Source: Geodermatophilus aquaeductus (lineage in GTDB: Bacteria; Actinomycetota; Actinomycetes; Mycobacteriales; Geodermatophilaceae). From it: a stretch of DNA of 64,000 bases. Shown in pieces: positions 1-64,000 of this stretch (position 1 is the first letter of the stretch; each line of letters begins with the position of its first letter). Location of the stretch: the NCBI RefSeq assembly GCF_900182545.1, contig NZ_FXTJ01000014.1, positions 1 to 64,000 on the forward strand. Direction: 5' to 3'. Both the position numbers and the translations under genes were made by a program. Below the pieces are notes generated by a model. It ran no database searches, was not told the origin of the DNA, and saw only the letters and a list, made by a program, of their open reading frames with translations.

Positions 1-1
1 T

Positions 2-100
2 GCTTGGCTACACGCCTACAACCACCATCGGCCCCACACCGGCATCGGCGGCCACCCACCCATCAGCCGCTTGACCAACCTGCCCGGTCAGTACACCTAG
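2..100 (+). CDS. IS481-family transposase, C-terminal end (partial)
   Basis: The + strand is open from the left edge to a TAG at 98-100 and encodes 32 residues. The stretch WLHAYNHHRPHTGIGG followed by PPISRL and NLPGQYT is the conserved extreme C-terminus of IS481-type (rve/DDE) transposases. Only this tail is inside the window, so whether the element is intact upstream cannot be told. Its stop codon lies on top of the stop codon of the convergent Rieske gene (97-99 on the other strand), leaving no room for an element terminus between the two genes. Either the right end of the element is lost, or the insertion supplied the end of the Rieske gene. Recognition is from the motif alone. Confidence 0.8.
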   Translation, partial: AWLHAYNHHRPHTGIGGHPPISRLTNLPGQYT

Positions 101-456
101 GCCTCGACGACGACGTCGTCCCCGCGGCGCAGGGCGCGCTTGACCCGCAGCCGCAGGACCTTGGCGTAGCCGCGGACGAGCTGGGTGTAGCCCGGGGTCG
201 GCCCGTGGTAGCCGAGGAAGCCACGCGGGCCCTCGACCATGTCGCCGGTGCGGACGTCGTAGCGGGCCTGGTGCCAGGGGCAGACCAGGCAGCCGTCGGC
301 GTCGAGGGTGCCCTCGGAGAGGTCGGCCAGCTGGTGGCGGCAGCGGCGGGAGACGGCGAAGTACTCGCCGTCGCGGTTGCCGACGGCCCACCTCCCGGCC
401 CGGCCCACCGTCCCGGGGGGCAGCTGGGCGGCGGGGATGCGGTCGGTCTCGCTCAC
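97..456 (-). CDS. Rieske (2Fe-2S) domain protein
   Basis: A 119-residue protein consisting essentially of one Rieske domain. The cluster ligands are visible as C39-x-H41 and C59-P-W-H62, the usual CxH...CxxH arrangement. Stand-alone small Rieske proteins act as ferredoxin-like electron carriers or as the small subunit of oxygenase and nitrite-reductase systems; no partner oxygenase is adjacent, so the role is open. The start has a GGAGGA Shine-Dalgarno sequence just upstream (about 462-468). The C-terminus ends at a stop that coincides with the transposase stop on the other strand, so the tail may have been altered by an insertion. Confidence 0.85.
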   Translation of the reverse strand: MSETDRIPAAQLPPGTVGRAGRWAVGNRDGEYFAVSRRCRHQLADLSEGTLDADGCLVCPWHQARYDVRTGDMVEGPRGFLGYHGPTPGYTQLVRGYAKVLRLRVKRALRRGDDVVVEA

Positions 457-555
457 GGGTGGTCCTCCTCGGGCCGGATCTGGTCTGACCGGGCCCTACC
501 CGGTTGCGCCCGTCCTACCCGGCCGCTCCGCGGCGGTCCGCCTAGGGTCGGTCGC

Positions 556-2607
556 GTGCGCCGGCTGATGGGGGTCCTCGCGGTCGCGGCGGCGGTCCTG
601 CTCGCCGGCGGGGCCCCGGCGCTGGCCGAGCCGCCGTTCGACGTCCCCGAGGAGGTCACCGACCGCGCCGGTGTCCTCGGCTCCGGGGACCTCGCCGAGG
701 TGCAGCAGGCCGTCGACGACCGGCAGGCCGACGACGGCACCCAGGTCTTCGTCGTCTACGTCAGCTCCTTCGACGGCGTCCCGCAGGGCCAGTGGGCCCA
801 GGCCACCGCCGAGGCCTCGGGACTGGGCAGCACCGACGTCCTCTTCGCCGTCGCGGTGGACGACCGGCGCTACGGCTACTGGGTCGACGACGCGTTCCCG
901 CAGACGGACGCCGAGATCGAGGACTTCACCGCGCGCGACGTCGAGCCGCAGCTCGGCGCCGACGACTGGGCCGGCGCCGCGGTGGCCTTCGCCGAGGGGG
1001 TGGGCGGCGCGTCGTCCTCGGGCTCGGGGTCGGGCGCGCTGACCGCGGCGGTGGTCGGCGGGATCGCCGTCGTCGGCGGCGGCGCCTACCTGGTGTCCCG
1101 GTCGCGGCGCCGCCGGGCGGGGACGGCGCCGACGACGACCCGCCTCGAGCGGCCCGACCCGAACGCGGGCGTCCCCACCGAGGAGCTGCAGGGCCGGGCC
1201 AGCGCGGCGCTGCTCGACCTCGACGAGGCGGTGAAGACCTCCCAGCTCGACCTCGACTTCGCCCGCCTGCAGTACGGCGAGGCCGCCGTCGCGGGGTTCG
1301 CCGAGGCGCTGGCGCAGTCCCGGCAGGAGCTCACCCGCGCGTTCACGCTGCGCCAGCAGCTCGACGACGAGGTCCCGGAGGACGAGCCGACCCGGCGGGC
1401 GATGCTGGCCGAGATGCTGCAGCTGACCTCGGCCGCCGACGCCCGCCTCGACGAGCAGGCCCAGGCCTTCGACCAGCTGCGCGACCTGGAGCGCACCGCG
1501 CCGCAGGTGCTGGAGGCGCTCGGGCCGCGGATCACCGCGCTGCACGGGCGGCTGCCGCAGGACGAGGAGCGGCTGGCCCGGCTGCAGCGGCGCTACGCGG
1601 CGTCCGCGCTGGCGCCGGTGGCCGACAACGTCGGGCAGGCCCGCGCGCGGCTGGCCGCCGCCGAGCAGGAGGCCGCCGAGGCCCGCGCCGCGCTCGAGGG
1701 CGGCCGCTCCGGCGAGGCGGTGGGCGACCTGCGCGCCGCCGAGGACGCGGTGGCGCAGGTCGGCACGCTGCTCGACGCCGTCGGCCGGCTGGAGCGCGAC
1801 CTCGAGGAGGCCGCCGCCCGGGTGCCCGGCGTCCGCGCCGAGACCGAGGAGGACCTGGCCGAGGCCCGTGCGCTGGTCGCCTCCGGTGACTCCGCGGGAC
1901 TGCGGCCGCAGATCGCCCGGGCCGAGGCCGGCCTGCGCGCCGCCGAGGAGTCGATGGCCCCGCAGGGCGGTGCGCTGCCCGACCCGCTCACCGCGCTGCG
2001 CCGCCTGGAGGAGGCCGACCTGGCGCTCGAGCAGGCGCTCGGCGTCGCCCGGGACGCGCAGACCCGGGCCCGCCGGGCGGCGTCGGCGCTGGACCAGACG
2101 CTGCTGCGCGCCCGGTCGGCGGTGGCCGCCGCGGCCGACTTCGTCGCCACCCGCCGCGGCGCCGTCGGCCCGGAGGCGCGCACCCGGCTCGCCGAGGCGC
2201 AGCGCCACCTCGACACCGCGGTCGGTGTCGGGCGCACCGACCCGGAGAGCGCACTGCGCGAGGCGCAGCTGGCCGACCAGCTCGCCCAGTCGGCGCTGCA
2301 GCTGGCGCAGTCCGACGTCGCGACCTGGTCGTCCGGCTACGGGGGCGGGTACGGCGGGGGCGGGTACGGCGGCGGCGGGTACGGCGGCGGCTACGGGGGT
2401 GGGCGCGGCGGCGTCGACCTGGGCAGCCTGGTGCTCGGCGGCATCCTGGCCGGCGGCTTCGGCGGGGGCCGCGGCGCCGGCTACGGCGGCGGTGGTCTCG
2501 GGGGCGGTCTCGGCGGCGGGTTCGGTGGCGGTGGTGGCGGGCGACCGCGCGGGAGCAGCTTCGGCGGCTCGCGCAGCCGCGGCCGGTCCGGCGGCGGTCG
2601 CTTCTAA
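556..2607 (+). CDS. TPM-domain membrane protein with coiled coil and Gly/Tyr-rich tail
   Basis: 683 residues from a GTG; the reading frame stays open upstream to position 4, but a signal peptide begins here, so this start is preferred (ATG at 568 is an alternative). Layout: signal peptide about 1-24 ending ALA, a TPM domain (formerly DUF477) about 25-150 outside the membrane, one membrane segment about 160-180 followed by RSRRRR, then some 400 residues rich in Ala, Glu, Arg and Leu that look like a long cytoplasmic coiled coil, and a final 100 residues of GYGGG-type repeats. This matches actinobacterial TPM-domain proteins, whose role is not well defined; TPM proteins elsewhere are linked to photosystem repair and membrane proteostasis. 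The opposite strand carries a very long shadow frame. Confidence 0.85.
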   Translation: MRRLMGVLAVAAAVLLAGGAPALAEPPFDVPEEVTDRAGVLGSGDLAEVQQAVDDRQADDGTQVFVVYVSSFDGVPQGQWAQATAEASGLGSTDVLFAVAVDDRRYGYWVDDAFPQTDAEIEDFTARDVEPQLGADDWAGAAVAFAEGVGGASSSGSGSGALTAAVVGGIAVVGGGAYLVSRSRRRRAGTAPTTTRLERPDPNAGVPTEELQGRASAALLDLDEAVKTSQLDLDFARLQYGEAAVAGFAEALAQSRQELTRAFTLRQQLDDEVPEDEPTRRAMLAEMLQLTSAADARLDEQAQAFDQLRDLERTAPQVLEALGPRITALHGRLPQDEERLARLQRRYAASALAPVADNVGQARARLAAAEQEAAEARAALEGGRSGEAVGDLRAAEDAVAQVGTLLDAVGRLERDLEEAAARVPGVRAETEEDLAEARALVASGDSAGLRPQIARAEAGLRAAEESMAPQGGALPDPLTALRRLEEADLALEQALGVARDAQTRARRAASALDQTLLRARSAVAAAADFVATRRGAVGPEARTRLAEAQRHLDTAVGVGRTDPESALREAQLADQLAQSALQLAQSDVATWSSGYGGGYGGGGYGGGGYGGGYGGGRGGVDLGSLVLGGILAGGFGGGRGAGYGGGGLGGGLGGGFGGGGGGRPRGSSFGGSRSRGRSGGGRF

Positions 2608-2713
2608 CCCGTTCGGGTGCACATCCGCGGAAGTGCACGGCCCGTCCCGCGGAGGGCTGGGAACTGTCGGCCCGCGGTGGGACGGTGCCCTCCCCGACAC
2701 CCGAGGAGGAGCC

Positions 2714-3475
2714 ATGCCCACCCGGAACACCCCCTGGCCCGACGGCACGCCCTGCTGGATCGACTACGGCGCCGCCGACCCCGCGGCGGCGAAGTCCTTC
2801 TACGGCTCGCTGCTCGGCTGGGACTGGACGGAGGACTCACCCGAGTACGGCGGCTACGTCAACGCGCTCAAGGACGGGCGCCAGGCCGCCGGTCTCGGCC
2901 CGCTGACCAACCCGGGCGACTCCCCGGCCTGGACGACGTACTTCGCCGCGAGCGACGCCGCGGCCACCTGCGAGCGCATCCGCGCGGCCGGCGGCACCGT
3001 CGTCGTCGAGCCGATGGAGGTCGGGCCGATGGGCACGATGGTCATCGCCCTGGACCCGCAGGGGAACGGGTTCGGCCTGTGGCAGGCCGGCACGCACACC
3101 GGCGTGGAGATCCACAACGAGCCGGGGTCGCTGGCCTGGAACGAGGCCGCCGTCGACGACCCCGCCGCCGCGCAGGCGTTCTACGCCGCGGTGTTCGGCT
3201 TCCGCTTCGACGAGCTCGACGGCATGGGCGGCTACGCCACCTTCGCCACCGGCGAGCGCCCCCTCGGCGGTCTCGGCGGGATCGTCCCCGGCGCGCCCAA
3301 GGGCTGGTCGACCTGCTTCTCCGTCGCCTCCACCGACGACGCGGTGGCCGCGGTCGAGGCCGCGGGCGGCAAGGTCACGATGGCGCCGGAGAACACCGAG
3401 TTCGGCCGCTTCGCCGTCGTCGCCGACCCGTGGGGCGCCGGCTTCTCGGTCATGCAGGAGCTTCCCGCGGCCTGA
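2714..3475 (+). CDS. VOC (glyoxalase/bleomycin-resistance fold) protein with two domains
   Basis: 253 residues. It contains two tandem VOC modules, about residues 8-120 and 130-250, each with the opening pattern (CWIDYGAADPAAAKSFY; LAWNEAAVDDPAAAQAFY) and a closing DP.G..F. segment (ALDPQGNGFGLWQ; VADPWGAGFSVMQ). Such double-domain proteins resemble the Streptomyces hydroxylase/27-kDa antigen Cfp30B type; metal-binding residues are not all obvious, so substrate and even catalysis are unknown. The start is fixed by GAGGAGG at about 2703-2709. It stands alone and converges on the flavin oxidoreductase gene, with a strong hairpin between them. Confidence 0.85.
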   Translation: MPTRNTPWPDGTPCWIDYGAADPAAAKSFYGSLLGWDWTEDSPEYGGYVNALKDGRQAAGLGPLTNPGDSPAWTTYFAASDAAATCERIRAAGGTVVVEPMEVGPMGTMVIALDPQGNGFGLWQAGTHTGVEIHNEPGSLAWNEAAVDDPAAAQAFYAAVFGFRFDELDGMGGYATFATGERPLGGLGGIVPGAPKGWSTCFSVASTDDAVAAVEAAGGKVTMAPENTEFGRFAVVADPWGAGFSVMQELPAA

Positions 3476-3480
3476 GCCGG

Positions 3481-3519
3481 GAGCCGGGCCGGCGCGGACG
3501 GGGCGCGCCGGCCCGGCTC
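3481..3519. terminator. bidirectional terminator hairpin
   Basis: Perfect 15-bp inverted repeat (GAGCCGGGCCGGCGC, 3481-3495, with its complement at 3505-3519, 9-nt loop) between two convergent genes, touching the stop codon of the minus-strand gene. It has no U tract, as is usual in GC-rich actinobacteria. Confidence 0.7.
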
Positions 3520-3940
3520 AGGCCCGGACCTCGCCGTAGGTGTGCTCGGGGGTGAACCGGACGACCAGCCGCCGGTCGGCCACCATCGCCCTGCGGTAGT
3601 CGTCCCAGTCCTCGTGCTCGCCGGAGACGCCCCGGTAGTACGTGACGAGCTCCTCGACCGTGGCGTCGTGCGGGTCGGCGGCGACCGGGGTGAGCGCGGC
3701 GGTGCCCTCCACGGCCACCCACGACCAGAAGTCGCGCGACGCCACGTGCAGGGTGACCCGGGGGTCGCGCTGCAGGTTGCGGGTCTTGGCCCGGTCGGCG
3801 GTCACCGAGACGCGGAACAGCCGCTGCTGCGGGTCGTAGGCGTAGCCGACGTTGGACAGCTGCGGCCGGCCGTCGCGCTTGAGGGTGGTCAGCACGCCGA
3901 AGCGGTGCTCGGCGACGAAGGCGAGGTGACGCTCGTTCAC
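3518..3940 (-). CDS. PPOX-class flavin/F420-dependent oxidoreductase
   Basis: 140 residues from a GTG. The split-barrel fold is recognisable from the N-terminal FGVLTTLKRDGRPQLSNVGYAYD strand pair, the R(T)RNLQRDPRVTLHV segment and the acidic DP..A..ELV helix, as in Rv1155/Rv2074-type enzymes of the pyridoxamine-phosphate-oxidase-like family. Actinobacterial members usually bind F420 or FMN and reduce quinones, biliverdin or other small electrophiles; the cofactor here is not decided by sequence reading alone. Its GTG overlaps the stop of the upstream pirin gene by 4 nt (3937-3940), so the two are translationally coupled and probably share a role in small-molecule oxidation or detoxification. 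Confidence 0.85.
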   Translation of the reverse strand: MNERHLAFVAEHRFGVLTTLKRDGRPQLSNVGYAYDPQQRLFRVSVTADRAKTRNLQRDPRVTLHVASRDFWSWVAVEGTAALTPVAADPHDATVEELVTYYRGVSGEHEDWDDYRRAMVADRRLVVRFTPEHTYGEVRA

Positions 3941-4908
3941 CGGACCCGCCCGCGCGCCTTGAGCGGCACCGGCGGCAGCGCCGGCGCGAGCTGCCGCTGG
4001 TCCTCGGAGAAGCCCGCGACGACGCCGAACCGCGCGTCGCCGTCGTTCCACCGCTCGGCGTACTCGGTGACCTCCTCACCGGAGCGGCCGACGAAGTTCC
4101 ACCACATGACCAGCCGCTCCTCGAACGGCTCACCGCCGAGCAGCAGCAGCTTCGTGGGCGCCTCGGTCCGGATCCGCACCGACCGGCGGCCGGTCCCCAG
4201 GTAGACCATCGCCCCGTGGGCCAGCGGCGCGCCCTCGACGTCGGCCCCGCCCGAGGCACCGAGCAGCGCGTGCTCGAAGTCCGGCTCCAGTGGCACCTCG
4301 ACGTCGGCCCCGGCGGCCAGGTCGAGGTCGACGCCGACGATCGGCGTGTGCGCGGTCCCCGGCGAGACCGCGCCGCCGAACCCGCCCATCAGCACCGTCG
4401 CGGTGAGCCCGTCGGAGCTGAAGCCGGGCAGGGTCGTGTGGTGCTCGAAGGCCGGCGCGGTGTCGCGCGCGGCGTCGGGCAGGGCCACCCAGAGCTGCGC
4501 GCCGTGCAGGAACCGCGGGTGCGGCACCGGCGACTGCTCGGAGTGCGAGATCCCGTGCCCGGCGGTCATCAGCGCGAGCTGGCCGGGGCCGAAGGTGACG
4601 TCGCTGCCGAGGGAGTCGCGGTGGTGCACGCTGCCCTGCAGCAGCCAGGAGACCGTCTGCAACCCGGTGTGCGGATGCGGCGTCACCTGCATCCCGGACG
4701 TCGCGGCGACGTCGTCGGGACCGTAGTGGTCCACGAACGCCCAGGCGCCGACCATCCGGCGGCCGAGGGTCGGCAGCAGCCGTCGGACCTGCGTCCCCTC
4801 GCCCAGCGTCACCTCCTTGGCCGGCAGCAGGTCGAGCGCGGGGCCGGCGGCCGTGTCGTCGAGGCCGCCGATCTCCCGGGCGGACGGGCGGCGGTCGTCG
4901 GTGCTCAT
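3937..4908 (-). CDS. Pirin family protein (cupin fold), copy 1
   Basis: 323 residues, the usual pirin length. The N-terminal cupin carries the metal-binding set typical of pirins (HPHTGLQTVSWLLQG, H..S, then HSEQSPVP with the E of the HSE motif), and a second cupin follows (PLEPDFEHALL...). Pirins bind Fe and several have quercetinase activity or act as redox-dependent regulators; which applies here is unknown. The start ATG at 4906-4908 was preferred over longer in-frame extensions because those run into the neighbouring gene. It is coupled to the PPOX gene downstream. A second, divergent pirin lies 1 kb away (5931-6926). Confidence 0.85.
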   Translation of the reverse strand: MSTDDRRPSAREIGGLDDTAAGPALDLLPAKEVTLGEGTQVRRLLPTLGRRMVGAWAFVDHYGPDDVAATSGMQVTPHPHTGLQTVSWLLQGSVHHRDSLGSDVTFGPGQLALMTAGHGISHSEQSPVPHPRFLHGAQLWVALPDAARDTAPAFEHHTTLPGFSSDGLTATVLMGGFGGAVSPGTAHTPIVGVDLDLAAGADVEVPLEPDFEHALLGASGGADVEGAPLAHGAMVYLGTGRRSVRIRTEAPTKLLLLGGEPFEERLVMWWNFVGRSGEEVTEYAERWNDGDARFGVVAGFSEDQRQLAPALPPVPLKARGRVR

Positions 4909-4936
4909 GGCGCAGGCCTCCGGACGGTGGGTCGTG

Positions 4937-5848
4937 TCATCGGGACTCGGGAGCGGTCGGGCTGCGCAGCGCGTCGAGGTCCCAACCGGCACGGCGGGCA
5001 CCGGCGGCGTACGCGCTCTCCAGGAAGTCCAGGACGGTGGCCCGCGGGTCCGCCGCGGTCCGGGCGTCCTCGTAGGTGAGCAGCGCCAGGTGGGCACCGC
5101 GGCTGTCGACCCAGCGGGCCGCGGCCGGGCGCAGCGGCTCCTCGGTCAGCCCCGGCGGTTCGGGGGCGGTGTAGGAGTAGAAGGCCGGTTCAGGGACGGT
5201 GTCGTCCCCGAACCAGAAGCCGGCGCTGATCACCTCGTGCGAGTAGGCCTCGCGGGTGATCGGGTCGACGGTGTCCGGCTGCGACACCCGGCGATCGGAG
5301 AAGCGGGTGACGGCCAGGTCGAAGGTGTGCCAGAAGTGGTGCACCGGGCTGGTCTTGGCGTAGCTGCGCCCGGCGAACTCCTCGAGCACCTGCGCCACCT
5401 GCCCCAGGACCACCCAGTAGCGGGTGACCCAGGCGCGGTCGTAGGCGGCGTGGTGCTCGTCCTCGGCGAAGGGCGTGCGGTCGGGCAGGTCGAACGGGAC
5501 GGGCACCTCGAGGGTGTCCGGCAGGCCGAGTGAGGCCAGGGTGCCGAGCAGCTGCCGGTGGAAGGCCGCCACGCTCAGCCCGGGCAGCGGGAACGACGCC
5601 CGCCGGCCGTCGGCCACGGCGATCTCGAGCCGGTGGTCGACGAGGTCGAGGTCGACGGCGAAGACGGGGTCCAGGCCCATCGGCCGGGTGGTCAGCCCGC
5701 GGCCGGTGAGGTGCATCGGGACGTGCCACCAGTGGTTGCGCGCCGGTGCGTTGGCCAGCCGCACCTTGCCCACGATCTGGACGAACCGGTGCAGCGTGTC
5801 CTTCGTGTCGGCCCACTCGGCCAGCGGGATGGGCGGGAAGACGGACAC
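4937..5848 (-). CDS. DUF5996 family protein
   Basis: 303 residues. The protein resembles the DUF5996 family: it opens with FPPIPLAEWADTKDTLHRF..IVGK, and has HWWHVPMHLTGRGLTTRPM, then SPVHHFWHTFDLAVTRFSDRR and a late EVISAGFWFGDD segment. The family is widespread in soil bacteria and has no known function that I can name. The many conserved His/Trp residues suggest a small-molecule or metal site (inference). GTG at 5848 is preferred over the upstream ATG at 5890 because GGAGGAGC sits just before it. It lies between the two pirin genes on the same strand, separated from each by short gaps. Confidence 0.75.
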   Translation of the reverse strand: MSVFPPIPLAEWADTKDTLHRFVQIVGKVRLANAPARNHWWHVPMHLTGRGLTTRPMGLDPVFAVDLDLVDHRLEIAVADGRRASFPLPGLSVAAFHRQLLGTLASLGLPDTLEVPVPFDLPDRTPFAEDEHHAAYDRAWVTRYWVVLGQVAQVLEEFAGRSYAKTSPVHHFWHTFDLAVTRFSDRRVSQPDTVDPITREAYSHEVISAGFWFGDDTVPEPAFYSYTAPEPPGLTEEPLRPAAARWVDSRGAHLALLTYEDARTAADPRATVLDFLESAYAAGARRAGWDLDALRSPTAPESR

Positions 5849-5889
5849 GGGAGCTCCTCCGTCGCGGATCCGGTCGCGGTCAGCATGCA

Positions 5890-5925
5890 ACCCCCGGCGG
5901 CGGCGCGGAAGCCACCGCCGGGGGT
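5890..5925 (-). terminator. terminator hairpin after the second pirin
   Basis: 11-bp perfect inverted repeat (ACCCCCGGCGG / CCGCCGGGGGT) immediately downstream of the pirin stop at 5931, before the next minus-strand gene. Confidence 0.55.
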
Positions 5926-5930
5926 CGCGC

Positions 5931-6926
5931 TCACTGTCCGGTCTCGCCGCGCACCGCGCCGTGCGGGGTGTCGCCGTACGCGGCGGGGATGCTGCCCAGC
6001 CGCCCGGCCTGGAAGTCGGTGAAGGCGTCGAGCACCTCCTGCCGGGTGTTCATGACGAACGGCCCGTACATGGCGATCGGCTCACGGATCGGGAGGCCGC
6101 CGAGGACGACGACGTCGAGGGCCGGCGTCCGCGACTCCTGGCGCACCGCGCCGCGCACCGTCACGGTGTCGCCGGGGCCGAGGACCGCCAGTTGCCCGGT
6201 GCGCACCGGCGCGCCGTCGATGCCGACCGAGCCGGCGCCGGAGAGGACGTAGACCAGCGCGTTGAACGACGGGTCCCACGGCAGGTCGAGCGTCGCACCG
6301 GGGGAGACGGTGGCGTGCACCATCGCCATCGGCGTGTAGGTCGAGCCCGGACCGCGGTGCCCGGCGACGTCGCCGGCGATCACGCGGAGGAACGCCCCGG
6401 CGTCGGGGCTGGCCAGCAGCACCGAGCGGTCGGCGCGCAGGTCCTGGTAGCGCGGCGGCACCCACTTCTGCGCCTGCGGCAGGTTGACCCACAGCTGCAG
6501 GCCGTGGAAGAGCCCGCCGCTGACCACCAGGTGCTCCGGCGGCCGCTCGATGTGCAGCACGCCGCCGCCGGCGGTCATCCACTGCGTGTCGCCGTCGCTG
6601 ATCGTGCCGCCGCCACCGTGGGAGTCGGCGTGCTGGAACGTGCCGTCGATGATGTAGGTGACGGTCTCGAAGCCCCGGTGCGGGTGCCACGAGGTGCCCT
6701 TGGGCTCACCGGGCGCGTACTCGACCTCGCCCATCTGGTCCATGTGCAGGAACGGGTCGAGGTCGCGCAGGTCGACGCCGGCGAAGGCGCGGCGGACCGG
6801 GAAGCCCTCGCCCTCGAAGCCCGAGGGCGCGGTGGTGACCGAGCGGGTGCGGCGGCGGACGGTCCCGGGCGCCGGCAGCGGCACACGGGCCAGCGCGGTG
6901 GTGTCCTCGACGGTGACGGCGGGCAT
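5931..6926 (-). CDS. Pirin family protein, copy 2
   Basis: 331 residues. A canonical pirin: DPFLHMDQMG, then HPHRGFETVTYIIDG with the two His metal ligands, MTAGGGVLHIE in place of the usual HSE box, LQLWVNLP, and a C-terminal cupin ending in GPFVMNT...EI-type helix (GPFVMNTRQEVLDAFTDFQ). This sub-group resembles bacterial YhhW/YhaK-like quercetin dioxygenases more than copy 1 does. ATG at 6926 has a GGGAGG Shine-Dalgarno sequence (6932-6938). A perfect inverted repeat GTTGAG-CT-CTCAAC lies at 6941-6954, right in the promoter/leader, and looks like a MarR-type operator, so expression is probably inducible by a small aromatic compound. Confidence 0.9.
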   Translation of the reverse strand: MPAVTVEDTTALARVPLPAPGTVRRRTRSVTTAPSGFEGEGFPVRRAFAGVDLRDLDPFLHMDQMGEVEYAPGEPKGTSWHPHRGFETVTYIIDGTFQHADSHGGGGTISDGDTQWMTAGGGVLHIERPPEHLVVSGGLFHGLQLWVNLPQAQKWVPPRYQDLRADRSVLLASPDAGAFLRVIAGDVAGHRGPGSTYTPMAMVHATVSPGATLDLPWDPSFNALVYVLSGAGSVGIDGAPVRTGQLAVLGPGDTVTVRGAVRQESRTPALDVVVLGGLPIREPIAMYGPFVMNTRQEVLDAFTDFQAGRLGSIPAAYGDTPHGAVRGETGQ

Positions 6927-6940
6927 GGCCGGCCTCCCTT

Positions 6941-6954
6941 GTTGAGCTCTCAAC
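6941..6954. promoter_or_regulatory. inverted repeat, probable MarR-type operator
   Basis: GTTGAG-CT-CTCAAC, 6-bp perfect arms with a 2-nt spacer, 15 nt upstream of the pirin start. TTGA...TCAA palindromes of this size are typical MarR-family sites. No MarR gene is in the window. Confidence 0.5.
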
Positions 6955-7004
6955 CAGTGGTGACCGTAGCACCGCGGGAGCCCGTCCTGTTCCCGTTCGA
7001 CCCC

Positions 7005-7034
7005 GGGCGGCAGAAATGGCCATTTCTGCCGCCC
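7005..7034. repeat. 30-bp perfect palindrome
   Basis: GGGCGGCAGAAATGG is followed directly by its exact reverse complement, with no loop. It starts 7 nt after the stop of the MurE-like gene (7041) and ends upstream of the pirin promoter. The A+T-rich centre (AGAAATGGCCATTTCT) is conspicuous in this GC-rich sequence. It may be a terminator for the MurE-like gene or a dispersed palindromic (REP-like) element; a single copy is seen in this window. Confidence 0.7.
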
Positions 7035-7040
7035 AGCGGG

Positions 7041-8579
7041 TCAGGAGGCCTGCTCGGCCAGGTCGTCGTCGGCGGCGACCGGCAGGCCGTGCTCGGCGAT
7101 GAGCGCGGTGTTGGCCACCTCGGCGTCGTCGAGGTGGACGGCGTCGCGCGGGTCGGTGGTGTCGAGCATCCGGGTCTCGTGGCCGCGGCCGACGACCAGG
7201 GCGACGTCGGCGGGGCCGGCGGCACGCACCGCGGCCAGGATCGCCGCCCGGCGGTCGGGGACCGTGCGCACCGACGCGGCCGCGCCCAGCAGGCCGACCC
7301 GCAGCTCCGCCATGATCGCCGCCGGGTCCTCCCCGTGGCTGCCCTCGTTGGTCAGCCACACGACGTCGGCGGCGCGGGCGGACTCGCCCAGGCCCTGCCG
7401 CTTGTAGCGGTCCCGCCGGCCGCGGGCGCCGAGCACCAGGTGCACCCGCCCGCCGGGCCCGCACAGGTCGGAGGCGGTGGCGATGGCCGCGGCCAGCGCG
7501 CGGGGGGTGTGCGCGTAGTCCACGACGACGGTCGGCCGCCCGTCGCCCCCGAGCACGGTGTTGCGGCCCCGCGGCGGGGCGACCGTGGCCAGGCCGTCGG
7601 CGATCGTCGTCGCCGGGACCCCGAGCACCCGGCCGGCCGCCCACGCGGCGGCCAGGTTGGGAACGTGCACCCGGCCCACCAGCGGGCTGTGCAGGCGGTG
7701 CCCGCCGGTGTCGTCGGCCAGCAGCACCTCGGTGCCGCCGGCGCCGGTGCGCCAGCCGAGCACCCGGACGTCGGCGTCCTCGGCCGAGCCCACCCGCGTC
7801 ACCGGCACCGGCGCCTGGTCGGCCAGCCGCCGGCCCCACGGGTCGTCGACGACGACGACGCCGGCCGTCGTCCGGTCCCGCTCGAACAGCCGCGCCTTGC
7901 TGGCCCAGTAGTGCTCGATGGTCCCGTGGTGGTCGAGGTGGTCCTCCTCGAAGCCGGTGAACACCGCGACGTCGAAGGTCAGCCCGTCGATGCGGCCCAT
8001 GTCGAGGGCGATCGAGGAGGCCTCGACCACGGCCCGCTGCGCCCCGGCCTCGACCATCCAGGCCAGCAGCTCGTGCAGCTCCGGGGCCTCGGGCGTGGTC
8101 AGCGACGTCCCCCGCGAGCGGGTGCCCACCTGGGCGCCGAGCGTGCCGACCACGCCGGCGCGGGTGCCGGCGGCGTCGAGCACCCCGCGCAGCAGCGTGC
8201 TGGTCGTCGTCTTGCCGTTGCTGCCGGTGACCCCGGCCAGGCGCAGCCGCCGGGCCGGGTCACCGGCCAGGAGCGCGCCGAGCGGGCCGAGCTGCGCGCG
8301 CACCGAGGGGACGTGCAGCTGCGGCAGGCCGACGTCGACCGGGCGGTCGACCAGCAGGGCCGCGGCACCGGCACGCGCGGCGGCCGCGGCGAAGCGGTGC
8401 CCGTCGCTGGCGGCCCCGCGGACGCAGGCGAACAGCGACCCGGGCCCCACCCGGCGGGAGTCGGTGACCAGGCCCCGCACGGTCAGGCCGTCGTCGCCCC
8501 CGAGCCGGGTGACCGGCCCCCCGGGGACGGTCCCCGCCCGGCGCTCGACGTCCGACCAGGTCACCGGGGGGAGGCGCAC
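7041..8579 (-). CDS. MurE-like Mur ligase (altered substrate motif)
   Basis: 512 residues, normal MurE length. All three Mur ligase domains are present: UMP-binding N-domain with TDSR (40-43), central ATPase with P-loop GVTGSNGKTTT (116-126), the carbamylated lysine region YWASKARLF (K229), and a C-domain with DYAHTP (355-360). The recognition loop that reads DNPR in diaminopimelate-adding MurE, or DNPA-like in lysine-adding enzymes, reads NEGS (412-415) within TNEGSHGEDP. The amino acid added is therefore probably not meso-DAP. The gene is outside any dcw cluster and follows, on the same strand, the GNAT / LASTG surface-protein genes, so it may be a paralogue with a specialised wall or amide-ligase role. 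It starts at a GTG. Confidence 0.8.
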   Translation of the reverse strand: MRLPPVTWSDVERRAGTVPGGPVTRLGGDDGLTVRGLVTDSRRVGPGSLFACVRGAASDGHRFAAAAARAGAAALLVDRPVDVGLPQLHVPSVRAQLGPLGALLAGDPARRLRLAGVTGSNGKTTTSTLLRGVLDAAGTRAGVVGTLGAQVGTRSRGTSLTTPEAPELHELLAWMVEAGAQRAVVEASSIALDMGRIDGLTFDVAVFTGFEEDHLDHHGTIEHYWASKARLFERDRTTAGVVVVDDPWGRRLADQAPVPVTRVGSAEDADVRVLGWRTGAGGTEVLLADDTGGHRLHSPLVGRVHVPNLAAAWAAGRVLGVPATTIADGLATVAPPRGRNTVLGGDGRPTVVVDYAHTPRALAAAIATASDLCGPGGRVHLVLGARGRRDRYKRQGLGESARAADVVWLTNEGSHGEDPAAIMAELRVGLLGAAASVRTVPDRRAAILAAVRAAGPADVALVVGRGHETRMLDTTDPRDAVHLDDAEVANTALIAEHGLPVAADDDLAEQAS

Positions 8580-8624
8580 CAGACGGACGATAGGCGGGGC
8601 GCCATCTAATCGCAGGTCGAGCGC

Positions 8625-9281
8625 TCAGGCGGGGTCGGGCACCAGGTTGCGCTCCGGCACCCCGACCGTGTCCCCGGGCGGGGTCATCGGCGGCAGCCAC
8701 GCCCTGCGCACCGGGCGCTGCCAGTACGCGGGGGTCCCGCGCAGCCAGGCCTCCCCGAGGTCGGTGAACCGCCCGTCGGTGGTCAGCGGCGCCCAGCCCA
8801 GGACCGCCCGGATCCCCGCGGCCAGGCAGAACAGCTTGACCGCGACCCCCAGGCGCCGGAACCGCGGCGCCACGTAGAGCTGCGCGACCACGCCGGTCGA
8901 CGGCGACCAGCGCAGCGCCCCCACCTGGTTGGACCACGCGATGCCCAGCGCCTCGAAGTCGGCCCGACCGACGACCGCGCCGTCGCCGAAGTCGCGGGTC
9001 GAGAAGGTGACGAGGTCGACCTGGTCGCCGTCGCCGGCCGGGAGCAGCACCGTCCACAGGTGCGGCGCCCCGGGCGCGACGTCGGGGGCGAGGGTGACCC
9101 GGCTCGGCGGCAGGCCGGGCGCCGGCACGTGCGCCTCGCCCTGCCAGCCCTCCGGATGGGCCGGCGGCCAGGGCAGCTCGACGACGGCGTCGGCCGGGAA
9201 CTGCGTGCCCAGCACCCCCACCAGGACCGCCGCGCCGTCGGGGGCGGTGTGGCGCGCGTACCAGACGCCCGGGTCGCTCAC
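8625..9281 (-). CDS. GNAT-like protein coupled to the LASTG surface protein
   Basis: 218 residues. The C-terminal half looks like an acetyltransferase-fold (GNAT) core: YVAPRFRRLGVAVKLF matches the acetyl-CoA-binding loop but the R/Q-x-x-G-x-G/A signature is only partly kept. It ends with a block, GWAPLTTDGRFTDLGEAWL, that recurs as GWAPLRSDGRLTDAGAAWL in the gene at 10944-11714, so the two are paralogues. The N-terminal half (about 1-110) is unlike anything I recognise. Its GTG overlaps the stop of the surface-protein gene by 4 nt (9278-9281), implying coupled expression. Function unknown. Confidence 0.7.
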   Translation of the reverse strand: MSDPGVWYARHTAPDGAAVLVGVLGTQFPADAVVELPWPPAHPEGWQGEAHVPAPGLPPSRVTLAPDVAPGAPHLWTVLLPAGDGDQVDLVTFSTRDFGDGAVVGRADFEALGIAWSNQVGALRWSPSTGVVAQLYVAPRFRRLGVAVKLFCLAAGIRAVLGWAPLTTDGRFTDLGEAWLRGTPAYWQRPVRRAWLPPMTPPGDTVGVPERNLVPDPA

Positions 9282-10783
9282 GCCGTGCGCCGGCGCCGGG
9301 AGACGACGACGGCCGCGCCGCCGGCCGCGACGAGCACGCCGCCGATGCCGATCAGCGGGACCACGTCCGCGCCGGTGGAGGCCAGGTCGCCCTGCCGGGC
9401 GGAGGACGACGCGGGCGCGGCCGTCACCGTGAAGGGCACCTCGGCGGTCACGCCGCTGGTCAGGCCGGTCATGCTCACCGTGTGCGCGCCGGCCTCGAGG
9501 CCCGCGGGCACGGTGAAGGTGAAGGTGGCCACGCCGGCGGCGTCGGCCCGGACGGTGCCCAGGTCGACCGGCGTCGAGTGCAGGGTGCCGCGGACCAGCT
9601 CGCCGGGCCGGAACCCGCCGATGGAGACGGTCTGCTGCCGGCCGGCGGCGACCGTCGCGGCGGCGACCGAGGTGCTCACGGCCTCGGCGCGGGGGGCCGG
9701 GGTCGTCGCGGGGGTCGACGGCGTGCCGACCGGGGCGCTGCCGGGACGGGCCACGGGCAGCCGGACGGGGGTGTCGCGCTCGGCCACCGTGGTGGCGGGG
9801 GGGACCGTGAGCGTGCGGGGAGCGGGATCGAACGACCACCCGGCCGGGGCCGCGGTCTGGACGACCGGGTAGTCGCCCGGCAGCTGACGGCCCTCGAAGG
9901 TGGCGACGCCGCTCGCGTCCGTGGTGGCCGGGACCAGCTCGTCCTCGGTGCAGGCCGACCCGTGGACGGGGCACAGGGCGAACGCGGCGCCGGCGAGCGG
10001 GCCGCTGCCCGTGACCGCCACGCCGACCGGCCGGTAGGCGCTGTGCAGCGGCAGGGAGGCCGACGTCGTGCTGCCCGTGCTCGACGCCGTCGTGTAGCCG
10101 GCGATCGACGGGTGCTGGCCGGGCAGCAGCGCGCCCGAGGCGGTCGGCGGGCTGACGAGGGTCATCGTGAACGCGGAGTCCGCCGGCAGAGTGGTGCCGG
10201 AGAAGACGTCCGTGGTGACGGGGCTGCCCGCGGGGAACCAGCAGTCGGTGGTGGGGAGCGCGATCTCCCCGAGGATCGCCACCGACCTCGTCGCGAAGGT
10301 GCAGGTGGTCGTTGCGTCGGCCGGGGCCGGGACGCTGCCCCGCAGCACGCTGAACCGGACCTGGACCTGCGCGCCGGTGGGGTCGAGGACCTCCCGCCCG
10401 GCGGCGTGGTCGCCCTGCGCCCAGGCGAGGTCGACGCTGTTCTTCCCCAGGCCGAAGTGGGCGCCGTCGGTGGGCACCGGGACCGTCGGAGGGGCCGGCG
10501 GCGTGGTGGTCTCGGTGGCCGTGGTGGTCGGGGCGGTGGTCGTCGGGATCTCGGGCAGCGTCGACGGCGCGCTCGGGGTGGGCGACTCGGTGAGGACCGG
10601 CGCCTCGGTGGTGCTGGGCGCCGCGGGCGTGGTGCTGGGAGTCGGGCTGCCGGTCTCCTCGGCGCCCTCGTCCGTGGCCGACGCGGCGGGCGCGAAGGCC
10701 CCGGCGACGGTGAGCAGCCCGAGGGTGGCGACGGCGACGCGTCCCTTCGGCTTGGCGACATGTGCCAGTGCGGTGCGCGTCAT
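9278..10783 (-). CDS. Sortase-anchored (LASTG) surface protein
   Basis: 501 residues from ATG. Signal peptide about 1-36 (ends ASA), then a Thr/Pro/Ser-rich stalk about 40-105, a middle region with paired Cys (TTCTF, DCWFP, LCPVHGSAC), a prealbumin-like/SpaA-type repeat (VAVTGSGPLAGAAFALC ... GDYPVVQTAAPAGW, about 240-310), and an Ig-like fibre domain (about 350-460). The C-terminus is a textbook cell-wall sorting signal: LASTG (467-471), hydrophobic stretch, then SRRRRTA. LAxTG is the motif of class E sortases. The downstream GNAT-like gene is translationally coupled. A class F sortase is encoded at 59062, far away, so the cognate enzyme is uncertain. Confidence 0.85.
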   Translation of the reverse strand: MTRTALAHVAKPKGRVAVATLGLLTVAGAFAPAASATDEGAEETGSPTPSTTPAAPSTTEAPVLTESPTPSAPSTLPEIPTTTAPTTTATETTTPPAPPTVPVPTDGAHFGLGKNSVDLAWAQGDHAAGREVLDPTGAQVQVRFSVLRGSVPAPADATTTCTFATRSVAILGEIALPTTDCWFPAGSPVTTDVFSGTTLPADSAFTMTLVSPPTASGALLPGQHPSIAGYTTASSTGSTTSASLPLHSAYRPVGVAVTGSGPLAGAAFALCPVHGSACTEDELVPATTDASGVATFEGRQLPGDYPVVQTAAPAGWSFDPAPRTLTVPPATTVAERDTPVRLPVARPGSAPVGTPSTPATTPAPRAEAVSTSVAAATVAAGRQQTVSIGGFRPGELVRGTLHSTPVDLGTVRADAAGVATFTFTVPAGLEAGAHTVSMTGLTSGVTAEVPFTVTAAPASSSARQGDLASTGADVVPLIGIGGVLVAAGGAAVVVSRRRRTA

Positions 10784-10943
10784 CTCGGGTCCCTGCTGTC
10801 GTCACTGGCCGGTCCAGCACCGGCGGCGCAGCAGATCGTGGGGTAGCTCGACCGGGGCCGGACCCGCCCGCCCCGGCGTGTCGGGAGACGGAACGAGGAC
10901 GTCCGCCGGGTGCGGGACGGGTGGGACGGCAGGGACGGACGGG

Positions 10944-11714
10944 TCAGCGGAGCAGCCGGGCCACGCCGGTCAGCTCCTCCTCGACGTCGGCGTCGGGGAG
11001 CACCTCGCTGCGCGCGGCCAGCCGTGGCCGCCACGCCGGAGGCGCGGACTCCAGCCACGCCGCGCCGGCGTCGGTGAGCCGGCCGTCGGAGCGCAGCGGC
11101 GCCCAGCCGCGGAGGAAGCGCAGGCCCTCGGCGGCGGTGACCAGGGTGCGGGCGACCCCGCGGCCGCGGTACACGGGCTCCACGGTGACGTCGTCGACGA
11201 GGCCCGAGCGGATCCACCAGCGGACCTCGGCGATCCGGTCGGTCATCCGCACGCCGGCCGCGGCGACCTCGTGCGGGCGGACGACCGTGCCGGGGCGGAA
11301 GGCGTTGCCGCGGAAGGCCAGCAGCGAGGCCGCGGGCACCGCGCTGGAGGCGTGGGTGAGCTCGGCGAACCACATCGGCGGGCAGGTGTCCGACAGCTCC
11401 TCGGCGACGTCGATCCGGACCACCCGGTTGTCCGAGGCGCGGTGCCGGACGTCGACCTGCCAGCCGGCCGGGCGGCGGCCGCGGGCGTCGACGGCGGTCA
11501 TGTCCACCGGGGTGCCGTCGGGGAAGCGGTCGGAGTTGACGGCCACGAGCGAGTACTCGACCGGGCCGGGGCCGCGGCGCAGCAGCCGCGCCCACCACAG
11601 CGCCGTCGTCTCCGGGGCGGGCTCGGGCAGCGGGGGCACCGCCCGCAGGTGGGGGGTCGCCGGCGCCGGGATCGCCGGGATCGCCGCGTCGTGGGCCGCT
11701 GCGGTCATGCTCAT
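10944..11714 (-). CDS. GNAT-like protein, paralogue of the 8625 gene
   Basis: 256 residues. The C-terminal half carries a clear GNAT acetyl-CoA loop, VEPVYRGRGVARTLV, followed by the GWAPL.SDGRLTD.G.AWL block shared with the protein at 8625-9281. The N-terminal half (SLVAVNSDRFPDGTPVDMTAVD...) is again without recognisable relatives. The start ATG at 11714 has GGAGGAAC directly upstream. A 160-bp gap separates it from the surface-protein gene on the same strand, so a separate promoter is possible. Substrate unknown; the two GNAT-like genes bracketing an LASTG protein suggest a common job. Confidence 0.7.
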   Translation of the reverse strand: MSMTAAAHDAAIPAIPAPATPHLRAVPPLPEPAPETTALWWARLLRRGPGPVEYSLVAVNSDRFPDGTPVDMTAVDARGRRPAGWQVDVRHRASDNRVVRIDVAEELSDTCPPMWFAELTHASSAVPAASLLAFRGNAFRPGTVVRPHEVAAAGVRMTDRIAEVRWWIRSGLVDDVTVEPVYRGRGVARTLVTAAEGLRFLRGWAPLRSDGRLTDAGAAWLESAPPAWRPRLAARSEVLPDADVEEELTGVARLLR

Positions 11715-11885
11715 GGGAGTTCCTCCGCTCGTCCGCCCCGGGGGACCGGGGTGTTGCTGCTGCTGACTCTCCGGACCCCGCTTGCGGGTGCCTTGGGGTC
11801 CACTAGCGACGCCGCAAGCGGCGCCCGGCCGGCTGCCGCGCCCGCCCCCCGGAGCGCCCGCGGGGCCGGGGATACTGGTGGCCCC

Positions 11886-11906
11886 ATGACCCGGATCCCG
11901 CGGTGA
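11886..11906 (+). other. possible leaderless six-codon leader ORF before the ABC-F gene
   Basis: ATG ACC CGG ATC CCG CGG TGA encodes MTRIPR. A -10-like GATACT lies at 11871-11876, 9 nt before the ATG, so the transcript may begin at or near this ATG. Its TGA overlaps the GTG start of the ABC-F gene (11903), giving a 4-nt coupling overlap. The role is inferred only; it may be chance. Confidence 0.35.
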
Positions 11907-13714
11907 GCGCGCCGCTGAACCTGCTCAACCTCGAGCGGGTGTCGAAGGCCCACGGCACGACCGTGCTGCTCGACGACGTCTCGCTCGGCGTCGCGGCCGG
12001 CGAGCGGATCGGCGTGGTCGGGCGCAACGGCAGCGGGAAGTCCACGCTGCTCGGCGTCCTCACCGGCCGGGAGGACGTCGACTCCGGGCGGGTGACCCGC
12101 CGCGGCGACCTCGCCGTCGGCGTCCTCGACCAGTCCGGGACGCTGCCGCCGGGGGCGACCGTCCGCGACGTCGTGCTGCCGTCCTCGCTGTTCGCCGCCG
12201 AGCACGAGTGGGCCGCCGACCCCGCCGTCCGCAGCGTGCTCTCCGGCCTGGAGCTCGACCGGCTGGGCCTCGACAGCCCGGTGGCGCCGATGTCCGGCGG
12301 CGAGCGGCGCCGGGTGGCGCTGGCCGCGCAGCTCATCCGGCCGCTGGACCTGCTGGTGCTCGACGAGCCGACCAACCACCTCGACGTCGAGGGCGTCGCG
12401 TGGCTGGCCGACTTCGTCAAGGACCGGGTCGGCGCGCTCGTCGTCGTCACCCACGACCGGTGGTTCCTCGACGAGGTCTGCACGCAGACCTGGGAGGTCT
12501 CCGACGGGTCGGTGCACGCCTACGAGGGCGGCTACGCGGCCTACACGCTGGCCCGCGCCGAGCGCGCCCGCATCGCCGCGGTGAGCGAGGAGCGGCGGCT
12601 CAACCTCGTGCGCAAGGAGCTGGCGTGGCTGCGCCGCGGCCCGCCGGCGCGCACCAGCAAGCCGCGCTTCCGGATCGAGGCGGCCGAGGCGCTCATCGCC
12701 GACGAGCCGCCGCCGCGCGAGACGATGGCCCTCAAGGGCTTCGCCGCGCGCCGGCTCGGCAAGACGGTCTACGACGTCGAGGACGTCGACTACGCGGTCC
12801 CCTCCGACGACGGTCCGCGGCCGCTGTTCCGCGACCTGACCTGGCACGTCGGCCCGGGCGACCGCATCGGCGTCGTCGGGGTGAACGGGGCCGGCAAGAC
12901 CTCGCTGCTGCGGCTGCTGGTCGGCGAGACCGAGCCCGACCGCGGCACGGTGGTGCGCGGGCGGACCGTCTCGCCGGCGTACCTGTCCCAGCACGTCACC
13001 GAGCTGCCCGCGAAGCTGCGGGTGCTCGAGGCGGTGCAGGAGGTCGCGCGCATCGCCCGCATCGGCGGCCAGGACATCTCGGCGTCGTCGCTGGCCGAGC
13101 GCTTCGGCTTCCCGCCGGCGCGGCAGTGGACGCCGGTCGGCGACCTCTCCGGTGGCGAGCGGCGGCGCCTGCAACTGCTGCGCCTGCTCATGGCCGAGCC
13201 CAACGTGCTGCTGCTCGACGAGCCGACCAACGACCTCGACATCGACACGCTCAACCAGCTCGAGGACCTGCTCGACTCCTTCCCCGGCACCGTGCTGGTC
13301 GTCAGCCACGACCGGTACTTCGTCGACCGGGTGTGCGACTCGGTGGTCGCGCTGATGGGTGACGGCTCGATCGCCGCGCTGCCCGGCGGGGTGGAGGAGT
13401 ACCTGTCCATCCGCGCCGGCGGCGGTGCGGCGCTGTCCTCGGCGCCGGGGCCCGCCGTCGCGGCGAGCCCGGCACCGGCCGCTTCGGGTCCCTCGGCGGC
13501 CGAGGTGCGCGCGGCCCGCAAGGAGGCCGCCCGGCTCGAGCGGCGGCTGGAGAAGCTCACCGCCGAGGAGGAGCGGCTGCACGCCGAGCTCGCGGCCGCG
13601 GCCACCGACCACGCGAAGGTCATGGAGCTCGACGGCCGGCTGCGGACCCTGCTGGCCGAGAAGGACCAGGTGGAGTCCGACTGGCTGGCCGCCGCGGAGC
13701 TCGCCGAGGCCTGA
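11903..13714 (+). CDS. ABC-F family ATPase (Uup type)
   Basis: 603 residues, two ABC domains in one chain with no membrane part. Domain 1: Walker A GRNGSGKST (about 37-45), signature MSGGERRR, Walker B LLVLDEPTNHLD. A charged linker follows, about 215-275. Domain 2: GVNGAGKTS, LSGGERRR, LLLDEPTNDLD. A C-terminal coiled coil (about 530-603, RKEAARLERRLEKLTAEEERL) places it in the Uup-like branch. ABC-F proteins work on the ribosome, rescuing stalled or drug-bound complexes; Uup-type members have housekeeping roles. The GTG start overlaps the stop of a possible six-codon upstream ORF. The closing hairpin at 13736-13771 separates it from a convergent gene. Confidence 0.9.
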   Translation: MSAPLNLLNLERVSKAHGTTVLLDDVSLGVAAGERIGVVGRNGSGKSTLLGVLTGREDVDSGRVTRRGDLAVGVLDQSGTLPPGATVRDVVLPSSLFAAEHEWAADPAVRSVLSGLELDRLGLDSPVAPMSGGERRRVALAAQLIRPLDLLVLDEPTNHLDVEGVAWLADFVKDRVGALVVVTHDRWFLDEVCTQTWEVSDGSVHAYEGGYAAYTLARAERARIAAVSEERRLNLVRKELAWLRRGPPARTSKPRFRIEAAEALIADEPPPRETMALKGFAARRLGKTVYDVEDVDYAVPSDDGPRPLFRDLTWHVGPGDRIGVVGVNGAGKTSLLRLLVGETEPDRGTVVRGRTVSPAYLSQHVTELPAKLRVLEAVQEVARIARIGGQDISASSLAERFGFPPARQWTPVGDLSGGERRRLQLLRLLMAEPNVLLLDEPTNDLDIDTLNQLEDLLDSFPGTVLVVSHDRYFVDRVCDSVVALMGDGSIAALPGGVEEYLSIRAGGGAALSSAPGPAVAASPAPAASGPSAAEVRAARKEAARLERRLEKLTAEEERLHAELAAAATDHAKVMELDGRLRTLLAEKDQVESDWLAAAELAEA

Positions 13715-13735
13715 TCCCGCCGGGCTCACCGTGGA

Positions 13736-13771
13736 GCGTCCTGGCTCACCGTCGGCGGTGAGCCAGGACGC
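13736..13771. terminator. bidirectional terminator hairpin
   Basis: Perfect 16-bp arms (GCGTCCTGGCTCACCG and its complement) with a TCGG loop, between the convergent ABC-F and membrane-protein genes. Confidence 0.75.
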
Positions 13772-13797
13772 GGCACGATCAGGTGGGCTGATCATGC

Positions 13798-14505
13798 TCA
13801 CGCGGCGACGGCGGCCTCGGCCCGGGAGCGGGCGAGCATCCGCAGGCCGACGGCGACCGGGGCGACGGCGCCGACCAGCGCGAAGGCGCCGTGGGTGAGG
13901 GGCGAGAAGGGGACCACCGCGGAGGCCACGGTGCAGGCGAGGACCGGCGCCAGCAGCCACCAGCCGGTGACCCCGGCGCGGGCGAGGCCGACGTAGCCGA
14001 CGACCGGGCCCAGGATCCCGAACAGCGTCAGGACGCCCACGACGGCGACGCCCGGGTTGGCCCCCACCGCGTCGAACAGGCCCAGGGCGGTGGCCGGGTC
14101 GAGCTCGCGGCCGATCGCGGCGGTCCAGTAGTCGTAGAGGACGAAGCCGGTCACGGTGACCAGGCCGATCGCCGACATCAGCGCGCCGACGACGGTCGGG
14201 ATGCGGCCGCGGCGGCCCCGGACGAGCGCCGGGGCGGCCAGCCAGGCCAGGGCCAGCGCCATGTTGCCGTAGTGCAGCAGCATCGCCGAGAGCGTGGTGC
14301 GGCCCTCGTCGCGGCCCAGGGCGGCGATGTAGTCGGCGGCGGCGGGGGAGTCCTGCGGCGGCGAGGTCAGCATGCCGGCCACGTAGAGCAGCGAGCCCGC
14401 GACCATGGCGCCGCCGGCGAGCGTGAGCATCAGGGCGCCGGTGCCGCGGGCCGGCGGCTCCGCGGCGGCGGGGGTGGCGGGAGCGGGGGAGAAGGAGGTG
14501 GTCAT
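13798..14505 (-). CDS. Multi-pass membrane protein of unknown function
   Basis: 235 residues from the ATG at 14505 (GGAGGTGGTC upstream region gives only a moderate RBS; a longer in-frame start at 14670 adds a low-complexity extension and is rejected). About six hydrophobic segments: LMLTLAGGAMVAGSLLYVAG, TLSAMLLHYGNMALALAWLA, VGALMSAIGLVTVTGFVLYD, VAVVGVLTLFGILGPVVGYV, WLLAPVLACTVASAVVPF and FALVGAVAPVAVGLRML. The family is not one I can name. It is divergent from the two-component system next door, so it could be a target or sensor partner of that system (inference). Confidence 0.65.
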   Translation of the reverse strand: MTTSFSPAPATPAAAEPPARGTGALMLTLAGGAMVAGSLLYVAGMLTSPPQDSPAAADYIAALGRDEGRTTLSAMLLHYGNMALALAWLAAPALVRGRRGRIPTVVGALMSAIGLVTVTGFVLYDYWTAAIGRELDPATALGLFDAVGANPGVAVVGVLTLFGILGPVVGYVGLARAGVTGWWLLAPVLACTVASAVVPFSPLTHGAFALVGAVAPVAVGLRMLARSRAEAAVAA

Positions 14506-14690
14506 CGGTCCTCGTCGGGTCGGGCACCGCATCGGTCGGTGCGTCGGCGAGGACTCTGCGGCCGCGGGGGTGCCCGGCACGTCCGTCCCGGCGGACCGAC
14601 CGGCGTCCGTCGCACGGGGGAGGCGGGAGCCGCGTCCATCGGCCGCGCGGGGGATCCCGGGAGCCCCCACGGGCCCCTAGCGTGCTCGCC

Positions 14691-15863
14691 GTGCCCCGCT
14701 GGTCCTCCTCCCCGTCCTTGCGCCGGTTCCTCTGGCCGGCCCTCGGCGTGCTGCTGGGGGTGTTGTCGGTCGTCGAGGTGGCCGTCGACGTCGTGTTCGC
14801 CTTCCCGCTGGTCGCCGCGCTGCCGGGCATCGCCGTCGGGGCGCTCGTCGCGTCCTGCACGTCGCTGCCCGAGCTGGCGGCGGTGCTGGGTGCACTGTCG
14901 GTGCTCGGCAACTACGCCCTGGGCACGCCGGGTCCCGGCGGCGCCCAGCTGGTCGGCATGGCGCTGCTGGTCGGGCACGCGGCCGCCGTCCTGCCGGTGC
15001 GGAGGGGGCTGCGGGCCGCCGTCGTCGCGACGCTGGTCGTGGTCGTCGCCGGCGCGGTGTTCGGGCCCTCCGTCTGGGAGAGCGTGTTCTACCTGCTCGT
15101 GACCGGTGCGGCCTGGGGCGTCGGCGTGCTGGTCCGGCAGTCGCGCGAGCGCGCCCGCGAGCTGCAGGTGCTCGCCGCCCGGCTGGCCGGGCAGCAGGAG
15201 GCGGTGGCCGGCGCCGCGGTCGTGGCCGAGCGGGCGCGCATCGCCCGCGAGGTGCACGACTCCGTGGCGCACGCGGTCAGCGTGATGGTGCTGCAGATGG
15301 GCGGCCTGCGGCGGCTGCTGCCCGACCACCCGGAGGCGCAGGAGGTGCTGCTCGGGCTGGAGCGGCTGGGCCGGGAGTCGGTCGACGAGATGCGCCGGGT
15401 GGTGGGCATCCTGCGCGAGGGCGCCGACGGCGACACCGCACCGCAGCCCTCGCTGTCGCGCCTCGACGCCGTCCTCGCCGAGCTGCGCGCCGGCGGGATG
15501 CCGGTGGAGCTGGTGGTCACCGGGGAGCCCGCCGAGCTGCCGCCGCTGGTCGACGTCTCGGCCGTGCGGGTGGTGCAGGAGGCGCTGTCCAACGTCGTGC
15601 GGCACGCCGGCGCCGCGGCCACCCGCGTGGAGGTGGCCTGGACGCCGGGCCGGGTCACGGTCACGGTGACCGACGACGGCCGGCCGCGCGTGGAGCCGGT
15701 CCCGCACGCGCCGGGCGGGCACGGGCAGCTGCACATGCGCGAGCGGGTCGCCGTCGCCGGGGGTGACCTCGACGTCGGGCCGGTCCGGGGCGGCGGCTAC
15801 CGGGTCCGTGCCGGCTTCCCGGTGCCGGCGCCGGCCACCGTTCCCGCGGCGGTGGGCGCGTGA
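14691..15863 (+). CDS. Sensor histidine kinase, NarL-partner type (HisKA_3)
   Basis: 390 residues from the GTG at 14691. Four to five membrane segments occupy about residues 10-140, with no large extracellular domain, so sensing is likely within or at the membrane. HisKA_3 dimerisation domain: ERARIAREVHDSVAHAVSVM with phosphoacceptor H189. HATPase: VVQEALSNVVRHAG (N box) and the GHG..HMRERV segment, followed by GG. The start is supported by TAGCGT at 14678-14683, 7 nt before it: a leaderless arrangement. An earlier GTG at 14682 is less likely. Its stop overlaps the response-regulator start by 4 nt. Confidence 0.9.
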   Translation: MPRWSSSPSLRRFLWPALGVLLGVLSVVEVAVDVVFAFPLVAALPGIAVGALVASCTSLPELAAVLGALSVLGNYALGTPGPGGAQLVGMALLVGHAAAVLPVRRGLRAAVVATLVVVVAGAVFGPSVWESVFYLLVTGAAWGVGVLVRQSRERARELQVLAARLAGQQEAVAGAAVVAERARIAREVHDSVAHAVSVMVLQMGGLRRLLPDHPEAQEVLLGLERLGRESVDEMRRVVGILREGADGDTAPQPSLSRLDAVLAELRAGGMPVELVVTGEPAELPPLVDVSAVRVVQEALSNVVRHAGAAATRVEVAWTPGRVTVTVTDDGRPRVEPVPHAPGGHGQLHMRERVAVAGGDLDVGPVRGGGYRVRAGFPVPAPATVPAAVGA

Positions 15864-16519
15864 GCATCCGGGTGGTGCTGGTCGACGACCAGTCGATGAT
15901 CCGCACCGGCCTGCGGATGGTCCTGGCCGCCGAGCCCGACATCGAGGTGGTCGGCGAGGCCGGCGACGGCGCGAGCGGCGTCCGCGTGGTCACCGAGCTG
16001 ACGCCGGACGTCGTGCTGCTCGACGTCCGGATGCCCGGGATGGACGGCTTGGAGGCGGCGCGGCGGATCGTCGACGCCGGCCTGCCCACCCGCGTCGTCG
16101 TGCTCACCACCTTCGACGAGGACGAGTACGTCGCCGCCGCCCTGCGGGCCGGGGTCAGCGGGTTCCTGCTCAAGGTGGCGCCGCCGGAGGACCTGGTCGC
16201 CGCGGTCCGCACCGTGGCCGCCGGGCAGGGACTGCTCGACCCGGCCGTGACCCTGCGGGTGATCCGGTCCTTCGCCACCGCGCCCGCGCCCGACCCCGGG
16301 CGGGCCGCGGAGCTGGCGCAGCTCACCGAGCGGGAGACCGACGTCCTCGCCCTGGTCGCCGCCGGGCTGTCCAACGCCGAGATCGCCGCCCGGCTGTACC
16401 TCGGTGAGGCGACGGTGAAGACGCACGTCAGCCGCGTGCTGCTCAAGCTCGGCCTGCGCGACCGGGTGCAGGCGGTGGCCTTCGCCTACGAGTCGGGACT
16501 GGTCTCCCCGGGCCGCTGA
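15860..16519 (+). CDS. LuxR/NarL-family response regulator
   Basis: 219 residues. Receiver domain 1-120 with acidic pocket DD (9-10), phosphoacceptor D55 in LLDVRMPGMDG, T/S and K (LLKVAPP) switch residues. The C-terminal LuxR helix-turn-helix is at about 150-215: LTERETDVLALVAAGLSNAEIA and LGEATVKTHVSRVLLKL. It forms an operon with the kinase through a GTGA overlap and is presumably phosphorylated by it. Targets cannot be read from the sequence; the antiporter operon begins 112 bp downstream and the membrane protein gene is divergent. Confidence 0.92.
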   Translation: MSIRVVLVDDQSMIRTGLRMVLAAEPDIEVVGEAGDGASGVRVVTELTPDVVLLDVRMPGMDGLEAARRIVDAGLPTRVVVLTTFDEDEYVAAALRAGVSGFLLKVAPPEDLVAAVRTVAAGQGLLDPAVTLRVIRSFATAPAPDPGRAAELAQLTERETDVLALVAAGLSNAEIAARLYLGEATVKTHVSRVLLKLGLRDRVQAVAFAYESGLVSPGR

Positions 16520-16631
16520 CCGGCCCGCGCCCGGAGGGTCCGGCCGGCGTGCCCGGTACGCTGGGCTCACCGCCGGCCGTCCTGACCGACGTCCCTGGTG
16601 TCCCCGAGCCGCCCACGACTCCCGGAGACAC

Positions 16632-19508
16632 GTGCTCGTACTGCTGCTCCTCCACCTGCTCGCCGGCCTGCTGGCGCCCGCGCTCGTGCGGTGGTGGGGG
16701 CGGCAGGCCTTCCTCGCCCTGGCCCTCGTGCCCGCCGCCGGCTTCGGCTGGGTCCTGTCCCGGCTCGGCCCGGTCCTGGCCGGCGAGGAGCAGCGCGAGA
16801 CGGTGCGGTGGATCCCCGCGCTCGACCTCGACGTCGCGCTGCGCCTGGACGCCCTGGCGCTCACCTTCGCCGCGCTGGTCACCGGCGTCGGGGCGTTGGT
16901 GCTGGTCTACTGCGCGCGCTACTTCTCCCCGGGCGAGGAGGGCACCGGCCGCTTCGCCGGGTGCCTCACCGCCTTCGCCGGGTCGATGCTCGGCCTGGTC
17001 CTCGCCGACGACATGCTCCTGCTCTACGTCTTCTGGGAGCTCACCACCGTCTTCTCGTTCCTGCTGATCGGCGGGTCGGGACGGCGGCTGGCCGCGCGGC
17101 GGGCCGCCTCGCAGGCGCTGATCCTCACCACCGCCGGCGGCCTGGCGATGCTCGTGGGACTGATCCTCGTCGGCCAGGCCAGCGGCTCCTACCTGCTGTC
17201 GGACGTCGTGGCCGACCCCGGCAGCGGCACCGCCATGACCGTGGGCACGGCTCTGGTGCTCGCCGGCGCGGTGACGAAGTCCGCGCTGGTGCCGTTCCAC
17301 TTCTGGCTGCCCGCGGCCATGGAGGCGCCGACGCCGGTCAGCGCCTACCTGCACGCCGCCGCGATGGTGAAGGCCGGTGTGTACCTCGTCGCCCGGCTGG
17401 CCCCCGGCCTGGCCGACGTCCCGGGCTGGCGGCCGGTGGTGCTGGGCCTCGGCGTGGCCACCATGCTCGTGGGCGGCTACCGGGCGCTGCGGCAGAAGGA
17501 CCTCAAGCTGCTGCTCGCCTTCGGCACGGTCAGCCAGCTGGGCTTCCTGGTGACCCTGGTGGGTGCCGGCAGCGCCGAGCTCGCCGCCGCCGGGCTGACC
17601 ATGACCCTGGCGCACGGGCTGTTCAAGTCCACGCTCTTCCTCACCGTCGGCGTCGTCGACCACGCCACCGGCACCCGCGACCTGCGCCGGCTGTCCGGCC
17701 TCGGCCGGCGGCTGCCGGTCCTCGCCGCGATCGGCGTCACCGCCGCGGCCTCGATGGCCGGGCTGCCGCCGCTGCTGGGCTTCGTCGGCAAGGAGGCGGC
17801 GTTCACCGCGCTCCTCGACGGCGGCCTGCCCGACCCGACCGCCGCCGCGGTCGTCCTCGTCGGCCTGGTCGCGGGCTCCGTGCTCACCGCCGCCTACACC
17901 GCCCGCTTCGTCTGGGGCGCCTTCGCCCGCAAGCCCGGCACCCCCGACACCGCGGTCGAGCACCGGCCGGAGGCGCTGTTCCTCGCCGCGCCGGCCGTCC
18001 TCGCGCTCACCGGTCTGGTGCTCGGGCCGGCCAGCCCGCTGCTGGACCCGCTGGTCGCCGCCTACGCCGAGACGCTGCCGCTCCTCGCGCCGGAGGCCGA
18101 GCACCTGGCGCTGTGGCACGGCTGGCAGCCGGCGCTGGCGCTGTCGGCGCTCACCGTGCTCGGCGGTGCCGCGCTGTTCGCCGTCCGCGGGCCCGTCCAG
18201 CGCCTGCAGGGGCGGGTGGCCGTCGGGGCCTCGGCCGACGAGGGCTACTGGAACGTGGTGCAGGGCGTCGACCGGCTGTCGGTGCTGGTCACCGGCACCA
18301 CCCAGCGCGGCTCCCTGCCGGCCTACCTCGGCACGATCCTCGTCGTCGTCCTCGCGCTGCCGGGCACGCTGCTGCTCACGCAGGCGCCCTGGCCCGGGGA
18401 GTGGCGGGCGTGGGACACCCCGGTGCAGGCGGTCGTCGGCGTCGTCGTCGTCACCGCCGCCGCGCTGACCCTGCGGATCCGCCAGCGGCTGTCCGCGGTG
18501 CTGGTCGTGGGCGTCACCGGCTACGGCATCGCCGTCGTCTTCGCGCTGCAGGGCGCCCCGGACCTCGCGCTCACCCAGTTCCTCGTCGAGACGCTGACCC
18601 TCGTCGTCTTCGTGCTGGTGCTGCGCAAGCTGCCCAAGGACATCTCCGAGCGGCACCGGCCCCGCGAGCGCGCCGTCCGCGGGGTGATCGCCGTCGCGGT
18701 CGGGGCGTTCATGGGCGCGGCCGGCGCGGTGGCGCTGGCGGCCCGGACGGCGACGCCGGTGTCGGCGGGCTGGCCCGAGTCGGCGTACGAGTTCGGCGGC
18801 GGCAAGAACGTCGTCAACGTGACGCTGGTCGACATCCGCGCCTGGGACACCATCGGCGAGATCTCGCTGCTCGTCGTCGCCGCCACCGGCGTGGCCAGCC
18901 TGGTCTTCCTCCGCGGCCGCACCGGCGGGGTGGACCGGGTGACCCGGGCCGAGCTGTCCCGCTCGGGCGAGCGCGGCCGCCGGGCGCCGCGCGACCGCTG
19001 GCTGGCCGCCACCGCGACGCTCGACCCGGCGCGCCGCTCGGTCGTGCTCGAGGTGGTCACCCGGCTGCTGTTCCACACGATCATGGTCTTCTCGCTGTAC
19101 CTGCTCTTCAGCGGGCACAACGAGCCCGGCGGCGGGTTCGCCGGCGGGCTGGTCGCGGGCCTGGCGCTGGTGCTGCGCTACCTGGCCGGCGGGCGCTACG
19201 AGCTGGGTGAGGCCGCGCCGGTCGCCCCGGGCCTGCTGCTGGGCAGCGGGCTGCTCATCGCCGGGGTCACCGGCGTCGCCGGCCTGCTGCTCGGCGGCGG
19301 GGCCCTGCAGACGGCGGTGCTGGAGACGACGCTGCCGGTGCTCGGCGACGTCAAGCTCGTGACCTCGCTGTTCTTCGACTGCGGCGTCTACCTGATCGTC
19401 GTCGGGCTCGTCCTCGACGTGCTGCGCAGCCTGGGCGCGGAGCTCGACCGCCAGGAGGACCAGGAGGACCCGATCGAACTGACCCCCGGGGAGGTGGTGC
19501 TGCGATGA
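16632..19508 (+). CDS. mnhA: Mrp/Mnh antiporter subunit A fused to subunit B
   Basis: 958 residues. The first 780 residues or so are MrpA, homologous to complex I NuoL, with the antiporter-type core (VFWELTTVFSFLLIG, KSALVPFHFWLPAAMEAPTPVSAYLHAAAMVKAG with the conserved Lys and His, GLPPLLGFVGKE) and the MrpA-specific C-terminal DUF4040-type helices. From about 800 the chain continues as MrpB (VVLEVVTRLLFHTIMVFSLYLLFSGHNEPGGGFAGGL), the fusion usual in actinobacteria. The complex exchanges Na+ or K+ for H+ and supports alkali or salt tolerance. GTG start; a TACGCT -10-like hexamer lies at about 16558. It begins a six-gene operon in which every junction is a 4-nt overlap. Confidence 0.93.
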   Translation: MLVLLLLHLLAGLLAPALVRWWGRQAFLALALVPAAGFGWVLSRLGPVLAGEEQRETVRWIPALDLDVALRLDALALTFAALVTGVGALVLVYCARYFSPGEEGTGRFAGCLTAFAGSMLGLVLADDMLLLYVFWELTTVFSFLLIGGSGRRLAARRAASQALILTTAGGLAMLVGLILVGQASGSYLLSDVVADPGSGTAMTVGTALVLAGAVTKSALVPFHFWLPAAMEAPTPVSAYLHAAAMVKAGVYLVARLAPGLADVPGWRPVVLGLGVATMLVGGYRALRQKDLKLLLAFGTVSQLGFLVTLVGAGSAELAAAGLTMTLAHGLFKSTLFLTVGVVDHATGTRDLRRLSGLGRRLPVLAAIGVTAAASMAGLPPLLGFVGKEAAFTALLDGGLPDPTAAAVVLVGLVAGSVLTAAYTARFVWGAFARKPGTPDTAVEHRPEALFLAAPAVLALTGLVLGPASPLLDPLVAAYAETLPLLAPEAEHLALWHGWQPALALSALTVLGGAALFAVRGPVQRLQGRVAVGASADEGYWNVVQGVDRLSVLVTGTTQRGSLPAYLGTILVVVLALPGTLLLTQAPWPGEWRAWDTPVQAVVGVVVVTAAALTLRIRQRLSAVLVVGVTGYGIAVVFALQGAPDLALTQFLVETLTLVVFVLVLRKLPKDISERHRPRERAVRGVIAVAVGAFMGAAGAVALAARTATPVSAGWPESAYEFGGGKNVVNVTLVDIRAWDTIGEISLLVVAATGVASLVFLRGRTGGVDRVTRAELSRSGERGRRAPRDRWLAATATLDPARRSVVLEVVTRLLFHTIMVFSLYLLFSGHNEPGGGFAGGLVAGLALVLRYLAGGRYELGEAAPVAPGLLLGSGLLIAGVTGVAGLLLGGGALQTAVLETTLPVLGDVKLVTSLFFDCGVYLIVVGLVLDVLRSLGAELDRQEDQEDPIELTPGEVVLR

Positions 19509-19996
19509 CCCCCACGATCGTGCTGCCGGTGATGATCGGCGGGCTCTACGCGGCCGGCGTGTACCTGCTGCTCGACCGCAGCCTCACCCGCGTGCTGCTC
19601 GGCTTCCTGCTGCTCGGCAACGCCACCAACCTGCTGCTGCTGTCCACCGGCGGCCCGGCCGGGCTCGCGCCGATCCTCGGCTACTCCGACGCCGAGGACA
19701 TCAACGACCCGCTGCCGCAGGCGCTCATCCTCACCGCCATCGTGATCACCTTCGGCGTCTCGGCGTTCCTCCTGGCGATCATCCACCGCTCCTGGCGGCT
19801 GGCCCGCAACGAGGTCGTCGGCACCGACGAGGAGGACCGCCGGGTCGCCGCCCGCCGGGCCACCGACGCCGACGAGCTCGACCCCGACGACCTCGCCCCC
19901 GAGGACCGCGCGGCCATGCACGCCGACTCGCTGCCCGCCGACCTCGAGGAGCTGGCCGACGACGTCGACGTCCCGGCCGGGCGCGGTGCCCCGTGA
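19505..19996 (+). CDS. mnhC: Mrp/Mnh antiporter subunit C
   Basis: 163 residues; NuoK-like. Three membrane segments: MIGGLYAAGVYLLLDRS, VLLGFLLLGNATNLLLLS with the conserved N, and DPLPQALILTAIVITFGVSAFLLAI. Typical MrpC is about 110-120 residues; here an acidic C-terminal tail of about 50 residues (DADELDPDDLAPEDRAAMHA...) is added, probably cytoplasmic. Start ATG in an ATGA overlap with mnhA; stop overlaps mnhD. Confidence 0.92.
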   Translation: MTPTIVLPVMIGGLYAAGVYLLLDRSLTRVLLGFLLLGNATNLLLLSTGGPAGLAPILGYSDAEDINDPLPQALILTAIVITFGVSAFLLAIIHRSWRLARNEVVGTDEEDRRVAARRATDADELDPDDLAPEDRAAMHADSLPADLEELADDVDVPAGRGAP

Positions 19997-21678
19997 TCGA
20001 GGTCCTCGCGCCGCTGCCGGTGCTGCTCCCGCTGCTCGGCGCGGCCGGCGCGCTGCTGGTCGCGCGGCGCCCCACCTTCCAGCGCACCCTGAGCACGGTC
20101 GTGCTCGTCGCGGTGCTCGCCGTCTCCGTGGCGCTGCTGTTCATCGCCGACGCCGAGGGTGCCGGCGCGGTCTCCGTCGGCGGCTGGCCGGTCCCGCTGG
20201 GCATCGTCCTGGTCGTCGACCGGCTGTCGGCGCTGATGCTGGTGGTCGCCTCGACCGTGGCGCTGGGCGTCCTCGTCTTCGCCGTCGGGCAGGGCGCGGC
20301 CGACGGGTCGGAGGAGACGCCGCTGTCGATCTTCCACCCGACGTTCCTCGTGCTCGTCGCGGGCGTGAGCAACGCCTTCCTCGCCGGCGACCTGTTCAAC
20401 CTCTACGTCGGCTTCGAGATCCTGCTGATGGCGTCCTACGTGCTGCTGACCCTCGGCGGGACGGCGGCGCGCATCCGCGGCGGCATCACCTACATCGTGG
20501 TGAGCCTGACCAGCTCCCTGCTGTTCCTCGCCGCGATCGCCCTGGTCTACGCCGCGACCGGCACGGTGAACATGGCGCAGCTGGCGGTGCGCCTCGGCGA
20601 GCTGCCCGAGGGCACGCAGCTGCTGCTGCAGTCGATGCTGCTGGTCGCCTTCGGGATCAAGGCCGCCGTCTTCCCGCTGTCGGCGTGGCTGCCCGACAGC
20701 TACCCGACCGCGCCGGCGCCGGTCACCGCCGTCTTCGCCGGCCTGCTCACCAAGGTCGGCGTCTACGCGATCATCCGCACCCAGACGCTGCTGTTCCCCG
20801 GCGGCGCGCTCGACGACGTGCTCATGTGGGCGGCGCTGGCGACCATGCTCGTGGGCATCCTCGGCGCCGTCGCGCAGAGCGACCTGCGCCGGATGCTGTC
20901 GTTCACGCTGGTCAGCCACATCGGCTACATGGTGTTCGGCATCGCCCTGGGGACGGCGGCGGGCCTGGCCGGTGCGGTCTTCTACGTCGCCCACCACATC
21001 GCCATCCAGACCACGCTGTTCCTCGTCGCCGGGCTGGTCGAGCGCCAGGGCGGGACGACGGCCGTCGACCGCCTCGGCGGCCTGGCCCGGCGCTCGCCGC
21101 TGCTGGCGGTGCTGTTCTTCGTGCCGGCGATGAACCTGGCCGGGATCCCGCCGCTGTCGGGCTTCATCGGCAAGCTCGGCCTGCTCGAGGCCGGCGTCGC
21201 CGAGGGCAGCGCCGCCGCCTACACGCTGGTCGCCGGCGGGGTGGTCACCAGCCTGCTCACGCTGCTCGCGGTCGGCCGGGTGTGGACCCGCGCCTTCTGG
21301 CGGTCCCCGAACCAGGCCCCGGCCGAGGACACCGCCGCGGCCGCTGCCGCCGACGCCACCCAGCGGCGGCGCCCCTCCGACGACCTCGCGTCCACCGACG
21401 ACGACGACCGGCCGCGCACCCCGCTGCAGGACGCCTGGCGCCGGCACACCGCAGTGGCGACGGCGACCGAGGTCGAGACGCCGCCCGCCGCCGGCGCGGT
21501 CCGGGCGCTGCGCCCGCTGCCCCGGACGATGGTCGGGGCCACCGCGGCGCTGGCGGCGCTCACGGTGGCTCTCACCGTGCTCGCCGGACCGCTCTACGGC
21601 CTCGCCGACCGGGCCGCGAACGACCTCGTCGACCGTGCGCCCTACGTCTCGTCGGTGTTCGGGGAGGAGGCGCCGTGA
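19993..21678 (+). CDS. mnhD: Mrp/Mnh antiporter subunit D
   Basis: 561 residues; NuoN/M-like antiporter-type subunit with about 14 helices. Conserved elements: NLYVGFEILLMASYVLLTLGG with the key Glu, GIKAAVFPLSAWLPDSYPTAPAPVTAVFAGLLTKVGVYAIIR with the conserved Lys residues, and NLAGIPPLSGFIGKLGLLEAG. A cytoplasmic insertion of about 60 residues rich in Asp, Ala and Arg (around 440-500) precedes the last helix; it is unusual in size. Coupled to neighbours by GTGA overlaps on both sides. Confidence 0.93.
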   Translation: MIEVLAPLPVLLPLLGAAGALLVARRPTFQRTLSTVVLVAVLAVSVALLFIADAEGAGAVSVGGWPVPLGIVLVVDRLSALMLVVASTVALGVLVFAVGQGAADGSEETPLSIFHPTFLVLVAGVSNAFLAGDLFNLYVGFEILLMASYVLLTLGGTAARIRGGITYIVVSLTSSLLFLAAIALVYAATGTVNMAQLAVRLGELPEGTQLLLQSMLLVAFGIKAAVFPLSAWLPDSYPTAPAPVTAVFAGLLTKVGVYAIIRTQTLLFPGGALDDVLMWAALATMLVGILGAVAQSDLRRMLSFTLVSHIGYMVFGIALGTAAGLAGAVFYVAHHIAIQTTLFLVAGLVERQGGTTAVDRLGGLARRSPLLAVLFFVPAMNLAGIPPLSGFIGKLGLLEAGVAEGSAAAYTLVAGGVVTSLLTLLAVGRVWTRAFWRSPNQAPAEDTAAAAAADATQRRRPSDDLASTDDDDRPRTPLQDAWRRHTAVATATEVETPPAAGAVRALRPLPRTMVGATAALAALTVALTVLAGPLYGLADRAANDLVDRAPYVSSVFGEEAP

Positions 21679-22235
21679 CCGTCGAGCCCGCCGCCACCCG
21701 GCTGCGCCACCAGGTCCCGCTCGCCGTCTGGCTGGTGCTGGTCTGGATGCTGCTGTGGGGCAGCTGGTCGTGGGCGAACCTGCTCTCCGGCCTGGCCGTG
21801 GCGCTGGTCGTGCTGGTCCTGCTGCCGCTGCCGCACGTGGTCGGCGGCGTGCGGGTGCGCCCCGCGCCCCTGCTGGCCTTCCTCGGGCACTTCGTCACCG
21901 ACCTGTTCGTGTCCGGGGCCGAGGTCGCCTGGCAGGCCGTGCGCCCGCAGGGGGTCCGCCGCACCGCCATCATCCAGGTGCAGCTGCGCGTGGACTCCGA
22001 CCTGCTGCTCACGATGGTCGCCGAGGCCACCTCGCTGGTGCCCGGCTCGCTGGTGCTCGACCTGGACCGGGAGCAGCGGCTGATGACGCTGCACCTGCTG
22101 CCCGTCCGCGACCACGCCGACGTCGAGCGCAAGCGGGCCAACGTCCTGCTGGTCGAGGAGCGCCTGGTCCGGGCCTTCGGGGCGGCCGAGGACGTCGACG
22201 CGCTCGACCGCGCCCGCACGGAGGTGGCGGCGTGA
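21675..22235 (+). CDS. mnhE: Mrp/Mnh antiporter subunit E
   Basis: 186 residues with a MNHE domain: VWLVLVWMLLWGSWSWANLLSGLAVAL at the N-terminus, then FLGHFVTDLFVSGAEVAWQAV, and the soluble part IIQVQLRVDSDLLLTMVAEATSLVPGSLVLDLD. GTG start overlapping the mnhD stop. MrpE is required for full antiport in the MrpA-G complex. A charged C-terminal helix of about 35 residues extends beyond the core domain. Confidence 0.92.
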   Translation: MTVEPAATRLRHQVPLAVWLVLVWMLLWGSWSWANLLSGLAVALVVLVLLPLPHVVGGVRVRPAPLLAFLGHFVTDLFVSGAEVAWQAVRPQGVRRTAIIQVQLRVDSDLLLTMVAEATSLVPGSLVLDLDREQRLMTLHLLPVRDHADVERKRANVLLVEERLVRAFGAAEDVDALDRARTEVAA

Positions 22236-22561
22236 CGGTCGTGGGCGCGGCGCTGTACGCGCTGATCGGCGGGGGTGCGCTGCTCGCCCTCGTCCGGCTG
22301 GCGCGCGGGCCGTCCCTGCTGGACCGGGTGGTCGCCACCGACACCCTGCTGGTGATCATCTCCGCGGGGCTCGCGGTCCACGCCGCGCTGGTGCGCGACC
22401 CGACGCTGGTCCCGGTGCTGGTCGTGGTGTCGCTGCTGGCCTTCGTCGGCTCGGTGTCGGTCGCCCGCTACGTCGGCGGGATGCTCCTGCGCTCGCGCAC
22501 CGGGGACGGCCGGGACCTCGGCCTGCCGGTGGCCGCCGAGGAGACGGAGGGACGGTCGTGA
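22232..22561 (+). CDS. mnhF: Mrp/Mnh antiporter subunit F
   Basis: 109 residues, three membrane segments. The conserved RLARGPSLLDRVVATDTLL loop of MrpF, with the buried Asp residue of the second helix, is intact, followed by DPTLVPVLVVVSLLAFVGSVSVARYV. GTG start in a 4-nt overlap with mnhE; stop overlaps mnhG. Confidence 0.92.
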   Translation: MTVVGAALYALIGGGALLALVRLARGPSLLDRVVATDTLLVIISAGLAVHAALVRDPTLVPVLVVVSLLAFVGSVSVARYVGGMLLRSRTGDGRDLGLPVAAEETEGRS

Positions 22562-22965
22562 CCGCACTCGCCGACGTCGTCGCCTTCGGCTGCCTGCTGG
22601 CCGGCGCCGTCCTCTGCCTGACCGCCGGGCTGGGGCTGGTCCGGTTCCCGGACGTGCTGTCCCGGATGCACGCCGGCACCAAGCCCCAGGTGCTCGGCGT
22701 CCTGCTCGTCATGGTCGGCGCCGCCATCCGGCTCGACGGCTGGGCCAACGCCTGGATGCTGCTGCTCGTGGCGGCGTTCCAGCTGCTGACCGCCCCGGTC
22801 AGCGCCCACCTGATCAGCCGCGTCGCCTACCGCCGCCGGCACGTCCGGCGCGACCTGCTGCTCGTCGACGAGTTCACCGGCACCGGCCACCAGGACGAGG
22901 CCTACCGGGGCGACGAGCCCGGCGACGCCCCGCCCGAGCACCCGGCGGCCCGGCCGGGCGGCTGA
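22558..22965 (+). CDS. mnhG: Mrp/Mnh antiporter subunit G
   Basis: 135 residues, PhaG/MnhG family. The signature GLVRFPDVLSRMHAGTKPQVLGVLL is present, then NAWMLLLVAAFQLLTAPVSAHLISRVAYRRR. The usual MrpG core ends near residue 100; a charged tail follows. Last gene of the operon: its stop codon lies in the loop of a GC-rich hairpin (22951-22976) that probably ends transcription ahead of the convergent leuA. Confidence 0.92.
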   Translation: MTALADVVAFGCLLAGAVLCLTAGLGLVRFPDVLSRMHAGTKPQVLGVLLVMVGAAIRLDGWANAWMLLLVAAFQLLTAPVSAHLISRVAYRRRHVRRDLLLVDEFTGTGHQDEAYRGDEPGDAPPEHPAARPGG

Positions 22966-22976
22966 CCGCCCGGCCG
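22951..22976. terminator. hairpin between mnhG and leuA
   Basis: 11-bp perfect arms (CGGCCGGGCGG / CCGCCCGGCCG) with loop CTGA, the loop holding the mnhG stop codon; it lies just beyond the leuA stop at 22987 as well, so it may serve both directions. Confidence 0.65.
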
Positions 22977-22986
22977 GACCCCCTGC

Positions 22987-24830
<1,844 letters not shown>

Positions 24831-24878
24831 CTAGGAGAGGGCCTCGCCGCGGCGGGTAAGCAGGAGGCTGCCGCGCAC
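24831..24878 (-). CDS. leuL: leuA leader peptide
   Basis: A 15-codon ORF, GTG to TAG, reading MRGSLLLTRRGEALS. Three successive Leu codons (CTC CTG CTT) plus a fourth near the end; CTT is a rare codon in such GC-rich DNA and would raise sensitivity to Leu-tRNA shortage. A -10-like TACCGT (24885-24890 on the minus strand) lies 6 nt before the GTG with no Shine-Dalgarno sequence, so the transcript appears leaderless: the first codon is about the first nucleotide. The stop precedes leuA by 107 nt. Leader-peptide control of leuA is known in bacteria and has been proposed for actinobacteria. It starts only 20 nt after the end of the HTH gene. Confidence 0.75.
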   Translation of the reverse strand: MRGSLLLTRRGEALS

Positions 24879-24898
24879 GCGCCCACGGTAGCAGCGGG

Positions 24899-25543
24899 TC
24901 AGCTCAGGTCGCAGTGACACACGCAGTCCGGCGCGTGCGGCGCCGGGCGGCCCGGGGTGGGCGGGCGCTCGTCGAGCAGCAGGTCCTCGCAGGCCGGCGG
25001 GCACTCGCACAGGAAGTCGTCGACGAACGGCTCCGCCGGGCGCCGGGCGCGTTCTGCGGCGCGGACCCGCTCCACCGCCGCCCGCCGGGCCGCGGCCCGC
25101 TGGGCCAGCGAGTCGCCGGCGCGCGGGATCTGATGGTCGTCGGGAGTGCCGCCGCGCGCCTGCCGCAGGCGGTCCCGCCAGGGCCGCACGCGGGTGAACG
25201 TGTACGTGACCGGCGTGCGGTCCCGGCGGTGCGGCCCGTGCCACCAGCCGTCGTCGCCGTGCCGGGTGTCGAGGTGGGCCGGGAAGAAGCGGCCGCCCTC
25301 GTCCCGCACCGCGTCACCGTCCATGGGCGCGACCTCGTCGCCCCGCGCGTCCACCAGGACCAGCCGCAGCCCGGCGACGGCGGCCAGCCGGGCCAGTGCT
25401 CGGGCATCGAGCCCACGTTGGCCACCCTCGATGGCCGCGATGCTCGACTTGGACAGCTCGGACACTCCAGCCAGCTCGCGCTGGGACAGGTCAGCCGTCC
25501 TGCGGATGCGCCGCACGGCGCCCGCGAGATCGAAGTCGGCCAT
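24899..25543 (-). CDS. XRE-type HTH protein with C-terminal cysteine cluster
   Basis: 214 residues. The N-terminal lambda-repressor-like HTH spans about 5-60 (RRTADLSQRELAGVSELSKSSIAAIEGGQRG). The middle (80-130, RFFPAHLDTRHGDDGWWHGPHRRDRTPVTYTFTR) is unfamiliar and His/Trp-rich. The C-terminus has six cysteines as C179-x-C181-x3-C185 ... C207-x-C209-H-C211, an arrangement that could bind Zn or an Fe-S cluster and so let the protein sense metal or redox state (inference). ATG start. Two long hairpins with a shared palindromic core lie in its upstream region (25601-25703) and could be its own operators. The leuA leader promoter overlaps the end of this gene. Confidence 0.75.
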   Translation of the reverse strand: MADFDLAGAVRRIRRTADLSQRELAGVSELSKSSIAAIEGGQRGLDARALARLAAVAGLRLVLVDARGDEVAPMDGDAVRDEGGRFFPAHLDTRHGDDGWWHGPHRRDRTPVTYTFTRVRPWRDRLRQARGGTPDDHQIPRAGDSLAQRAAARRAAVERVRAAERARRPAEPFVDDFLCECPPACEDLLLDERPPTPGRPAPHAPDCVCHCDLS

Positions 25544-25600
25544 GCGCTGAGCGTGGGTCGATCAGGCCCCGAGAGCGGGCCTGCAGGTCCACCTGGGGAA

Positions 25601-25639
25601 GCTCGTGCTCTGCCCACAGGCACGGGGCACAGCACGAGC
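25601..25639. repeat. inverted repeat A of a tandem hairpin pair
   Basis: GCTCGTGCTCTGCCC (25601-25615) pairs with GGGCACAGCACGAGC (25625-25639), 14 of 15 positions, 9-nt loop. The arm sequence recurs 65 nt further on in repeat B. Confidence 0.75.
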
Positions 25640-25666
25640 TTCGGTGGTGTAGCACCGGCCCCGTCC

Positions 25667-25703
25667 CTCGTGCTCTGCCCCGCGGGCGGGGGCAGAGCAC
25701 GAG
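25667..25703. repeat. inverted repeat B of a tandem hairpin pair
   Basis: CTCGTGCTCTGCCCC (25667-25681) pairs perfectly with GGGGCAGAGCACGAG (25689-25703), 7-nt loop. It lies between the phospholipase D gene end (25758) and the HTH gene start (25543), so it may be the terminator of the first or a regulatory site of the second. Confidence 0.8.
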
Positions 25704-25757
25704 TCGGCGGGGGAGAGGTCGGTCCGGGGGAGGGGCGGCTGCCGGGGCGCGTCCGGG

Positions 25758-27350
25758 TCAGAACTCGCCGCGGCGGCGGAGGCGCAGGGGGCGGCCGTCG
25801 GGGTCGTCGACGAGCCGGTACAGCGGCGTCGCCCAGAGACGGGTGGTCAGGGACAGCTGCTCGGGCCGGTGGTGCCGCAGCCGGCCGCGGGGGCGGGGGC
25901 CGCGGCGGCCGCCGGCGTGCCAGGCGTCGAGCTCGTCGGCCTGGGCCTCCAGCGTCGTGACGAAAGCCGCGGGGTCGAGCAGGTCGGCGTCCTCGCTGCC
26001 GTCGGCGGCGCGGTCGGTGTGCTCGCGGGCCAGGACCAGCCGCAGGTCCCGGGCGAAGGTGCGCGCGCCGTCGCCGGTGCCGGCGGGGTCGCGCGGCTCG
26101 CGCGGGTCGAGGGTGGTGTCGAGGACGGCGCTGGAGAGCTCGCTGTCGTGCGTCCACGAGCGGCGGTTGAAGTTGTCGCTGCCCACGCTGGCCCACACGT
26201 CGTCGACCACGCACACCTTGGCGTGCACGTAGACCGGCGTCCCCTCGTGGTTCTCGATGTCGAACACGTGCACCCGGTCACGGCCGGCCTTGCGGCACAA
26301 CTCCAGCGCCTGCCAGCGGCCCACGTACTGCGGGGTCTTCCCGATGGCGCCGTCCTGGTCGGGGACACGGGGGACGACGACGACCAGGTGCAGGTCCGGG
26401 TGCTCCCGCAGCGCGTCGGCGAACAGCTGCGCGACCTCGGAGGACCACATGTACTGGTCCTCGAGGTAGATCAGCCGGCGGGCCCGGCGGATCGCCTTGG
26501 AGTAGCCGCGGGCCACCGAGCGCTCGCCATCGGGGGCGAACCGGTACCCCCGCCGCAGCGCCGGGTAGGTGCGCAGGTTCTGCACCAGGTGCGGTCCCAT
26601 GTGCGGCGGAGGAGGCAGCTGGGGCTCCAGCCGGTCGGCGAACATCCGGCTCTTGCTCAGCCGGTCGATGACGTGGGCGATGGGGTTGCCCTCGTCGGGG
26701 TCCATCGGGTCGTCCCAGCGCTCCCGGAACACCGTGTCCAGCGCCGCGACCGCCGGCCCGCGGATCATCAGCTGCACGTCGTGCCACGGCGGCGTCGGGC
26801 CGTAGGCCGCCGCCATCGGCAGCGACTGCGGGTCGCCACGGTGCTCGGCGTCGTCGCGACGGCTGTGGCACAGGTCGATGCCGCCCACGAACGCGGCGTC
26901 CTTCGTGGGGTCCTGGTCGTGCCGGCAGACGACGAGTTTCTGGTGGTGGCTGCCGCCGCGGCGCACGCGCTGGTCGAGCACCACCAGCCCGCCGCCGTCC
27001 TCGACCTCGCGGTCCAGCGCCCGGTTCTCGCGGGCGCTGAACGACAGCCAGTCGACGTGCGAGCGCCACACCAGCCCGCGCACCGTCACGCCGCGCTGCA
27101 CCGCCTCGGTGAACAACTGCGCGACGGTCGGCCCGCCGGGGCGCAGCTCCTCGTCGGGATCGCCGCGCCAGTCGGTGAAGAAGAGGTGGTCGTCCTCGTC
27201 GAGCGCCTCGACGCAGTCGACCAGCCGGTCGAAGTACTCCGAGCCGTGCACGAGGGGCACCGCGAGGTTGCCCTCGGTCCAGGCGGGCAGGTCGGTGGCC
27301 GCGTTGCCCCGTTCCTCGGCGCTGAGCAGCCAGTCCTCGGGAGCGGTCAC
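25758..27350 (-). CDS. Phospholipase D family protein
   Basis: 530 residues with two HKD half-sites: HHQKLVVC (about 170) and VHAKVCVVDDVWASVGSDNFNRRSW (about 400), the latter including the following SDN.N.R typical of the superfamily. The length and the FTDWRGDPDE segment resemble plant/actinobacterial PLD-like enzymes rather than cardiolipin synthases, which have N-terminal membrane helices; none is seen here and no signal peptide either. A phosphodiesterase or transphosphatidylase acting on phospholipids is likely. GTG at 27350 is the first plausible start after the intergenic region; longer frames run into the divergent ask promoter. Followed by the tandem hairpins at 25601-25703. Confidence 0.85.
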   Translation of the reverse strand: MTAPEDWLLSAEERGNAATDLPAWTEGNLAVPLVHGSEYFDRLVDCVEALDEDDHLFFTDWRGDPDEELRPGGPTVAQLFTEAVQRGVTVRGLVWRSHVDWLSFSARENRALDREVEDGGGLVVLDQRVRRGGSHHQKLVVCRHDQDPTKDAAFVGGIDLCHSRRDDAEHRGDPQSLPMAAAYGPTPPWHDVQLMIRGPAVAALDTVFRERWDDPMDPDEGNPIAHVIDRLSKSRMFADRLEPQLPPPPHMGPHLVQNLRTYPALRRGYRFAPDGERSVARGYSKAIRRARRLIYLEDQYMWSSEVAQLFADALREHPDLHLVVVVPRVPDQDGAIGKTPQYVGRWQALELCRKAGRDRVHVFDIENHEGTPVYVHAKVCVVDDVWASVGSDNFNRRSWTHDSELSSAVLDTTLDPREPRDPAGTGDGARTFARDLRLVLAREHTDRAADGSEDADLLDPAAFVTTLEAQADELDAWHAGGRRGPRPRGRLRHHRPEQLSLTTRLWATPLYRLVDDPDGRPLRLRRRGEF

Positions 27351-27430
27351 GCGGTGATCACATCGTGCGCCGGGGAGGGGCGCAATGGGACGGCGCCGGA
27401 CTGGATCCCGGGATCGGGTGCGGGCATCGG

Positions 27431-27436
27431 TAGCCT
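27431..27436 (+). promoter_or_regulatory. -10 hexamer of the leaderless ask transcript
   Basis: TAGCCT, 8 nt before the GTG of ask; no Shine-Dalgarno sequence lies between. Same layout as several other genes in the window. Confidence 0.55.
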
Positions 27437-27444
27437 GTGGACCC

Positions 27445-29759
<2,315 letters not shown>

Positions 29760-29764
29760 GCGGG

Positions 29765-31024
29765 GTGGCGCCCGTCGGCCGGCGGGTCGCCGCGCAGACC
29801 GCCGCGGTCCTCGCCCTGGTGGCGCTGGCCGCGCTGGTCTCGGTCGTGGTGCCGAACGACCCCTGGCACAACTGGTTCGACCTGCGGGTCTACGACGGCG
29901 CGGCCGAGTGGTGGCGCTCGGGCCGGCCGCTGTACGACTACACGTACGGCCGCACGCAGTACGGCTTCACCTACCCGCCGTTCGCCGCGCTGCTCATGCT
30001 GCCGATGACGCTGCTGCCGATCGAGGCGGTCGCGGCCGTGCACGCCACGGTCAACCTCCTCGTCCTCGCCGGCGTCACCTGGTGGCTGGTCGCCCCGCTG
30101 GCCCGCCGGCACGGGTGGCCGGCCGGGTTCAGCGTGGCCGCCGCGGTCCCGGTGCTGTTCGTCCTCGAGCCGGTGCGGGAGACCATCGGCTTCGGCCAGG
30201 TCAACCTGGTGCTGCTGGCGCTGGTGCTGGCCGACGTCGCCGCGCTGCGCCGCGGTTCGCGGTGGGCCGGCGTCGGCATCGGGCTGGCCGCGGCGCTGAA
30301 GATCACGCCCGGCCTGTTCGTGGTGTACCTGCTGCTGACGCGGCGCTGGCGCGCAGCGGCGGTGGCGGCCGTCACCGGGGCCGTCGCGACCGGCCTGGCG
30401 TTCGCGGTCGCGCCGGACACCTCGTGGCGCTTCTTCACCGCCACGCTGTGGCAGACCGACCGGGTCGGCCGGCTGGACAAGACCTCCAACCAGTCGCTGC
30501 TGGGCGGGCTGGCGCGGCTCACCGACCCGGAGCAGCCGCCGCGGCTGGTGTGGCTGGTCCTCGCCGTCGCCGCCCTCGCGCTGGTGCTCACCCGCGCGGT
30601 GCGCGCCGCCCGGGCCGGCGACGACCTGGCCGGTGTCGCGCTCACCGGGCTGGCCGCCTGCCTGGTCAGCCCGATCGCCTGGTCGCACCACCTGGTCTGG
30701 CTGGTGCCGGCGCTGGTCGTCCTCGTCGACGTGGCCGCGGGGAGCCCGGCGGCACCGGGGACGCCGTCCTGGGCACGGTCCCGCCGGTCCGCCGGGGCGC
30801 TGGCCGCCGTCGCCGCGCTGGTCCTGGCGTCGTCGTCGATCTGGTTCGCCGAGGCCGACCCCGGCCACCACCACGACCTCGGCGTCCCGGGGCTCGTGGT
30901 CGAGGACCTCTACCTGCTGGTCGTCCTGGTGGTGGCCGCCGTCCTCCCGGCGCGCGTCACGGCCGGACGTGCCGCAGCGCGAACGACAGCGCCGTCTCCA
31001 CCTGCCGGATCGTCTCCTCGATGA
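29765..31024 (+). CDS. GT87-family polyprenol-phosphate mannosyltransferase-like membrane protein
   Basis: 419 residues with about 10-11 membrane segments. The first extracytoplasmic loop, DLRVYDGAAEWWRSGRPLYDYTYGRTQYGFTYPPFAALLMLP, has the acidic residue and YPPF pattern of GT-C enzymes in the GT87 (DUF2029) family, which use polyprenyl-phosphate mannose to build PIMs, lipomannan and arabinogalactan-related glycans in actinobacteria. Acceptor unknown. GTG start. The last 68 nt overlap the 3' end of the convergent S9 peptidase gene, so the low-complexity tail (TAGRAAARTTAPSPP) may be non-essential. Confidence 0.85.
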   Translation: MAPVGRRVAAQTAAVLALVALAALVSVVVPNDPWHNWFDLRVYDGAAEWWRSGRPLYDYTYGRTQYGFTYPPFAALLMLPMTLLPIEAVAAVHATVNLLVLAGVTWWLVAPLARRHGWPAGFSVAAAVPVLFVLEPVRETIGFGQVNLVLLALVLADVAALRRGSRWAGVGIGLAAALKITPGLFVVYLLLTRRWRAAAVAAVTGAVATGLAFAVAPDTSWRFFTATLWQTDRVGRLDKTSNQSLLGGLARLTDPEQPPRLVWLVLAVAALALVLTRAVRAARAGDDLAGVALTGLAACLVSPIAWSHHLVWLVPALVVLVDVAAGSPAAPGTPSWARSRRSAGALAAVAALVLASSSIWFAEADPGHHHDLGVPGLVVEDLYLLVVLVVAAVLPARVTAGRAAARTTAPSPPAGSSPR

Positions 31025-32738
31025 CCAGCGAGCCGTGGCCGGCGTCGAAGCGGTACACCTCGTGCTGCTTGCCCAGCCGCTCGAGCTCGCCGAGGTAGTT
31101 CTCGATCTGGCGGATCGGGCAGCGCGGGTCGTTGGCCCCGGCGACGACGAGCACCGGCGCGCGCACCTGCTCGACGTAGGTGATCGGCGAGGACCGCACG
31201 TAGCGCTCGCGCACCTCGTCGGGGGAGCCGCCGAACAGCGCCCGGTCGTAGGCCCGCAGGCCCTCCATCTCGTCCTCGTAGGCGGCCAGGTAGTCGGCCA
31301 CGGGGACCTCGGCGATGCCCGCCGCCCACCGCTCGGGCTGGGTGCCCAGGCCCAGCAGGGTGAGGAAGCCGCCCCACGAGCCGCCGGTGATCAGCGCCCG
31401 CGCCGGGTCGAGGAAGCCCTCGGCGACCAGTGCGTCGTAGACGGCGGCGACGTCCTCGAGCTCGGTGGGGCCAGGGCGGCCGGTCAGCGCGTCGCGCCAG
31501 GCGCTGCCGTAGCCGGTGGAGCCGCGGTAGTTGACGTGCACGACCGCGTAGCCTGCGTCGACGTAGGCGGCCCGGCGGGCACGGTAGGAGTCGTCGTCGG
31601 CCGACTCGGGGCCGCCGTGCACCAGGAACGCCGTCGCGTACGGCGCCTCCCCGGCCGGCCGCACCACCAGGGCGTGCACGTCCCCGCCGGGGCCGGGCAC
31701 CCAGCGGTCCTCGACCGGGTGGGCCGCCGGGGGCTCCTCGCCCGGCGCGGCCAGCACCACGGGGCCGTCGGCGCGGCGGATCACCGGCGGGAGCGCCGAG
31801 GAGGACCAGGCCAGCTCCACGGTGCCGTCCGGGCGGGCGGTGGCGCCGCGGACGACGCCGGGCGGGGTGTCCAGCCGCTCCAGCGCCCCGCCGGCGAGGT
31901 CGTAGCGGTACAGCTCGCTGCGGGCGGCGTGGTCGTGCCCGACCAGCAGCGCCGACCCGTCGGGGTACCAGCCGGCGGTCACGTCGCCGGGCAGGTCGAG
32001 CACGATCTCGACCTCGCTGTCGGCCGCGACGTCCCAGACCAGCAGCTCCTCGCGGCCGCGCCGCTCGTGGCCGACCAGCAGCCGCCGGTCGCCGGGGAGG
32101 GGCGCGAACTCCAGCGCGTGCAGGCCGCGTCCCTCGCCGTCCCACTTCTCGGCGACGACGGCGTCGTCGGACGTCCGCAGCACGCGCAGCGCCGGGTAGC
32201 GCGGGTCGCCGTGCTCGGAGTGCGAGATGACCAGCAGCTCGTCGTCGAGGGTGAGCGCGTCGACCGAGGCGGGGTCCTCGTGCCGGTAGACCACCCGCGG
32301 CGTCCCGCCGGCCGGGGCCAACCACAGCTCGCTGCCGTCGTCGGTGGACCGGCCGATCGCGACCACCGAGTCGCCGATCTCCAGGCCTGCCGGGTAGGCG
32401 GGGCCGACCTCGGGGACGGCGACCCGGTCCTCGCCGCCGGCGAAGGGCTGCACCATCCAGACGCCGAACTCGTCGCCGTCGGTGTCGGCGAACCACCAGA
32501 CGGTCTCGCCGTCGGGGGACAGCGTGCCGATCAGCGTGCCGTTGGGCCGGTCGGTGGCCTGGCGGTGCGCGTCGGTGGTGCGGTCCCACGCGTACTGCTC
32601 GACGACGCCGCTGACGTCGGAGGCGTACAGGCAGCGCTGCGGCGCCCGCAGCGCCCAGTCGGGCAGGCTGACGCGGGGCGCGCGGAAGCGCGCCTGCCAG
32701 CGGGTGGTGACCTCCGGGGACAGGACGGGCGCGCTCAC
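30957..32738 (-). CDS. S9 family peptidase (prolyl oligopeptidase-like)
   Basis: 593 residues. The N-terminal half (about 1-340) is a seven-bladed beta-propeller-type region (repeated DGSAL/DGETVWW-like strands). The C-terminal alpha/beta-hydrolase has the nucleophile elbow GGSWGGF (S454), the acid in VVAGANDPRCP and the His in FDAGHGSL. It has no signal peptide, so it is cytoplasmic; such enzymes are acylaminoacyl- or dipeptidyl-peptidases of broad specificity. GTG start. The neighbouring CNNM gene ends 5 nt upstream, so the two may be cotranscribed. The 3' end overlaps the convergent GT87 gene. Confidence 0.9.
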   Translation of the reverse strand: MSAPVLSPEVTTRWQARFRAPRVSLPDWALRAPQRCLYASDVSGVVEQYAWDRTTDAHRQATDRPNGTLIGTLSPDGETVWWFADTDGDEFGVWMVQPFAGGEDRVAVPEVGPAYPAGLEIGDSVVAIGRSTDDGSELWLAPAGGTPRVVYRHEDPASVDALTLDDELLVISHSEHGDPRYPALRVLRTSDDAVVAEKWDGEGRGLHALEFAPLPGDRRLLVGHERRGREELLVWDVAADSEVEIVLDLPGDVTAGWYPDGSALLVGHDHAARSELYRYDLAGGALERLDTPPGVVRGATARPDGTVELAWSSSALPPVIRRADGPVVLAAPGEEPPAAHPVEDRWVPGPGGDVHALVVRPAGEAPYATAFLVHGGPESADDDSYRARRAAYVDAGYAVVHVNYRGSTGYGSAWRDALTGRPGPTELEDVAAVYDALVAEGFLDPARALITGGSWGGFLTLLGLGTQPERWAAGIAEVPVADYLAAYEDEMEGLRAYDRALFGGSPDEVRERYVRSSPITYVEQVRAPVLVVAGANDPRCPIRQIENYLGELERLGKQHEVYRFDAGHGSLVIEETIRQVETALSFALRHVRP

Positions 32739-32742
32739 CCGG

Positions 32743-33864
32743 TCATCTTCCCCCGGCGCCCGCGCCGGCCGGTCGGCCGCCCCGGCCGCGGGCGGCCCGG
32801 TCGGCGATGACCCGGGCCTGCTCGGCCGCGGCGTCGCGGACGTCGCCGATGAGCAGCTCCAGCACGTCCTCCAGCGCCACCAGGCCCACGGTCCGCCGCT
32901 CCCCGCCGGAGGCGTCGACGACGCCGCCGAGGTGGGCGCCCTGCGCGCGCATCTCGGACAGCACCTCGGGCAGCCCCGTGCCGGGCGCGATGGGCACCAG
33001 CCGGTTGACCAGGTCCTCCGGGATCGGCCGGTCGCGGCCGGCGGCCTCGATCCCGAGGACGTCCTTGACGTGCACGAAGCCGACCAGCGACCCGTCGTCG
33101 GCCTGCACCGGGTAGCGGCTGAAGCCGTGCTCGGCGACGACGGCCTCCAGCTGCCGCGGCGTGGTCGAGCGCGGCACCGTGACGACGGTGTCCATCGGCA
33201 GCAGCACGTCCTCGACGGCGTGCTGCTCGAAGGTCAGGGCGCCGGCGGCCAGTTCGCTGACCTCGCTGCCCAGCAGCCCCTCGCGGCGCGACTGCGTGAT
33301 CATCGACCGGATCTCGGTCTCGTCGAAGCTGGCGGCGACCTCGTCGGTGGGCGTGGCGCCGAACAGCCGCACGAAGACGTTGGCCGTGGTGTTGAAGAAC
33401 CAGATCACCGGCCTGAGCAGCCGGGTGAAGGCGGCCAGTGGCGGACCGAGGGCGATCGCGGCGCGGTCGGGGCCGGCGATGGTGATGTTCTTCGGCACCA
33501 TCTCGCCGAGCACCATGTGCAGCACGGTCACGATCGACAGCGCGATGACCAGGGCGATCGGGTGCAGCAGCGCGTCCGGGACGCCGAGCGCGTGCAGCGG
33601 GGCCTCGATGAGGTGGGCCACCGCCGGCTCGCCCACGGCGCCCAGGCCCAGCGAGCACAGCGTGATGCCCAGCTGCGCGCCGGCCATCATCTGCGACACG
33701 TTGCGCATCGCCGCCAGCGTCCTCGCCGCGCGCACCGAGCCGGCGTCGGCCCGCGGCTCGATCTGGTCCACCCGCGCGGACACGAGGGCGAACTCGGCCG
33801 CCACGAAGAACGCGTTGCCCAGGAGCAGCGCGATGAGGATCAGCAGGCTGACGACGTCGCTCAT
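32743..33864 (-). CDS. CNNM/CorC-type transporter, short paralogue
   Basis: 373 residues. The CNNM (DUF21) membrane domain spans about 1-190 (LGNAFFVAAEFALVSARVDQIE; GAQLGITLCSLGLGAVGEPAVAHLIE; LGEMVPKNITIAGPDRAA), followed by a pair of CBS domains (about 205-340, VLLPMDTVVTVPRSTT; SRYPVQADDGSLVGFVHVKDVL). The C-terminal CorC_HlyC domain is missing, unlike the upstream paralogue. These proteins export Mg2+ or related cations. It begins with an ATGA overlap with the longer paralogue, so the two are a coupled pair and may form a heterodimer. Confidence 0.9.
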   Translation of the reverse strand: MSDVVSLLILIALLLGNAFFVAAEFALVSARVDQIEPRADAGSVRAARTLAAMRNVSQMMAGAQLGITLCSLGLGAVGEPAVAHLIEAPLHALGVPDALLHPIALVIALSIVTVLHMVLGEMVPKNITIAGPDRAAIALGPPLAAFTRLLRPVIWFFNTTANVFVRLFGATPTDEVAASFDETEIRSMITQSRREGLLGSEVSELAAGALTFEQHAVEDVLLPMDTVVTVPRSTTPRQLEAVVAEHGFSRYPVQADDGSLVGFVHVKDVLGIEAAGRDRPIPEDLVNRLVPIAPGTGLPEVLSEMRAQGAHLGGVVDASGGERRTVGLVALEDVLELLIGDVRDAAAEQARVIADRAARGRGGRPAGAGAGGR

Positions 33865-35207
33865 GCCGCCGTCCGCTCCGCGCGCACCCGCGAGGCCGTG
33901 GCGCCCGGGGGCAGCACCACCGTCCGCTCGGCCTGCACCCGCGCGATCCGGCGGCCGTCGAGGGTCTCCACGGTCAGCCGCGCCCCGTCGAGCTCGACGG
34001 TGTCGCCGACGTCGGGCAGCTTCTGCAGCCGCTCGGCGAGGAAGCCGGCCAGCGTCTCGTAGCGGCCCTCGGGGACGACGATCCCGGTGCGGTCGAGCAC
34101 CTCGTCGGGGCGCAGCAGCCCGGAGAGCACCCACCGGACGTCGTCGACCCGGCGCGCGGTCCGCAGCGGCCGGTCGGTCTCGTCGGTGATCTCGCCGACC
34201 AGCTCCTCCACGATGTCCTCCAGCGTCACGACGCCGTGCGTGGCGCCCCACTCGTCGACCACCAGGGCGATCTGCAGGCCCTGCTCGCGCAGCAGGTCCA
34301 GCAGCCGCTCCAGCTTCAGCGACGACGGGACGGCGAGGACCGGGTCGGCGAGCTCACCGGCGGTGCGGCGGCCCCGCTCGGCCTCCGGGACGGCGACCGC
34401 GCGCTTGACGTGCACCACGCCGGTGACCTCGTCGAGGTCGGAGCCGTAGACCGGGAACCGCGAGTTGCCCGACTCGGTGGCCGCGGTGATGACGTCGGCG
34501 GCGGTGGCGCTGGCCCGCAGCGTCCACAGCCGGGTGCGCGGCGTCATGACGTCGGTGGCGTACTTGGCGCGCAGGCCCAGGGAGCGCTCGAGCAGGCGGG
34601 CGGCGACGGGGGAGAGGTCGCCCTCCTGGGCCGAGCGGCGGGCCACCGCGGCCAGCTCGTCGGCGCCGCGCGCGGAGTCGAGCTCCTCGCGCGGCTCGAA
34701 GCCCAGCCGGCGCACGATCGCGTTGGCCAGCCGCTGCAGGGAGTTGACGACGGGGCCGGAGACCGCGGTGAACGCCCGCATCCCCGGCGCGACCCAGCGG
34801 GCCACCCCGAGCGGGTTGGCGATCGCGAGGTTCTTGGGGCCGAGCTCGCCGAGCAGCATCTGCAGCGTCGTCGCCAGGGCCAGCGCCAGGCCGTAGGAGA
34901 CGCCCGTGGCCGCGGCCTGCGAGAGCCCCAGGGACTCCAGCGGGCCGTGCAGGAGCTGGCCGATCGCGGGCTCGGCGAGGTAGCCGACGACCAGGGTGGT
35001 CAGCGTGATGCCCAGCTGGGCGGCCGAGAGCTGGGTGGACAGCGACCGCAGCGCCGCCACGACCCCGCCGGCGCGCGTGTCACCGGCCCGCGCGGCCTCC
35101 TCGGCACGGCCGCGGTCGACGGTCGTGAGGGAGAACTCGGCCGCGACGAAGAAGCCGGTGAGTGCCGTGAGCACCACGGCGGCGAGGAGGAGCAGCCACT
35201 CGGTCAT
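33861..35207 (-). CDS. CNNM/CorC-type transporter, full-length paralogue
   Basis: 448 residues. DUF21/CNNM membrane domain about 1-200 (GFFVAAEFSLTTVDRGR; AAQLGITLTTLVVGYLAEPAIGQLL; LGELGPKNLAIANPLGVA), CBS pair about 215-340 (VMTPRTRLWTLRASAT; SRFPVYGSDLDEVTGVVHVKRAV; DEWGATHGVVTLEDIVEELVGEI), and a C-terminal CorC_HlyC domain about 355-440. Duplicate DUF21 genes side by side are common in actinobacteria. First gene of a probable three-gene unit with the short paralogue and the S9 peptidase. Confidence 0.92.
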   Translation of the reverse strand: MTEWLLLLAAVVLTALTGFFVAAEFSLTTVDRGRAEEAARAGDTRAGGVVAALRSLSTQLSAAQLGITLTTLVVGYLAEPAIGQLLHGPLESLGLSQAAATGVSYGLALALATTLQMLLGELGPKNLAIANPLGVARWVAPGMRAFTAVSGPVVNSLQRLANAIVRRLGFEPREELDSARGADELAAVARRSAQEGDLSPVAARLLERSLGLRAKYATDVMTPRTRLWTLRASATAADVITAATESGNSRFPVYGSDLDEVTGVVHVKRAVAVPEAERGRRTAGELADPVLAVPSSLKLERLLDLLREQGLQIALVVDEWGATHGVVTLEDIVEELVGEITDETDRPLRTARRVDDVRWVLSGLLRPDEVLDRTGIVVPEGRYETLAGFLAERLQKLPDVGDTVELDGARLTVETLDGRRIARVQAERTVVLPPGATASRVRAERTAA

Positions 35208-35260
35208 CAGGTCCCCGGTGCCCGCCGCGCGCTGATCCCAACCGGAAGGCGCCCGGAACG

Positions 35261-35292
35261 GCCGAGGGGCCGCCTTCCGGCGGCCCCTCGGC
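35261..35292 (-). terminator. terminator of tRNA-Pro
   Basis: Perfect 14-bp arms (GCCGAGGGGCCGCC and its complement) with a TTCC loop, 5 nt beyond the 3' end of the tRNA on the minus strand. Confidence 0.8.
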
Positions 35293-35297
35293 TGGAG

Positions 35298-35371
35298 TCG
35301 GGGTGACAGGATTTGAACCTGCGGCCTCGTCGTCCCGAACGACGCGCGCTACCAAGCTGCGCCACACCCCG
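35298..35371 (-). tRNA. tRNA-Pro (CGG anticodon)
   Basis: The minus strand folds into a standard cloverleaf: acceptor CGGGGTG/CACCCCG plus discriminator A, D arm GCGC-AGCTTGGTA-GCGC, anticodon stem CGTCG/CGACG with loop TTCGGGA (anticodon CGG), variable AGGCC, and T arm GCAGG-TTCAAAT-CCTGT. The loop is that of bacterial tRNA-Pro(CGG). The CCA end is not encoded. A strong hairpin follows at 35261-35292. Confidence 0.93.
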
Positions 35372-35431
35372 GCGTTCCTCGACCACTGTAGCCGAGCCGC
35401 GCGACCCGCCCGGCGGCGGGTCGGCCGCGCG

Positions 35432-36343
35432 TCAGGCCGGTCGCGCCGTCAGCGTGAGCAGTGTCGCCTCGGGCGGGCAGGCGAACCGGGCGGGCGCGTA
35501 GGGGCTGGTGCCCAGGCCCGCGGAGACGTGCAGCCAGGTGCCGTTCGGCCGCCCCGGCGCGGGCTCCGCCCACCGGTGCAGCCAGCGGACCCGGTCCCGG
35601 TCGATGCCGCAGTTGGTCACCAGCGCGCCGTAGAACGGCACCCGCAGCTGCCCGCCGTGGGTGTGCCCGCACAGCAGCAGGTCGTAGCCGTCGGCGGCGA
35701 AGCGGTCGAGCACCCGCGGCTCGGGGGAGTGGACGACGCCGATCCGCAGGTCCGCCGTCGGGTCGGCCGGGCCCTCGACGAGGTCGTAGCGGTCCCGCCG
35801 GATGTGCGGGTCGTCGCACCCGGCGAACACGATCCGGCGGCCGTCGACGGTCAGCTCACCGCGCGCGTTGGTGAGGTCCAGCCAGCCGCGGCCGGTCATC
35901 CCGTCGCGCAGGTCGTGCCATGGCAGGTCGATGCCGTGGATCCGCTTGTCCGGCTTGGTCAGGTAGCTGAGGGGGTTCTTCGGCCGCGGCGCGTAGTAGT
36001 CGTTGGAGGAGGTGACGAACGCGCCGGGCCGGTCGAGCAGCGGGTCCAGCGCCTGCAGCACGGTGGGGACGGCGTCCATCCCGGCCAGGTTGTCCCCGGT
36101 GTCGACGACGAGGTCGGGCTCGAGGCCGTCGAGGGCGGCCACCCAGTCCCGCTTGGAGCGCTGCCCGGCGGTCATGTGCAGGTCCGACAGGTGCAGGACC
36201 GTCAGCGGCGCCGAGCCGGGCGCGAGCACGGGCACGTCGAAGCGGCGCAGCGTCCAGCGGTTGCGCTCGACCAGGGACGCGTAGGCGACCGTGGAGGCGC
36301 CCGCCGCGACGGTGGCCGTGGGGAGGGCGGTGTACCAGCGCAC
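35432..36343 (-). CDS. Metallophosphoesterase (Rv3683-type)
   Basis: 303 residues. An N-terminal membrane anchor or signal (about 5-25) precedes a calcineurin-like domain with DLHM (metal site 1), GDNLAG, VTSSNDYY in place of the usual GNHD box, and GHTHGGQ near residue 220. Members of this group hydrolyse phosphodiesters such as UDP-sugars or membrane lipids; the substrate is unknown. GTG start with TAGGCT at 36351-36356, 7 nt upstream: leaderless. The position next to ponA2 is the same as in mycobacteria. Confidence 0.88.
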   Translation of the reverse strand: MRWYTALPTATVAAGASTVAYASLVERNRWTLRRFDVPVLAPGSAPLTVLHLSDLHMTAGQRSKRDWVAALDGLEPDLVVDTGDNLAGMDAVPTVLQALDPLLDRPGAFVTSSNDYYAPRPKNPLSYLTKPDKRIHGIDLPWHDLRDGMTGRGWLDLTNARGELTVDGRRIVFAGCDDPHIRRDRYDLVEGPADPTADLRIGVVHSPEPRVLDRFAADGYDLLLCGHTHGGQLRVPFYGALVTNCGIDRDRVRWLHRWAEPAPGRPNGTWLHVSAGLGTSPYAPARFACPPEATLLTLTARPA

Positions 36344-36412
36344 GGGCCGGAGCCTACGGGGGCGCCGGACGCCGACCGGTCCCCGCCGGGGACGTCGTGC
36401 CAGGCTGGGGGC

Positions 36413-36865
36413 GTGTCTGACCTCAAGGACCAGCTGCGCGCCGACCTGACCACCGCGATGAAGTCCCGCGACGAGCTGCGCACCGCCACGCTGCGGATGG
36501 TGCTCGCGGCGGTCAGCGCGGAGGAGGTCGCGGGCAAGGAGGCCCGGGAGCTGTCCGACGACGAGGTGCTCGGCGTGCTGCGCCGCGAGGCCAAGCGCCG
36601 CCGGGAGGCCGCCGAGGCGTTCGAGTCCGCCGGCCGCGCCGAGCAGTCCGCGCGCGAGCGGGCAGAGGGCGAGGTGGTCGCCGGCTACCTGCCCGCCCAG
36701 CTCGACGACGCCGACCTCGCCGCGATCGTCGCCGACGCGGTCACCCGCACCGGCGCGAGCGGGATGCGGGACATGGGGAAGGTGATGGGCGCGGCCAACG
36801 CCGTGGTCGCCGGCCGCGCCGAGGGCTCCCGGGTGGCCGCGGAGGTCCGCCGCCAGCTCGGCTGA
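36413..36865 (+). CDS. GatB/YqeY domain protein
   Basis: 150 residues; the YqeY domain alone: LKDQLRADLTTAMKSRDELRTATLRMVLAAV, then the basic RREAKRRREAAEAFESAGR helix and YLPAQLDDADLAAIV, GMRDMGKVMGAA. It is the tRNA-binding tail found on GatB/GlnRS, here as a free-standing protein; role uncertain. GTG start with CAGGCT 6 nt before it, again without an SD. It converges on ponA2 with a hairpin (36866-36890) between. Confidence 0.9.
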   Translation: MSDLKDQLRADLTTAMKSRDELRTATLRMVLAAVSAEEVAGKEARELSDDEVLGVLRREAKRRREAAEAFESAGRAEQSARERAEGEVVAGYLPAQLDDADLAAIVADAVTRTGASGMRDMGKVMGAANAVVAGRAEGSRVAAEVRRQLG

Positions 36866-36890
36866 GCGCTCCTCCGCGAGGGAGGGGCGC
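36866..36890. terminator. hairpin between yqeY and the PBP gene
   Basis: GCGCTCCTCC (36866-36875) pairs with GGAGGGGCGC (36881-36890) with one mismatch, between two convergent stop codons. Confidence 0.5.
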
Positions 36891-36898
36891 CCGACCGG

Positions 36899-39118
36899 CT
36901 AGTTCCCGAAGCCGCCGCCCCAGCCGCCGTTGCCGGGCCAGCCGTTCGCGGTGCCCGGGTCGGGGGCGGGCTGCTCGGCGGGGGGCTGGTCGCCGGCGCC
37001 CTGGTCGGGAGCCGGCTGCTCGGCGCCCTGCGTCGGCTGGGTCGGCTGCGGAGCCGGCCGGCCGGCGCCCATCAGCCCGGGGTCGGCTGGCGCGAAGGCC
37101 GACGTCGGCTTGTCGGCGAGGAACGGCGCCATCGCGTCGTGCCAGATGGTGGCCGGCTTGTTGCCGCCGAAGCCGCCCACGTTCTGGTTCCGCTTCGGGT
37201 TGAGCACCATCACGCTGGCCGCGTACTCGGGCATGACGCCCACGAAGGCCGCGGAGAAGTTGCTCTGCGAGGTGCCCGTCTTGCCGGCGATCACGTGGCC
37301 GGGCACCGCGGCCCGGGTGCCGGTGCCCTCGGGGTTGGCGACGTCGCCGACGAGGATGTTGGCCAGCGTGTTGGCGACCGGGGCCGGGATGGCCTCGGGG
37401 GTGCAGTTGCCGCCGGTCACGAGCGGCTGGCCGTCGTCGCCGGTGAGCGGCTGGCCGTTGCGGTCGAGCACCTGGGTCACCGGCACCGGGTCGCACTGGG
37501 TGCCCTGGGCGGCCAGCGTGGCGTAGGCGTTGGCCAGGTCCAGCGGGCTGGTGGCCTCCGCGCCCAGGGTGAACGAGCCCCGGTTCTCGGCGATGATCTG
37601 GTCGGCCGGCGTCTGGTTGGGCTGGTCGAAGCCCATGCCCATCCGCTCGGCCATGCGCACCGGGCCCTCGACGCTGCCCAGGCGGTCCTCGAGGGCGAGG
37701 AAGTAGGTGTTCGAGGAGCGGACCAGCGCCCCCACCATGTCGAGGGTGTCGGGGTAGTTGCCGGCGTTCTGCACGCAGTACTTGCCGTTGGACGTCTCGC
37801 GGTCGCCGCCGCAGGACGGGCCGTTGTAGATCCGCGAGGTGTACTGGTTGCCCGGCGTGCTGATCACGGTGTTGGCCGGGATGCCGGCCTCGAGCGCGGC
37901 GGCGGCGGTGAACACCTTGTAGGTGGACCCGGCGCCCTGGCTGGCCACGGTGTTGAGGACGACCGACTCGCACTGCGGGTCCGCGCAGCCGAACTGGCGG
38001 TTGACGCTCATCGCCAGGACCGCGCCGGTGCCCGGCTGCACGGCGGTGAAGATGCCGGCGAGCTCGGCGCCCATGGGCAGGGTGTTGAGGACGGCCTGGT
38101 CGCCGAGGGTCTGCAGCTGCGGGTTCAGCGTCGTCTGGATGGTCAGGCCGCCGTTGTCGAGCAGCTCCTGGGTGATGCCGAGCGTCTGGGTCAGGTACTG
38201 CTGCAGGAACGCGCAGAAGAACCCGCCGACGGCGGCGTCGATGCAGCCGTTGGCGGGGCTGACCCCGGGCGCGACCTGCACCGGCTCGGCCATGAGCGCG
38301 GCGAGCTGCTCGGGGGTCGTGCCCTCGAGGTGGCCGAGGTCGAACATGCGCTGCAGCACCTGGTTGCGGCGGGTCTGCCCGTTCTCCGGGTTGGTGATCG
38401 GGTCGTCGTTGGTCGGGCTCTGCACCAGCCCGGCGAGCATCGCGGCCTGGGGGAGGGTCAGGTCGGCGGCGTTGACGCTGAAGTACCGCTGGGCGGCGGC
38501 CTGGATGCCGTAGGCGCCCTGCCCGAAGTACACGATGTTGAGGTAGCGGGTGAGGATCTCGTCCTTGGGATAGGTCTCCTCGAGCGCCAGCGCCAGCCGG
38601 GCCTCGCGCAGCTTGCGCGACAGGCCCTCGACGCCGTCCTGCTCGACGGCGGCCGTCCGCTCCTCGGCGCTGTCGGCGGTCTCCAGCAGGGTCTGCTTGA
38701 CCAGCTGCTGGGTGATCGTCGAGCCACCCTCCTGGACCGAGCCCGCGGCCACGTTGGTCACCGCGGCGCGCAGCGTGCCCTGCACGTCGAGGCCGTTGTG
38801 GTCGTAGAAGCGCGAGTCCTCGATGTCGACCAGCGCCTGCTTCACGACGTCGGCGATCTGGTCGGAGGCCACCACCGTGCGGTTGTGCGCGTAGAAGTTC
38901 GTGATCAGCGAACCGTCCGCGGCCAGCACGCGGGAGTTGCCCGCGGGGGTGGCGTCGGTGAGCTCCACCGGCAGCGCGTCCAGCAGCGACGCGGAGTTGC
39001 GTGCCGCCAGCCCGGTGCCGCCGACGAGGGGGAAGAGCATGCCGGCGACGAGTGCGCCGGCCACCACGATCATCGCGGCGAGCTTGCCCAGGACCCGGGC
39101 GCGGGAGACAGCAGACAT
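36899..39118 (-). CDS. ponA2: Bifunctional class A penicillin-binding protein (PonA2-like)
   Basis: 739 residues. Membrane anchor about 10-35. Glycosyltransferase (GT51): IEDSRFYDHNGLD with catalytic E100, GGSTITQQLVKQ (131-142), and RYLNIVYFGQGAYGIQAAA. Transpeptidase: STYK with S398, SSN, and KTG at 613-615. It ends in a Pro/Gln/Gly-rich tail (about 675-739) where mycobacterial PonA2 has a PASTA domain; no PASTA is evident here. It polymerises and cross-links peptidoglycan outside the membrane. ATG at 39118 (or GTG at 39121) lies 5-8 nt after TACCCT, so the mRNA is probably leaderless. Unlike in mycobacteria there is no whiB4 gene next to it. Confidence 0.92.
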   Translation of the reverse strand: MSAVSRARVLGKLAAMIVVAGALVAGMLFPLVGGTGLAARNSASLLDALPVELTDATPAGNSRVLAADGSLITNFYAHNRTVVASDQIADVVKQALVDIEDSRFYDHNGLDVQGTLRAAVTNVAAGSVQEGGSTITQQLVKQTLLETADSAEERTAAVEQDGVEGLSRKLREARLALALEETYPKDEILTRYLNIVYFGQGAYGIQAAAQRYFSVNAADLTLPQAAMLAGLVQSPTNDDPITNPENGQTRRNQVLQRMFDLGHLEGTTPEQLAALMAEPVQVAPGVSPANGCIDAAVGGFFCAFLQQYLTQTLGITQELLDNGGLTIQTTLNPQLQTLGDQAVLNTLPMGAELAGIFTAVQPGTGAVLAMSVNRQFGCADPQCESVVLNTVASQGAGSTYKVFTAAAALEAGIPANTVISTPGNQYTSRIYNGPSCGGDRETSNGKYCVQNAGNYPDTLDMVGALVRSSNTYFLALEDRLGSVEGPVRMAERMGMGFDQPNQTPADQIIAENRGSFTLGAEATSPLDLANAYATLAAQGTQCDPVPVTQVLDRNGQPLTGDDGQPLVTGGNCTPEAIPAPVANTLANILVGDVANPEGTGTRAAVPGHVIAGKTGTSQSNFSAAFVGVMPEYAASVMVLNPKRNQNVGGFGGNKPATIWHDAMAPFLADKPTSAFAPADPGLMGAGRPAPQPTQPTQGAEQPAPDQGAGDQPPAEQPAPDPGTANGWPGNGGWGGGFGN

Positions 39119-39159
39119 CACCCGGAAGGGTACGGGGCGCGACGACCCTCCGAGGGGGA

Positions 39160-40416
39160 TCAGGCGCGGCGCGCGGGCAGCACCCGGGTCCGCGGGACGC
39201 CGGTCGGCGTGTCGCCGTCGGCGCCGGTCAGGGCCTCGGCCATCGTGCGCAGCCCGTCGAGGTCGTGGACGTCGCCGGCGGCCGCCGAGACGGTCCGCAG
39301 GCCCACCTCCGGGTGGGCGCTGGTGAACCGGTCGGCCAGCCGCTGCTCGCGGGCGGCCAGCAGCATCCGCTCGGCGTGCACCCGCAGCGCGCCGGCGGCC
39401 AGCGCCGCGGCCGGGTCGTCGTCGCCGGCCTCGGCGGCGGCCTCCGCCGCGGTCTCCGCGCGGGTGGCCGACAGCCGCGTGCTCGCCGGCGGGTGGGTGC
39501 GGTTGAGCACCAGCCCGGCCAGGGGCATGCCCTCGGAGGAGAGCCGGTCGACGAAGTAGGAGGCCTCGCGCAGCGCGTCGGGCTCCGGCGTCGCGACGAC
39601 GACGAACCACGTGCCCGGCCGGCGCAGCAGCTCGTAGGTGGCGGTGGCCCGCTCGCGGAAGCCGCCGAACATCGTGTCGAGGGCGCTGACGAACGCGGAG
39701 ATGTCGCGCAGCAGCTGGCCGCCGAGGACCTTGCTGATGATCCGGGTGAAGACCATGAACCCGGCGGTGGCGAACTTGAACCCGGCCCGCCCGCCGGCCC
39801 GCGCGGGGGCGGTGAGCAGCCGGATCATCGTGCCGTCGAGGAAGCGGCTCATCCGGTTGGGCGCGTCGAGGAAGTCCAGCGCCGACCGGGACGGGGGCGT
39901 GTCGACGATGATCAGGTCCCAGGTGTCGGACGCGCGCAGCTGGCCGAGCTTCTCCATCGCCATGTACTCCTGCGTCCCGGAGAAGGACGAGGACAGGGTC
40001 TGGTAGAAGGGGTTGGCCAGGATCTGCTCGGCCCGCTCGGGCGTCGAGTGCGAGACGACGATGTCATCGAACGTCCGCTTCATGTCCAGCATCATCGCGT
40101 GCAGCTCGCCCGCGGCCCCCGGGACGTCGACCCGCCGCGGCTCGTTGTCCAGCTCCACCAGGCCCAGCGACTGCGCCAGCCGGCGGGCCGGGTCGATGGT
40201 GAGGACGACGACCCGGCGGCCGGCCTCCGCGGCGGCCAGGGCCAGCGCCGCCGACGTCGTGGTCTTGCCGACGCCGCCCGAGCCGCAGCACACGACGATC
40301 CGGGTGTCGGCGTCCTCGATCAGCGCGGCGAGGTCCATCGCCGGCGCCTGCCGGTCGGCCGCCGGGCGGGCGGCGGCGCGGGCCGGGCGGGGCGTCGTCT
40401 CCTCGGCGGCACTCAC
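39160..40416 (-). CDS. ArsA/Get3-like ATPase, second subunit
   Basis: 418 residues. P-loop CGSGGVGKTTTSAAL (about 45-59): the deviant Walker A of the family normally has a signature Lys at the second position (GKGG), but here it is Ser, so this subunit may depend on its partner for that lysine. IDPARRLAQSLGL and VDTPPSRSALDFLD are further ATPase motifs; long hydrophobic stretches near 240-290 (FKFATAGFMVFTRIISKVLGG) could hold a client. Equivalent to Rv3680, whose pair Rv3679/Rv3680 forms a Get3-like complex. GTG start overlapping the stop of the first subunit (GTGA), so the two are made together. Confidence 0.88.
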   Translation of the reverse strand: MSAAEETTPRPARAAARPAADRQAPAMDLAALIEDADTRIVVCCGSGGVGKTTTSAALALAAAEAGRRVVVLTIDPARRLAQSLGLVELDNEPRRVDVPGAAGELHAMMLDMKRTFDDIVVSHSTPERAEQILANPFYQTLSSSFSGTQEYMAMEKLGQLRASDTWDLIIVDTPPSRSALDFLDAPNRMSRFLDGTMIRLLTAPARAGGRAGFKFATAGFMVFTRIISKVLGGQLLRDISAFVSALDTMFGGFRERATATYELLRRPGTWFVVVATPEPDALREASYFVDRLSSEGMPLAGLVLNRTHPPASTRLSATRAETAAEAAAEAGDDDPAAALAAGALRVHAERMLLAAREQRLADRFTSAHPEVGLRTVSAAAGDVHDLDGLRTMAEALTGADGDTPTGVPRTRVLPARRA

Positions 40417-41402
40417 GCGGCCACCTCCGCACCGAGGTGCTCCTCGAGCCGGCCGGCGAGCTCGAACAGGCACCCGAGGTCCATCGGGCCGGGCAGCAGC
40501 GGCAGCTCCGCCACCGGGCGGTCCATCTTCTCCACCCGGTCGCGCAGCGCGTCCTGCGATGCCCACCGCTGTGCGTGCTCGACCGCCTCGGTGGCCAGCG
40601 CCTCGGCGAGGTCGGTGTCGGCTGGCAGGCCGCTCGCCGCCAGCCCGGGTGCCAGGTCGGCGCCGGTGAGCACGCCCTCGACGGCGCGGTCGAGGGCGTC
40701 CACCGGGAGCACCGGCTCGCTGGCCATGTTGACGATCACCGACCCCACCGGCAGGCGCGCCTCGGTGAGCTCGGCGATGGCGTCGGCGGTCTCCTGCACG
40801 GGCATGTCCTCGAGCAGCGTGACCAGGTGCACCGCGGTCTGCGGGGAGCGCAGCACCGCCATGACGCCGTCGCTCTGGGTCTTGATCGGGCCGGAGCGGG
40901 TCAGCTCGGACATCTCCCCGGTGACGTTGAGGAACCTGGTGATCCGCCCGGTCGGGGGTGCGTCGACCACGACGGCGTCGTAGACCCGCCGGCCGTCCTT
41001 GCGGCGGGTGACGGCCTCCTTGACCTTTCCGGTGATCAGCACGTCCCGCAGGCCCGGGGCGATCGTCGTGGCGAAGTCGACCGCGCCCATCTTGCGCAGC
41101 GCCCGGCCGGCCCGGCGGAGGTTGTAGAACATCTCGAGGTACTCGAGCAGGGCCTCCTCGACGTCGATCGCCAGGGCCCGCACCTCGCCCCCGCCGCGGG
41201 TGACCGCGACCCGGCGCTCCTCGTAGGGCAGCGGCGGGGTGTCGAAGAGCTGGGCGATGCCCTGCCGACCCTCGCACTCGACCAGCAGGACGGTGCGCCC
41301 CTCGGAGGCCAGGGCCAGGGCCAGGGCGGCGGCGACCGTGGTCTTGCCCGTCCCGCCCTTGCCGGTCACGACGTGGCAGCGCACGGGGAAGTCGGGGCTC
41401 AC
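40413..41402 (-). CDS. ArsA/Get3-like ATPase, first subunit
   Basis: 329 residues. P-loop TGKGGTGKTTVAAAL near the N-terminus with the signature lysine intact, ECEGRQGIAQLF switch, and VVDAPPTGRITRFL. Equivalent to Rv3679; with the downstream gene it should form a heterodimer handling membrane or stress-related clients. Not part of an arsenical operon. GTG at 41402 was chosen over GTG 41408 because TAGGCT (41410-41415) lies 7 nt before it, a leaderless layout. Confidence 0.88.
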   Translation of the reverse strand: MSPDFPVRCHVVTGKGGTGKTTVAAALALALASEGRTVLLVECEGRQGIAQLFDTPPLPYEERRVAVTRGGGEVRALAIDVEEALLEYLEMFYNLRRAGRALRKMGAVDFATTIAPGLRDVLITGKVKEAVTRRKDGRRVYDAVVVDAPPTGRITRFLNVTGEMSELTRSGPIKTQSDGVMAVLRSPQTAVHLVTLLEDMPVQETADAIAELTEARLPVGSVIVNMASEPVLPVDALDRAVEGVLTGADLAPGLAASGLPADTDLAEALATEAVEHAQRWASQDALRDRVEKMDRPVAELPLLPGPMDLGCLFELAGRLEEHLGAEVAA

Positions 41403-41498
41403 CCGCACCAGCCTAGGAGCACTCGGCGACCTCCGGCCTGCCGCGGCCCGGGCGCACCCCCGGCTGGGCGCCGCCGCCCTGCGCTAGCGTCGTCCCCC

Positions 41499-41672
41499 AT
41501 GAGCGAACCGGCCCGCCGCAGGTGGGAGTACGCCACCATCCCGCTGCTGATCCACAACACCAAGGCGATCCTCGACTCGTGGGGCACCGACGGCTGGGAG
41601 CTGGTGACGGTGCTGCCGGGGCCGACCGGGCCCGAGCAGCCGGTCGCCTACCTCAAGCGCCCGCTGTCCTGA
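41499..41672 (+). CDS. Small DUF4177 protein
   Basis: 57 residues. WEYATIPLLIHNTKAILDSWGTDGWELVTVLP is the DUF4177 core. Short conserved protein, position equivalent to Rv3678A. Function unknown. ATG with TAGCGT (41485-41490) 8 nt upstream and no SD. It shares its promoter region divergently with the ArsA-like pair and precedes the RidA gene by 10 nt. Confidence 0.85.
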   Translation: MSEPARRRWEYATIPLLIHNTKAILDSWGTDGWELVTVLPGPTGPEQPVAYLKRPLS

Positions 41673-41682
41673 GGCGGCGGCG

Positions 41683-42162
41683 ATGACGCAGGGGACGCAG
41701 ACGCCGAGCTGGCGCGCCCGCCTCGCCGAGCTGGGCATCCGGCTGCCACCGGTGGCCGCGCCGGTCGCCTCGTACGTGCCGGCGGTGCGCACCGGGCAGC
41801 TGGTGTTCACCTCCGGCCAGCTGCCCTTCGTCGACGGCGGGCTGCGGCGCACGGGGAAGGTGGGCGGCTCGGTCGACCCGGAGGACGCCGCCGCCGACGC
41901 CAAGCTGTGCGCCCTCAACGCGCTGGCCGCCATCGACGACCTGGTCGGCCTGGACTCCGTGGCCCGCATCGTGCGCGTCGTCGGCTACGTGGCCAGCGCC
42001 GAGGGCTTCAGCGGCCAGCCGCGGGTGGTCAACGGCGCCAGCGAGCTGCTGGGCAAGGTCTTCGGCGAGGCCGGACACCACGCCCGCAGCGCGGTCGGCG
42101 TCGCCGAGCTCCCGCTGGGCGCCCCGGTCGAGATCGAGCTCACCGTCGAACTGCGCGGATGA
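41683..42162 (+). CDS. RidA family protein (Rv3678c-type)
   Basis: 159 residues. YjgF/RidA fold with YVPAVRTGQLVFTSGQLPFVDGGLRRTGKVGG and the C-terminal ARSAVGVAELPLGAPVEIELTVEL. The Arg that in true RidA enzymes contacts the iminoacid (ARSA/TRxxV region) is present as HARSAVGVAELP. Enamine/imine deaminase activity is possible but this clade is less studied. ATG start; stop overlaps the Nudix start by 4 nt. Confidence 0.9.
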   Translation: MTQGTQTPSWRARLAELGIRLPPVAAPVASYVPAVRTGQLVFTSGQLPFVDGGLRRTGKVGGSVDPEDAAADAKLCALNALAAIDDLVGLDSVARIVRVVGYVASAEGFSGQPRVVNGASELLGKVFGEAGHHARSAVGVAELPLGAPVEIELTVELRG

Positions 42163-42953
42163 CCGAGGTCATCCGCCCGGCGGCGACGGTCCTGCTGCTG
42201 CGCGACGGCGCCGAGGGCCTGGAGGTCCACCTGCTGCGCCGCACCCGCGGCATGCCGTTCGCCGGCGGGATGACCGCCTACCCGGGCGGGGGTGTCGACC
42301 GGCGCGACGGCGACACCGACGTCGCCTGGGCCGGTCCGGCACCGGCGGAGTGGGCACAGGCGCTCGGCTGCGACGAGCGGACCGCGCGGGAGCTGGTGTG
42401 CGCCGCCGTCCGGGAGACGTTCGAGGAGGCCGGCGTCCTGCTGGCCGGGTCGCCCGACGGCAGCGACGTCGTCCCGGACGTCTCCGGGGACGACTGGGAG
42501 GCCCAGCGGCAGGCGCTGCTGACCCGCGAGCTGTCGCTGGCGGAGCTGCTGGCCACCCGCGGGCTGGCGCTGCGCGCGGACCTGCTGCGGCCGTTCGCGC
42601 ACTGGATCACGCCGCCCCAGGAGACCCGGCGCTACGACACCCGGTTCTTCGCCGCGGCGCTGCCGGTCGGCCAGGAGGCCCGGGACGTCTCGGGAGAGGC
42701 CGACGAGGCCAGCTGGCTGACGCCGGAGGCCGCGCTGACGCAGATGCGCGCCGGCACCCGGCCGATGCTGCCGCCGACCATCCACACGCTGAGCCAGCTG
42801 TCGGCGTTCGCGGACGTCGCGGCCGCGCTGGCCGGCTCCCCACCGGAGCCCCTGCACCCGATCATGCCGGAGCTGCGGACCACGCCCGAGGGACGCTTCG
42901 CCGAGCTCCCCGACGGCACCCGCATCGGCTTGGTCGTGCCGCTTCCCTCGTGA
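42159..42953 (+). CDS. Nudix hydrolase (NUDT19-like)
   Basis: 264 residues. The Nudix box is split by an insertion: GGG of YPGGGVDRRDGD at about 46, then about 37 residues later AAVRETFEEAGVLLAG. This long insertion and the closing ETRRYDTRFFAAALP, HEADEASWL-like segment (EADEASWLTPEAAL) resemble NUDT7/19-type CoA-diphosphatase relatives. Starts with ATGA overlapping the RidA gene. In mycobacteria a metallo-beta-lactamase-fold gene (Rv3677c) lies at this point; none is here. Confidence 0.88.
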   Translation: MTEVIRPAATVLLLRDGAEGLEVHLLRRTRGMPFAGGMTAYPGGGVDRRDGDTDVAWAGPAPAEWAQALGCDERTARELVCAAVRETFEEAGVLLAGSPDGSDVVPDVSGDDWEAQRQALLTRELSLAELLATRGLALRADLLRPFAHWITPPQETRRYDTRFFAAALPVGQEARDVSGEADEASWLTPEAALTQMRAGTRPMLPPTIHTLSQLSAFADVAAALAGSPPEPLHPIMPELRTTPEGRFAELPDGTRIGLVVPLPS

Positions 42954-42967
42954 CCCTCCGGGTCACA

Positions 42968-43004
42968 CCGCGGCCAGGTGCCGTCCCCCTGCTGCACTGA
43001 GCCG
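42968..43004. repeat. 37-bp direct repeat, copy 1
   Basis: CCGCGGCCAGGTGCCGTCCC and the next 17 bases recur identically at 43056-43092. It lies directly after the Nudix stop. No ORF of note covers it. Confidence 0.85.
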
Positions 43005-43055
43005 GACCGTCGCGTCCGGCGGGGACCCTCCGGGCCCGCCACCGGCCACGACACC

Positions 43056-43092
43056 CCGCGGCCAGGTGCCGTCCCCCTGCTGCACTGAGCCG
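43056..43092. repeat. 37-bp direct repeat, copy 2
   Basis: Identical to 42968-43004, offset 88 bp. The upstream GACCCTCCGGG (42953 and 43024) is also duplicated but at a 71-bp offset, so one copy carries a 17-bp insertion between the two parts. Confidence 0.85.
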
Positions 43093-43132
43093 CTCCCGCG
43101 CCCCGCAGGGCGCCTCGCGTCAGCGGGGTGGG

Positions 43133-43175
43133 ACGTCAGAGGCCCGGAACCGTGTCGGTTCCGGGCCTCTGACGT
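43133..43175. terminator. terminator hairpin next to crp
   Basis: Perfect 19-bp arms (ACGTCAGAGGCCCGGAACC and its complement) with loop GTGTC, 7 nt beyond the crp stop codon; it can also end transcripts from the Nudix side. Confidence 0.85.
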
Positions 43176-43182
43176 ACGGGGA

Positions 43183-43857
43183 TCAGCGTGCGCGGCGGCG
43201 GAGGCGGTCCTCGTCGAGGACGACGACCGACTTGCCCTGCAGCTGGATCCAGCCGCGGTGCACGAAGTCGGCCAGCGCCTTGTTGACCGTCTCGCGGGAG
43301 GCGCCGACCAGCTGGGCGAGCTCCTCCTGCGTGAGGTCGTGCTTGACGCGCAGACCGTCGGACTCGCGGCTGCCGAAGCGGTCGGCCATCTGCAGCAGCG
43401 CCTTGGCCACGCGGCCGGGGACGTCGGTGAAGATCAGGTCGGCCACCGAGTCGTTGGTGCGCCGCAGCCGCCGGGCCAGCACGTGCAGCAGGCGCTCGCC
43501 GACCTCGGGGTGCGCCTCGATCCACGGCCGCAGCACCGACTGCGGCATCTTGGCCAGCTTGACGTCGGTCACCGCGGTGGCCGTCGCCGTGCGCGGGCCC
43601 GGGTCGAACACCGACAGTTCACCGAACTGGTCGGAGGGGCCCATGACGGCGAGCACGTTCTCGCGGCCGTCGGGGGAGCGGCGGGACAGCTTGATCTTGC
43701 CGCTCAGCACGATGTAGAGGCTGTCGCCGGGTTCGCCCTCGTTGAACACGACCCGGCCCCGCGGCAGGGTGGTCGTCTCCAGACGACTGGCGACCGGGTC
43801 GACGGCCTCCTCCGAGAGCCCCTGGAAGAGCCCCGACTGGGCCAGCACCTCGTCCAC
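43183..43857 (-). CDS. crp: Crp/Fnr family transcription regulator (Rv3676-like Crp)
   Basis: 224 residues, the same length as M. tuberculosis Crp. Cyclic-nucleotide-binding domain 1-115 with [17 protein letters not shown] and the phosphate-binding cassette [18 protein letters not shown] (E, R and T/S as in cAMP binders). Dimerisation helix, then the [28 protein letters not shown]. No Fnr-type cysteines at the N-terminus, so it is a cAMP receptor rather than an Fe-S sensor. GTG at 43857 ([11 protein letters not shown]) matches the family start; GGAGAGGA lies upstream. A -10-like TAGACT at 43924-43929 indicates a leader of roughly 60 nt. Confidence 0.93.
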
Positions 43858-44008
43858 CACGTGTCCTCTCCACCCCACAGTTCTCGCTCGACGTGCGGGC
43901 CGACAGCACCCGCGTCCACGGCGAGTCTAGGGGGCTGTGCCCACGGTCACCCGTTCGGAGACACGCGGCATACCCCCGCGGGGTGAGTCCGGGCCCCGCC
44001 GGCGCGGC

Positions 44009-44248
44009 CTAGACGAGGGAGTCGGTGCTCTGGCGGACGCGGGAACGGCGGCGGCGGCGCCAGCGCGCCATCGCCCGGCGGATGCCCGAGGCGGCCAGGG
44101 TGTCGACCTCGCCCGGCGTCGCGGAGTCGAGGAACTCGGCCACCTCGCGCGGCGACGTCGGCCGGCGCAGCGGCTCCTCGACCCGTTCCATCACCAGCAG
44201 GAAGGCGATGACCATGGGCGGGAAGAGGATCACGATGAGCGCGACCAC
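44009..44248 (-). CDS. Small membrane protein next to nth
   Basis: 79 residues from GTG 44248 (AGGAGG five nt upstream; a GTG at 44254 would overlap that SD). One membrane helix at about 2-20 ([18 protein letters not shown]), then a cytoplasmic [17 protein letters not shown] segment and an Arg-rich stretch ([16 protein letters not shown]). The position corresponds to Rv3675 between crp and nth, though that protein is longer. Function unknown. Confidence 0.65.
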
Positions 44249-44340
44249 GTCCACCTCCTGTCCGGTCGCTGCGAGCAGGCCTGTGTCGCGATGATGACAC
44301 GGGACCGGGACCGTCGCCGGTGACGCATACCCTCGACCGC

Positions 44341-45123
44341 GTGTCCACGCCGGCCTACGCGCGCCCCGCAGCGCGCCGCGCACCCGCCCGCCGTCCGGCC
44401 GAGGTGCCGTTCGACCCGGACGAGACGCCCCTGGCCCGCACCCGCCGCGCCCGCCGGATGGCCCGCGAGCTCGCGGTGATCCACCCCGACGCGCACTGCG
44501 AGCTCGACTTCACCAACGCCTTCGAGCTGCTGGTGGCCACCGTCCTGTCCGCGCAGACCACCGACAAGACCGTCAACCGGGTCACCCCCGCGCTGTTCGC
44601 GAAGTACCCGGATCCGGTGGCGCTGGCCGGTGCCGACCGCGGCGACCTCGAGGAGATCCTCAAGCCCACCGGCTTCTTCCGCGCCAAGGCCACCTCGGTC
44701 CTCGGGCTCGCGCAGGCGCTGGTCGAGCGGTTCGACGGCGAGGTCCCCGGCCGCATGGCCGACCTCGTCACGCTGCCCGGCGTCGGCCGCAAGACGGCGA
44801 ACGTCGTCCTCGGCAACGCCTTCGACGTCCCGGGGCTCACCGTCGACACCCACTTCGGCCGGCTGGTCCGCCGCTTCGGGTGGACCGCCGAGGAGGACCC
44901 GGTCAAGGTCGAGGCGGAGATCGCCGAGCTCGTCCCGAAGCGCGACTGGACGATGTTCAGCCACCGCGTGATCTTCCACGGCCGGCGGGTGTGCCACGCC
45001 AAGAAGGCCGCCTGCGGCGCGTGCGGGCTGGCGCGCTGGTGCCCCTCCTACGGCATCGGCCCCACCGACCCCGAGGTGGCGCTGAAGCTGGTCAAGACGC
45101 CCGCGGCGTCGGACACCGAGTGA
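44341..45123 (+). CDS. nth: Endonuclease III
   Basis: 260 residues. Helix-hairpin-helix [17 protein letters not shown] with the catalytic Lys, followed by [11 protein letters not shown] with the catalytic Asp. The [4Fe-4S] ligands are C218-x6-C225-x2-C228-x5-C234. It excises oxidised pyrimidines and nicks the abasic site. GTG 44341 is preferred since TACCCT (44328-44333) lies 7 nt upstream; the start at 44320 would lie before the -10. The stop overlaps the TlpA-like gene. Confidence 0.95.
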
Positions 45124-45710
45124 GCGCCCGCCGCACGGCCGCGCTGCTGCTCGGCCTGGGGCTGGCGCTGTCGGCGTGCACGGCCTCCGGCGAGGGCGAC
45201 GAGCCCGACACCCCGCAGCGGGCCACCGTCGCCGGCACGCAGACGGACCTGGCGGCCTGCCCGGAGCAGCCCGACCGGCCGGCGGCCGACGGCGACCTGG
45301 CGGGCGTCGCGCCGATCGAGTGCTTCACCGGCGGCACGCTCGACCTCGGCCGCGCGCCCGGCACGCCCACCGTGCTCAACCTGTGGGCGAGCTGGTGCGG
45401 TCCGTGCCGCGAGGAGCTGCCGCTGGTGCAGCAGCTGGCCGACCTCGCCGGCGACCGCGTCCGGGTGGTGGGCGTCATCAGCCAGGACGGCGTCCCGCAG
45501 GCGGCCTCCTTCGCCGCGGACGCCGGCGTCACGCTCCCCGGCGCCTTCGACGGGCAGGGCGACGTCGCCGCAGCCCTGGGACTGCGCGGCCTGCCGCACA
45601 CGGTGTTCCTCGACGCCGACGGCGCGGTGGCCTTCGTGCGGACCGGGTCGGTGGAGTCCCTCGACGAGCTGCGCGGCCTGGTCGCCGAGCACCTCGGGGT
45701 GGCGCTGTGA
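45120..45710 (+). CDS. TlpA-like thioredoxin lipoprotein
   Basis: 196 residues. Lipoprotein signal with lipobox LSAC (C20), a low-complexity spacer, then a thioredoxin fold with WCGPC (C93/C96), VVGVISQDG, and cis-Pro [11 protein letters not shown]. Periplasmic thiol-disulfide exchange, as for Rv3673c. GTGA overlap with nth and with the Nudix gene: a tightly coupled repair/redox operon. Confidence 0.92.
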
Positions 45711-46477
45711 CCGGTCTGCTGCCCGGCGCCGACACCACCGGCCTGCCCGGCTACCTGCAGCGGCTGGTGACCGCGGCCGGCGACCTGCCGCTGCGCCACC
45801 GCATGGGCGGCGCCACCGACACCGCGCGCCGCTCGGCGGTCCTCATCCTCTTCGGGGAGGGCCCGCGCGGTGCCGACGTCCTGCTCATCGAGAAGTCCGC
45901 GCGGCTGCGCACCCACGCCGGGCAGCCGGCCTTCCCCGGCGGCGGCGCCGACCCGGGGGAGGACTACCCGGTGGGCACCGCGCTGCGGGAGGCCCAGGAG
46001 GAGGCCGGCGTCGACCCCGACGGTGTCCGGGTGCTCGCCACGCTGCCCGAGCTGTTCCTCGGGCCCTCGGACAACCTCGTCGTCCCGGTCGTCGGCTGGT
46101 GGGAGGACCCGCGCGACGTCATCGTCGGCGATCCGCTGGAGGTCGCCCGGGTGGCCCGCGTGCCGCTGGCCGAGCTCGCCGACCCGGCCAACCGGTTCCG
46201 CGTGCGCCATCCGGCCGGCTACGTCGGCCCGGCGTTCGGCGTCGCCGGGATGGTCGTGTGGGGCTTCACCGCGGGCCTGCTCGACGCCGTCCTCGAGGCC
46301 GCCGGCCTGGCCCGGCCGTGGAACGCGCGCGACGTCCGCCCGCTGGAGTCGGCGGGCGCCCGGGTCGCCGGCGCGCCCGGGTCGCTGGGGGAGGGCGGCG
46401 CCGAGGACGCCGCCGCGCCGACGGTGGCCGACTCAGGTCCCGGGGACGCCGCGACGCGTACGGTTCCCCGCCGATGA
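45707..46477 (+). CDS. Nudix hydrolase, CoA pyrophosphatase-like (Rv3672c-type)
   Basis: 256 residues. KSARLRTHAGQPAFPGGGADPGEDYPVGTALREAQEEAGVDPDGV holds both the HAGQ.(A/S)FPGG (UPF0035/CoA-specific) motif and the Nudix box GG(x5)D..REAQEEAG. The CoA-diphosphatase assignment is a family call. The C-terminal 40 residues are low-complexity. ATGA overlap with the cupredoxin gene. Confidence 0.9.
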   Translation: MTGLLPGADTTGLPGYLQRLVTAAGDLPLRHRMGGATDTARRSAVLILFGEGPRGADVLLIEKSARLRTHAGQPAFPGGGADPGEDYPVGTALREAQEEAGVDPDGVRVLATLPELFLGPSDNLVVPVVGWWEDPRDVIVGDPLEVARVARVPLAELADPANRFRVRHPAGYVGPAFGVAGMVVWGFTAGLLDAVLEAAGLARPWNARDVRPLESAGARVAGAPGSLGEGGAEDAAAPTVADSGPGDAATRTVPRR

Positions 46478-46926
46478 GCGGAATCTGGACGCGCTGCCTC
46501 CCGGCGGCGCTGACCGGCGTCGTCCTGGCGGCCGGCGTGCTGGCCGGCTGCGGCTCCGACGACGGGGGTGCCGCCGCGGCACCGTCGAGCAGCGACGCGT
46601 CGCTGGGCACCGTGACGGTCGCGGAGGACGGCGTCCAGGAGGTCACCATCCAGACGCCGGACGACTACGTGTTCGTGCCCGACACCTTCACCGTGGCGCC
46701 CGGCCGGGTGCGGCTGACCGTGCAGAGCACCGCCACGCAGGCCACGCACAACTTCCGCTTCACGCCCGGCGCCGGTGTCGAGGAGATCCCCGAGGAGATC
46801 CCGCTGCTGGCCGCCGGCGCCACCGAGACGATCGAGTTCGAGGTCACCGCGCCCGGCGAGCACCCCTTCGAGTGCAGCTTCCACGTCCAGCTCGGCCAGA
46901 CCGGCGTCATGACGGTGCGCGGCTGA
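46474..46926 (+). CDS. Cupredoxin-domain lipoprotein
   Basis: 150 residues. Lipobox VLAGC (C26), then a cupredoxin_1-type barrel: DYVFVPDTFTVAPGRVRLTVQSTATQATHNF with H92, and HPFECSFH with C134 and H137; a downstream Met (GVM) is the candidate axial ligand. A type 1 copper site is plausible. Probably an extracytoplasmic electron carrier or copper binder. It is an insertion relative to the mycobacterial order, where the Nudix gene is followed directly by marP. A TACGGT hexamer (46459-46464) could give it a second promoter. Confidence 0.85.
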   Translation: MSGIWTRCLPAALTGVVLAAGVLAGCGSDDGGAAAAPSSSDASLGTVTVAEDGVQEVTIQTPDDYVFVPDTFTVAPGRVRLTVQSTATQATHNFRFTPGAGVEEIPEEIPLLAAGATETIEFEVTAPGEHPFECSFHVQLGQTGVMTVRG

Positions 46927-46929
46927 GCC

Positions 46930-48111
46930 ATGTCGCTGGTCGACCTCGCCCTCATCATCCTCGCCCTGGTCTTCGCCTTCTCCGGCTTCCGCCAGGGCCT
47001 GGTGGTGTCGGCCACCTCCTTCCTCGGTTTCCTCGGCGGTGCCGTCCTCGGTGCGCAGCTGTCCGGGCCGGTCGCCGACCGGCTCGACGGGTCGCCGGTG
47101 ACCCGGGTCTTCGCCGCGCTCGTCGTCGTCCTGGCGGGGGCGCTGCTCGGCCAGGTGCTGGCCGGCGCGATCGGGCGGGCGGTGCGCCGCCGGGTCACCT
47201 GGGAGCCGGCCGAGGTGCTCGACTCCGTGGCCGGCGCGGTGGTGTCGGCTGTGGCGGTGCTGCTGGTGGCGTGGATGGTGGCCACCCCGCTGGCCACCTC
47301 CCCGTTCCCCGGGCTGGCCGGTCAGGTGCGCAACTCGGCGCTGGTGCAGGCGGTCGACCGGGCCGTGCCCGACAGCGTGCGCGCGGTCTACGACTCGCTG
47401 CACGAGGCGATCGACCGGCGCGGGCTGCCCGACGTCCTCGACCCGCTCACGCCGACGCAGGCCCGCGAGGTCGAGGCGCCGGACGCGGCGCTGGCCAGCA
47501 GTCCGGTCGTCGGCCAGGTGCAGGGCTCCGTGGTCAAGATCAGCGGCATCGCGCCGTCGTGCTCGCGGCAGATCGACGGCTCCGGCTTCGTCTACGCGCC
47601 CGGCCGGGTGATGACCAACGCGCACGTCCTCGCCGGGGTCGACGACCCGGTGGTCGAGGCCGAGGGCGAGGAGTACGAGGCGACGGCGGTCTACGTCGAC
47701 GAGGAGGTCGACATCGCGGTGCTCGCGGTGCCCGACCTGCCGCAGGTGGCGCTGGCCTTCGCCCCGGAGGTCTCCGACACCGGCGACTCCGCGATCATCA
47801 TGGGCTACCCCGGCGGCGGCGAGCTGTTCGTCGGCCCGGCCCGCGTCCGCGACCAGGGCCCGATCAGCGGCCCGGACTTCCGCAACACGCGCACGGTGCA
47901 GCGCGACGTCTACGCGCTCTTCGGCGAGGTGCGCGCCGGCAACTCCGGCGGGCCGCTGTTCGACCCCGTCGGGCAGGTACTCGGCGTGGTCTTCGCCTCG
48001 GCGATCGACGACCCGTCCACCGGGTACGCGCTCACCGCCCAGCAGGTCGCGCCGGCCGCCCGCGCCGGCGCCACCGCGACCGCCGAGGTCGACACCGGCC
48101 CCTGCGAATGA
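46930..48111 (+). CDS. marP: MarP-type membrane serine protease
   Basis: 393 residues. Four membrane helices about 1-125 (CvpA-like), a linker, and a chymotrypsin-like domain with H232 (TNAHVLAG), D261 (EVDIAVL) and S339 (AGNSGGPLF). Cys211 (PSCSRQ) and Cys392 (GPCE) sit where MarP Cys214 and Cys395 form the activating disulfide. In M. tuberculosis MarP (Rv3671c) maintains intrabacterial pH in acid and cleaves the RipA hydrolase. ATG start 3 nt after the cupredoxin stop, so it is in the same operon. Confidence 0.93.
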   Translation: MSLVDLALIILALVFAFSGFRQGLVVSATSFLGFLGGAVLGAQLSGPVADRLDGSPVTRVFAALVVVLAGALLGQVLAGAIGRAVRRRVTWEPAEVLDSVAGAVVSAVAVLLVAWMVATPLATSPFPGLAGQVRNSALVQAVDRAVPDSVRAVYDSLHEAIDRRGLPDVLDPLTPTQAREVEAPDAALASSPVVGQVQGSVVKISGIAPSCSRQIDGSGFVYAPGRVMTNAHVLAGVDDPVVEAEGEEYEATAVYVDEEVDIAVLAVPDLPQVALAFAPEVSDTGDSAIIMGYPGGGELFVGPARVRDQGPISGPDFRNTRTVQRDVYALFGEVRAGNSGGPLFDPVGQVLGVVFASAIDDPSTGYALTAQQVAPAARAGATATAEVDTGPCE

Positions 48112-48124
48112 GGCTCCGCCCGGG

Positions 48125-49078
48125 TCAGCGGGGGTCCGTGCTCCAGTCGGCGATGGCGGTGCCGATCTCGGCCGCGGCCTCCTCGGGCGGGAAGTGGCCG
48201 ATGCCGGGGAGCTCGCGCCACTCGTAGGCGCCGGCCACGTAGCGGCCCGAGCCCCGGGCGGTCCGCGGCAGCACGAGCGGGTCGGCGCCGCCGTGCAGCT
48301 GCAGGGTCGGCGCGGTGACCGGAGCGGCCATCCGGCGGGCGTAGCGCAGCCCGTCGGGCCGCAGCTGCGAGCGCCCGGCCCAGCGGAAGTACTCCATCGA
48401 CCCGTAGGCCGCCTGGGGGATCCGCGCGGCCGAGCGGTAGCGCTCCACCGCCTCGGCGAAGTCGGTGGTCTGCGTCCAGTCGGGCCCGGCCCACCGGCGC
48501 AGGAACTCCGCCACCGGGTCGTCGTCGGTGCGGGTCAGCCGCCGCTCGGGCAGCCGCGGCAGCTGGAAGCCCAGGACGTGGCGCAGCGCCCTGCGCTGGC
48601 GGGCGTCGCGCAGCCCGCCCCGCAGCAGCCGCGGGTGGGCCATCGAGACGACGACCAGCCGGCGCACGACCCGCGGGTGCAGCGCGGCCATCGTCCAGGC
48701 GACCAGCCCGCCCCAGTCGTGCCCGACGACGACGGCGTCGCGCTCGCCCAGGGCACGGACGAGCGCGGCGACGTCGCTGGCCGCCGTCGGCAGGTCGTAG
48801 CCCCGCGGCGGCTTGTCGCTGGCGCCGTAGCCGCGCAGGTCCGGCGCGACCGCCCGGAAGCCGGCCGCGGCGAGCACGGGCAGCTGCGCCCGCCAGGCCC
48901 ACCAGAACTGCGGGAAGCCGTGCAGCAGCAGGACCAGCGGGCCCTCCCCGGCCTCGGCCAGGTGCAGCCGGACGCCGTTGGCCGAGGCGTCGCGGTGGAT
49001 CCAGGGGCCGGGCAGCAGGACGCTGGTGGCGTCGGGCCGCTCGTCCGCGGGAGCGCCCCCGGTCGTGCCGGCGCTCAG
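48125..49078 (-). CDS. ephE: Alpha/beta-hydrolase, epoxide-hydrolase type (EphE-like), CTG start
   Basis: The frame is open and clearly coding up to 49078 although the first ATG/GTG/TTG is an internal GTG at 48877. Starting there would lose the oxyanion motif HGFP (53-56). The only start-like codon upstream is CTG at 49076-49078, which overlaps the upstream TGA as CTGA, copying the ATGA/GTGA junctions seen throughout. From CTG the product is 317 residues, close to Rv3670 (EphE). Nucleophile D121 in VVGHDWGG (Asp, as in epoxide hydrolases) and H295 in GIGHFPPEE complete the catalytic set. Alternatives are another near-cognate start or a sequence error. Confidence 0.8.
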   Translation of the reverse strand: MSAGTTGGAPADERPDATSVLLPGPWIHRDASANGVRLHLAEAGEGPLVLLLHGFPQFWWAWRAQLPVLAAAGFRAVAPDLRGYGASDKPPRGYDLPTAASDVAALVRALGERDAVVVGHDWGGLVAWTMAALHPRVVRRLVVVSMAHPRLLRGGLRDARQRRALRHVLGFQLPRLPERRLTRTDDDPVAEFLRRWAGPDWTQTTDFAEAVERYRSAARIPQAAYGSMEYFRWAGRSQLRPDGLRYARRMAAPVTAPTLQLHGGADPLVLPRTARGSGRYVAGAYEWRELPGIGHFPPEEAAAEIGTAIADWSTDPR

Positions 49079-49578
49079 ACCAGGTAGCTGTCGGGGGAGC
49101 GCCGCTCGACGCGCCCGTTGCTCACCGTGGGCAGCGCGCGACGGCGCTGGCCCGGCTCCTCGCGGTGCATGACGTCGGGCAGCTCGCGCAGCGACTCCAT
49201 CGTCCGCTCGGGCTTGTCGATCTTCTTGATCATCCGCAGGCCGATCAGCGCCGCGAGCCCGGCGACGAGCAGCAGGCCGGCGGTGACGATGAGGTAGGAC
49301 ACCCAGCGGGGCAGGCCGAGCCAGGTGAGGAACTCGGCGATCATGACGAACAGGTAGATGCCGGCGAAGGCCAGCAGCACCCCCGCGACGGTGAACAGCG
49401 CGACGCTGACGCCCGCCTTCTTCGCCGAGCGGCTGATCTCGGTCTTGGCCAGTTCGATCTCCGCGCGGACGAGCGTGGAGACGTCGGCCATGGCGCTCTG
49501 CACCAGCGCACCCACGGAGGGGTCGGCGCTGGCGGCATGCCGCGCGGCGGGCTGGGTGGACGACGCGCTGTGGGCCAC
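49075..49578 (-). CDS. Phage-holin-superfamily III membrane protein (Rv3669-type)
   Basis: 167 residues. A conserved amphipathic region SVGALVQSAMADVSTLVRAEIELAKTEI, then two hydrophobic helices (VALFTVAGVLLAFAGIYLFVMI; YLIVTAGLLLVAGLAALIGLRMI). This is the PF07332 type (formerly DUF1469), common in actinobacterial chromosomes and not evidence of phage. GTG with GGAGGAG seven nt upstream. Its TGA overlaps the CTG of the hydrolase gene. Confidence 0.85.
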   Translation of the reverse strand: MAHSASSTQPAARHAASADPSVGALVQSAMADVSTLVRAEIELAKTEISRSAKKAGVSVALFTVAGVLLAFAGIYLFVMIAEFLTWLGLPRWVSYLIVTAGLLLVAGLAALIGLRMIKKIDKPERTMESLRELPDVMHREEPGQRRRALPTVSNGRVERRSPDSYLV

Positions 49579-49661
49579 GGGGGCTCCTCCCTGATCGGAC
49601 TGTCGGACGGGCCGCGGACGGCCTGCCGAGGATCGTCCCCCATGATCGCCGGGCGCGCGTC

Positions 49662-49692
49662 CCGGCTCCCCCTCTCGTGCACGGGGAGCCGG
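49662..49692 (-). terminator. terminator hairpin after acs
   Basis: 10-bp perfect arms (CCGGCTCCCC / GGGGAGCCGG) with an 11-nt loop, downstream of the acs stop at 49759. Confidence 0.5.
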
Positions 49693-49758
49693 CACGGTGG
49701 CCCCCCTGCAGGGTCCCGCCGCGAGCGTGCGAGCGGTGGGGGGCAGGGGGGTCCTTGC

Positions 49759-51711
<1,953 letters not shown>

Positions 51712-51835
51712 GTGGTGCTCCCTCCGTCTTCGTGGCCCGCGCACCGCCGGCGGGCGGCGTGTCCCATCACACACCGTAGGGCCCGCGCGGGCCGAGGGGC
51801 AGCCGCCCGCAACGAGGTTGCAGCACACTGGCCCG

Positions 51836-52543
51836 GTGGACGGCGGGCCCCAGGCGGTCGTGGCGGCGCGGGTGCCCGGCGCCGCCGGCCTCGGCCTGCT
51901 CGCGCCGCCGTCGGCCCGCCCGTTCCCGGCCGCGCTGCTGGCCGACCCGGCGTGGACGGCCGGGCGCGTGGCGGCGCTGGGCCGCCGCTACCGCAGCGCC
52001 GACCGGCGGGCGCTGGCGACGGTGTGGTGGTACTCGGCCTCGGCGGTGCTGCTGACGCCGGTCGCCGCGGGACTGGCCACCGGCCGGCCGCTGTCGGCGC
52101 GGCTGGCCGACACCACGCTGTACGAGATCGCCGGCGGCACCGTGCTCGCCGGGGTGTCACGGGCGCCGGCCGGGCCGGACCCGGCGGGGGAGCTGCGCGA
52201 GGCGCTCGGCTCGGTGATCGCCGTGGTGGCCGCGGCCGGCGGGATGCGGCAGCGCCCGCTGTGGGCGGTGGCCACCGACTCGCTGGCCGGCCGGCTGCTC
52301 GCCGTCGGCCGGGCGCTGGGCGACGTCGGCACGGTGACCGCGCTGGCGGCCCCGGTGGCCGCGGCCGTCGGCGACCCGATGCCCGCGCCGCGCTACACCG
52401 ACGTCGGCGGCGTCCGGTTCGTCCGCCGCGCCTCCTGCTGCCTGCTGGTCCGGCTCCCCGGCGAGGCCATGTGCACCGCCTGCCCCGCCCGGCCGCCGGC
52501 GCACCGGCAGGTGCTCCTGGAGGACGCCGCCGGCCTCTGGTGA
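51836..52543 (+). CDS. FhuF-like ferric reductase domain protein
   Basis: 235 residues. The C-terminus has the FhuF [2Fe-2S] pattern C201-C202-x10-C213-x2-C216 (SCCLLVRLPGEAMCTACP). The upstream helical part, with TVWWYSASAVLLTPVAAGLATG, agrees with siderophore-iron reductases of this family. Likely a cytoplasmic ferric-siderophore reductase, although no uptake genes adjoin it. GTG start with CACACT (51824-51829) six nt before it, a probable leaderless promoter. Confidence 0.8.
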   Translation: MDGGPQAVVAARVPGAAGLGLLAPPSARPFPAALLADPAWTAGRVAALGRRYRSADRRALATVWWYSASAVLLTPVAAGLATGRPLSARLADTTLYEIAGGTVLAGVSRAPAGPDPAGELREALGSVIAVVAAAGGMRQRPLWAVATDSLAGRLLAVGRALGDVGTVTALAAPVAAAVGDPMPAPRYTDVGGVRFVRRASCCLLVRLPGEAMCTACPARPPAHRQVLLEDAAGLW

Positions 52544-52552
52544 GGTGGGTCC

Positions 52553-54028
52553 TCAGGCGGTGAACAGCAGGATCCAGTCCCCGTCGCCGGCGTCGTTGGG
52601 TCCCGGTGGGGTGAAGGTGTCCGCGAGGGGTGTCTCCGTCCGCGCGCCCGATGTCGGGTCCACCCACGCGGCGCGGGTGCCGGGCGCCAGGAGGCCGGTG
52701 TCCACGGCGATGGTCCGCGGGGTGGGCAGGTAGACGACCGCCTGGCCGCCGTCGGGGGTCCGGGCTGCGGTCACGTGGTCGTCGTCGAGCACGTCCATCG
52801 CCGTGACCTCGGTCAGCGGGGTGCCGCGGCCGGCCGTCACCAGGTCGCCGCCGGTGTCGGGCACCAGCTCCCACCAGCGCAGGCCCGCGAACAGGTCGCG
52901 CAACCGCTGCGCCTGGGTGACGGCGACGGTCGACAGCCGCGTCTGCCACCCCGGCGGGAAGTCCCAGTCGGCGCTGCCGGAGACCTCGCCGGCGGCGCCG
53001 GAGGTCAGGCTCCACAGCACCTGCCGACGCAGCGTCTCGTCGGTGGTGGGTCGCGACTCGGGCTGGTTGTTCTCACCCTCGTAGTTCGCCTCACCCATGA
53101 GGACCGGTCGGGGTGGCGTGCGTGCGTACGCGTCGAGCACGGCGCGGTAGGTGGGGTGGTAGGTGTAGGCGAAGTCCCAGTCGATCCGCCGGGCCCAGAA
53201 CGGGTTGTCACTCGAGATCGACTCGTCGAAGGAGAGCTGGATCGAGAACGGGCGGCCGTCCCCGGTCTCCCGCACGCCGCGCATCACGGCGTCCCAGCAC
53301 CGGTCGACGTCACTGCCGCGAGCGGGGTCGTCCGTGGCCGGTACGTAGTCACCTCCGGCCATCCACAGGACGTTGGGCAGGTCGGCGAGGCGCTCGGCGA
53401 CCCGCCGCCCGTACTGCCGGCACTGGTCCACCGACGACGGGACGAACGAGTGGCCGATGGTCCAGCCGTCCACCGCGTAGAGCAGGACCGTGATGCCCTG
53501 GTCGGCAGCCGTCCGCAGGTAGGACGTGACCCGGTCCCAGTAGGGCTCGTTCCAGCTGAGCACGTCCCCGTCCGCGAAGGGCCGGATCCCGTCGTACGTG
53601 CTCCCGTCGTCGCGAGGACCGCCGTTGCCGGTGGATCCCAGCAGGGACACGACCACCGCGTTGTAACCCTGCTCCGCCCGGGTGGAGAGGTAGAGCTCGG
53701 CCTGGGCGGGGGAGACGTCGGTCATGAACGACCAGGGCGCGTCGCCCCTGACGAGGATCGGCTGCCCGTACTGGTCGAGGAAGTACCGGCGGTCGGGGCT
53801 CACCGACGTGACGAACGGCGGACCCGTCCGGGCCGCCCTCGGCGTGGCGGGGGGCCACGGGCCGTCCGGGTAGGCGCCCGCACCGGTGATGCGCAGGGCC
53901 TGTCCTCGTGGACGGTCCCGCCAGGAGTCGTACGCCGCGGCCCCGGCCACCAGGAGGAGCGTCACGACGACGCCTCCCACCAGCAGCCGCGCGGAACGGC
54001 GCGGCACGGTCGGCCTCGCTGGTGCCAT
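52553..54028 (-). CDS. DUF4038-domain glycoside hydrolase-like secreted protein
   Basis: 491 residues. N-terminal membrane anchor (about 13-33), then from about 75 a TIM-barrel of the DUF4038 (apiosidase-like) type: RYFLDQYGQPILVRGDAPWSFM, NAVVVSLLGSTG, LPNVLWMAGGDYVP, and PVLMGEANYEGENN, which supplies acidic residues at the barrel end; about 400-490 is a beta-rich putative collagen-binding domain. Probably an extracellular glycosidase; substrate unknown. ATG at 54028 with AGGGAGCG upstream. The block 52.5-54.9 kb interrupts more conserved genes and its codon use looks less extreme than its neighbours, which suggests accessory DNA. Confidence 0.8.
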   Translation of the reverse strand: MAPARPTVPRRSARLLVGGVVVTLLLVAGAAAYDSWRDRPRGQALRITGAGAYPDGPWPPATPRAARTGPPFVTSVSPDRRYFLDQYGQPILVRGDAPWSFMTDVSPAQAELYLSTRAEQGYNAVVVSLLGSTGNGGPRDDGSTYDGIRPFADGDVLSWNEPYWDRVTSYLRTAADQGITVLLYAVDGWTIGHSFVPSSVDQCRQYGRRVAERLADLPNVLWMAGGDYVPATDDPARGSDVDRCWDAVMRGVRETGDGRPFSIQLSFDESISSDNPFWARRIDWDFAYTYHPTYRAVLDAYARTPPRPVLMGEANYEGENNQPESRPTTDETLRRQVLWSLTSGAAGEVSGSADWDFPPGWQTRLSTVAVTQAQRLRDLFAGLRWWELVPDTGGDLVTAGRGTPLTEVTAMDVLDDDHVTAARTPDGGQAVVYLPTPRTIAVDTGLLAPGTRAAWVDPTSGARTETPLADTFTPPGPNDAGDGDWILLFTA

Positions 54029-54167
54029 CTCGCTCCCTGCCGGGCGATGGGCGCAGACGCAGGAGACTACGACGGGATGCGGCGGCCCGACCACGGTCTC
54101 GCGTGCGGTGCTCGCCTGTTTCCGCAGGTCATGGACACGTCTTCGCCCCCCGCCCTACGGTGCGGCC

Positions 54168-54920
54168 ATGGAGAACCCCCGTCCGGGTGCCGGTCCTGCC
54201 CTCGAGAGGCAGGTCCGCTTCTGGGGGGAGTGGAACCTCGCCCACCACGCCTTCTCGCAGCGGGGGCATCTCCAGCTGAGGCAGCTCGACTGGGTGCGGC
54301 GGCGCGCGGAACGCCTCACGCGATCGACCGACCAGGACGGGCCGCTGCGCGTCCTCGACCTCGGATGTGGGACCGGATGGCTCGGCGCCTCGCTCACGGA
54401 CCTGGGCGAGGTCACGGGCACCGACCTGGCCCCGGCGGCGATCGAACACGCCCAGCGCGAGTTCCCCGACGTCCGTTTCCTGGCGGGTGGCTTCTGGGAG
54501 GTGCCTCCGTCCGGACCGTTCGACCTGGTGATCAGTTCCGAGGTCATCGCCCACGTCGCCGACCAGCAGGCCTTCATCCGGCGTGCCGCCGAGCTGCTGC
54601 GTCCCGGTGGGGTCTTCCTGCTGATGACCCAGAACGGCTTCGTGTGGCGCCGGTGGAGTGAACTCAAGCCGACGAGTGAGGGGATGATCCGCGACTGGCC
54701 CCGCCTGGGCGACCTCCGCACCATGCTGAATGCCAGCGGGTTCACGGACCTCCGCGTCCGGTCCCTCCAGCCGGCGGGGGACCAAGGGGTCCTCCGCGTG
54801 CTCAACAGCCGGGTCCTCCGAGGCGGTTTCCGGGTCCTGCGCCTCGGCACCGTGTGGAGGTCGGTGCTCGAGCGGGTGCTCGTGGGCCGGGACCTGGCCA
54901 TCGCCGCACGCCTCGGGTGA
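54168..54920 (+). CDS. Class I SAM-dependent methyltransferase
   Basis: 250 residues. SAM-binding motif VLDLGCGTGWLGASL (about 62-76), acidic residue in TGTDLAPAAIEHA, and motif IV-like FDLVISSEVIAHV, LLRPGGVFLLMTQNG. Resembles UbiG/UbiE-fold small-molecule methyltransferases; acceptor unknown. ATG with TACGGT (54156-54161) six nt upstream: leaderless. Diverges from the DUF4038 gene and converges with the QueA-like gene. Third-codon-position GC seems lower than usual for the window. Confidence 0.82.
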   Translation: MENPRPGAGPALERQVRFWGEWNLAHHAFSQRGHLQLRQLDWVRRRAERLTRSTDQDGPLRVLDLGCGTGWLGASLTDLGEVTGTDLAPAAIEHAQREFPDVRFLAGGFWEVPPSGPFDLVISSEVIAHVADQQAFIRRAAELLRPGGVFLLMTQNGFVWRRWSELKPTSEGMIRDWPRLGDLRTMLNASGFTDLRVRSLQPAGDQGVLRVLNSRVLRGGFRVLRLGTVWRSVLERVLVGRDLAIAARLG

Positions 54921-54929
54921 CGGCGCCGC

Positions 54930-55952
54930 TCAGGGCAGGAAGAGCATGGAGTCGCCGAACTCGTGCCACAGGTAGGTGCCGGCCGCGGCGTCGTACGCGC
55001 GGCGCACCAGGTCCCGCCCGGCGACCGCCTCGAGCAGCAGCAGGTGGCTGGCCTCGGGTTCGTGCAGGCCGGTGACCAGCCCGGTCACCGCGCGCACCGG
55101 CCGGTCCGGGCCGAGCACGAGGTCGGTCCAGCCCTCGCCCGGCCGGGTGACGCCATCGTCGCCGGTGGCCGTCTCCAGCGCCCGGGTGACCGTCGTGCCG
55201 ACGGCGACCACCCGCCGCCCGGCCGCCCGCGTGGCGGTGACCAGCCGGGCGGTGACCTCCGGGACCCGGTAGCGCTCGGGCGCCGGCGGCTCGTGCAGCT
55301 CGGGGCTGGACACCCCCGCGTGCAGGACCAGCGGCACCACCGGGACCCCGCGGGCCATCAGCCGGACCAGCAGCCGGTCGGTGAACGGGCGGCCGGCGCT
55401 GGCGTTCTCCGCGCTGCCCGGCTCGGTGGCGTAGACGTTCTGGACGTCGCCGAGGGCGAGCGGCCCGCGCAGGTGGCGGTAGCGGACCGGCTCCCCGTGC
55501 CGCGCGAGGTACGCGGGGACGGCGACGGCCGGGGTCGCGACCGCCCGCCACAGCCGCCCGGGGCGGGCCGGGTCCGGGAAGCCGCCGCGCAGGACCAGCC
55601 GCACGCCGCCGGGCAGGTCCAGCGCGGCGCCGGGTTCCAGGCCGGACTCGGGGCCGTCGTCGCCGGGGCGGCGGACCTCGACCACCCAGGTGCCGTCGTC
55701 CAGCGTCGTGGACACGTGCACCGGCGTGGTCGTGCCGTCGGCCCGGCGCGCGGTCAGGCGGGCCGGCAGCGTCGCCGAGGTGTTGACGACGACGAGGTCG
55801 CCGGGCTCGAGCAGGCCGGGCAGGTCGGCGAACCGGGCGTGGGTGAGGCTGCCCGGGCGGACGGCCATCAGCCGGACGCCGTCGCGGGACAGGCCGCGGC
55901 GCTCCGGCGGCTCGGTGGCCTCCGCGCCCATGGGGACGGCGAGCGCGGTCAC
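54930..55952 (-). CDS. QueA-like protein with degenerate active-site motifs
   Basis: 340 residues, aligns along the length of S-adenosylmethionine:tRNA ribosyltransferase-isomerase: VRPGSLTHARFADLPGLLEPGDLVVVNTSATLPARL, VQNVYATEPGS, VGTTVTRALETA, VTGLHEPEASHLLLLEAVAG. The hallmark APTAGLHF of true QueA is NASAGRPF here, and HVGAGTF is HAGVSS. It is therefore probably not a queuosine enzyme, or has a changed substrate; most actinobacteria lack the Q pathway. GTG start overlaps the SDR stop (GTGA), so it is coexpressed with the SDR under the SoxR-type promoter. Confidence 0.78.
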   Translation of the reverse strand: MTALAVPMGAEATEPPERRGLSRDGVRLMAVRPGSLTHARFADLPGLLEPGDLVVVNTSATLPARLTARRADGTTTPVHVSTTLDDGTWVVEVRRPGDDGPESGLEPGAALDLPGGVRLVLRGGFPDPARPGRLWRAVATPAVAVPAYLARHGEPVRYRHLRGPLALGDVQNVYATEPGSAENASAGRPFTDRLLVRLMARGVPVVPLVLHAGVSSPELHEPPAPERYRVPEVTARLVTATRAAGRRVVAVGTTVTRALETATGDDGVTRPGEGWTDLVLGPDRPVRAVTGLVTGLHEPEASHLLLLEAVAGRDLVRRAYDAAAGTYLWHEFGDSMLFLP

Positions 55953-56638
55953 CGCGCGCCCTCGAGGTCAGCGACGCGCACGCGGGCGCCGGGCAGGTCG
56001 CCGTCGAGCAGGTGCAGCAGCGCGCGGGCGACGTCCGCGGGTGCGGCGAGGTCGGCGGGGTCGGTGTCGGGGTCGGCGGCGGCGTGCAGGTCGGTGGCCA
56101 TGTCGCCGGGGTCGACGGCGACCACGCGCAGCCCCGGGTGCTCGACGGCGAGCACGGCGGTGAGCAGGTCCAGCGCGGCCTTGCTCGCGCCGTAGCCGCC
56201 CCAGCCGGCGTAGGGCTCGACCGCGGCGTCGCTGCTGACCGAGACCACCGTCCCGCCGGCGCGCTCGAGGGAGGGGAGCAGTGCCTGCAGCAGCGCGAGC
56301 GGGGCGACGGTGTTGGTGCGCAAAACGTCCTCCAGCGCCGCCGGCGGGAGGCCGGCCAGCGGCGGCAGCGGGGTGGGGCCGAGCGTCGAGGCGTTGTTGA
56401 CCAGCAGGTCCACCGACCCGCCGGCCGCGGCGGCGAGCGCGGCACGGTGGTCGGGGTCGGCGACGTCCCCGGCCACGGCGGTGACCAGGTCGGGGCGGGG
56501 GAGCCCGGTGACGGCGGCGGCGAGGCGGCCGGCGTCGCGGGCGTCGACGACGAGCCGCCAGCCGCGCTGCGACAGCTCGGTGGCGAGGGCGAGCCCGAGG
56601 CCGCGGGAGGCCCCGGTGATCACTGCGGTGGAGGTCAT
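55949..56638 (-). CDS. Short-chain dehydrogenase/reductase, SoxR-controlled
   Basis: 229 residues. Classical SDR: TGASRGLG (8-15), LLVNNAST, SVSSD, YGASKAAL with catalytic Tyr and Lys, PGDMATD. NAD(P)-dependent oxidoreductase. The promoter is striking: -35 TTGACC (56670-56675), 19-bp spacer holding a SoxR box, -10 CACGGT (56645-56650), and the ATG six nt further on. The SDR and QueA-like genes are the probable targets of the divergent regulator. Confidence 0.9.
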   Translation of the reverse strand: MTSTAVITGASRGLGLALATELSQRGWRLVVDARDAGRLAAAVTGLPRPDLVTAVAGDVADPDHRAALAAAAGGSVDLLVNNASTLGPTPLPPLAGLPPAALEDVLRTNTVAPLALLQALLPSLERAGGTVVSVSSDAAVEPYAGWGGYGASKAALDLLTAVLAVEHPGLRVVAVDPGDMATDLHAAADPDTDPADLAAPADVARALLHLLDGDLPGARVRVADLEGAR

Positions 56639-56644
56639 GCGGTT

Positions 56645-56675
56645 ACCGTGGGACCTCGAGTCGACTTGAGGTCAA
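56645..56675 (-). promoter_or_regulatory. MerR-type long-spacer promoter of the SDR operon
   Basis: TTGACC (56670-56675) and CACGGT (56645-56650) on the minus strand, 19 nt apart, with the SoxR box filling the spacer. Over-long 19-20-bp spacers are the mark of promoters activated by MerR-family DNA twisting. Confidence 0.75.
56653..56672. promoter_or_regulatory. SoxR box
   Basis: ACCTCGAGTC-GACTTGAGGT: 20-bp palindrome with one mismatched pair, matching the SoxR consensus CCTCAAGT..ACTTGAGG in 15 of 16 arm bases. It lies between the SDR gene and the regulator gene. Confidence 0.85.
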
Positions 56676-56684
56676 GGGGGCGCG

Positions 56685-57152
56685 GTGGAGCTGCTGCCGA
56701 TCGGGGAGGTGGCCGCGCGGTCGGGGCTGGCGCCGTCGGCCCTGCGGCACTACGAGGCCGAGGGGCTCATCGCCGCGAGCCGCACGCCCGGCGGCGCCCG
56801 GCGCTTCCCGCGCTCGGTGCTGCGCCGGCTGGCGTTCGTGCGCGCGGCGCAGAACGTCGGCCTGTCGCTGCCGGAGATCCGCGAGGCGCTGGCAACGCTG
56901 CCCGACGCGCGCACGCCGTCGGCCGGCGACTGGGCCCGGCTGTCGGCGGGGTGGCGGGACCGGCTCGACGCGCAGATCGCCGCGCTCGAGCAGCTCCGCG
57001 ACGGCCTGTCCTCCTGCATCGGCTGCGGCTGCCTGTCGCTGACGGCCTGCGCGCTGTCCAACCCGGGCGACGCCGCGGCCGCCGAGGGGCCCGGCGCCCG
57101 GCGGCTGTCCCCGCTGCTGCGGCGGCTCCCGCCGGCCGGGCGCGCGGGCTGA
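56685..57152 (+). CDS. soxR: SoxR-like MerR-family redox sensor
   Basis: 155 residues. MerR HTH 1-70 (PIGEVAARSGLAPSALRHYEAEGLI), coiled coil, and the [2Fe-2S] site C111-x2-C114-x-C116-x5-C122 (SCIGCGCLSLTAC), identical in spacing to SoxR. Actinobacterial SoxR responds to redox-active small molecules such as pigments and quinones rather than running a SoxS cascade. GTG start only 12 nt from the SoxR box, so it may also affect its own gene. Tail of about 30 residues is low complexity. Confidence 0.92.
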   Translation: MELLPIGEVAARSGLAPSALRHYEAEGLIAASRTPGGARRFPRSVLRRLAFVRAAQNVGLSLPEIREALATLPDARTPSAGDWARLSAGWRDRLDAQIAALEQLRDGLSSCIGCGCLSLTACALSNPGDAAAAEGPGARRLSPLLRRLPPAGRAG

Positions 57153-57227
57153 GCGCGCCTCGCGGAGCCCCCGCGGGACGGGCATGATCCGGACGGGACC
57201 GGATCGCCGTCGCTGGAGGAGTGCCGC

Positions 57228-58079
57228 ATGACCCTCATGCCCGCCGCCTTCATCGGGCACGGCAACCCGATGAACGCCCTCGAGCGCAACCGCTACACCG
57301 AGGCATGGCGGGCCTTCGGCCGCGCGGTGCCCCGGCCGCGGGCGATCCTCGTCGTCTCGGCGCACTGGTACGTGCACGCCACCGCGGTGACGGCGATGCC
57401 GCGCCCGCGCACCATCCACGACTTCTTCGGCTTCCCCGGCGAGCTCTTCGACGTCTCCTACGACGCGCCGGGCCTGCCGGAGCTGCACGAGCAGGTGGCC
57501 GACGTCGTCTCGCCGACCTGGGTGGGCGCCGACCGCGACAGCTGGGGGATCGACCACGGCGCGTGGTCGGTGCTGCTGCACGCCTTCCCCGAGGCCGACA
57601 TCCCGGTCGTCCAGTTGTCGATCAACGCGCTCAAGGGCGTCGACTACCACCTGCAGATGGGCGCGGCGCTGGCTCCGCTGCGGGAGGACGGCGTCCTGGT
57701 GATCGGCAGCGGCAACGTGGTGCACAACCTCGGCGGGGTCAGCCGGGCCCTGCCCGACGCCGGCTTCGACTGGGCGCAGCGCTTCGACTCCGCCGCCCGC
57801 GAGCTCATGCTCACCGACCCGGGCGCGGTCGGGCGCCTCGACGGCCACCGCGACTTCGACCTCGCCGTCCCCACCCCCGACCACTTCCTGCCGCTGCTCT
57901 ACGTGGCCGGGATGGCCGGCGCCACGGGCACGACGGCGGAGGTGCTCGTCGACGGCTACGCCTACGGGTCGCTGTCGATGACGTCGTACACCGTCGGCAT
58001 GCCGGCGCCCGACGCCGCGGGCAGCGGCTTCGCCGCGCCCCTCCCGGACGGGCCCCCGGCGGACGGCGCCAACATCTGA
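57228..58079 (+). CDS. Extradiol ring-cleavage dioxygenase, DODA/YgiD type
   Basis: 283 residues, LigB-like fold. Metal-binding residues: GHGNPMNAL near the N-terminus, SAHWYVH, WGIDHGAWSVL, and VVHNLG. This is the class III extradiol dioxygenase family of plant/bacterial DOPA 4,5-dioxygenase. Substrate is some catechol. ATG with GGAGGAG about 6 nt upstream. It follows soxR on the same strand with a 75-bp gap; aromatic or quinone chemistry would fit the SoxR context (inference). Confidence 0.9.
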   Translation: MTLMPAAFIGHGNPMNALERNRYTEAWRAFGRAVPRPRAILVVSAHWYVHATAVTAMPRPRTIHDFFGFPGELFDVSYDAPGLPELHEQVADVVSPTWVGADRDSWGIDHGAWSVLLHAFPEADIPVVQLSINALKGVDYHLQMGAALAPLREDGVLVIGSGNVVHNLGGVSRALPDAGFDWAQRFDSAARELMLTDPGAVGRLDGHRDFDLAVPTPDHFLPLLYVAGMAGATGTTAEVLVDGYAYGSLSMTSYTVGMPAPDAAGSGFAAPLPDGPPADGANI

Positions 58080-58106
58080 GGTCCGTTCCGGATTCACCCC
58101 GGAGCG

Positions 58107-58122
58107 TGACGACGAGCCGTCA
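58107..58122. promoter_or_regulatory. short inverted repeat upstream of the surface/sortase pair
   Basis: TGACG-ACGAGC-CGTCA, in the 132-bp gap before the TTG at 58212. A second pair of CGATCG sites lies at 58142-58159. Purpose unknown; possible operator. Confidence 0.3.
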
Positions 58123-58211
58123 GGACGGAGGGGTCCGTCACCGATCGATGTCACGATCGTTCCCCCGGACAGCGACGCCGCTCATGTCCTGACACACCCC
58201 GGGGGGTCCCC

Positions 58212-59078
58212 TTGTCGTCGTCCTCGCACCGTTCCCCGACCCGCAGGCTGCGGGGCCGCCGGGCGCTCGTCGTCGCCGGCGTGCTCACCGCGGTGGTCGC
58301 CGCCCCCGGCGTCGCCTGGGCCGAGGAGCCCGCGGCGCCCGCCCCGGGCGCGGCGCTGGAGGAGACCCTGGGGAGCGTCCTCGGCCAGGTGGCGGGGGGC
58401 GCGGCCGGCGGGAGCGAGGCCCCCGCCCTGCCCCTCCCGGTGCCCGGTTTCCCACAGGAGTCGGCTCCGCAGGAGCCGGCTCCCGGGGGCGAGGCGGCCG
58501 CCGGGGGCGAGGAGGGACCGTTGCCGCCCGCGCCGCCGGAGCTGCTGGGCGCGCTCCAGTCGCTGCTGACCCCGCTGGGCGTGCCCGACACCTGCGTCCA
58601 GGGCGTGGCCGACGGCGTGGAGGACCTGCTGAACGGGATCCTGTCGCAGGACCCGCAGGCGGTGGTCGAGGACCTCGTCGGCGGCCTCGAGAGCGCCCTG
58701 ACCGGGCTGGCCTCCGGTCAGCCGCCGGCCCTGGACCCCGCCGTCCTCGGGGTCGGCGCCGCTGACGTCGCCGCCGACGTGCAGGCGCTGCTCGCGGCCT
58801 TCCAGGCCTGCCTCCCGGCCCTCCCGGGGTCCCCGGAGGAGCCCCCGGCGCCCCCGGCGCAGCCCGCGCCCGAGGCCCCGCAGGCCGCGCCCGTGTCCGC
58901 GCCGGTCGCCGAGCAGCCCGCGCAGTACCTCGGCTACGCCCCGACCGGCGGCGGCGAGGGCGTCGAGACCGAGGGTCCCGGCACCGCCGTCCCGCTGGCC
59001 GTCCTGGGCGGCCTGCTGGTCGCGGGCGGCACCGGTGCCGCCGTCTCCCGGGCGCGGTCCCGTGCGGTCGGTCGCTAG
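58212..59078 (+). CDS. Secreted protein with sortase-like C-terminal signal
   Basis: 288 residues from a TTG. Signal peptide about 1-37 (AWA-EEP), long Pro/Ala/Glu-rich stretches, two cysteines (PDTCVQG, AFQACLP) in a helical middle region, and a C-terminus shaped like a sorting signal: YAPTGGG at about 242-248, hydrophobic AVPLAVLGGLLVAGGTGAA, then SRARSRAVGR. The motif APTGG is not a classic LPxTG, so anchoring is inferred from shape and from the adjacent sortase gene, which overlaps its 3' end. Unrecognised family. Confidence 0.7.
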   Translation: MSSSSHRSPTRRLRGRRALVVAGVLTAVVAAPGVAWAEEPAAPAPGAALEETLGSVLGQVAGGAAGGSEAPALPLPVPGFPQESAPQEPAPGGEAAAGGEEGPLPPAPPELLGALQSLLTPLGVPDTCVQGVADGVEDLLNGILSQDPQAVVEDLVGGLESALTGLASGQPPALDPAVLGVGAADVAADVQALLAAFQACLPALPGSPEEPPAPPAQPAPEAPQAAPVSAPVAEQPAQYLGYAPTGGGEGVETEGPGTAVPLAVLGGLLVAGGTGAAVSRARSRAVGR

Positions 59079-59742
59079 GGAGCTCTCGGGCCAGCGGCTG
59101 CCGCTGCTGGTCTTCCTCGTCGTCCTCCTCGCGGGGGCCGGCGTCTTCGTCTGGACCGCCCGCCCGGCGGCCGACGCCGCGGCGTCGACCCCCGTGACCT
59201 CGCTGGTGGCGGTGCCGGCGACCGGGGAGGTGCCCGCCCTCCCGGCCGCCGGCGCGCCGGCCGACGGGCCGGTCGTGCCGGGGCGGATCGCGGTCCCCGC
59301 CATCGGCGTCGACACCGCGGTCGAGTCGCGCGGGACGGTGCGGTACGAGAACCCGTTCACCGGGCGGACCGTCGACGGCTACGGCGTGCCGCGGTCGATG
59401 CGCACCACCTCGTGGTGGTCCGACGGGCCGGCCCCCGGCTCCGGGCAGATGGCGGTCCTGCTCGGCCACGCCGGGACAGACGGCGGCGCGGTGTTCGACC
59501 GGCTGCCGGAGCTCGCCCCGGGCGACGAGGTGCTCCTGGTCGACGCCGGTGGCGCCTACCTGCGGCTGGAGGTCCTCGGTGAGCCGGTGACCGGGCTGGA
59601 CAAGGCCACCTCCGCGCTGGCGGACACGCTCAACGGCCACCCCGCCGACGCCGACCTCGCGCTCGTCACCTGCGGCGGGGAGTACGACGAGGCAGCCGGC
59701 GCGAGCGAGGACAACACCGTCGTCTTCGCCCGGATCGTCTGA
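59062..59742 (+). CDS. Class F sortase
   Basis: 226 residues. One N-terminal membrane helix (LPLLVFLVVLLAGAGVFVW), then the sortase barrel (RIAVPAIGVDTAVESRG) with catalytic H136 (LLGHAG), C204 (LVTCGG) and R224 (VFARIV). Sequence type and small size match class F sortases of actinobacteria. GTG 59062 lies inside the end of the preceding gene (17-nt overlap); GTG 59035 is an alternative. Its natural candidate substrate is the neighbouring secreted protein. Confidence 0.88.
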   Translation: MRSVARELSGQRLPLLVFLVVLLAGAGVFVWTARPAADAAASTPVTSLVAVPATGEVPALPAAGAPADGPVVPGRIAVPAIGVDTAVESRGTVRYENPFTGRTVDGYGVPRSMRTTSWWSDGPAPGSGQMAVLLGHAGTDGGAVFDRLPELAPGDEVLLVDAGGAYLRLEVLGEPVTGLDKATSALADTLNGHPADADLALVTCGGEYDEAAGASEDNTVVFARIV

Positions 59743-59743
59743 G

Positions 59744-59762
59744 CGTCAACCGTGAGTTGACG
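59744..59762. promoter_or_regulatory. inverted repeat at the start of the Clp-N gene
   Basis: CGTCAAC-CGTGA-GTTGACG, perfect 7-bp arms, directly after the sortase stop and overlapping the region where the Clp-N protein must start. Operator-like. Confidence 0.5.
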
Positions 59763-59764
59763 AC

Positions 59765-60241
59765 CTGCCCCGGGAGCCCGCCGACGCGCAGCAGGACTTC
59801 GCCCGCTTCACCCCTCGCGCGCGTCATGCCGTCGTCGCCGCCCAGGAGGAGGCCCGCTCCGCCGGGAACGCCGAGATCACCACCGGGCACCTGCTGCTCG
59901 GCCTGCTCGCCGAGCCCGAGGCGATCGCCGCGCGGGTCCTGGCGGGCCAGGGCGTCGACGCCGACCGGATCCGGGCCGCCGTGCGGGTGCCCGCGCCCGC
60001 GGAGGCCGTGCCGGCCCTCGTCCCGTTCGACGCGGACGCGCGCAGGGTCCTGGAGCTCACCTTCCGCACCGCGCTGCGGCTGGGGCACAACTACGTCGGG
60101 ACCGAGCACCTGCTGCTGGCCCTGCTCGACGCCGAGGAGGGCGCCGGGCCGCTCGCCTCGCTCGGCGTCACCCGGGCGGTCACCGAGGCGGCGGTCGCCG
60201 AGGCGCTCGCGGCCGCGGTCCGGCAGGCCGGCGGGGCCTGA
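59765..60241 (+). CDS. Clp N-terminal (R) domain protein, start codon unclear
   Basis: The coding frame runs from just after a TGA at 59753-59755 to 60241 and encodes two Clp-N repeats: FARFTPRARHAVVAAQEEARSAG...ITTGHLLLGLLAE and VLELTFRTALRLGHNYVGTEHLLLALLD. No ATG, GTG or TTG occurs in frame before the first repeat; CTG at 59765 is used here provisionally. The nearest GTG (59752) is out of frame by one base: dropping one T from GTGAGTTGAC would give MSDDLPREP. So either a near-cognate start or a one-base frameshift exists. Stand-alone ClpR-domain proteins may act as adaptors of Clp proteases. Confidence 0.7.
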   Translation: MPREPADAQQDFARFTPRARHAVVAAQEEARSAGNAEITTGHLLLGLLAEPEAIAARVLAGQGVDADRIRAAVRVPAPAEAVPALVPFDADARRVLELTFRTALRLGHNYVGTEHLLLALLDAEEGAGPLASLGVTRAVTEAAVAEALAAAVRQAGGA

Positions 60242-60247
60242 GGGAGC

Positions 60248-60553
60248 TCAGCCGGCCACGGCCGGGGGATCGGCCGGGGGATCGGCCGGGGGGTCGGCCG
60301 CCGCCGGGCGGGCGGCGTCGCTGATCCGCGGGAAGGGTCGGGTCGAGAAGACCACCTCGACCGGCAGCCCGAAGAACTCCGCGATCCGCAGCGCCAGGTG
60401 CAGGCTCGGGTTGTACTCGCCGCGCTCCAGGTAGCCCACCGTCTGGTAGTGGACGCCGAGGGCGTCGGCGAGCTCCCGCCGGGTCACGCCCTGCTCGGCC
60501 CGCAGCAGGGCGATCCGGTTGTAGACCGCGTCGGGACTCCGGTCGGCGCTCAC
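60248..60553 (-). CDS. XRE-family HTH regulator of the ABC-2 operon
   Basis: 101 residues. HTH about 10-65 (NRIALLRAEQGVTRRELADALGVHYQTVGYLERGEYNPSL) of the small YgzD/YozG type, with a short tail of PADPP repeats. Its GTG overlaps the permease stop (GTGA). Tiny HTH proteins encoded with ABC-2 exporters commonly repress their own operon; a palindrome-like site near the operon promoter (62366-62383) is a candidate target. Confidence 0.88.
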   Translation of the reverse strand: MSADRSPDAVYNRIALLRAEQGVTRRELADALGVHYQTVGYLERGEYNPSLHLALRIAEFFGLPVEVVFSTRPFPRISDAARPAAADPPADPPADPPAVAG

Positions 60554-61400
60554 CGGACCCACTGCAGCGACGCCTCCTTGGCCGCCTCGACCTGCGAGCC
60601 CGACTGCCGGCGGGCCATCCGGCGCAGCACCCGAGGGGTCACCAGCATCCCGAACACCGCCCAGGCGGCGAGCACGAGCACCGTCGCGCCGGTGCGCCAG
60701 GAGTCGCCCACCTCCAGGGTCACGGCGGCATCGGGCAGGAAGGCCGACCGCAGGCCGAGGCCGATCCAGTAGACGGGGAAGACCTGGGCCACCGCCTGCA
60801 CCCAGCCCCACAGCGCCTGCATCGGGAAGAAGACCCCCGAGATCGCGGTGAGGACGAGGACGGGCAGCATGCCCCAGGAGCCGACCTTCTGGGTGCTGGG
60901 TACGACCGAGCCCAGGATCATCCCGAGCGGCAGCGTCGCGAGCAGGCCGAGGGCGATCACCCACGCCACCGTCAGCCACCCGGCGGCCCCGCCGTGCATC
61001 AGCCCGTCGAAGAGCAGAAAGCTCGGCACGAGGATCGTCAGCAGCGAGGGCAGCAGGCCGAGGGAGTGGTAGGTGAGCTGTCCGGTCACGTAGCCCTGCA
61101 TGCCGTGGGGCAGCGCCTTGTGGCGCAGCAGGGTGCCGTCCTCCCGCTCCATGGCCAACGCGAAGGCGGGGCCGATCACGACGCCGAAGGCCAGCAGCCC
61201 GGCGAGGATGCTGGGCAGGGCGTACGTCGGGTAGGACAGCCCGGAGTCGCCGATCTCGTTGTCCCGGTTGAACCACAGCAGCAGCAGCGTGCCCACGGCC
61301 GTGAACAGGTAGAAGCCCTGGTCCTGGGGGCTGCGCAGGCTCTGCAGGAACTCCGTCCAGCCGCGGCGCAGGCCGAGGACGAGCGCGTGCCGGGTCGCGT

Positions 61401-61404
<4 letters not shown>
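60550..61404 (-). CDS. ABC-2 type exporter permease
   Basis: 284 residues, six predicted membrane helices (GFYLFTAVGTLLLLW; ALPSILAGLLAFGVVIGPAFALA; LPSLLTILVPSFLLFDGL; WLTVAWVIALGLLATLPLGMILG; MLPVLVLTAISGVFFPM; GATVLVLAAWAVFGMLV), with the ABC-2 EREDGTLLRHKALP cytoplasmic motif. Works with the upstream ATPase, stop-start overlap ATGA. Substrate unknown; drug or lipid export likely. Confidence 0.9.
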
Positions 61405-62342
<938 letters not shown>

Positions 62343-62365
62343 GGTGGGGGATCCGGCGGTGCCCC

Positions 62366-62383
62366 ATAGTAGAACTGCTACAT
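62366..62383 (-). promoter_or_regulatory. -10 and inverted repeat of the ABC exporter operon
   Basis: TACTAT (62366-62371) preceded by GTAGCAGTTCTAC, whose GTAG/CTAC ends pair across a 5-nt spacer. One of the few A/T-rich patches in this region; probable -10 with an overlapping regulator site. Confidence 0.5.
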
Positions 62384-63091
62384 CGAGAGCGGAAGTGCTG
62401 TGTCGGCCAGCGCGGCGGCCCAGATCCGGCAGGCGGCGGCGCCCGGGTGGAAGCCGTCCTCGGCGAACAGCCCCGGCCCGTCCAGCGGCGGGGCGGGCGC
62501 GTGCCGGACGCCCGGGCGGGCCAGGCGCTCCAGTTCGCCGTCGAGGACGCGGGCGTGCCGGCCGAGCACCCCGCGCAGCGGCTGCGGCAGCGTGGGGAAG
62601 CGGCCCATGTCGGGCAGCCCGGCCAGGACGACGACGCCGCCCGGGGCGGTGAGCGGCGCCAGTGCCCCGAGCAGCGCGGAGACGTCGCGGCGCCAGGCGG
62701 CCCGGCCGCGCAGCCGCAGCGTGTCGTTGACGCCGAGGACCACGAGGACGACGTCGGCGGGCGGGCCGGCCAGCCCGGGGACCAGGCGCACGAGGGCCTG
62801 CGCGGCCGTCGTCCCGGTGCGCGCGGACAGCCGCCAGCGCACCTCCCGCCCGCTGCGGGCGGCCAGCGCGGCGGCGACGGAGGCCGCGAGCGCGTCCTCC
62901 TGCCGGGCCACCCCGACCCCGGCCGCGGGCGACTCCCCGAGCACCGCGAGGGTCAGCGGCGGTGCGTCCCCGGCGACGACGCCGCTGCGCGGCCCCGCGG
63001 CCTCGGGCAGCACCGGTGTGCGGCGGCGCACCCCGGCGCCCTGCACGAGCAGCAGCGGGGCGAGGGCGGCGGCGGCCAGCCGGGAGGTCAC
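62378..63091 (-). CDS. SGNH/GDSL-type hydrolase
   Basis: 237 residues. N-terminal signal/anchor about 1-20. SGNH blocks: GESPAAGVGV (block I with the catalytic Ser; GES rather than GDS), LVVLGVNDT (block III Asn), and EDGFHPG (Asp and His). Esterase or lipase acting outside the membrane or on the envelope. GTG start overlapping the stop of the siroheme-synthase-type gene. The 3' end extends past the -10 of the exporter promoter. Confidence 0.88.
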   Translation of the reverse strand: MTSRLAAAALAPLLLVQGAGVRRRTPVLPEAAGPRSGVVAGDAPPLTLAVLGESPAAGVGVARQEDALAASVAAALAARSGREVRWRLSARTGTTAAQALVRLVPGLAGPPADVVLVVLGVNDTLRLRGRAAWRRDVSALLGALAPLTAPGGVVVLAGLPDMGRFPTLPQPLRGVLGRHARVLDGELERLARPGVRHAPAPPLDGPGLFAEDGFHPGAAACRIWAAALADTALPLSM

Positions 63092-64000
63092 GCCGGGGGA
63101 GTCTGCGCCCCCAGTGCGACGACGTCGCCGACCACCCACACCGCCGGCGGGCGGATGCCCTCCTCGGCCAGCGTCCGCGCCAGGCCGGCGAGCGTCGTCC
63201 GGACGGCGCGCTGGGTGGCCGTCGACCCGTCGGCGACGACGGCGACCGGAGTCTCCGGGGCGCGCCCGTGCTCGACCAGCGCCGCGGCGATCGCCCCGGC
63301 GGTGTCCACGCCCATGAGCACCACGACGGTGCCGCGCAGCCGTCCGAGCGCCGCCCAGTCGACCAGCGACTGCGGGTGCCCCGGCGGCACGTGCCCGGAG
63401 ACGACGACGAACTCGTGGGTCAGCCCGCGGTGGGTGACCGGGATGCCGGCCAGCGCGGGGACGGCGATCGCGCTGGTCACGCCGGGCACCACCTCGACCG
63501 GCACGCCCGCGGCGACGCACGCCTCGAGCTCCTCCATGCCGCGGCCGAAGACGAACGGGTCACCGCCCTTGAGTCGCACCACCCGCCTGCCGGCCAGCGC
63601 GTGCTCCACCAGCAGGGCGTTGATCTGCTCCTGCGCCATCGACCGCCCGCGCGGGAGCTTCGAGGCGTCGATGACCTCGACCTCCGGCGGCAGCGAGGCC
63701 AGCAGCGACTGCGGCGCCAGGTGGTCGGCCAGCACGACGTCGGCCTGCGCGACCGCCTGCTGCCCGCGCACGGTGATCAGCCCGGGGTCGCCCGGCCCGC
63801 CGCCGACGAGGACGACGCTGCCGGCCCGGCCGCCCGAGGGCTCGCGGGCGGCGCGGTCGCGGATGCTGCCGTCGGACAGCCCGGCGACGACGGCGTCGCG
63901 CACGCCGACCGCCCGCTGCGGGTCCCCACCGCCGTGCACGCCGACCACCAGGTCGCCCTGGCGGCCGACCGCGGGCGTCCACACGCTGGAGGCCGACCGG
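63088..64000 (-). CDS. Siroheme synthase-type uroporphyrin-III C-methyltransferase (partial at right edge)
   Basis: Reads in from the right edge and is open to the last base. Residues from about 63850 down form a complete SUMT (CobA) domain: VVLVGGGPGDPGLIT, DVVLADHLAP, KLPRGRSMAQEQIN, LKGGDPFVFGRGMEE, VVPGVTSAIAVPALAGIPVTHRG. Upstream of it, GDLVVGVHGGGDPQRAVGVRDAV matches the end of the precorrin-2 dehydrogenase half of CysG, so this is likely a CysG-type fusion (compare Rv2847c) whose N-terminus is outside the window. It converts uroporphyrinogen III toward siroheme or cobalamin. Confidence 0.9.
   Translation of the reverse strand, partial: RSASSVWTPAVGRQGDLVVGVHGGGDPQRAVGVRDAVVAGLSDGSIRDRAAREPSGGRAGSVVLVGGGPGDPGLITVRGQQAVAQADVVLADHLAPQSLLASLPPEVEVIDASKLPRGRSMAQEQINALLVEHALAGRRVVRLKGGDPFVFGRGMEELEACVAAGVPVEVVPGVTSAIAVPALAGIPVTHRGLTHEFVVVSGHVPPGHPQSLVDWAALGRLRGTVVVLMGVDTAGAIAAALVEHGRAPETPVAVVADGSTATQRAVRTTLAGLARTLAEEGIRPPAVWVVGDVVALGAQTPPA

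Follow-up and report, generated by a model that had tools for sequence, protein, structure and literature searches.

Which genes answer to a SoxR box that lies between soxR and a short-chain dehydrogenase (SDR) gene in Geodermatophilus aquaeductus, and what would the QueA-like protein encoded next to that SDR do under SoxR control? We analysed this locus in the window, that is, the whole 64,000-nt stretch of DNA, and in related genomes. Our reading, held at a probability of about 0.7, is that a SoxR-activated divergent promoter would drive a two-gene cassette, the SDR plus a QueA-derived protein, that would act on a redox-active or redox-damaged small molecule. From the sequence we strongly infer the regulation by SoxR, and we offer the chemistry of the cassette as a hypothesis.

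The soxR-SDR promoter and its probable regulator

The locus has the following features.

56639-56684: intergenic gap of 46 nt, between the SDR ATG (56638, minus strand) and the soxR GTG (56685, plus strand)
55949-56638, minus strand: SDR gene, 229 aa, classical short-chain dehydrogenase (PF00106, E=1.3e-36)
54930-55952, minus strand: QueA-like gene, 340 aa (PF02547, 212.5 bits)
56685-57152, plus strand: soxR, 155 aa, divergent regulator (TIGR01950, 188.1 bits, above the equivalog cut-off of 116.9)
56671-56654, read on the minus strand: SoxR box CCTCAAGTCGACTCGAGG, 18 bp
56652-56673: extended 22-bp dyad around the SoxR box
56670-56675, minus strand: -35 TTGACC of the SDR promoter (TTGAC being required in the census below)
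56651-56669, minus strand: 19-nt spacer, within which most of the SoxR box lies
56645-56650, minus strand: -10 CACGGT (xAxxxT), 6 nt (AACCGC) before the SDR ATG
56644-56649, plus strand: candidate soxR -10 TACCGT, predicted from the sequence and overlapping the SDR -10

An earlier note on this DNA had described a near-perfect SoxR palindrome within a promoter of 19-nt spacer, and this description holds: eight of nine dyad pairs are complementary, in the arrangement TTGACC-19-CACGGT. The same note had the box exactly filling the spacer. It does lie inside the promoter, but it shares the final two bases of the -35 and stops three bases before the -10. CCTCAAGTCGACTCGAGG differs at one of 16 informative positions from CCTCAAGTNNACTTGAGG, the consensus taken from the E. 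coli SoxR box as quoted in the part of PMC4411124 available to us. Under a model of independent bases with the composition of the window, chance is expected to give 4e-8 boxes with at most one mismatch in the gap, and 0.008 across 5.43 Mb; the genome holds one such site. At up to three mismatches it holds five, against four for a reversed control pattern, so that such looser matches are no more numerous than chance would give. The SDR -10 is weak, A2 and T6 being its only matches to TAnnnT. Its distance from the ATG suggests that the mRNA of the SDR and QueA-like genes is probably leaderless.

The protein encoded by soxR aligns with E. coli SoxR (2zhg) at E=2.8e-40, and its segment CIGCGCLSLTAC carries the [2Fe-2S] cysteines in the pattern CX2CXCX5C, all four aligned to those of 2zhg. 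It is the single protein over the SoxR cut-off in its genome. The promoter has the same geometry as the soxR-mfsA promoter mapped in S. maltophilia, TTGACC-19-CATGCT, and agrees with the MerR-type activation that had been proposed for this site. According to the part of PMC4411124 at hand, the two systems have in common the head-to-head soxR, the TTGACC, the 19-bp spacer and the box between the elements, as well as a -10 region that is common or overlapping; the S. maltophilia promoter drives the MFS efflux pump gene mfsA from a start site that precedes the ATG by 39 nt, whereas a likely leaderless SDR-QueA-like operon follows here. By this model, SoxR would occupy the box within a 19-nt spacer too long for RNA polymerase; when a redox-active compound oxidises the [2Fe-2S] cluster, SoxR would distort the DNA, as expected from the SoxR/MerR family. 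The divergent switch would thereby turn on the SDR and QueA-like genes, whose reading frames overlap by 4 bp across the SDR stop codon (55949-55952) and which are probably co-transcribed.

Conservation of the promoter and other SoxR-type sites

We collected 133 loci with the QueA-like gene: 24 from the family, the 29 best-scoring from a phylum-wide sample and 80 named ones, which rank as the best 80 among 590 confirmed stretches and for that reason lean to close relatives. Of these loci 127 are unique, and promoter counts leave out the six duplicates and five loci without upstream sequence. A promoter was scored when TTGAC was accompanied by a fixed-register dyad with at least 5/9 pairs and by a -10 of the form xAxxxT. 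Strict dyad thresholds lost the AT-rich boxes of distant relatives (for example TTGACT-TAAAGTTGACTTCAACTTC-TATTCT) and were therefore lowered, with other spacers and mononucleotide shuffles serving as controls.

Conservation of box and spacer in relatives had been set beforehand as a test, and among the matches listed the 19-nt promoter was found at 49 of 51 non-redundant soxR-linked loci, mostly of Actinomycetota, and at none of the 51 with spacers of 15-18 or 20-23 nt. The two misses are L026, with the same geometry and a weaker dyad, and L126, where soxR lies about 436 nt away; the matches include one MAG each of Acidobacteriota (L128) and Dormibacterota (L076). With redundant loci kept, the counts among the matches listed were 53/55 soxR-linked and 18/73 unlinked, where shuffled sequences would be expected to give 0.03 and 0.00 loci. 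A2 and T6 are present in the 53 accepted soxR-linked sites by design; both were also present in every listed strong-dyad site (33 soxR-linked and 9 unlinked loci) at the stage when the -10 was not yet a requirement. The leaderless start claimed for this locus fits the ATG 6 nt past the -10 here and does not extend to all relatives: among the matches listed, the first ATG lies 6-7 nt past the -10 at 34 of 49 sites and 18-65 nt past it at the other 15, and at some loci, such as L061, it may differ from the true start.

At loci without an adjacent soxR, the 19-nt promoter precedes the SDR gene in 18 of 71 and is absent from 53 of 71 (among the matches listed); other spacers gave 0/71 at 15-18, 20, 21 and 23 nt and 3/71 at 22 nt. 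SoxR control of the cassette is thus not universal. The 18 unlinked promoters also bear on the view that the box only autoregulates soxR, with the SDR-QueA-like pair as a bystander. The divergent layout and the candidate soxR -10 overlapping the site are in keeping with that view, and in S. maltophilia SoxR acts on a site of this kind as the repressor of its own gene, as described in the part of PMC4411124 available; by analogy, SoxR bound beside the candidate soxR -10 might repress soxR here. Yet the -35, 19-nt spacer and -10 read towards the SDR gene, the same geometry is found where no soxR adjoins, which argues against mere autoregulation, and other TTGACC-plus-box sites in the family lie ahead of genes for ABC transporters and redox enzymes. 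We regard autoregulation alone as very improbable and favour activation of the SDR promoter by SoxR.

Eight loci without an adjacent soxR (L077, L080, L085, L086, L088, L090, L093 and L111) have 19-nt SDR promoters whose dyad centre is unlike that of the SoxR box; Amycolatopsis is an example of such a shifted centre. These boxes may serve another regulator, possibly of the MerR family. It could be argued on the same grounds that another MerR-family regulator, and not SoxR, uses the box in G. aquaeductus, whose genome has 17 MerR-domain matches (16 over the cut-off). But the sole protein over the SoxR cut-off is the neighbour itself, the box is one informative base from that of E. coli, and box and soxR co-occur at the 49 of 51 non-redundant soxR-linked loci, which leaves this reading with hardly any probability against regulation by SoxR.

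Presence of SoxR and of the cassette go together across the family. SoxR exceeded its cut-off in 26 of 57 family genomes, and the QueA-like gene was present in 20 of these 26 as against 4 of the 31 SoxR-negative genomes (hand count; Fisher p=1.9e-6, an optimistic value because the genomes are related). Two genomes of the same genus (G023 and G046) have neither SoxR over the cut-off nor the QueA-like gene, and in genus g8 four genomes have the cassette with no SoxR over the cut-off.

An extended box pattern with at most two mismatches was found in 21 of 57 family genomes and its reversed control in 0 of 57. Eleven of the sites away from the SDR gene were examined. All 11 have T6, and 5 have xAxxxT at 19 nt from TTGACC, so their -10s are less uniform than those of the SDR set; the evidence for the SDR promoter is independent of these weaker -10s. 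One such site is a second SoxR-type promoter in the G. aquaeductus genome (C2:762693, L035/L170), TTGACC-19-TAGCGT, with a GTG 7 nt past the -10 that starts an ABC exporter; the exporters behind SoxR-type sites in this genome and in G009 are 71% identical. A DrrA-like ABC ATPase (a match under the Pfam cut-off) follows a site in G004, and another follows a weaker site at C10:111532 of the G. aquaeductus genome. Zinc-type dehydrogenases lie behind sites in G001 and G013, and an ABM monooxygenase gene behind a site beside soxR at L161; the L162 site, also beside soxR, had no clear partner gene on inspection. Pfam supplied the names at L158, L161, L175, L170 and L036, and the remaining names were given by similarity to these, partly by eye.

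The genes at these other sites resemble in kind the known S. coelicolor SoxR targets, according to the part of PMC4146615 available to us. That regulon is likewise small and combines an ABC transporter with redox enzymes, which include an NAD-dependent epimerase/dehydratase and a quinone oxidoreductase. A questin-oxidase-like gene was also observed behind SoxR-type sites, beside soxR at L158 (a partial Pfam match) and L163 and, in two g5 genomes, at L159 and L160, where the locus holds no soxR; the six S. coelicolor targets given in the same part of that paper do not include it.

The QueA-like protein and canonical QueA

The earlier note had placed a QueA-like protein in the SoxR regulon. The name is apt in that the protein is QueA-derived; it belongs to a separate clade, is not QueA, and is encoded in a genome where no TGT match exceeds the cut-off. 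The protein falls below the cut-offs of all three NCBIfam QueA models that it matches (151.8 bits against 324, 128.4 against 267.45 and 54.5 against 588). In a quick maximum-likelihood tree, arbitrarily rooted, one branch with an SH-aLRT of 100 splits 81 QueA-like from 20 canonical rows; the nearest named relative among the matches listed is that of Geodermatophilus nigrescens. It has the Pfam family in common with QueA, the SAM:tRNA ribosyltransferase-isomerase (1vky, 1wdi and 1yy3), and 50 highly conserved positions, including R23, D24, R27, N57, E226 and R247, as well as G252-T254, R257, E260, H297 and D334. It is unlike QueA at 17 positions, where each of the two sets has its own residue fixed at ≥85%, in its SDR partner and in the lack of TGT over the cut-off in the family. 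From canonical to QueA-like, GSAAAPTAGLHFT becomes GSAEMPSAGRPFT, TNFHLP becomes TGxHEP and YRFxSFGD becomes YLWHEFGD. Net charge is -6.9 in the QueA-like and -5.5 in the canonical set, a small difference by which this crude measure does not indicate lost tRNA binding.

No TGT over the cut-off was found in the 57 family genomes, and 14 of 14 controls were positive; the best match in the G. aquaeductus genome scored 19.1 bits, below the cut-off of 26.3. We then drew the line between QueA-like and canonical proteins in 296 phylum genomes at a gap in best E-values, from 1.6e-44 to 2.4e-39. Only canonical-range QueA was found in 135 genomes, all 135 of which have TGT. The QueA-like protein was found in 62, of which 43 are without TGT and 19 with it, and all 19 carry a second QueA match; a further 21 of the 296 have a TGT match and no QueA match. 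Because 43 of the 62 sampled genomes are without TGT, a 'QueA' gene of this clade is not evidence of queuosine synthesis. Some Streptomyces, seen among the best 80 of 590, carry the QueA-like clade, and Streptomyces are reported to be without queuosine and TGT in the part of PMC9262613 available to us.

These results bear directly on the idea of an ordinary QueA that makes tRNA queuosine and is placed under SoxR to tune translation in redox stress. The PF02547 score and the 50 common positions speak for it. The three missed equivalog cut-offs, the separate clade, the TGT count of 0/57, the Streptomyces with the same clade that are reported without queuosine and TGT (PMC9262613, in part) and the second QueA match in the 19 genomes with both QueA-like protein and TGT all speak against it, and we judge it very improbable beside a QueA-derived protein of other function. 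The earlier note's remark that a QueA-like protein is not a known SoxR target stands: it is not among the six S. coelicolor target genes listed in the part of PMC4146615 consulted. Titles and abstract openings of the open-access literature gave no report of a QueA-like SoxR target or of this cassette.

A separate observation concerns 7-deazaguanines in this strain. Its genome, alone among the 57 of the family, has a strong QueC match (256.7 bits) near a TGT-like ORF; a lenient QueC cut-off of 22 bits was passed by 38 of 57, no other listed match exceeding 29 bits and most covering part of the profile. At G000:C6:130936-136044 (L009), QueC lies close to a divergent TGT-like protein and to proteins that show a DGQQR motif (by eye), a grouping that resembles a 7-deazaguanine DNA-modification island. 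Some 7-deazaguanine chemistry, of another kind than the tRNA pathway, may therefore exist in the strain.

The SDR-QueA-like cassette and its proposed role

The gene pair is nearly constant. The QueA-like gene is present in 24 of 57 family genomes, adjoined by the SDR gene in all 24 and with soxR divergent in 19. Among the best-scoring 29 loci of the phylum-wide sample, the SDR gene is present at 29 and divergent soxR at 14; among the named loci (best 80 of 590), the SDR gene lies upstream at 79, the exception, L142, beginning at a contig end, and soxR is divergent at 22. Overall, an SDR lies upstream at 132 of 133 loci among the matches listed, aligning over more than 150 aa at 128 and partial or split at four (L040, L073, L089 and L144). 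Loci beyond Actinomycetota come from MAGs assigned to Chloroflexota, Deinococcota, Bacteroidota, Acidobacteriota, Gemmatimonadota and Dormibacterota, in which binning errors are possible. The SDR has the Rossmann glycine motif (PF00106) and the S-Y-K residues of a classical SDR, and catalytic S136, Y149 and K153 are kept in 130 of 130 aligned rows. Fold family and S-Y-K residues are those of sepiapterin reductase (1nas) and ketoreductase (6yc8); unlike such classical SDRs, the partner SDRs have NAxxLG, SDA, YxxWGxYGxxK and DPGxxxT in common and a QueA-like partner.

Neighbouring genes were picked by a simple codon-composition rule, with wrong frames possible, and scanned for 57 of 77 downstream and 49 of 77 upstream picks; the 28 upstream neighbours left out comprise 19 from soxR-linked loci and 9 others. 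No family occurred in more than 4 of the 57 downstream neighbours, so the cassette seems to consist of just two genes. VOC/glyoxalase-fold genes were seen between the SDR and QueA-like genes at L105 and L124 (Pfam) and at L104 and L121 (by eye), in Rubrobacteraceae and Micromonosporaceae-type loci. On the far side of soxR, 75 nt downstream and co-directional with it, lies a LigB/4,5-DOPA-extradiol-dioxygenase gene (57228-58079), and a LigB gene lies within a short flank at 14 of 19 soxR-linked family loci.

Upstream, a NarL-type response regulator was found at 26 of the 80 named loci (best 80 of 590), in Streptomyces, Nonomuraea, Micromonospora and others, and soxR at 0 of these 26. GAF domains occurred in 16 and histidine-kinase domains in 15 of the 49 upstream neighbours scanned. 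At L117 (1260-3072), a NarL-type regulator with a GAF-domain histidine kinase lies upstream of the pair. At the 80 named loci, the NarL-type regulator (26) and divergent soxR (22) never occur together; therefore, the cassette seems to be wired to different sensors, and elsewhere it is perhaps switched by the kinase/NarL pair.

As to what the cassette does, canonical QueA is thought to depurinate and so open SAM, add an amine and close an epoxide, according to the part of PMC10491745 available to us. Since its QueA frame is conserved, the QueA-like protein probably keeps related SAM-based ribosyl-transfer/isomerase chemistry and would apply it to a non-tRNA acceptor. The SDR, NAD(P)-dependent, would reduce or oxidise the substrate or the product, and the two enzymes would work together as a self-contained unit on a small molecule that is redox-active or has suffered redox damage. 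A SoxR-regulated cassette might also make a small protective metabolite or tailor a secondary metabolite instead of detoxifying, which we consider possible though unlikely. The S. coelicolor SoxR targets include homologues of antibiotic-tailoring enzymes (PMC4146615, in the part available), in favour of such a product; but the cassette, unlike a biosynthetic cluster, has no common downstream family, and its presence in MAGs of several phyla fits poorly with one secondary metabolite.

Three other candidates were set aside: an ordinary QueA on cut-offs and TGT, soxR autoregulation alone on promoter direction, and another MerR regulator on the sole SoxR.

We tentatively suggest, at a little under even odds, a wider generalisation of the small-molecule cassette: a portable two-enzyme SAM-dependent pathway, found in several phyla, that would transfer and rearrange the ribosyl group of SAM on a small non-tRNA acceptor, with a dedicated SDR, as a defence against redox-active or redox-damaged molecules under interchangeable sensors, either SoxR or a NarL-type regulator (with a GAF-domain kinase where checked). 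The promoter logic at the G. aquaeductus locus is that of classical SoxR, and the cargo is the new part. If our reading is true, the response to redox-active compounds would gain a further class of enzyme, and a SoxR-linked, SDR-tied QueA clade outside the queuosine pathway would extend SAM ribosyl-transfer chemistry beyond tRNA.
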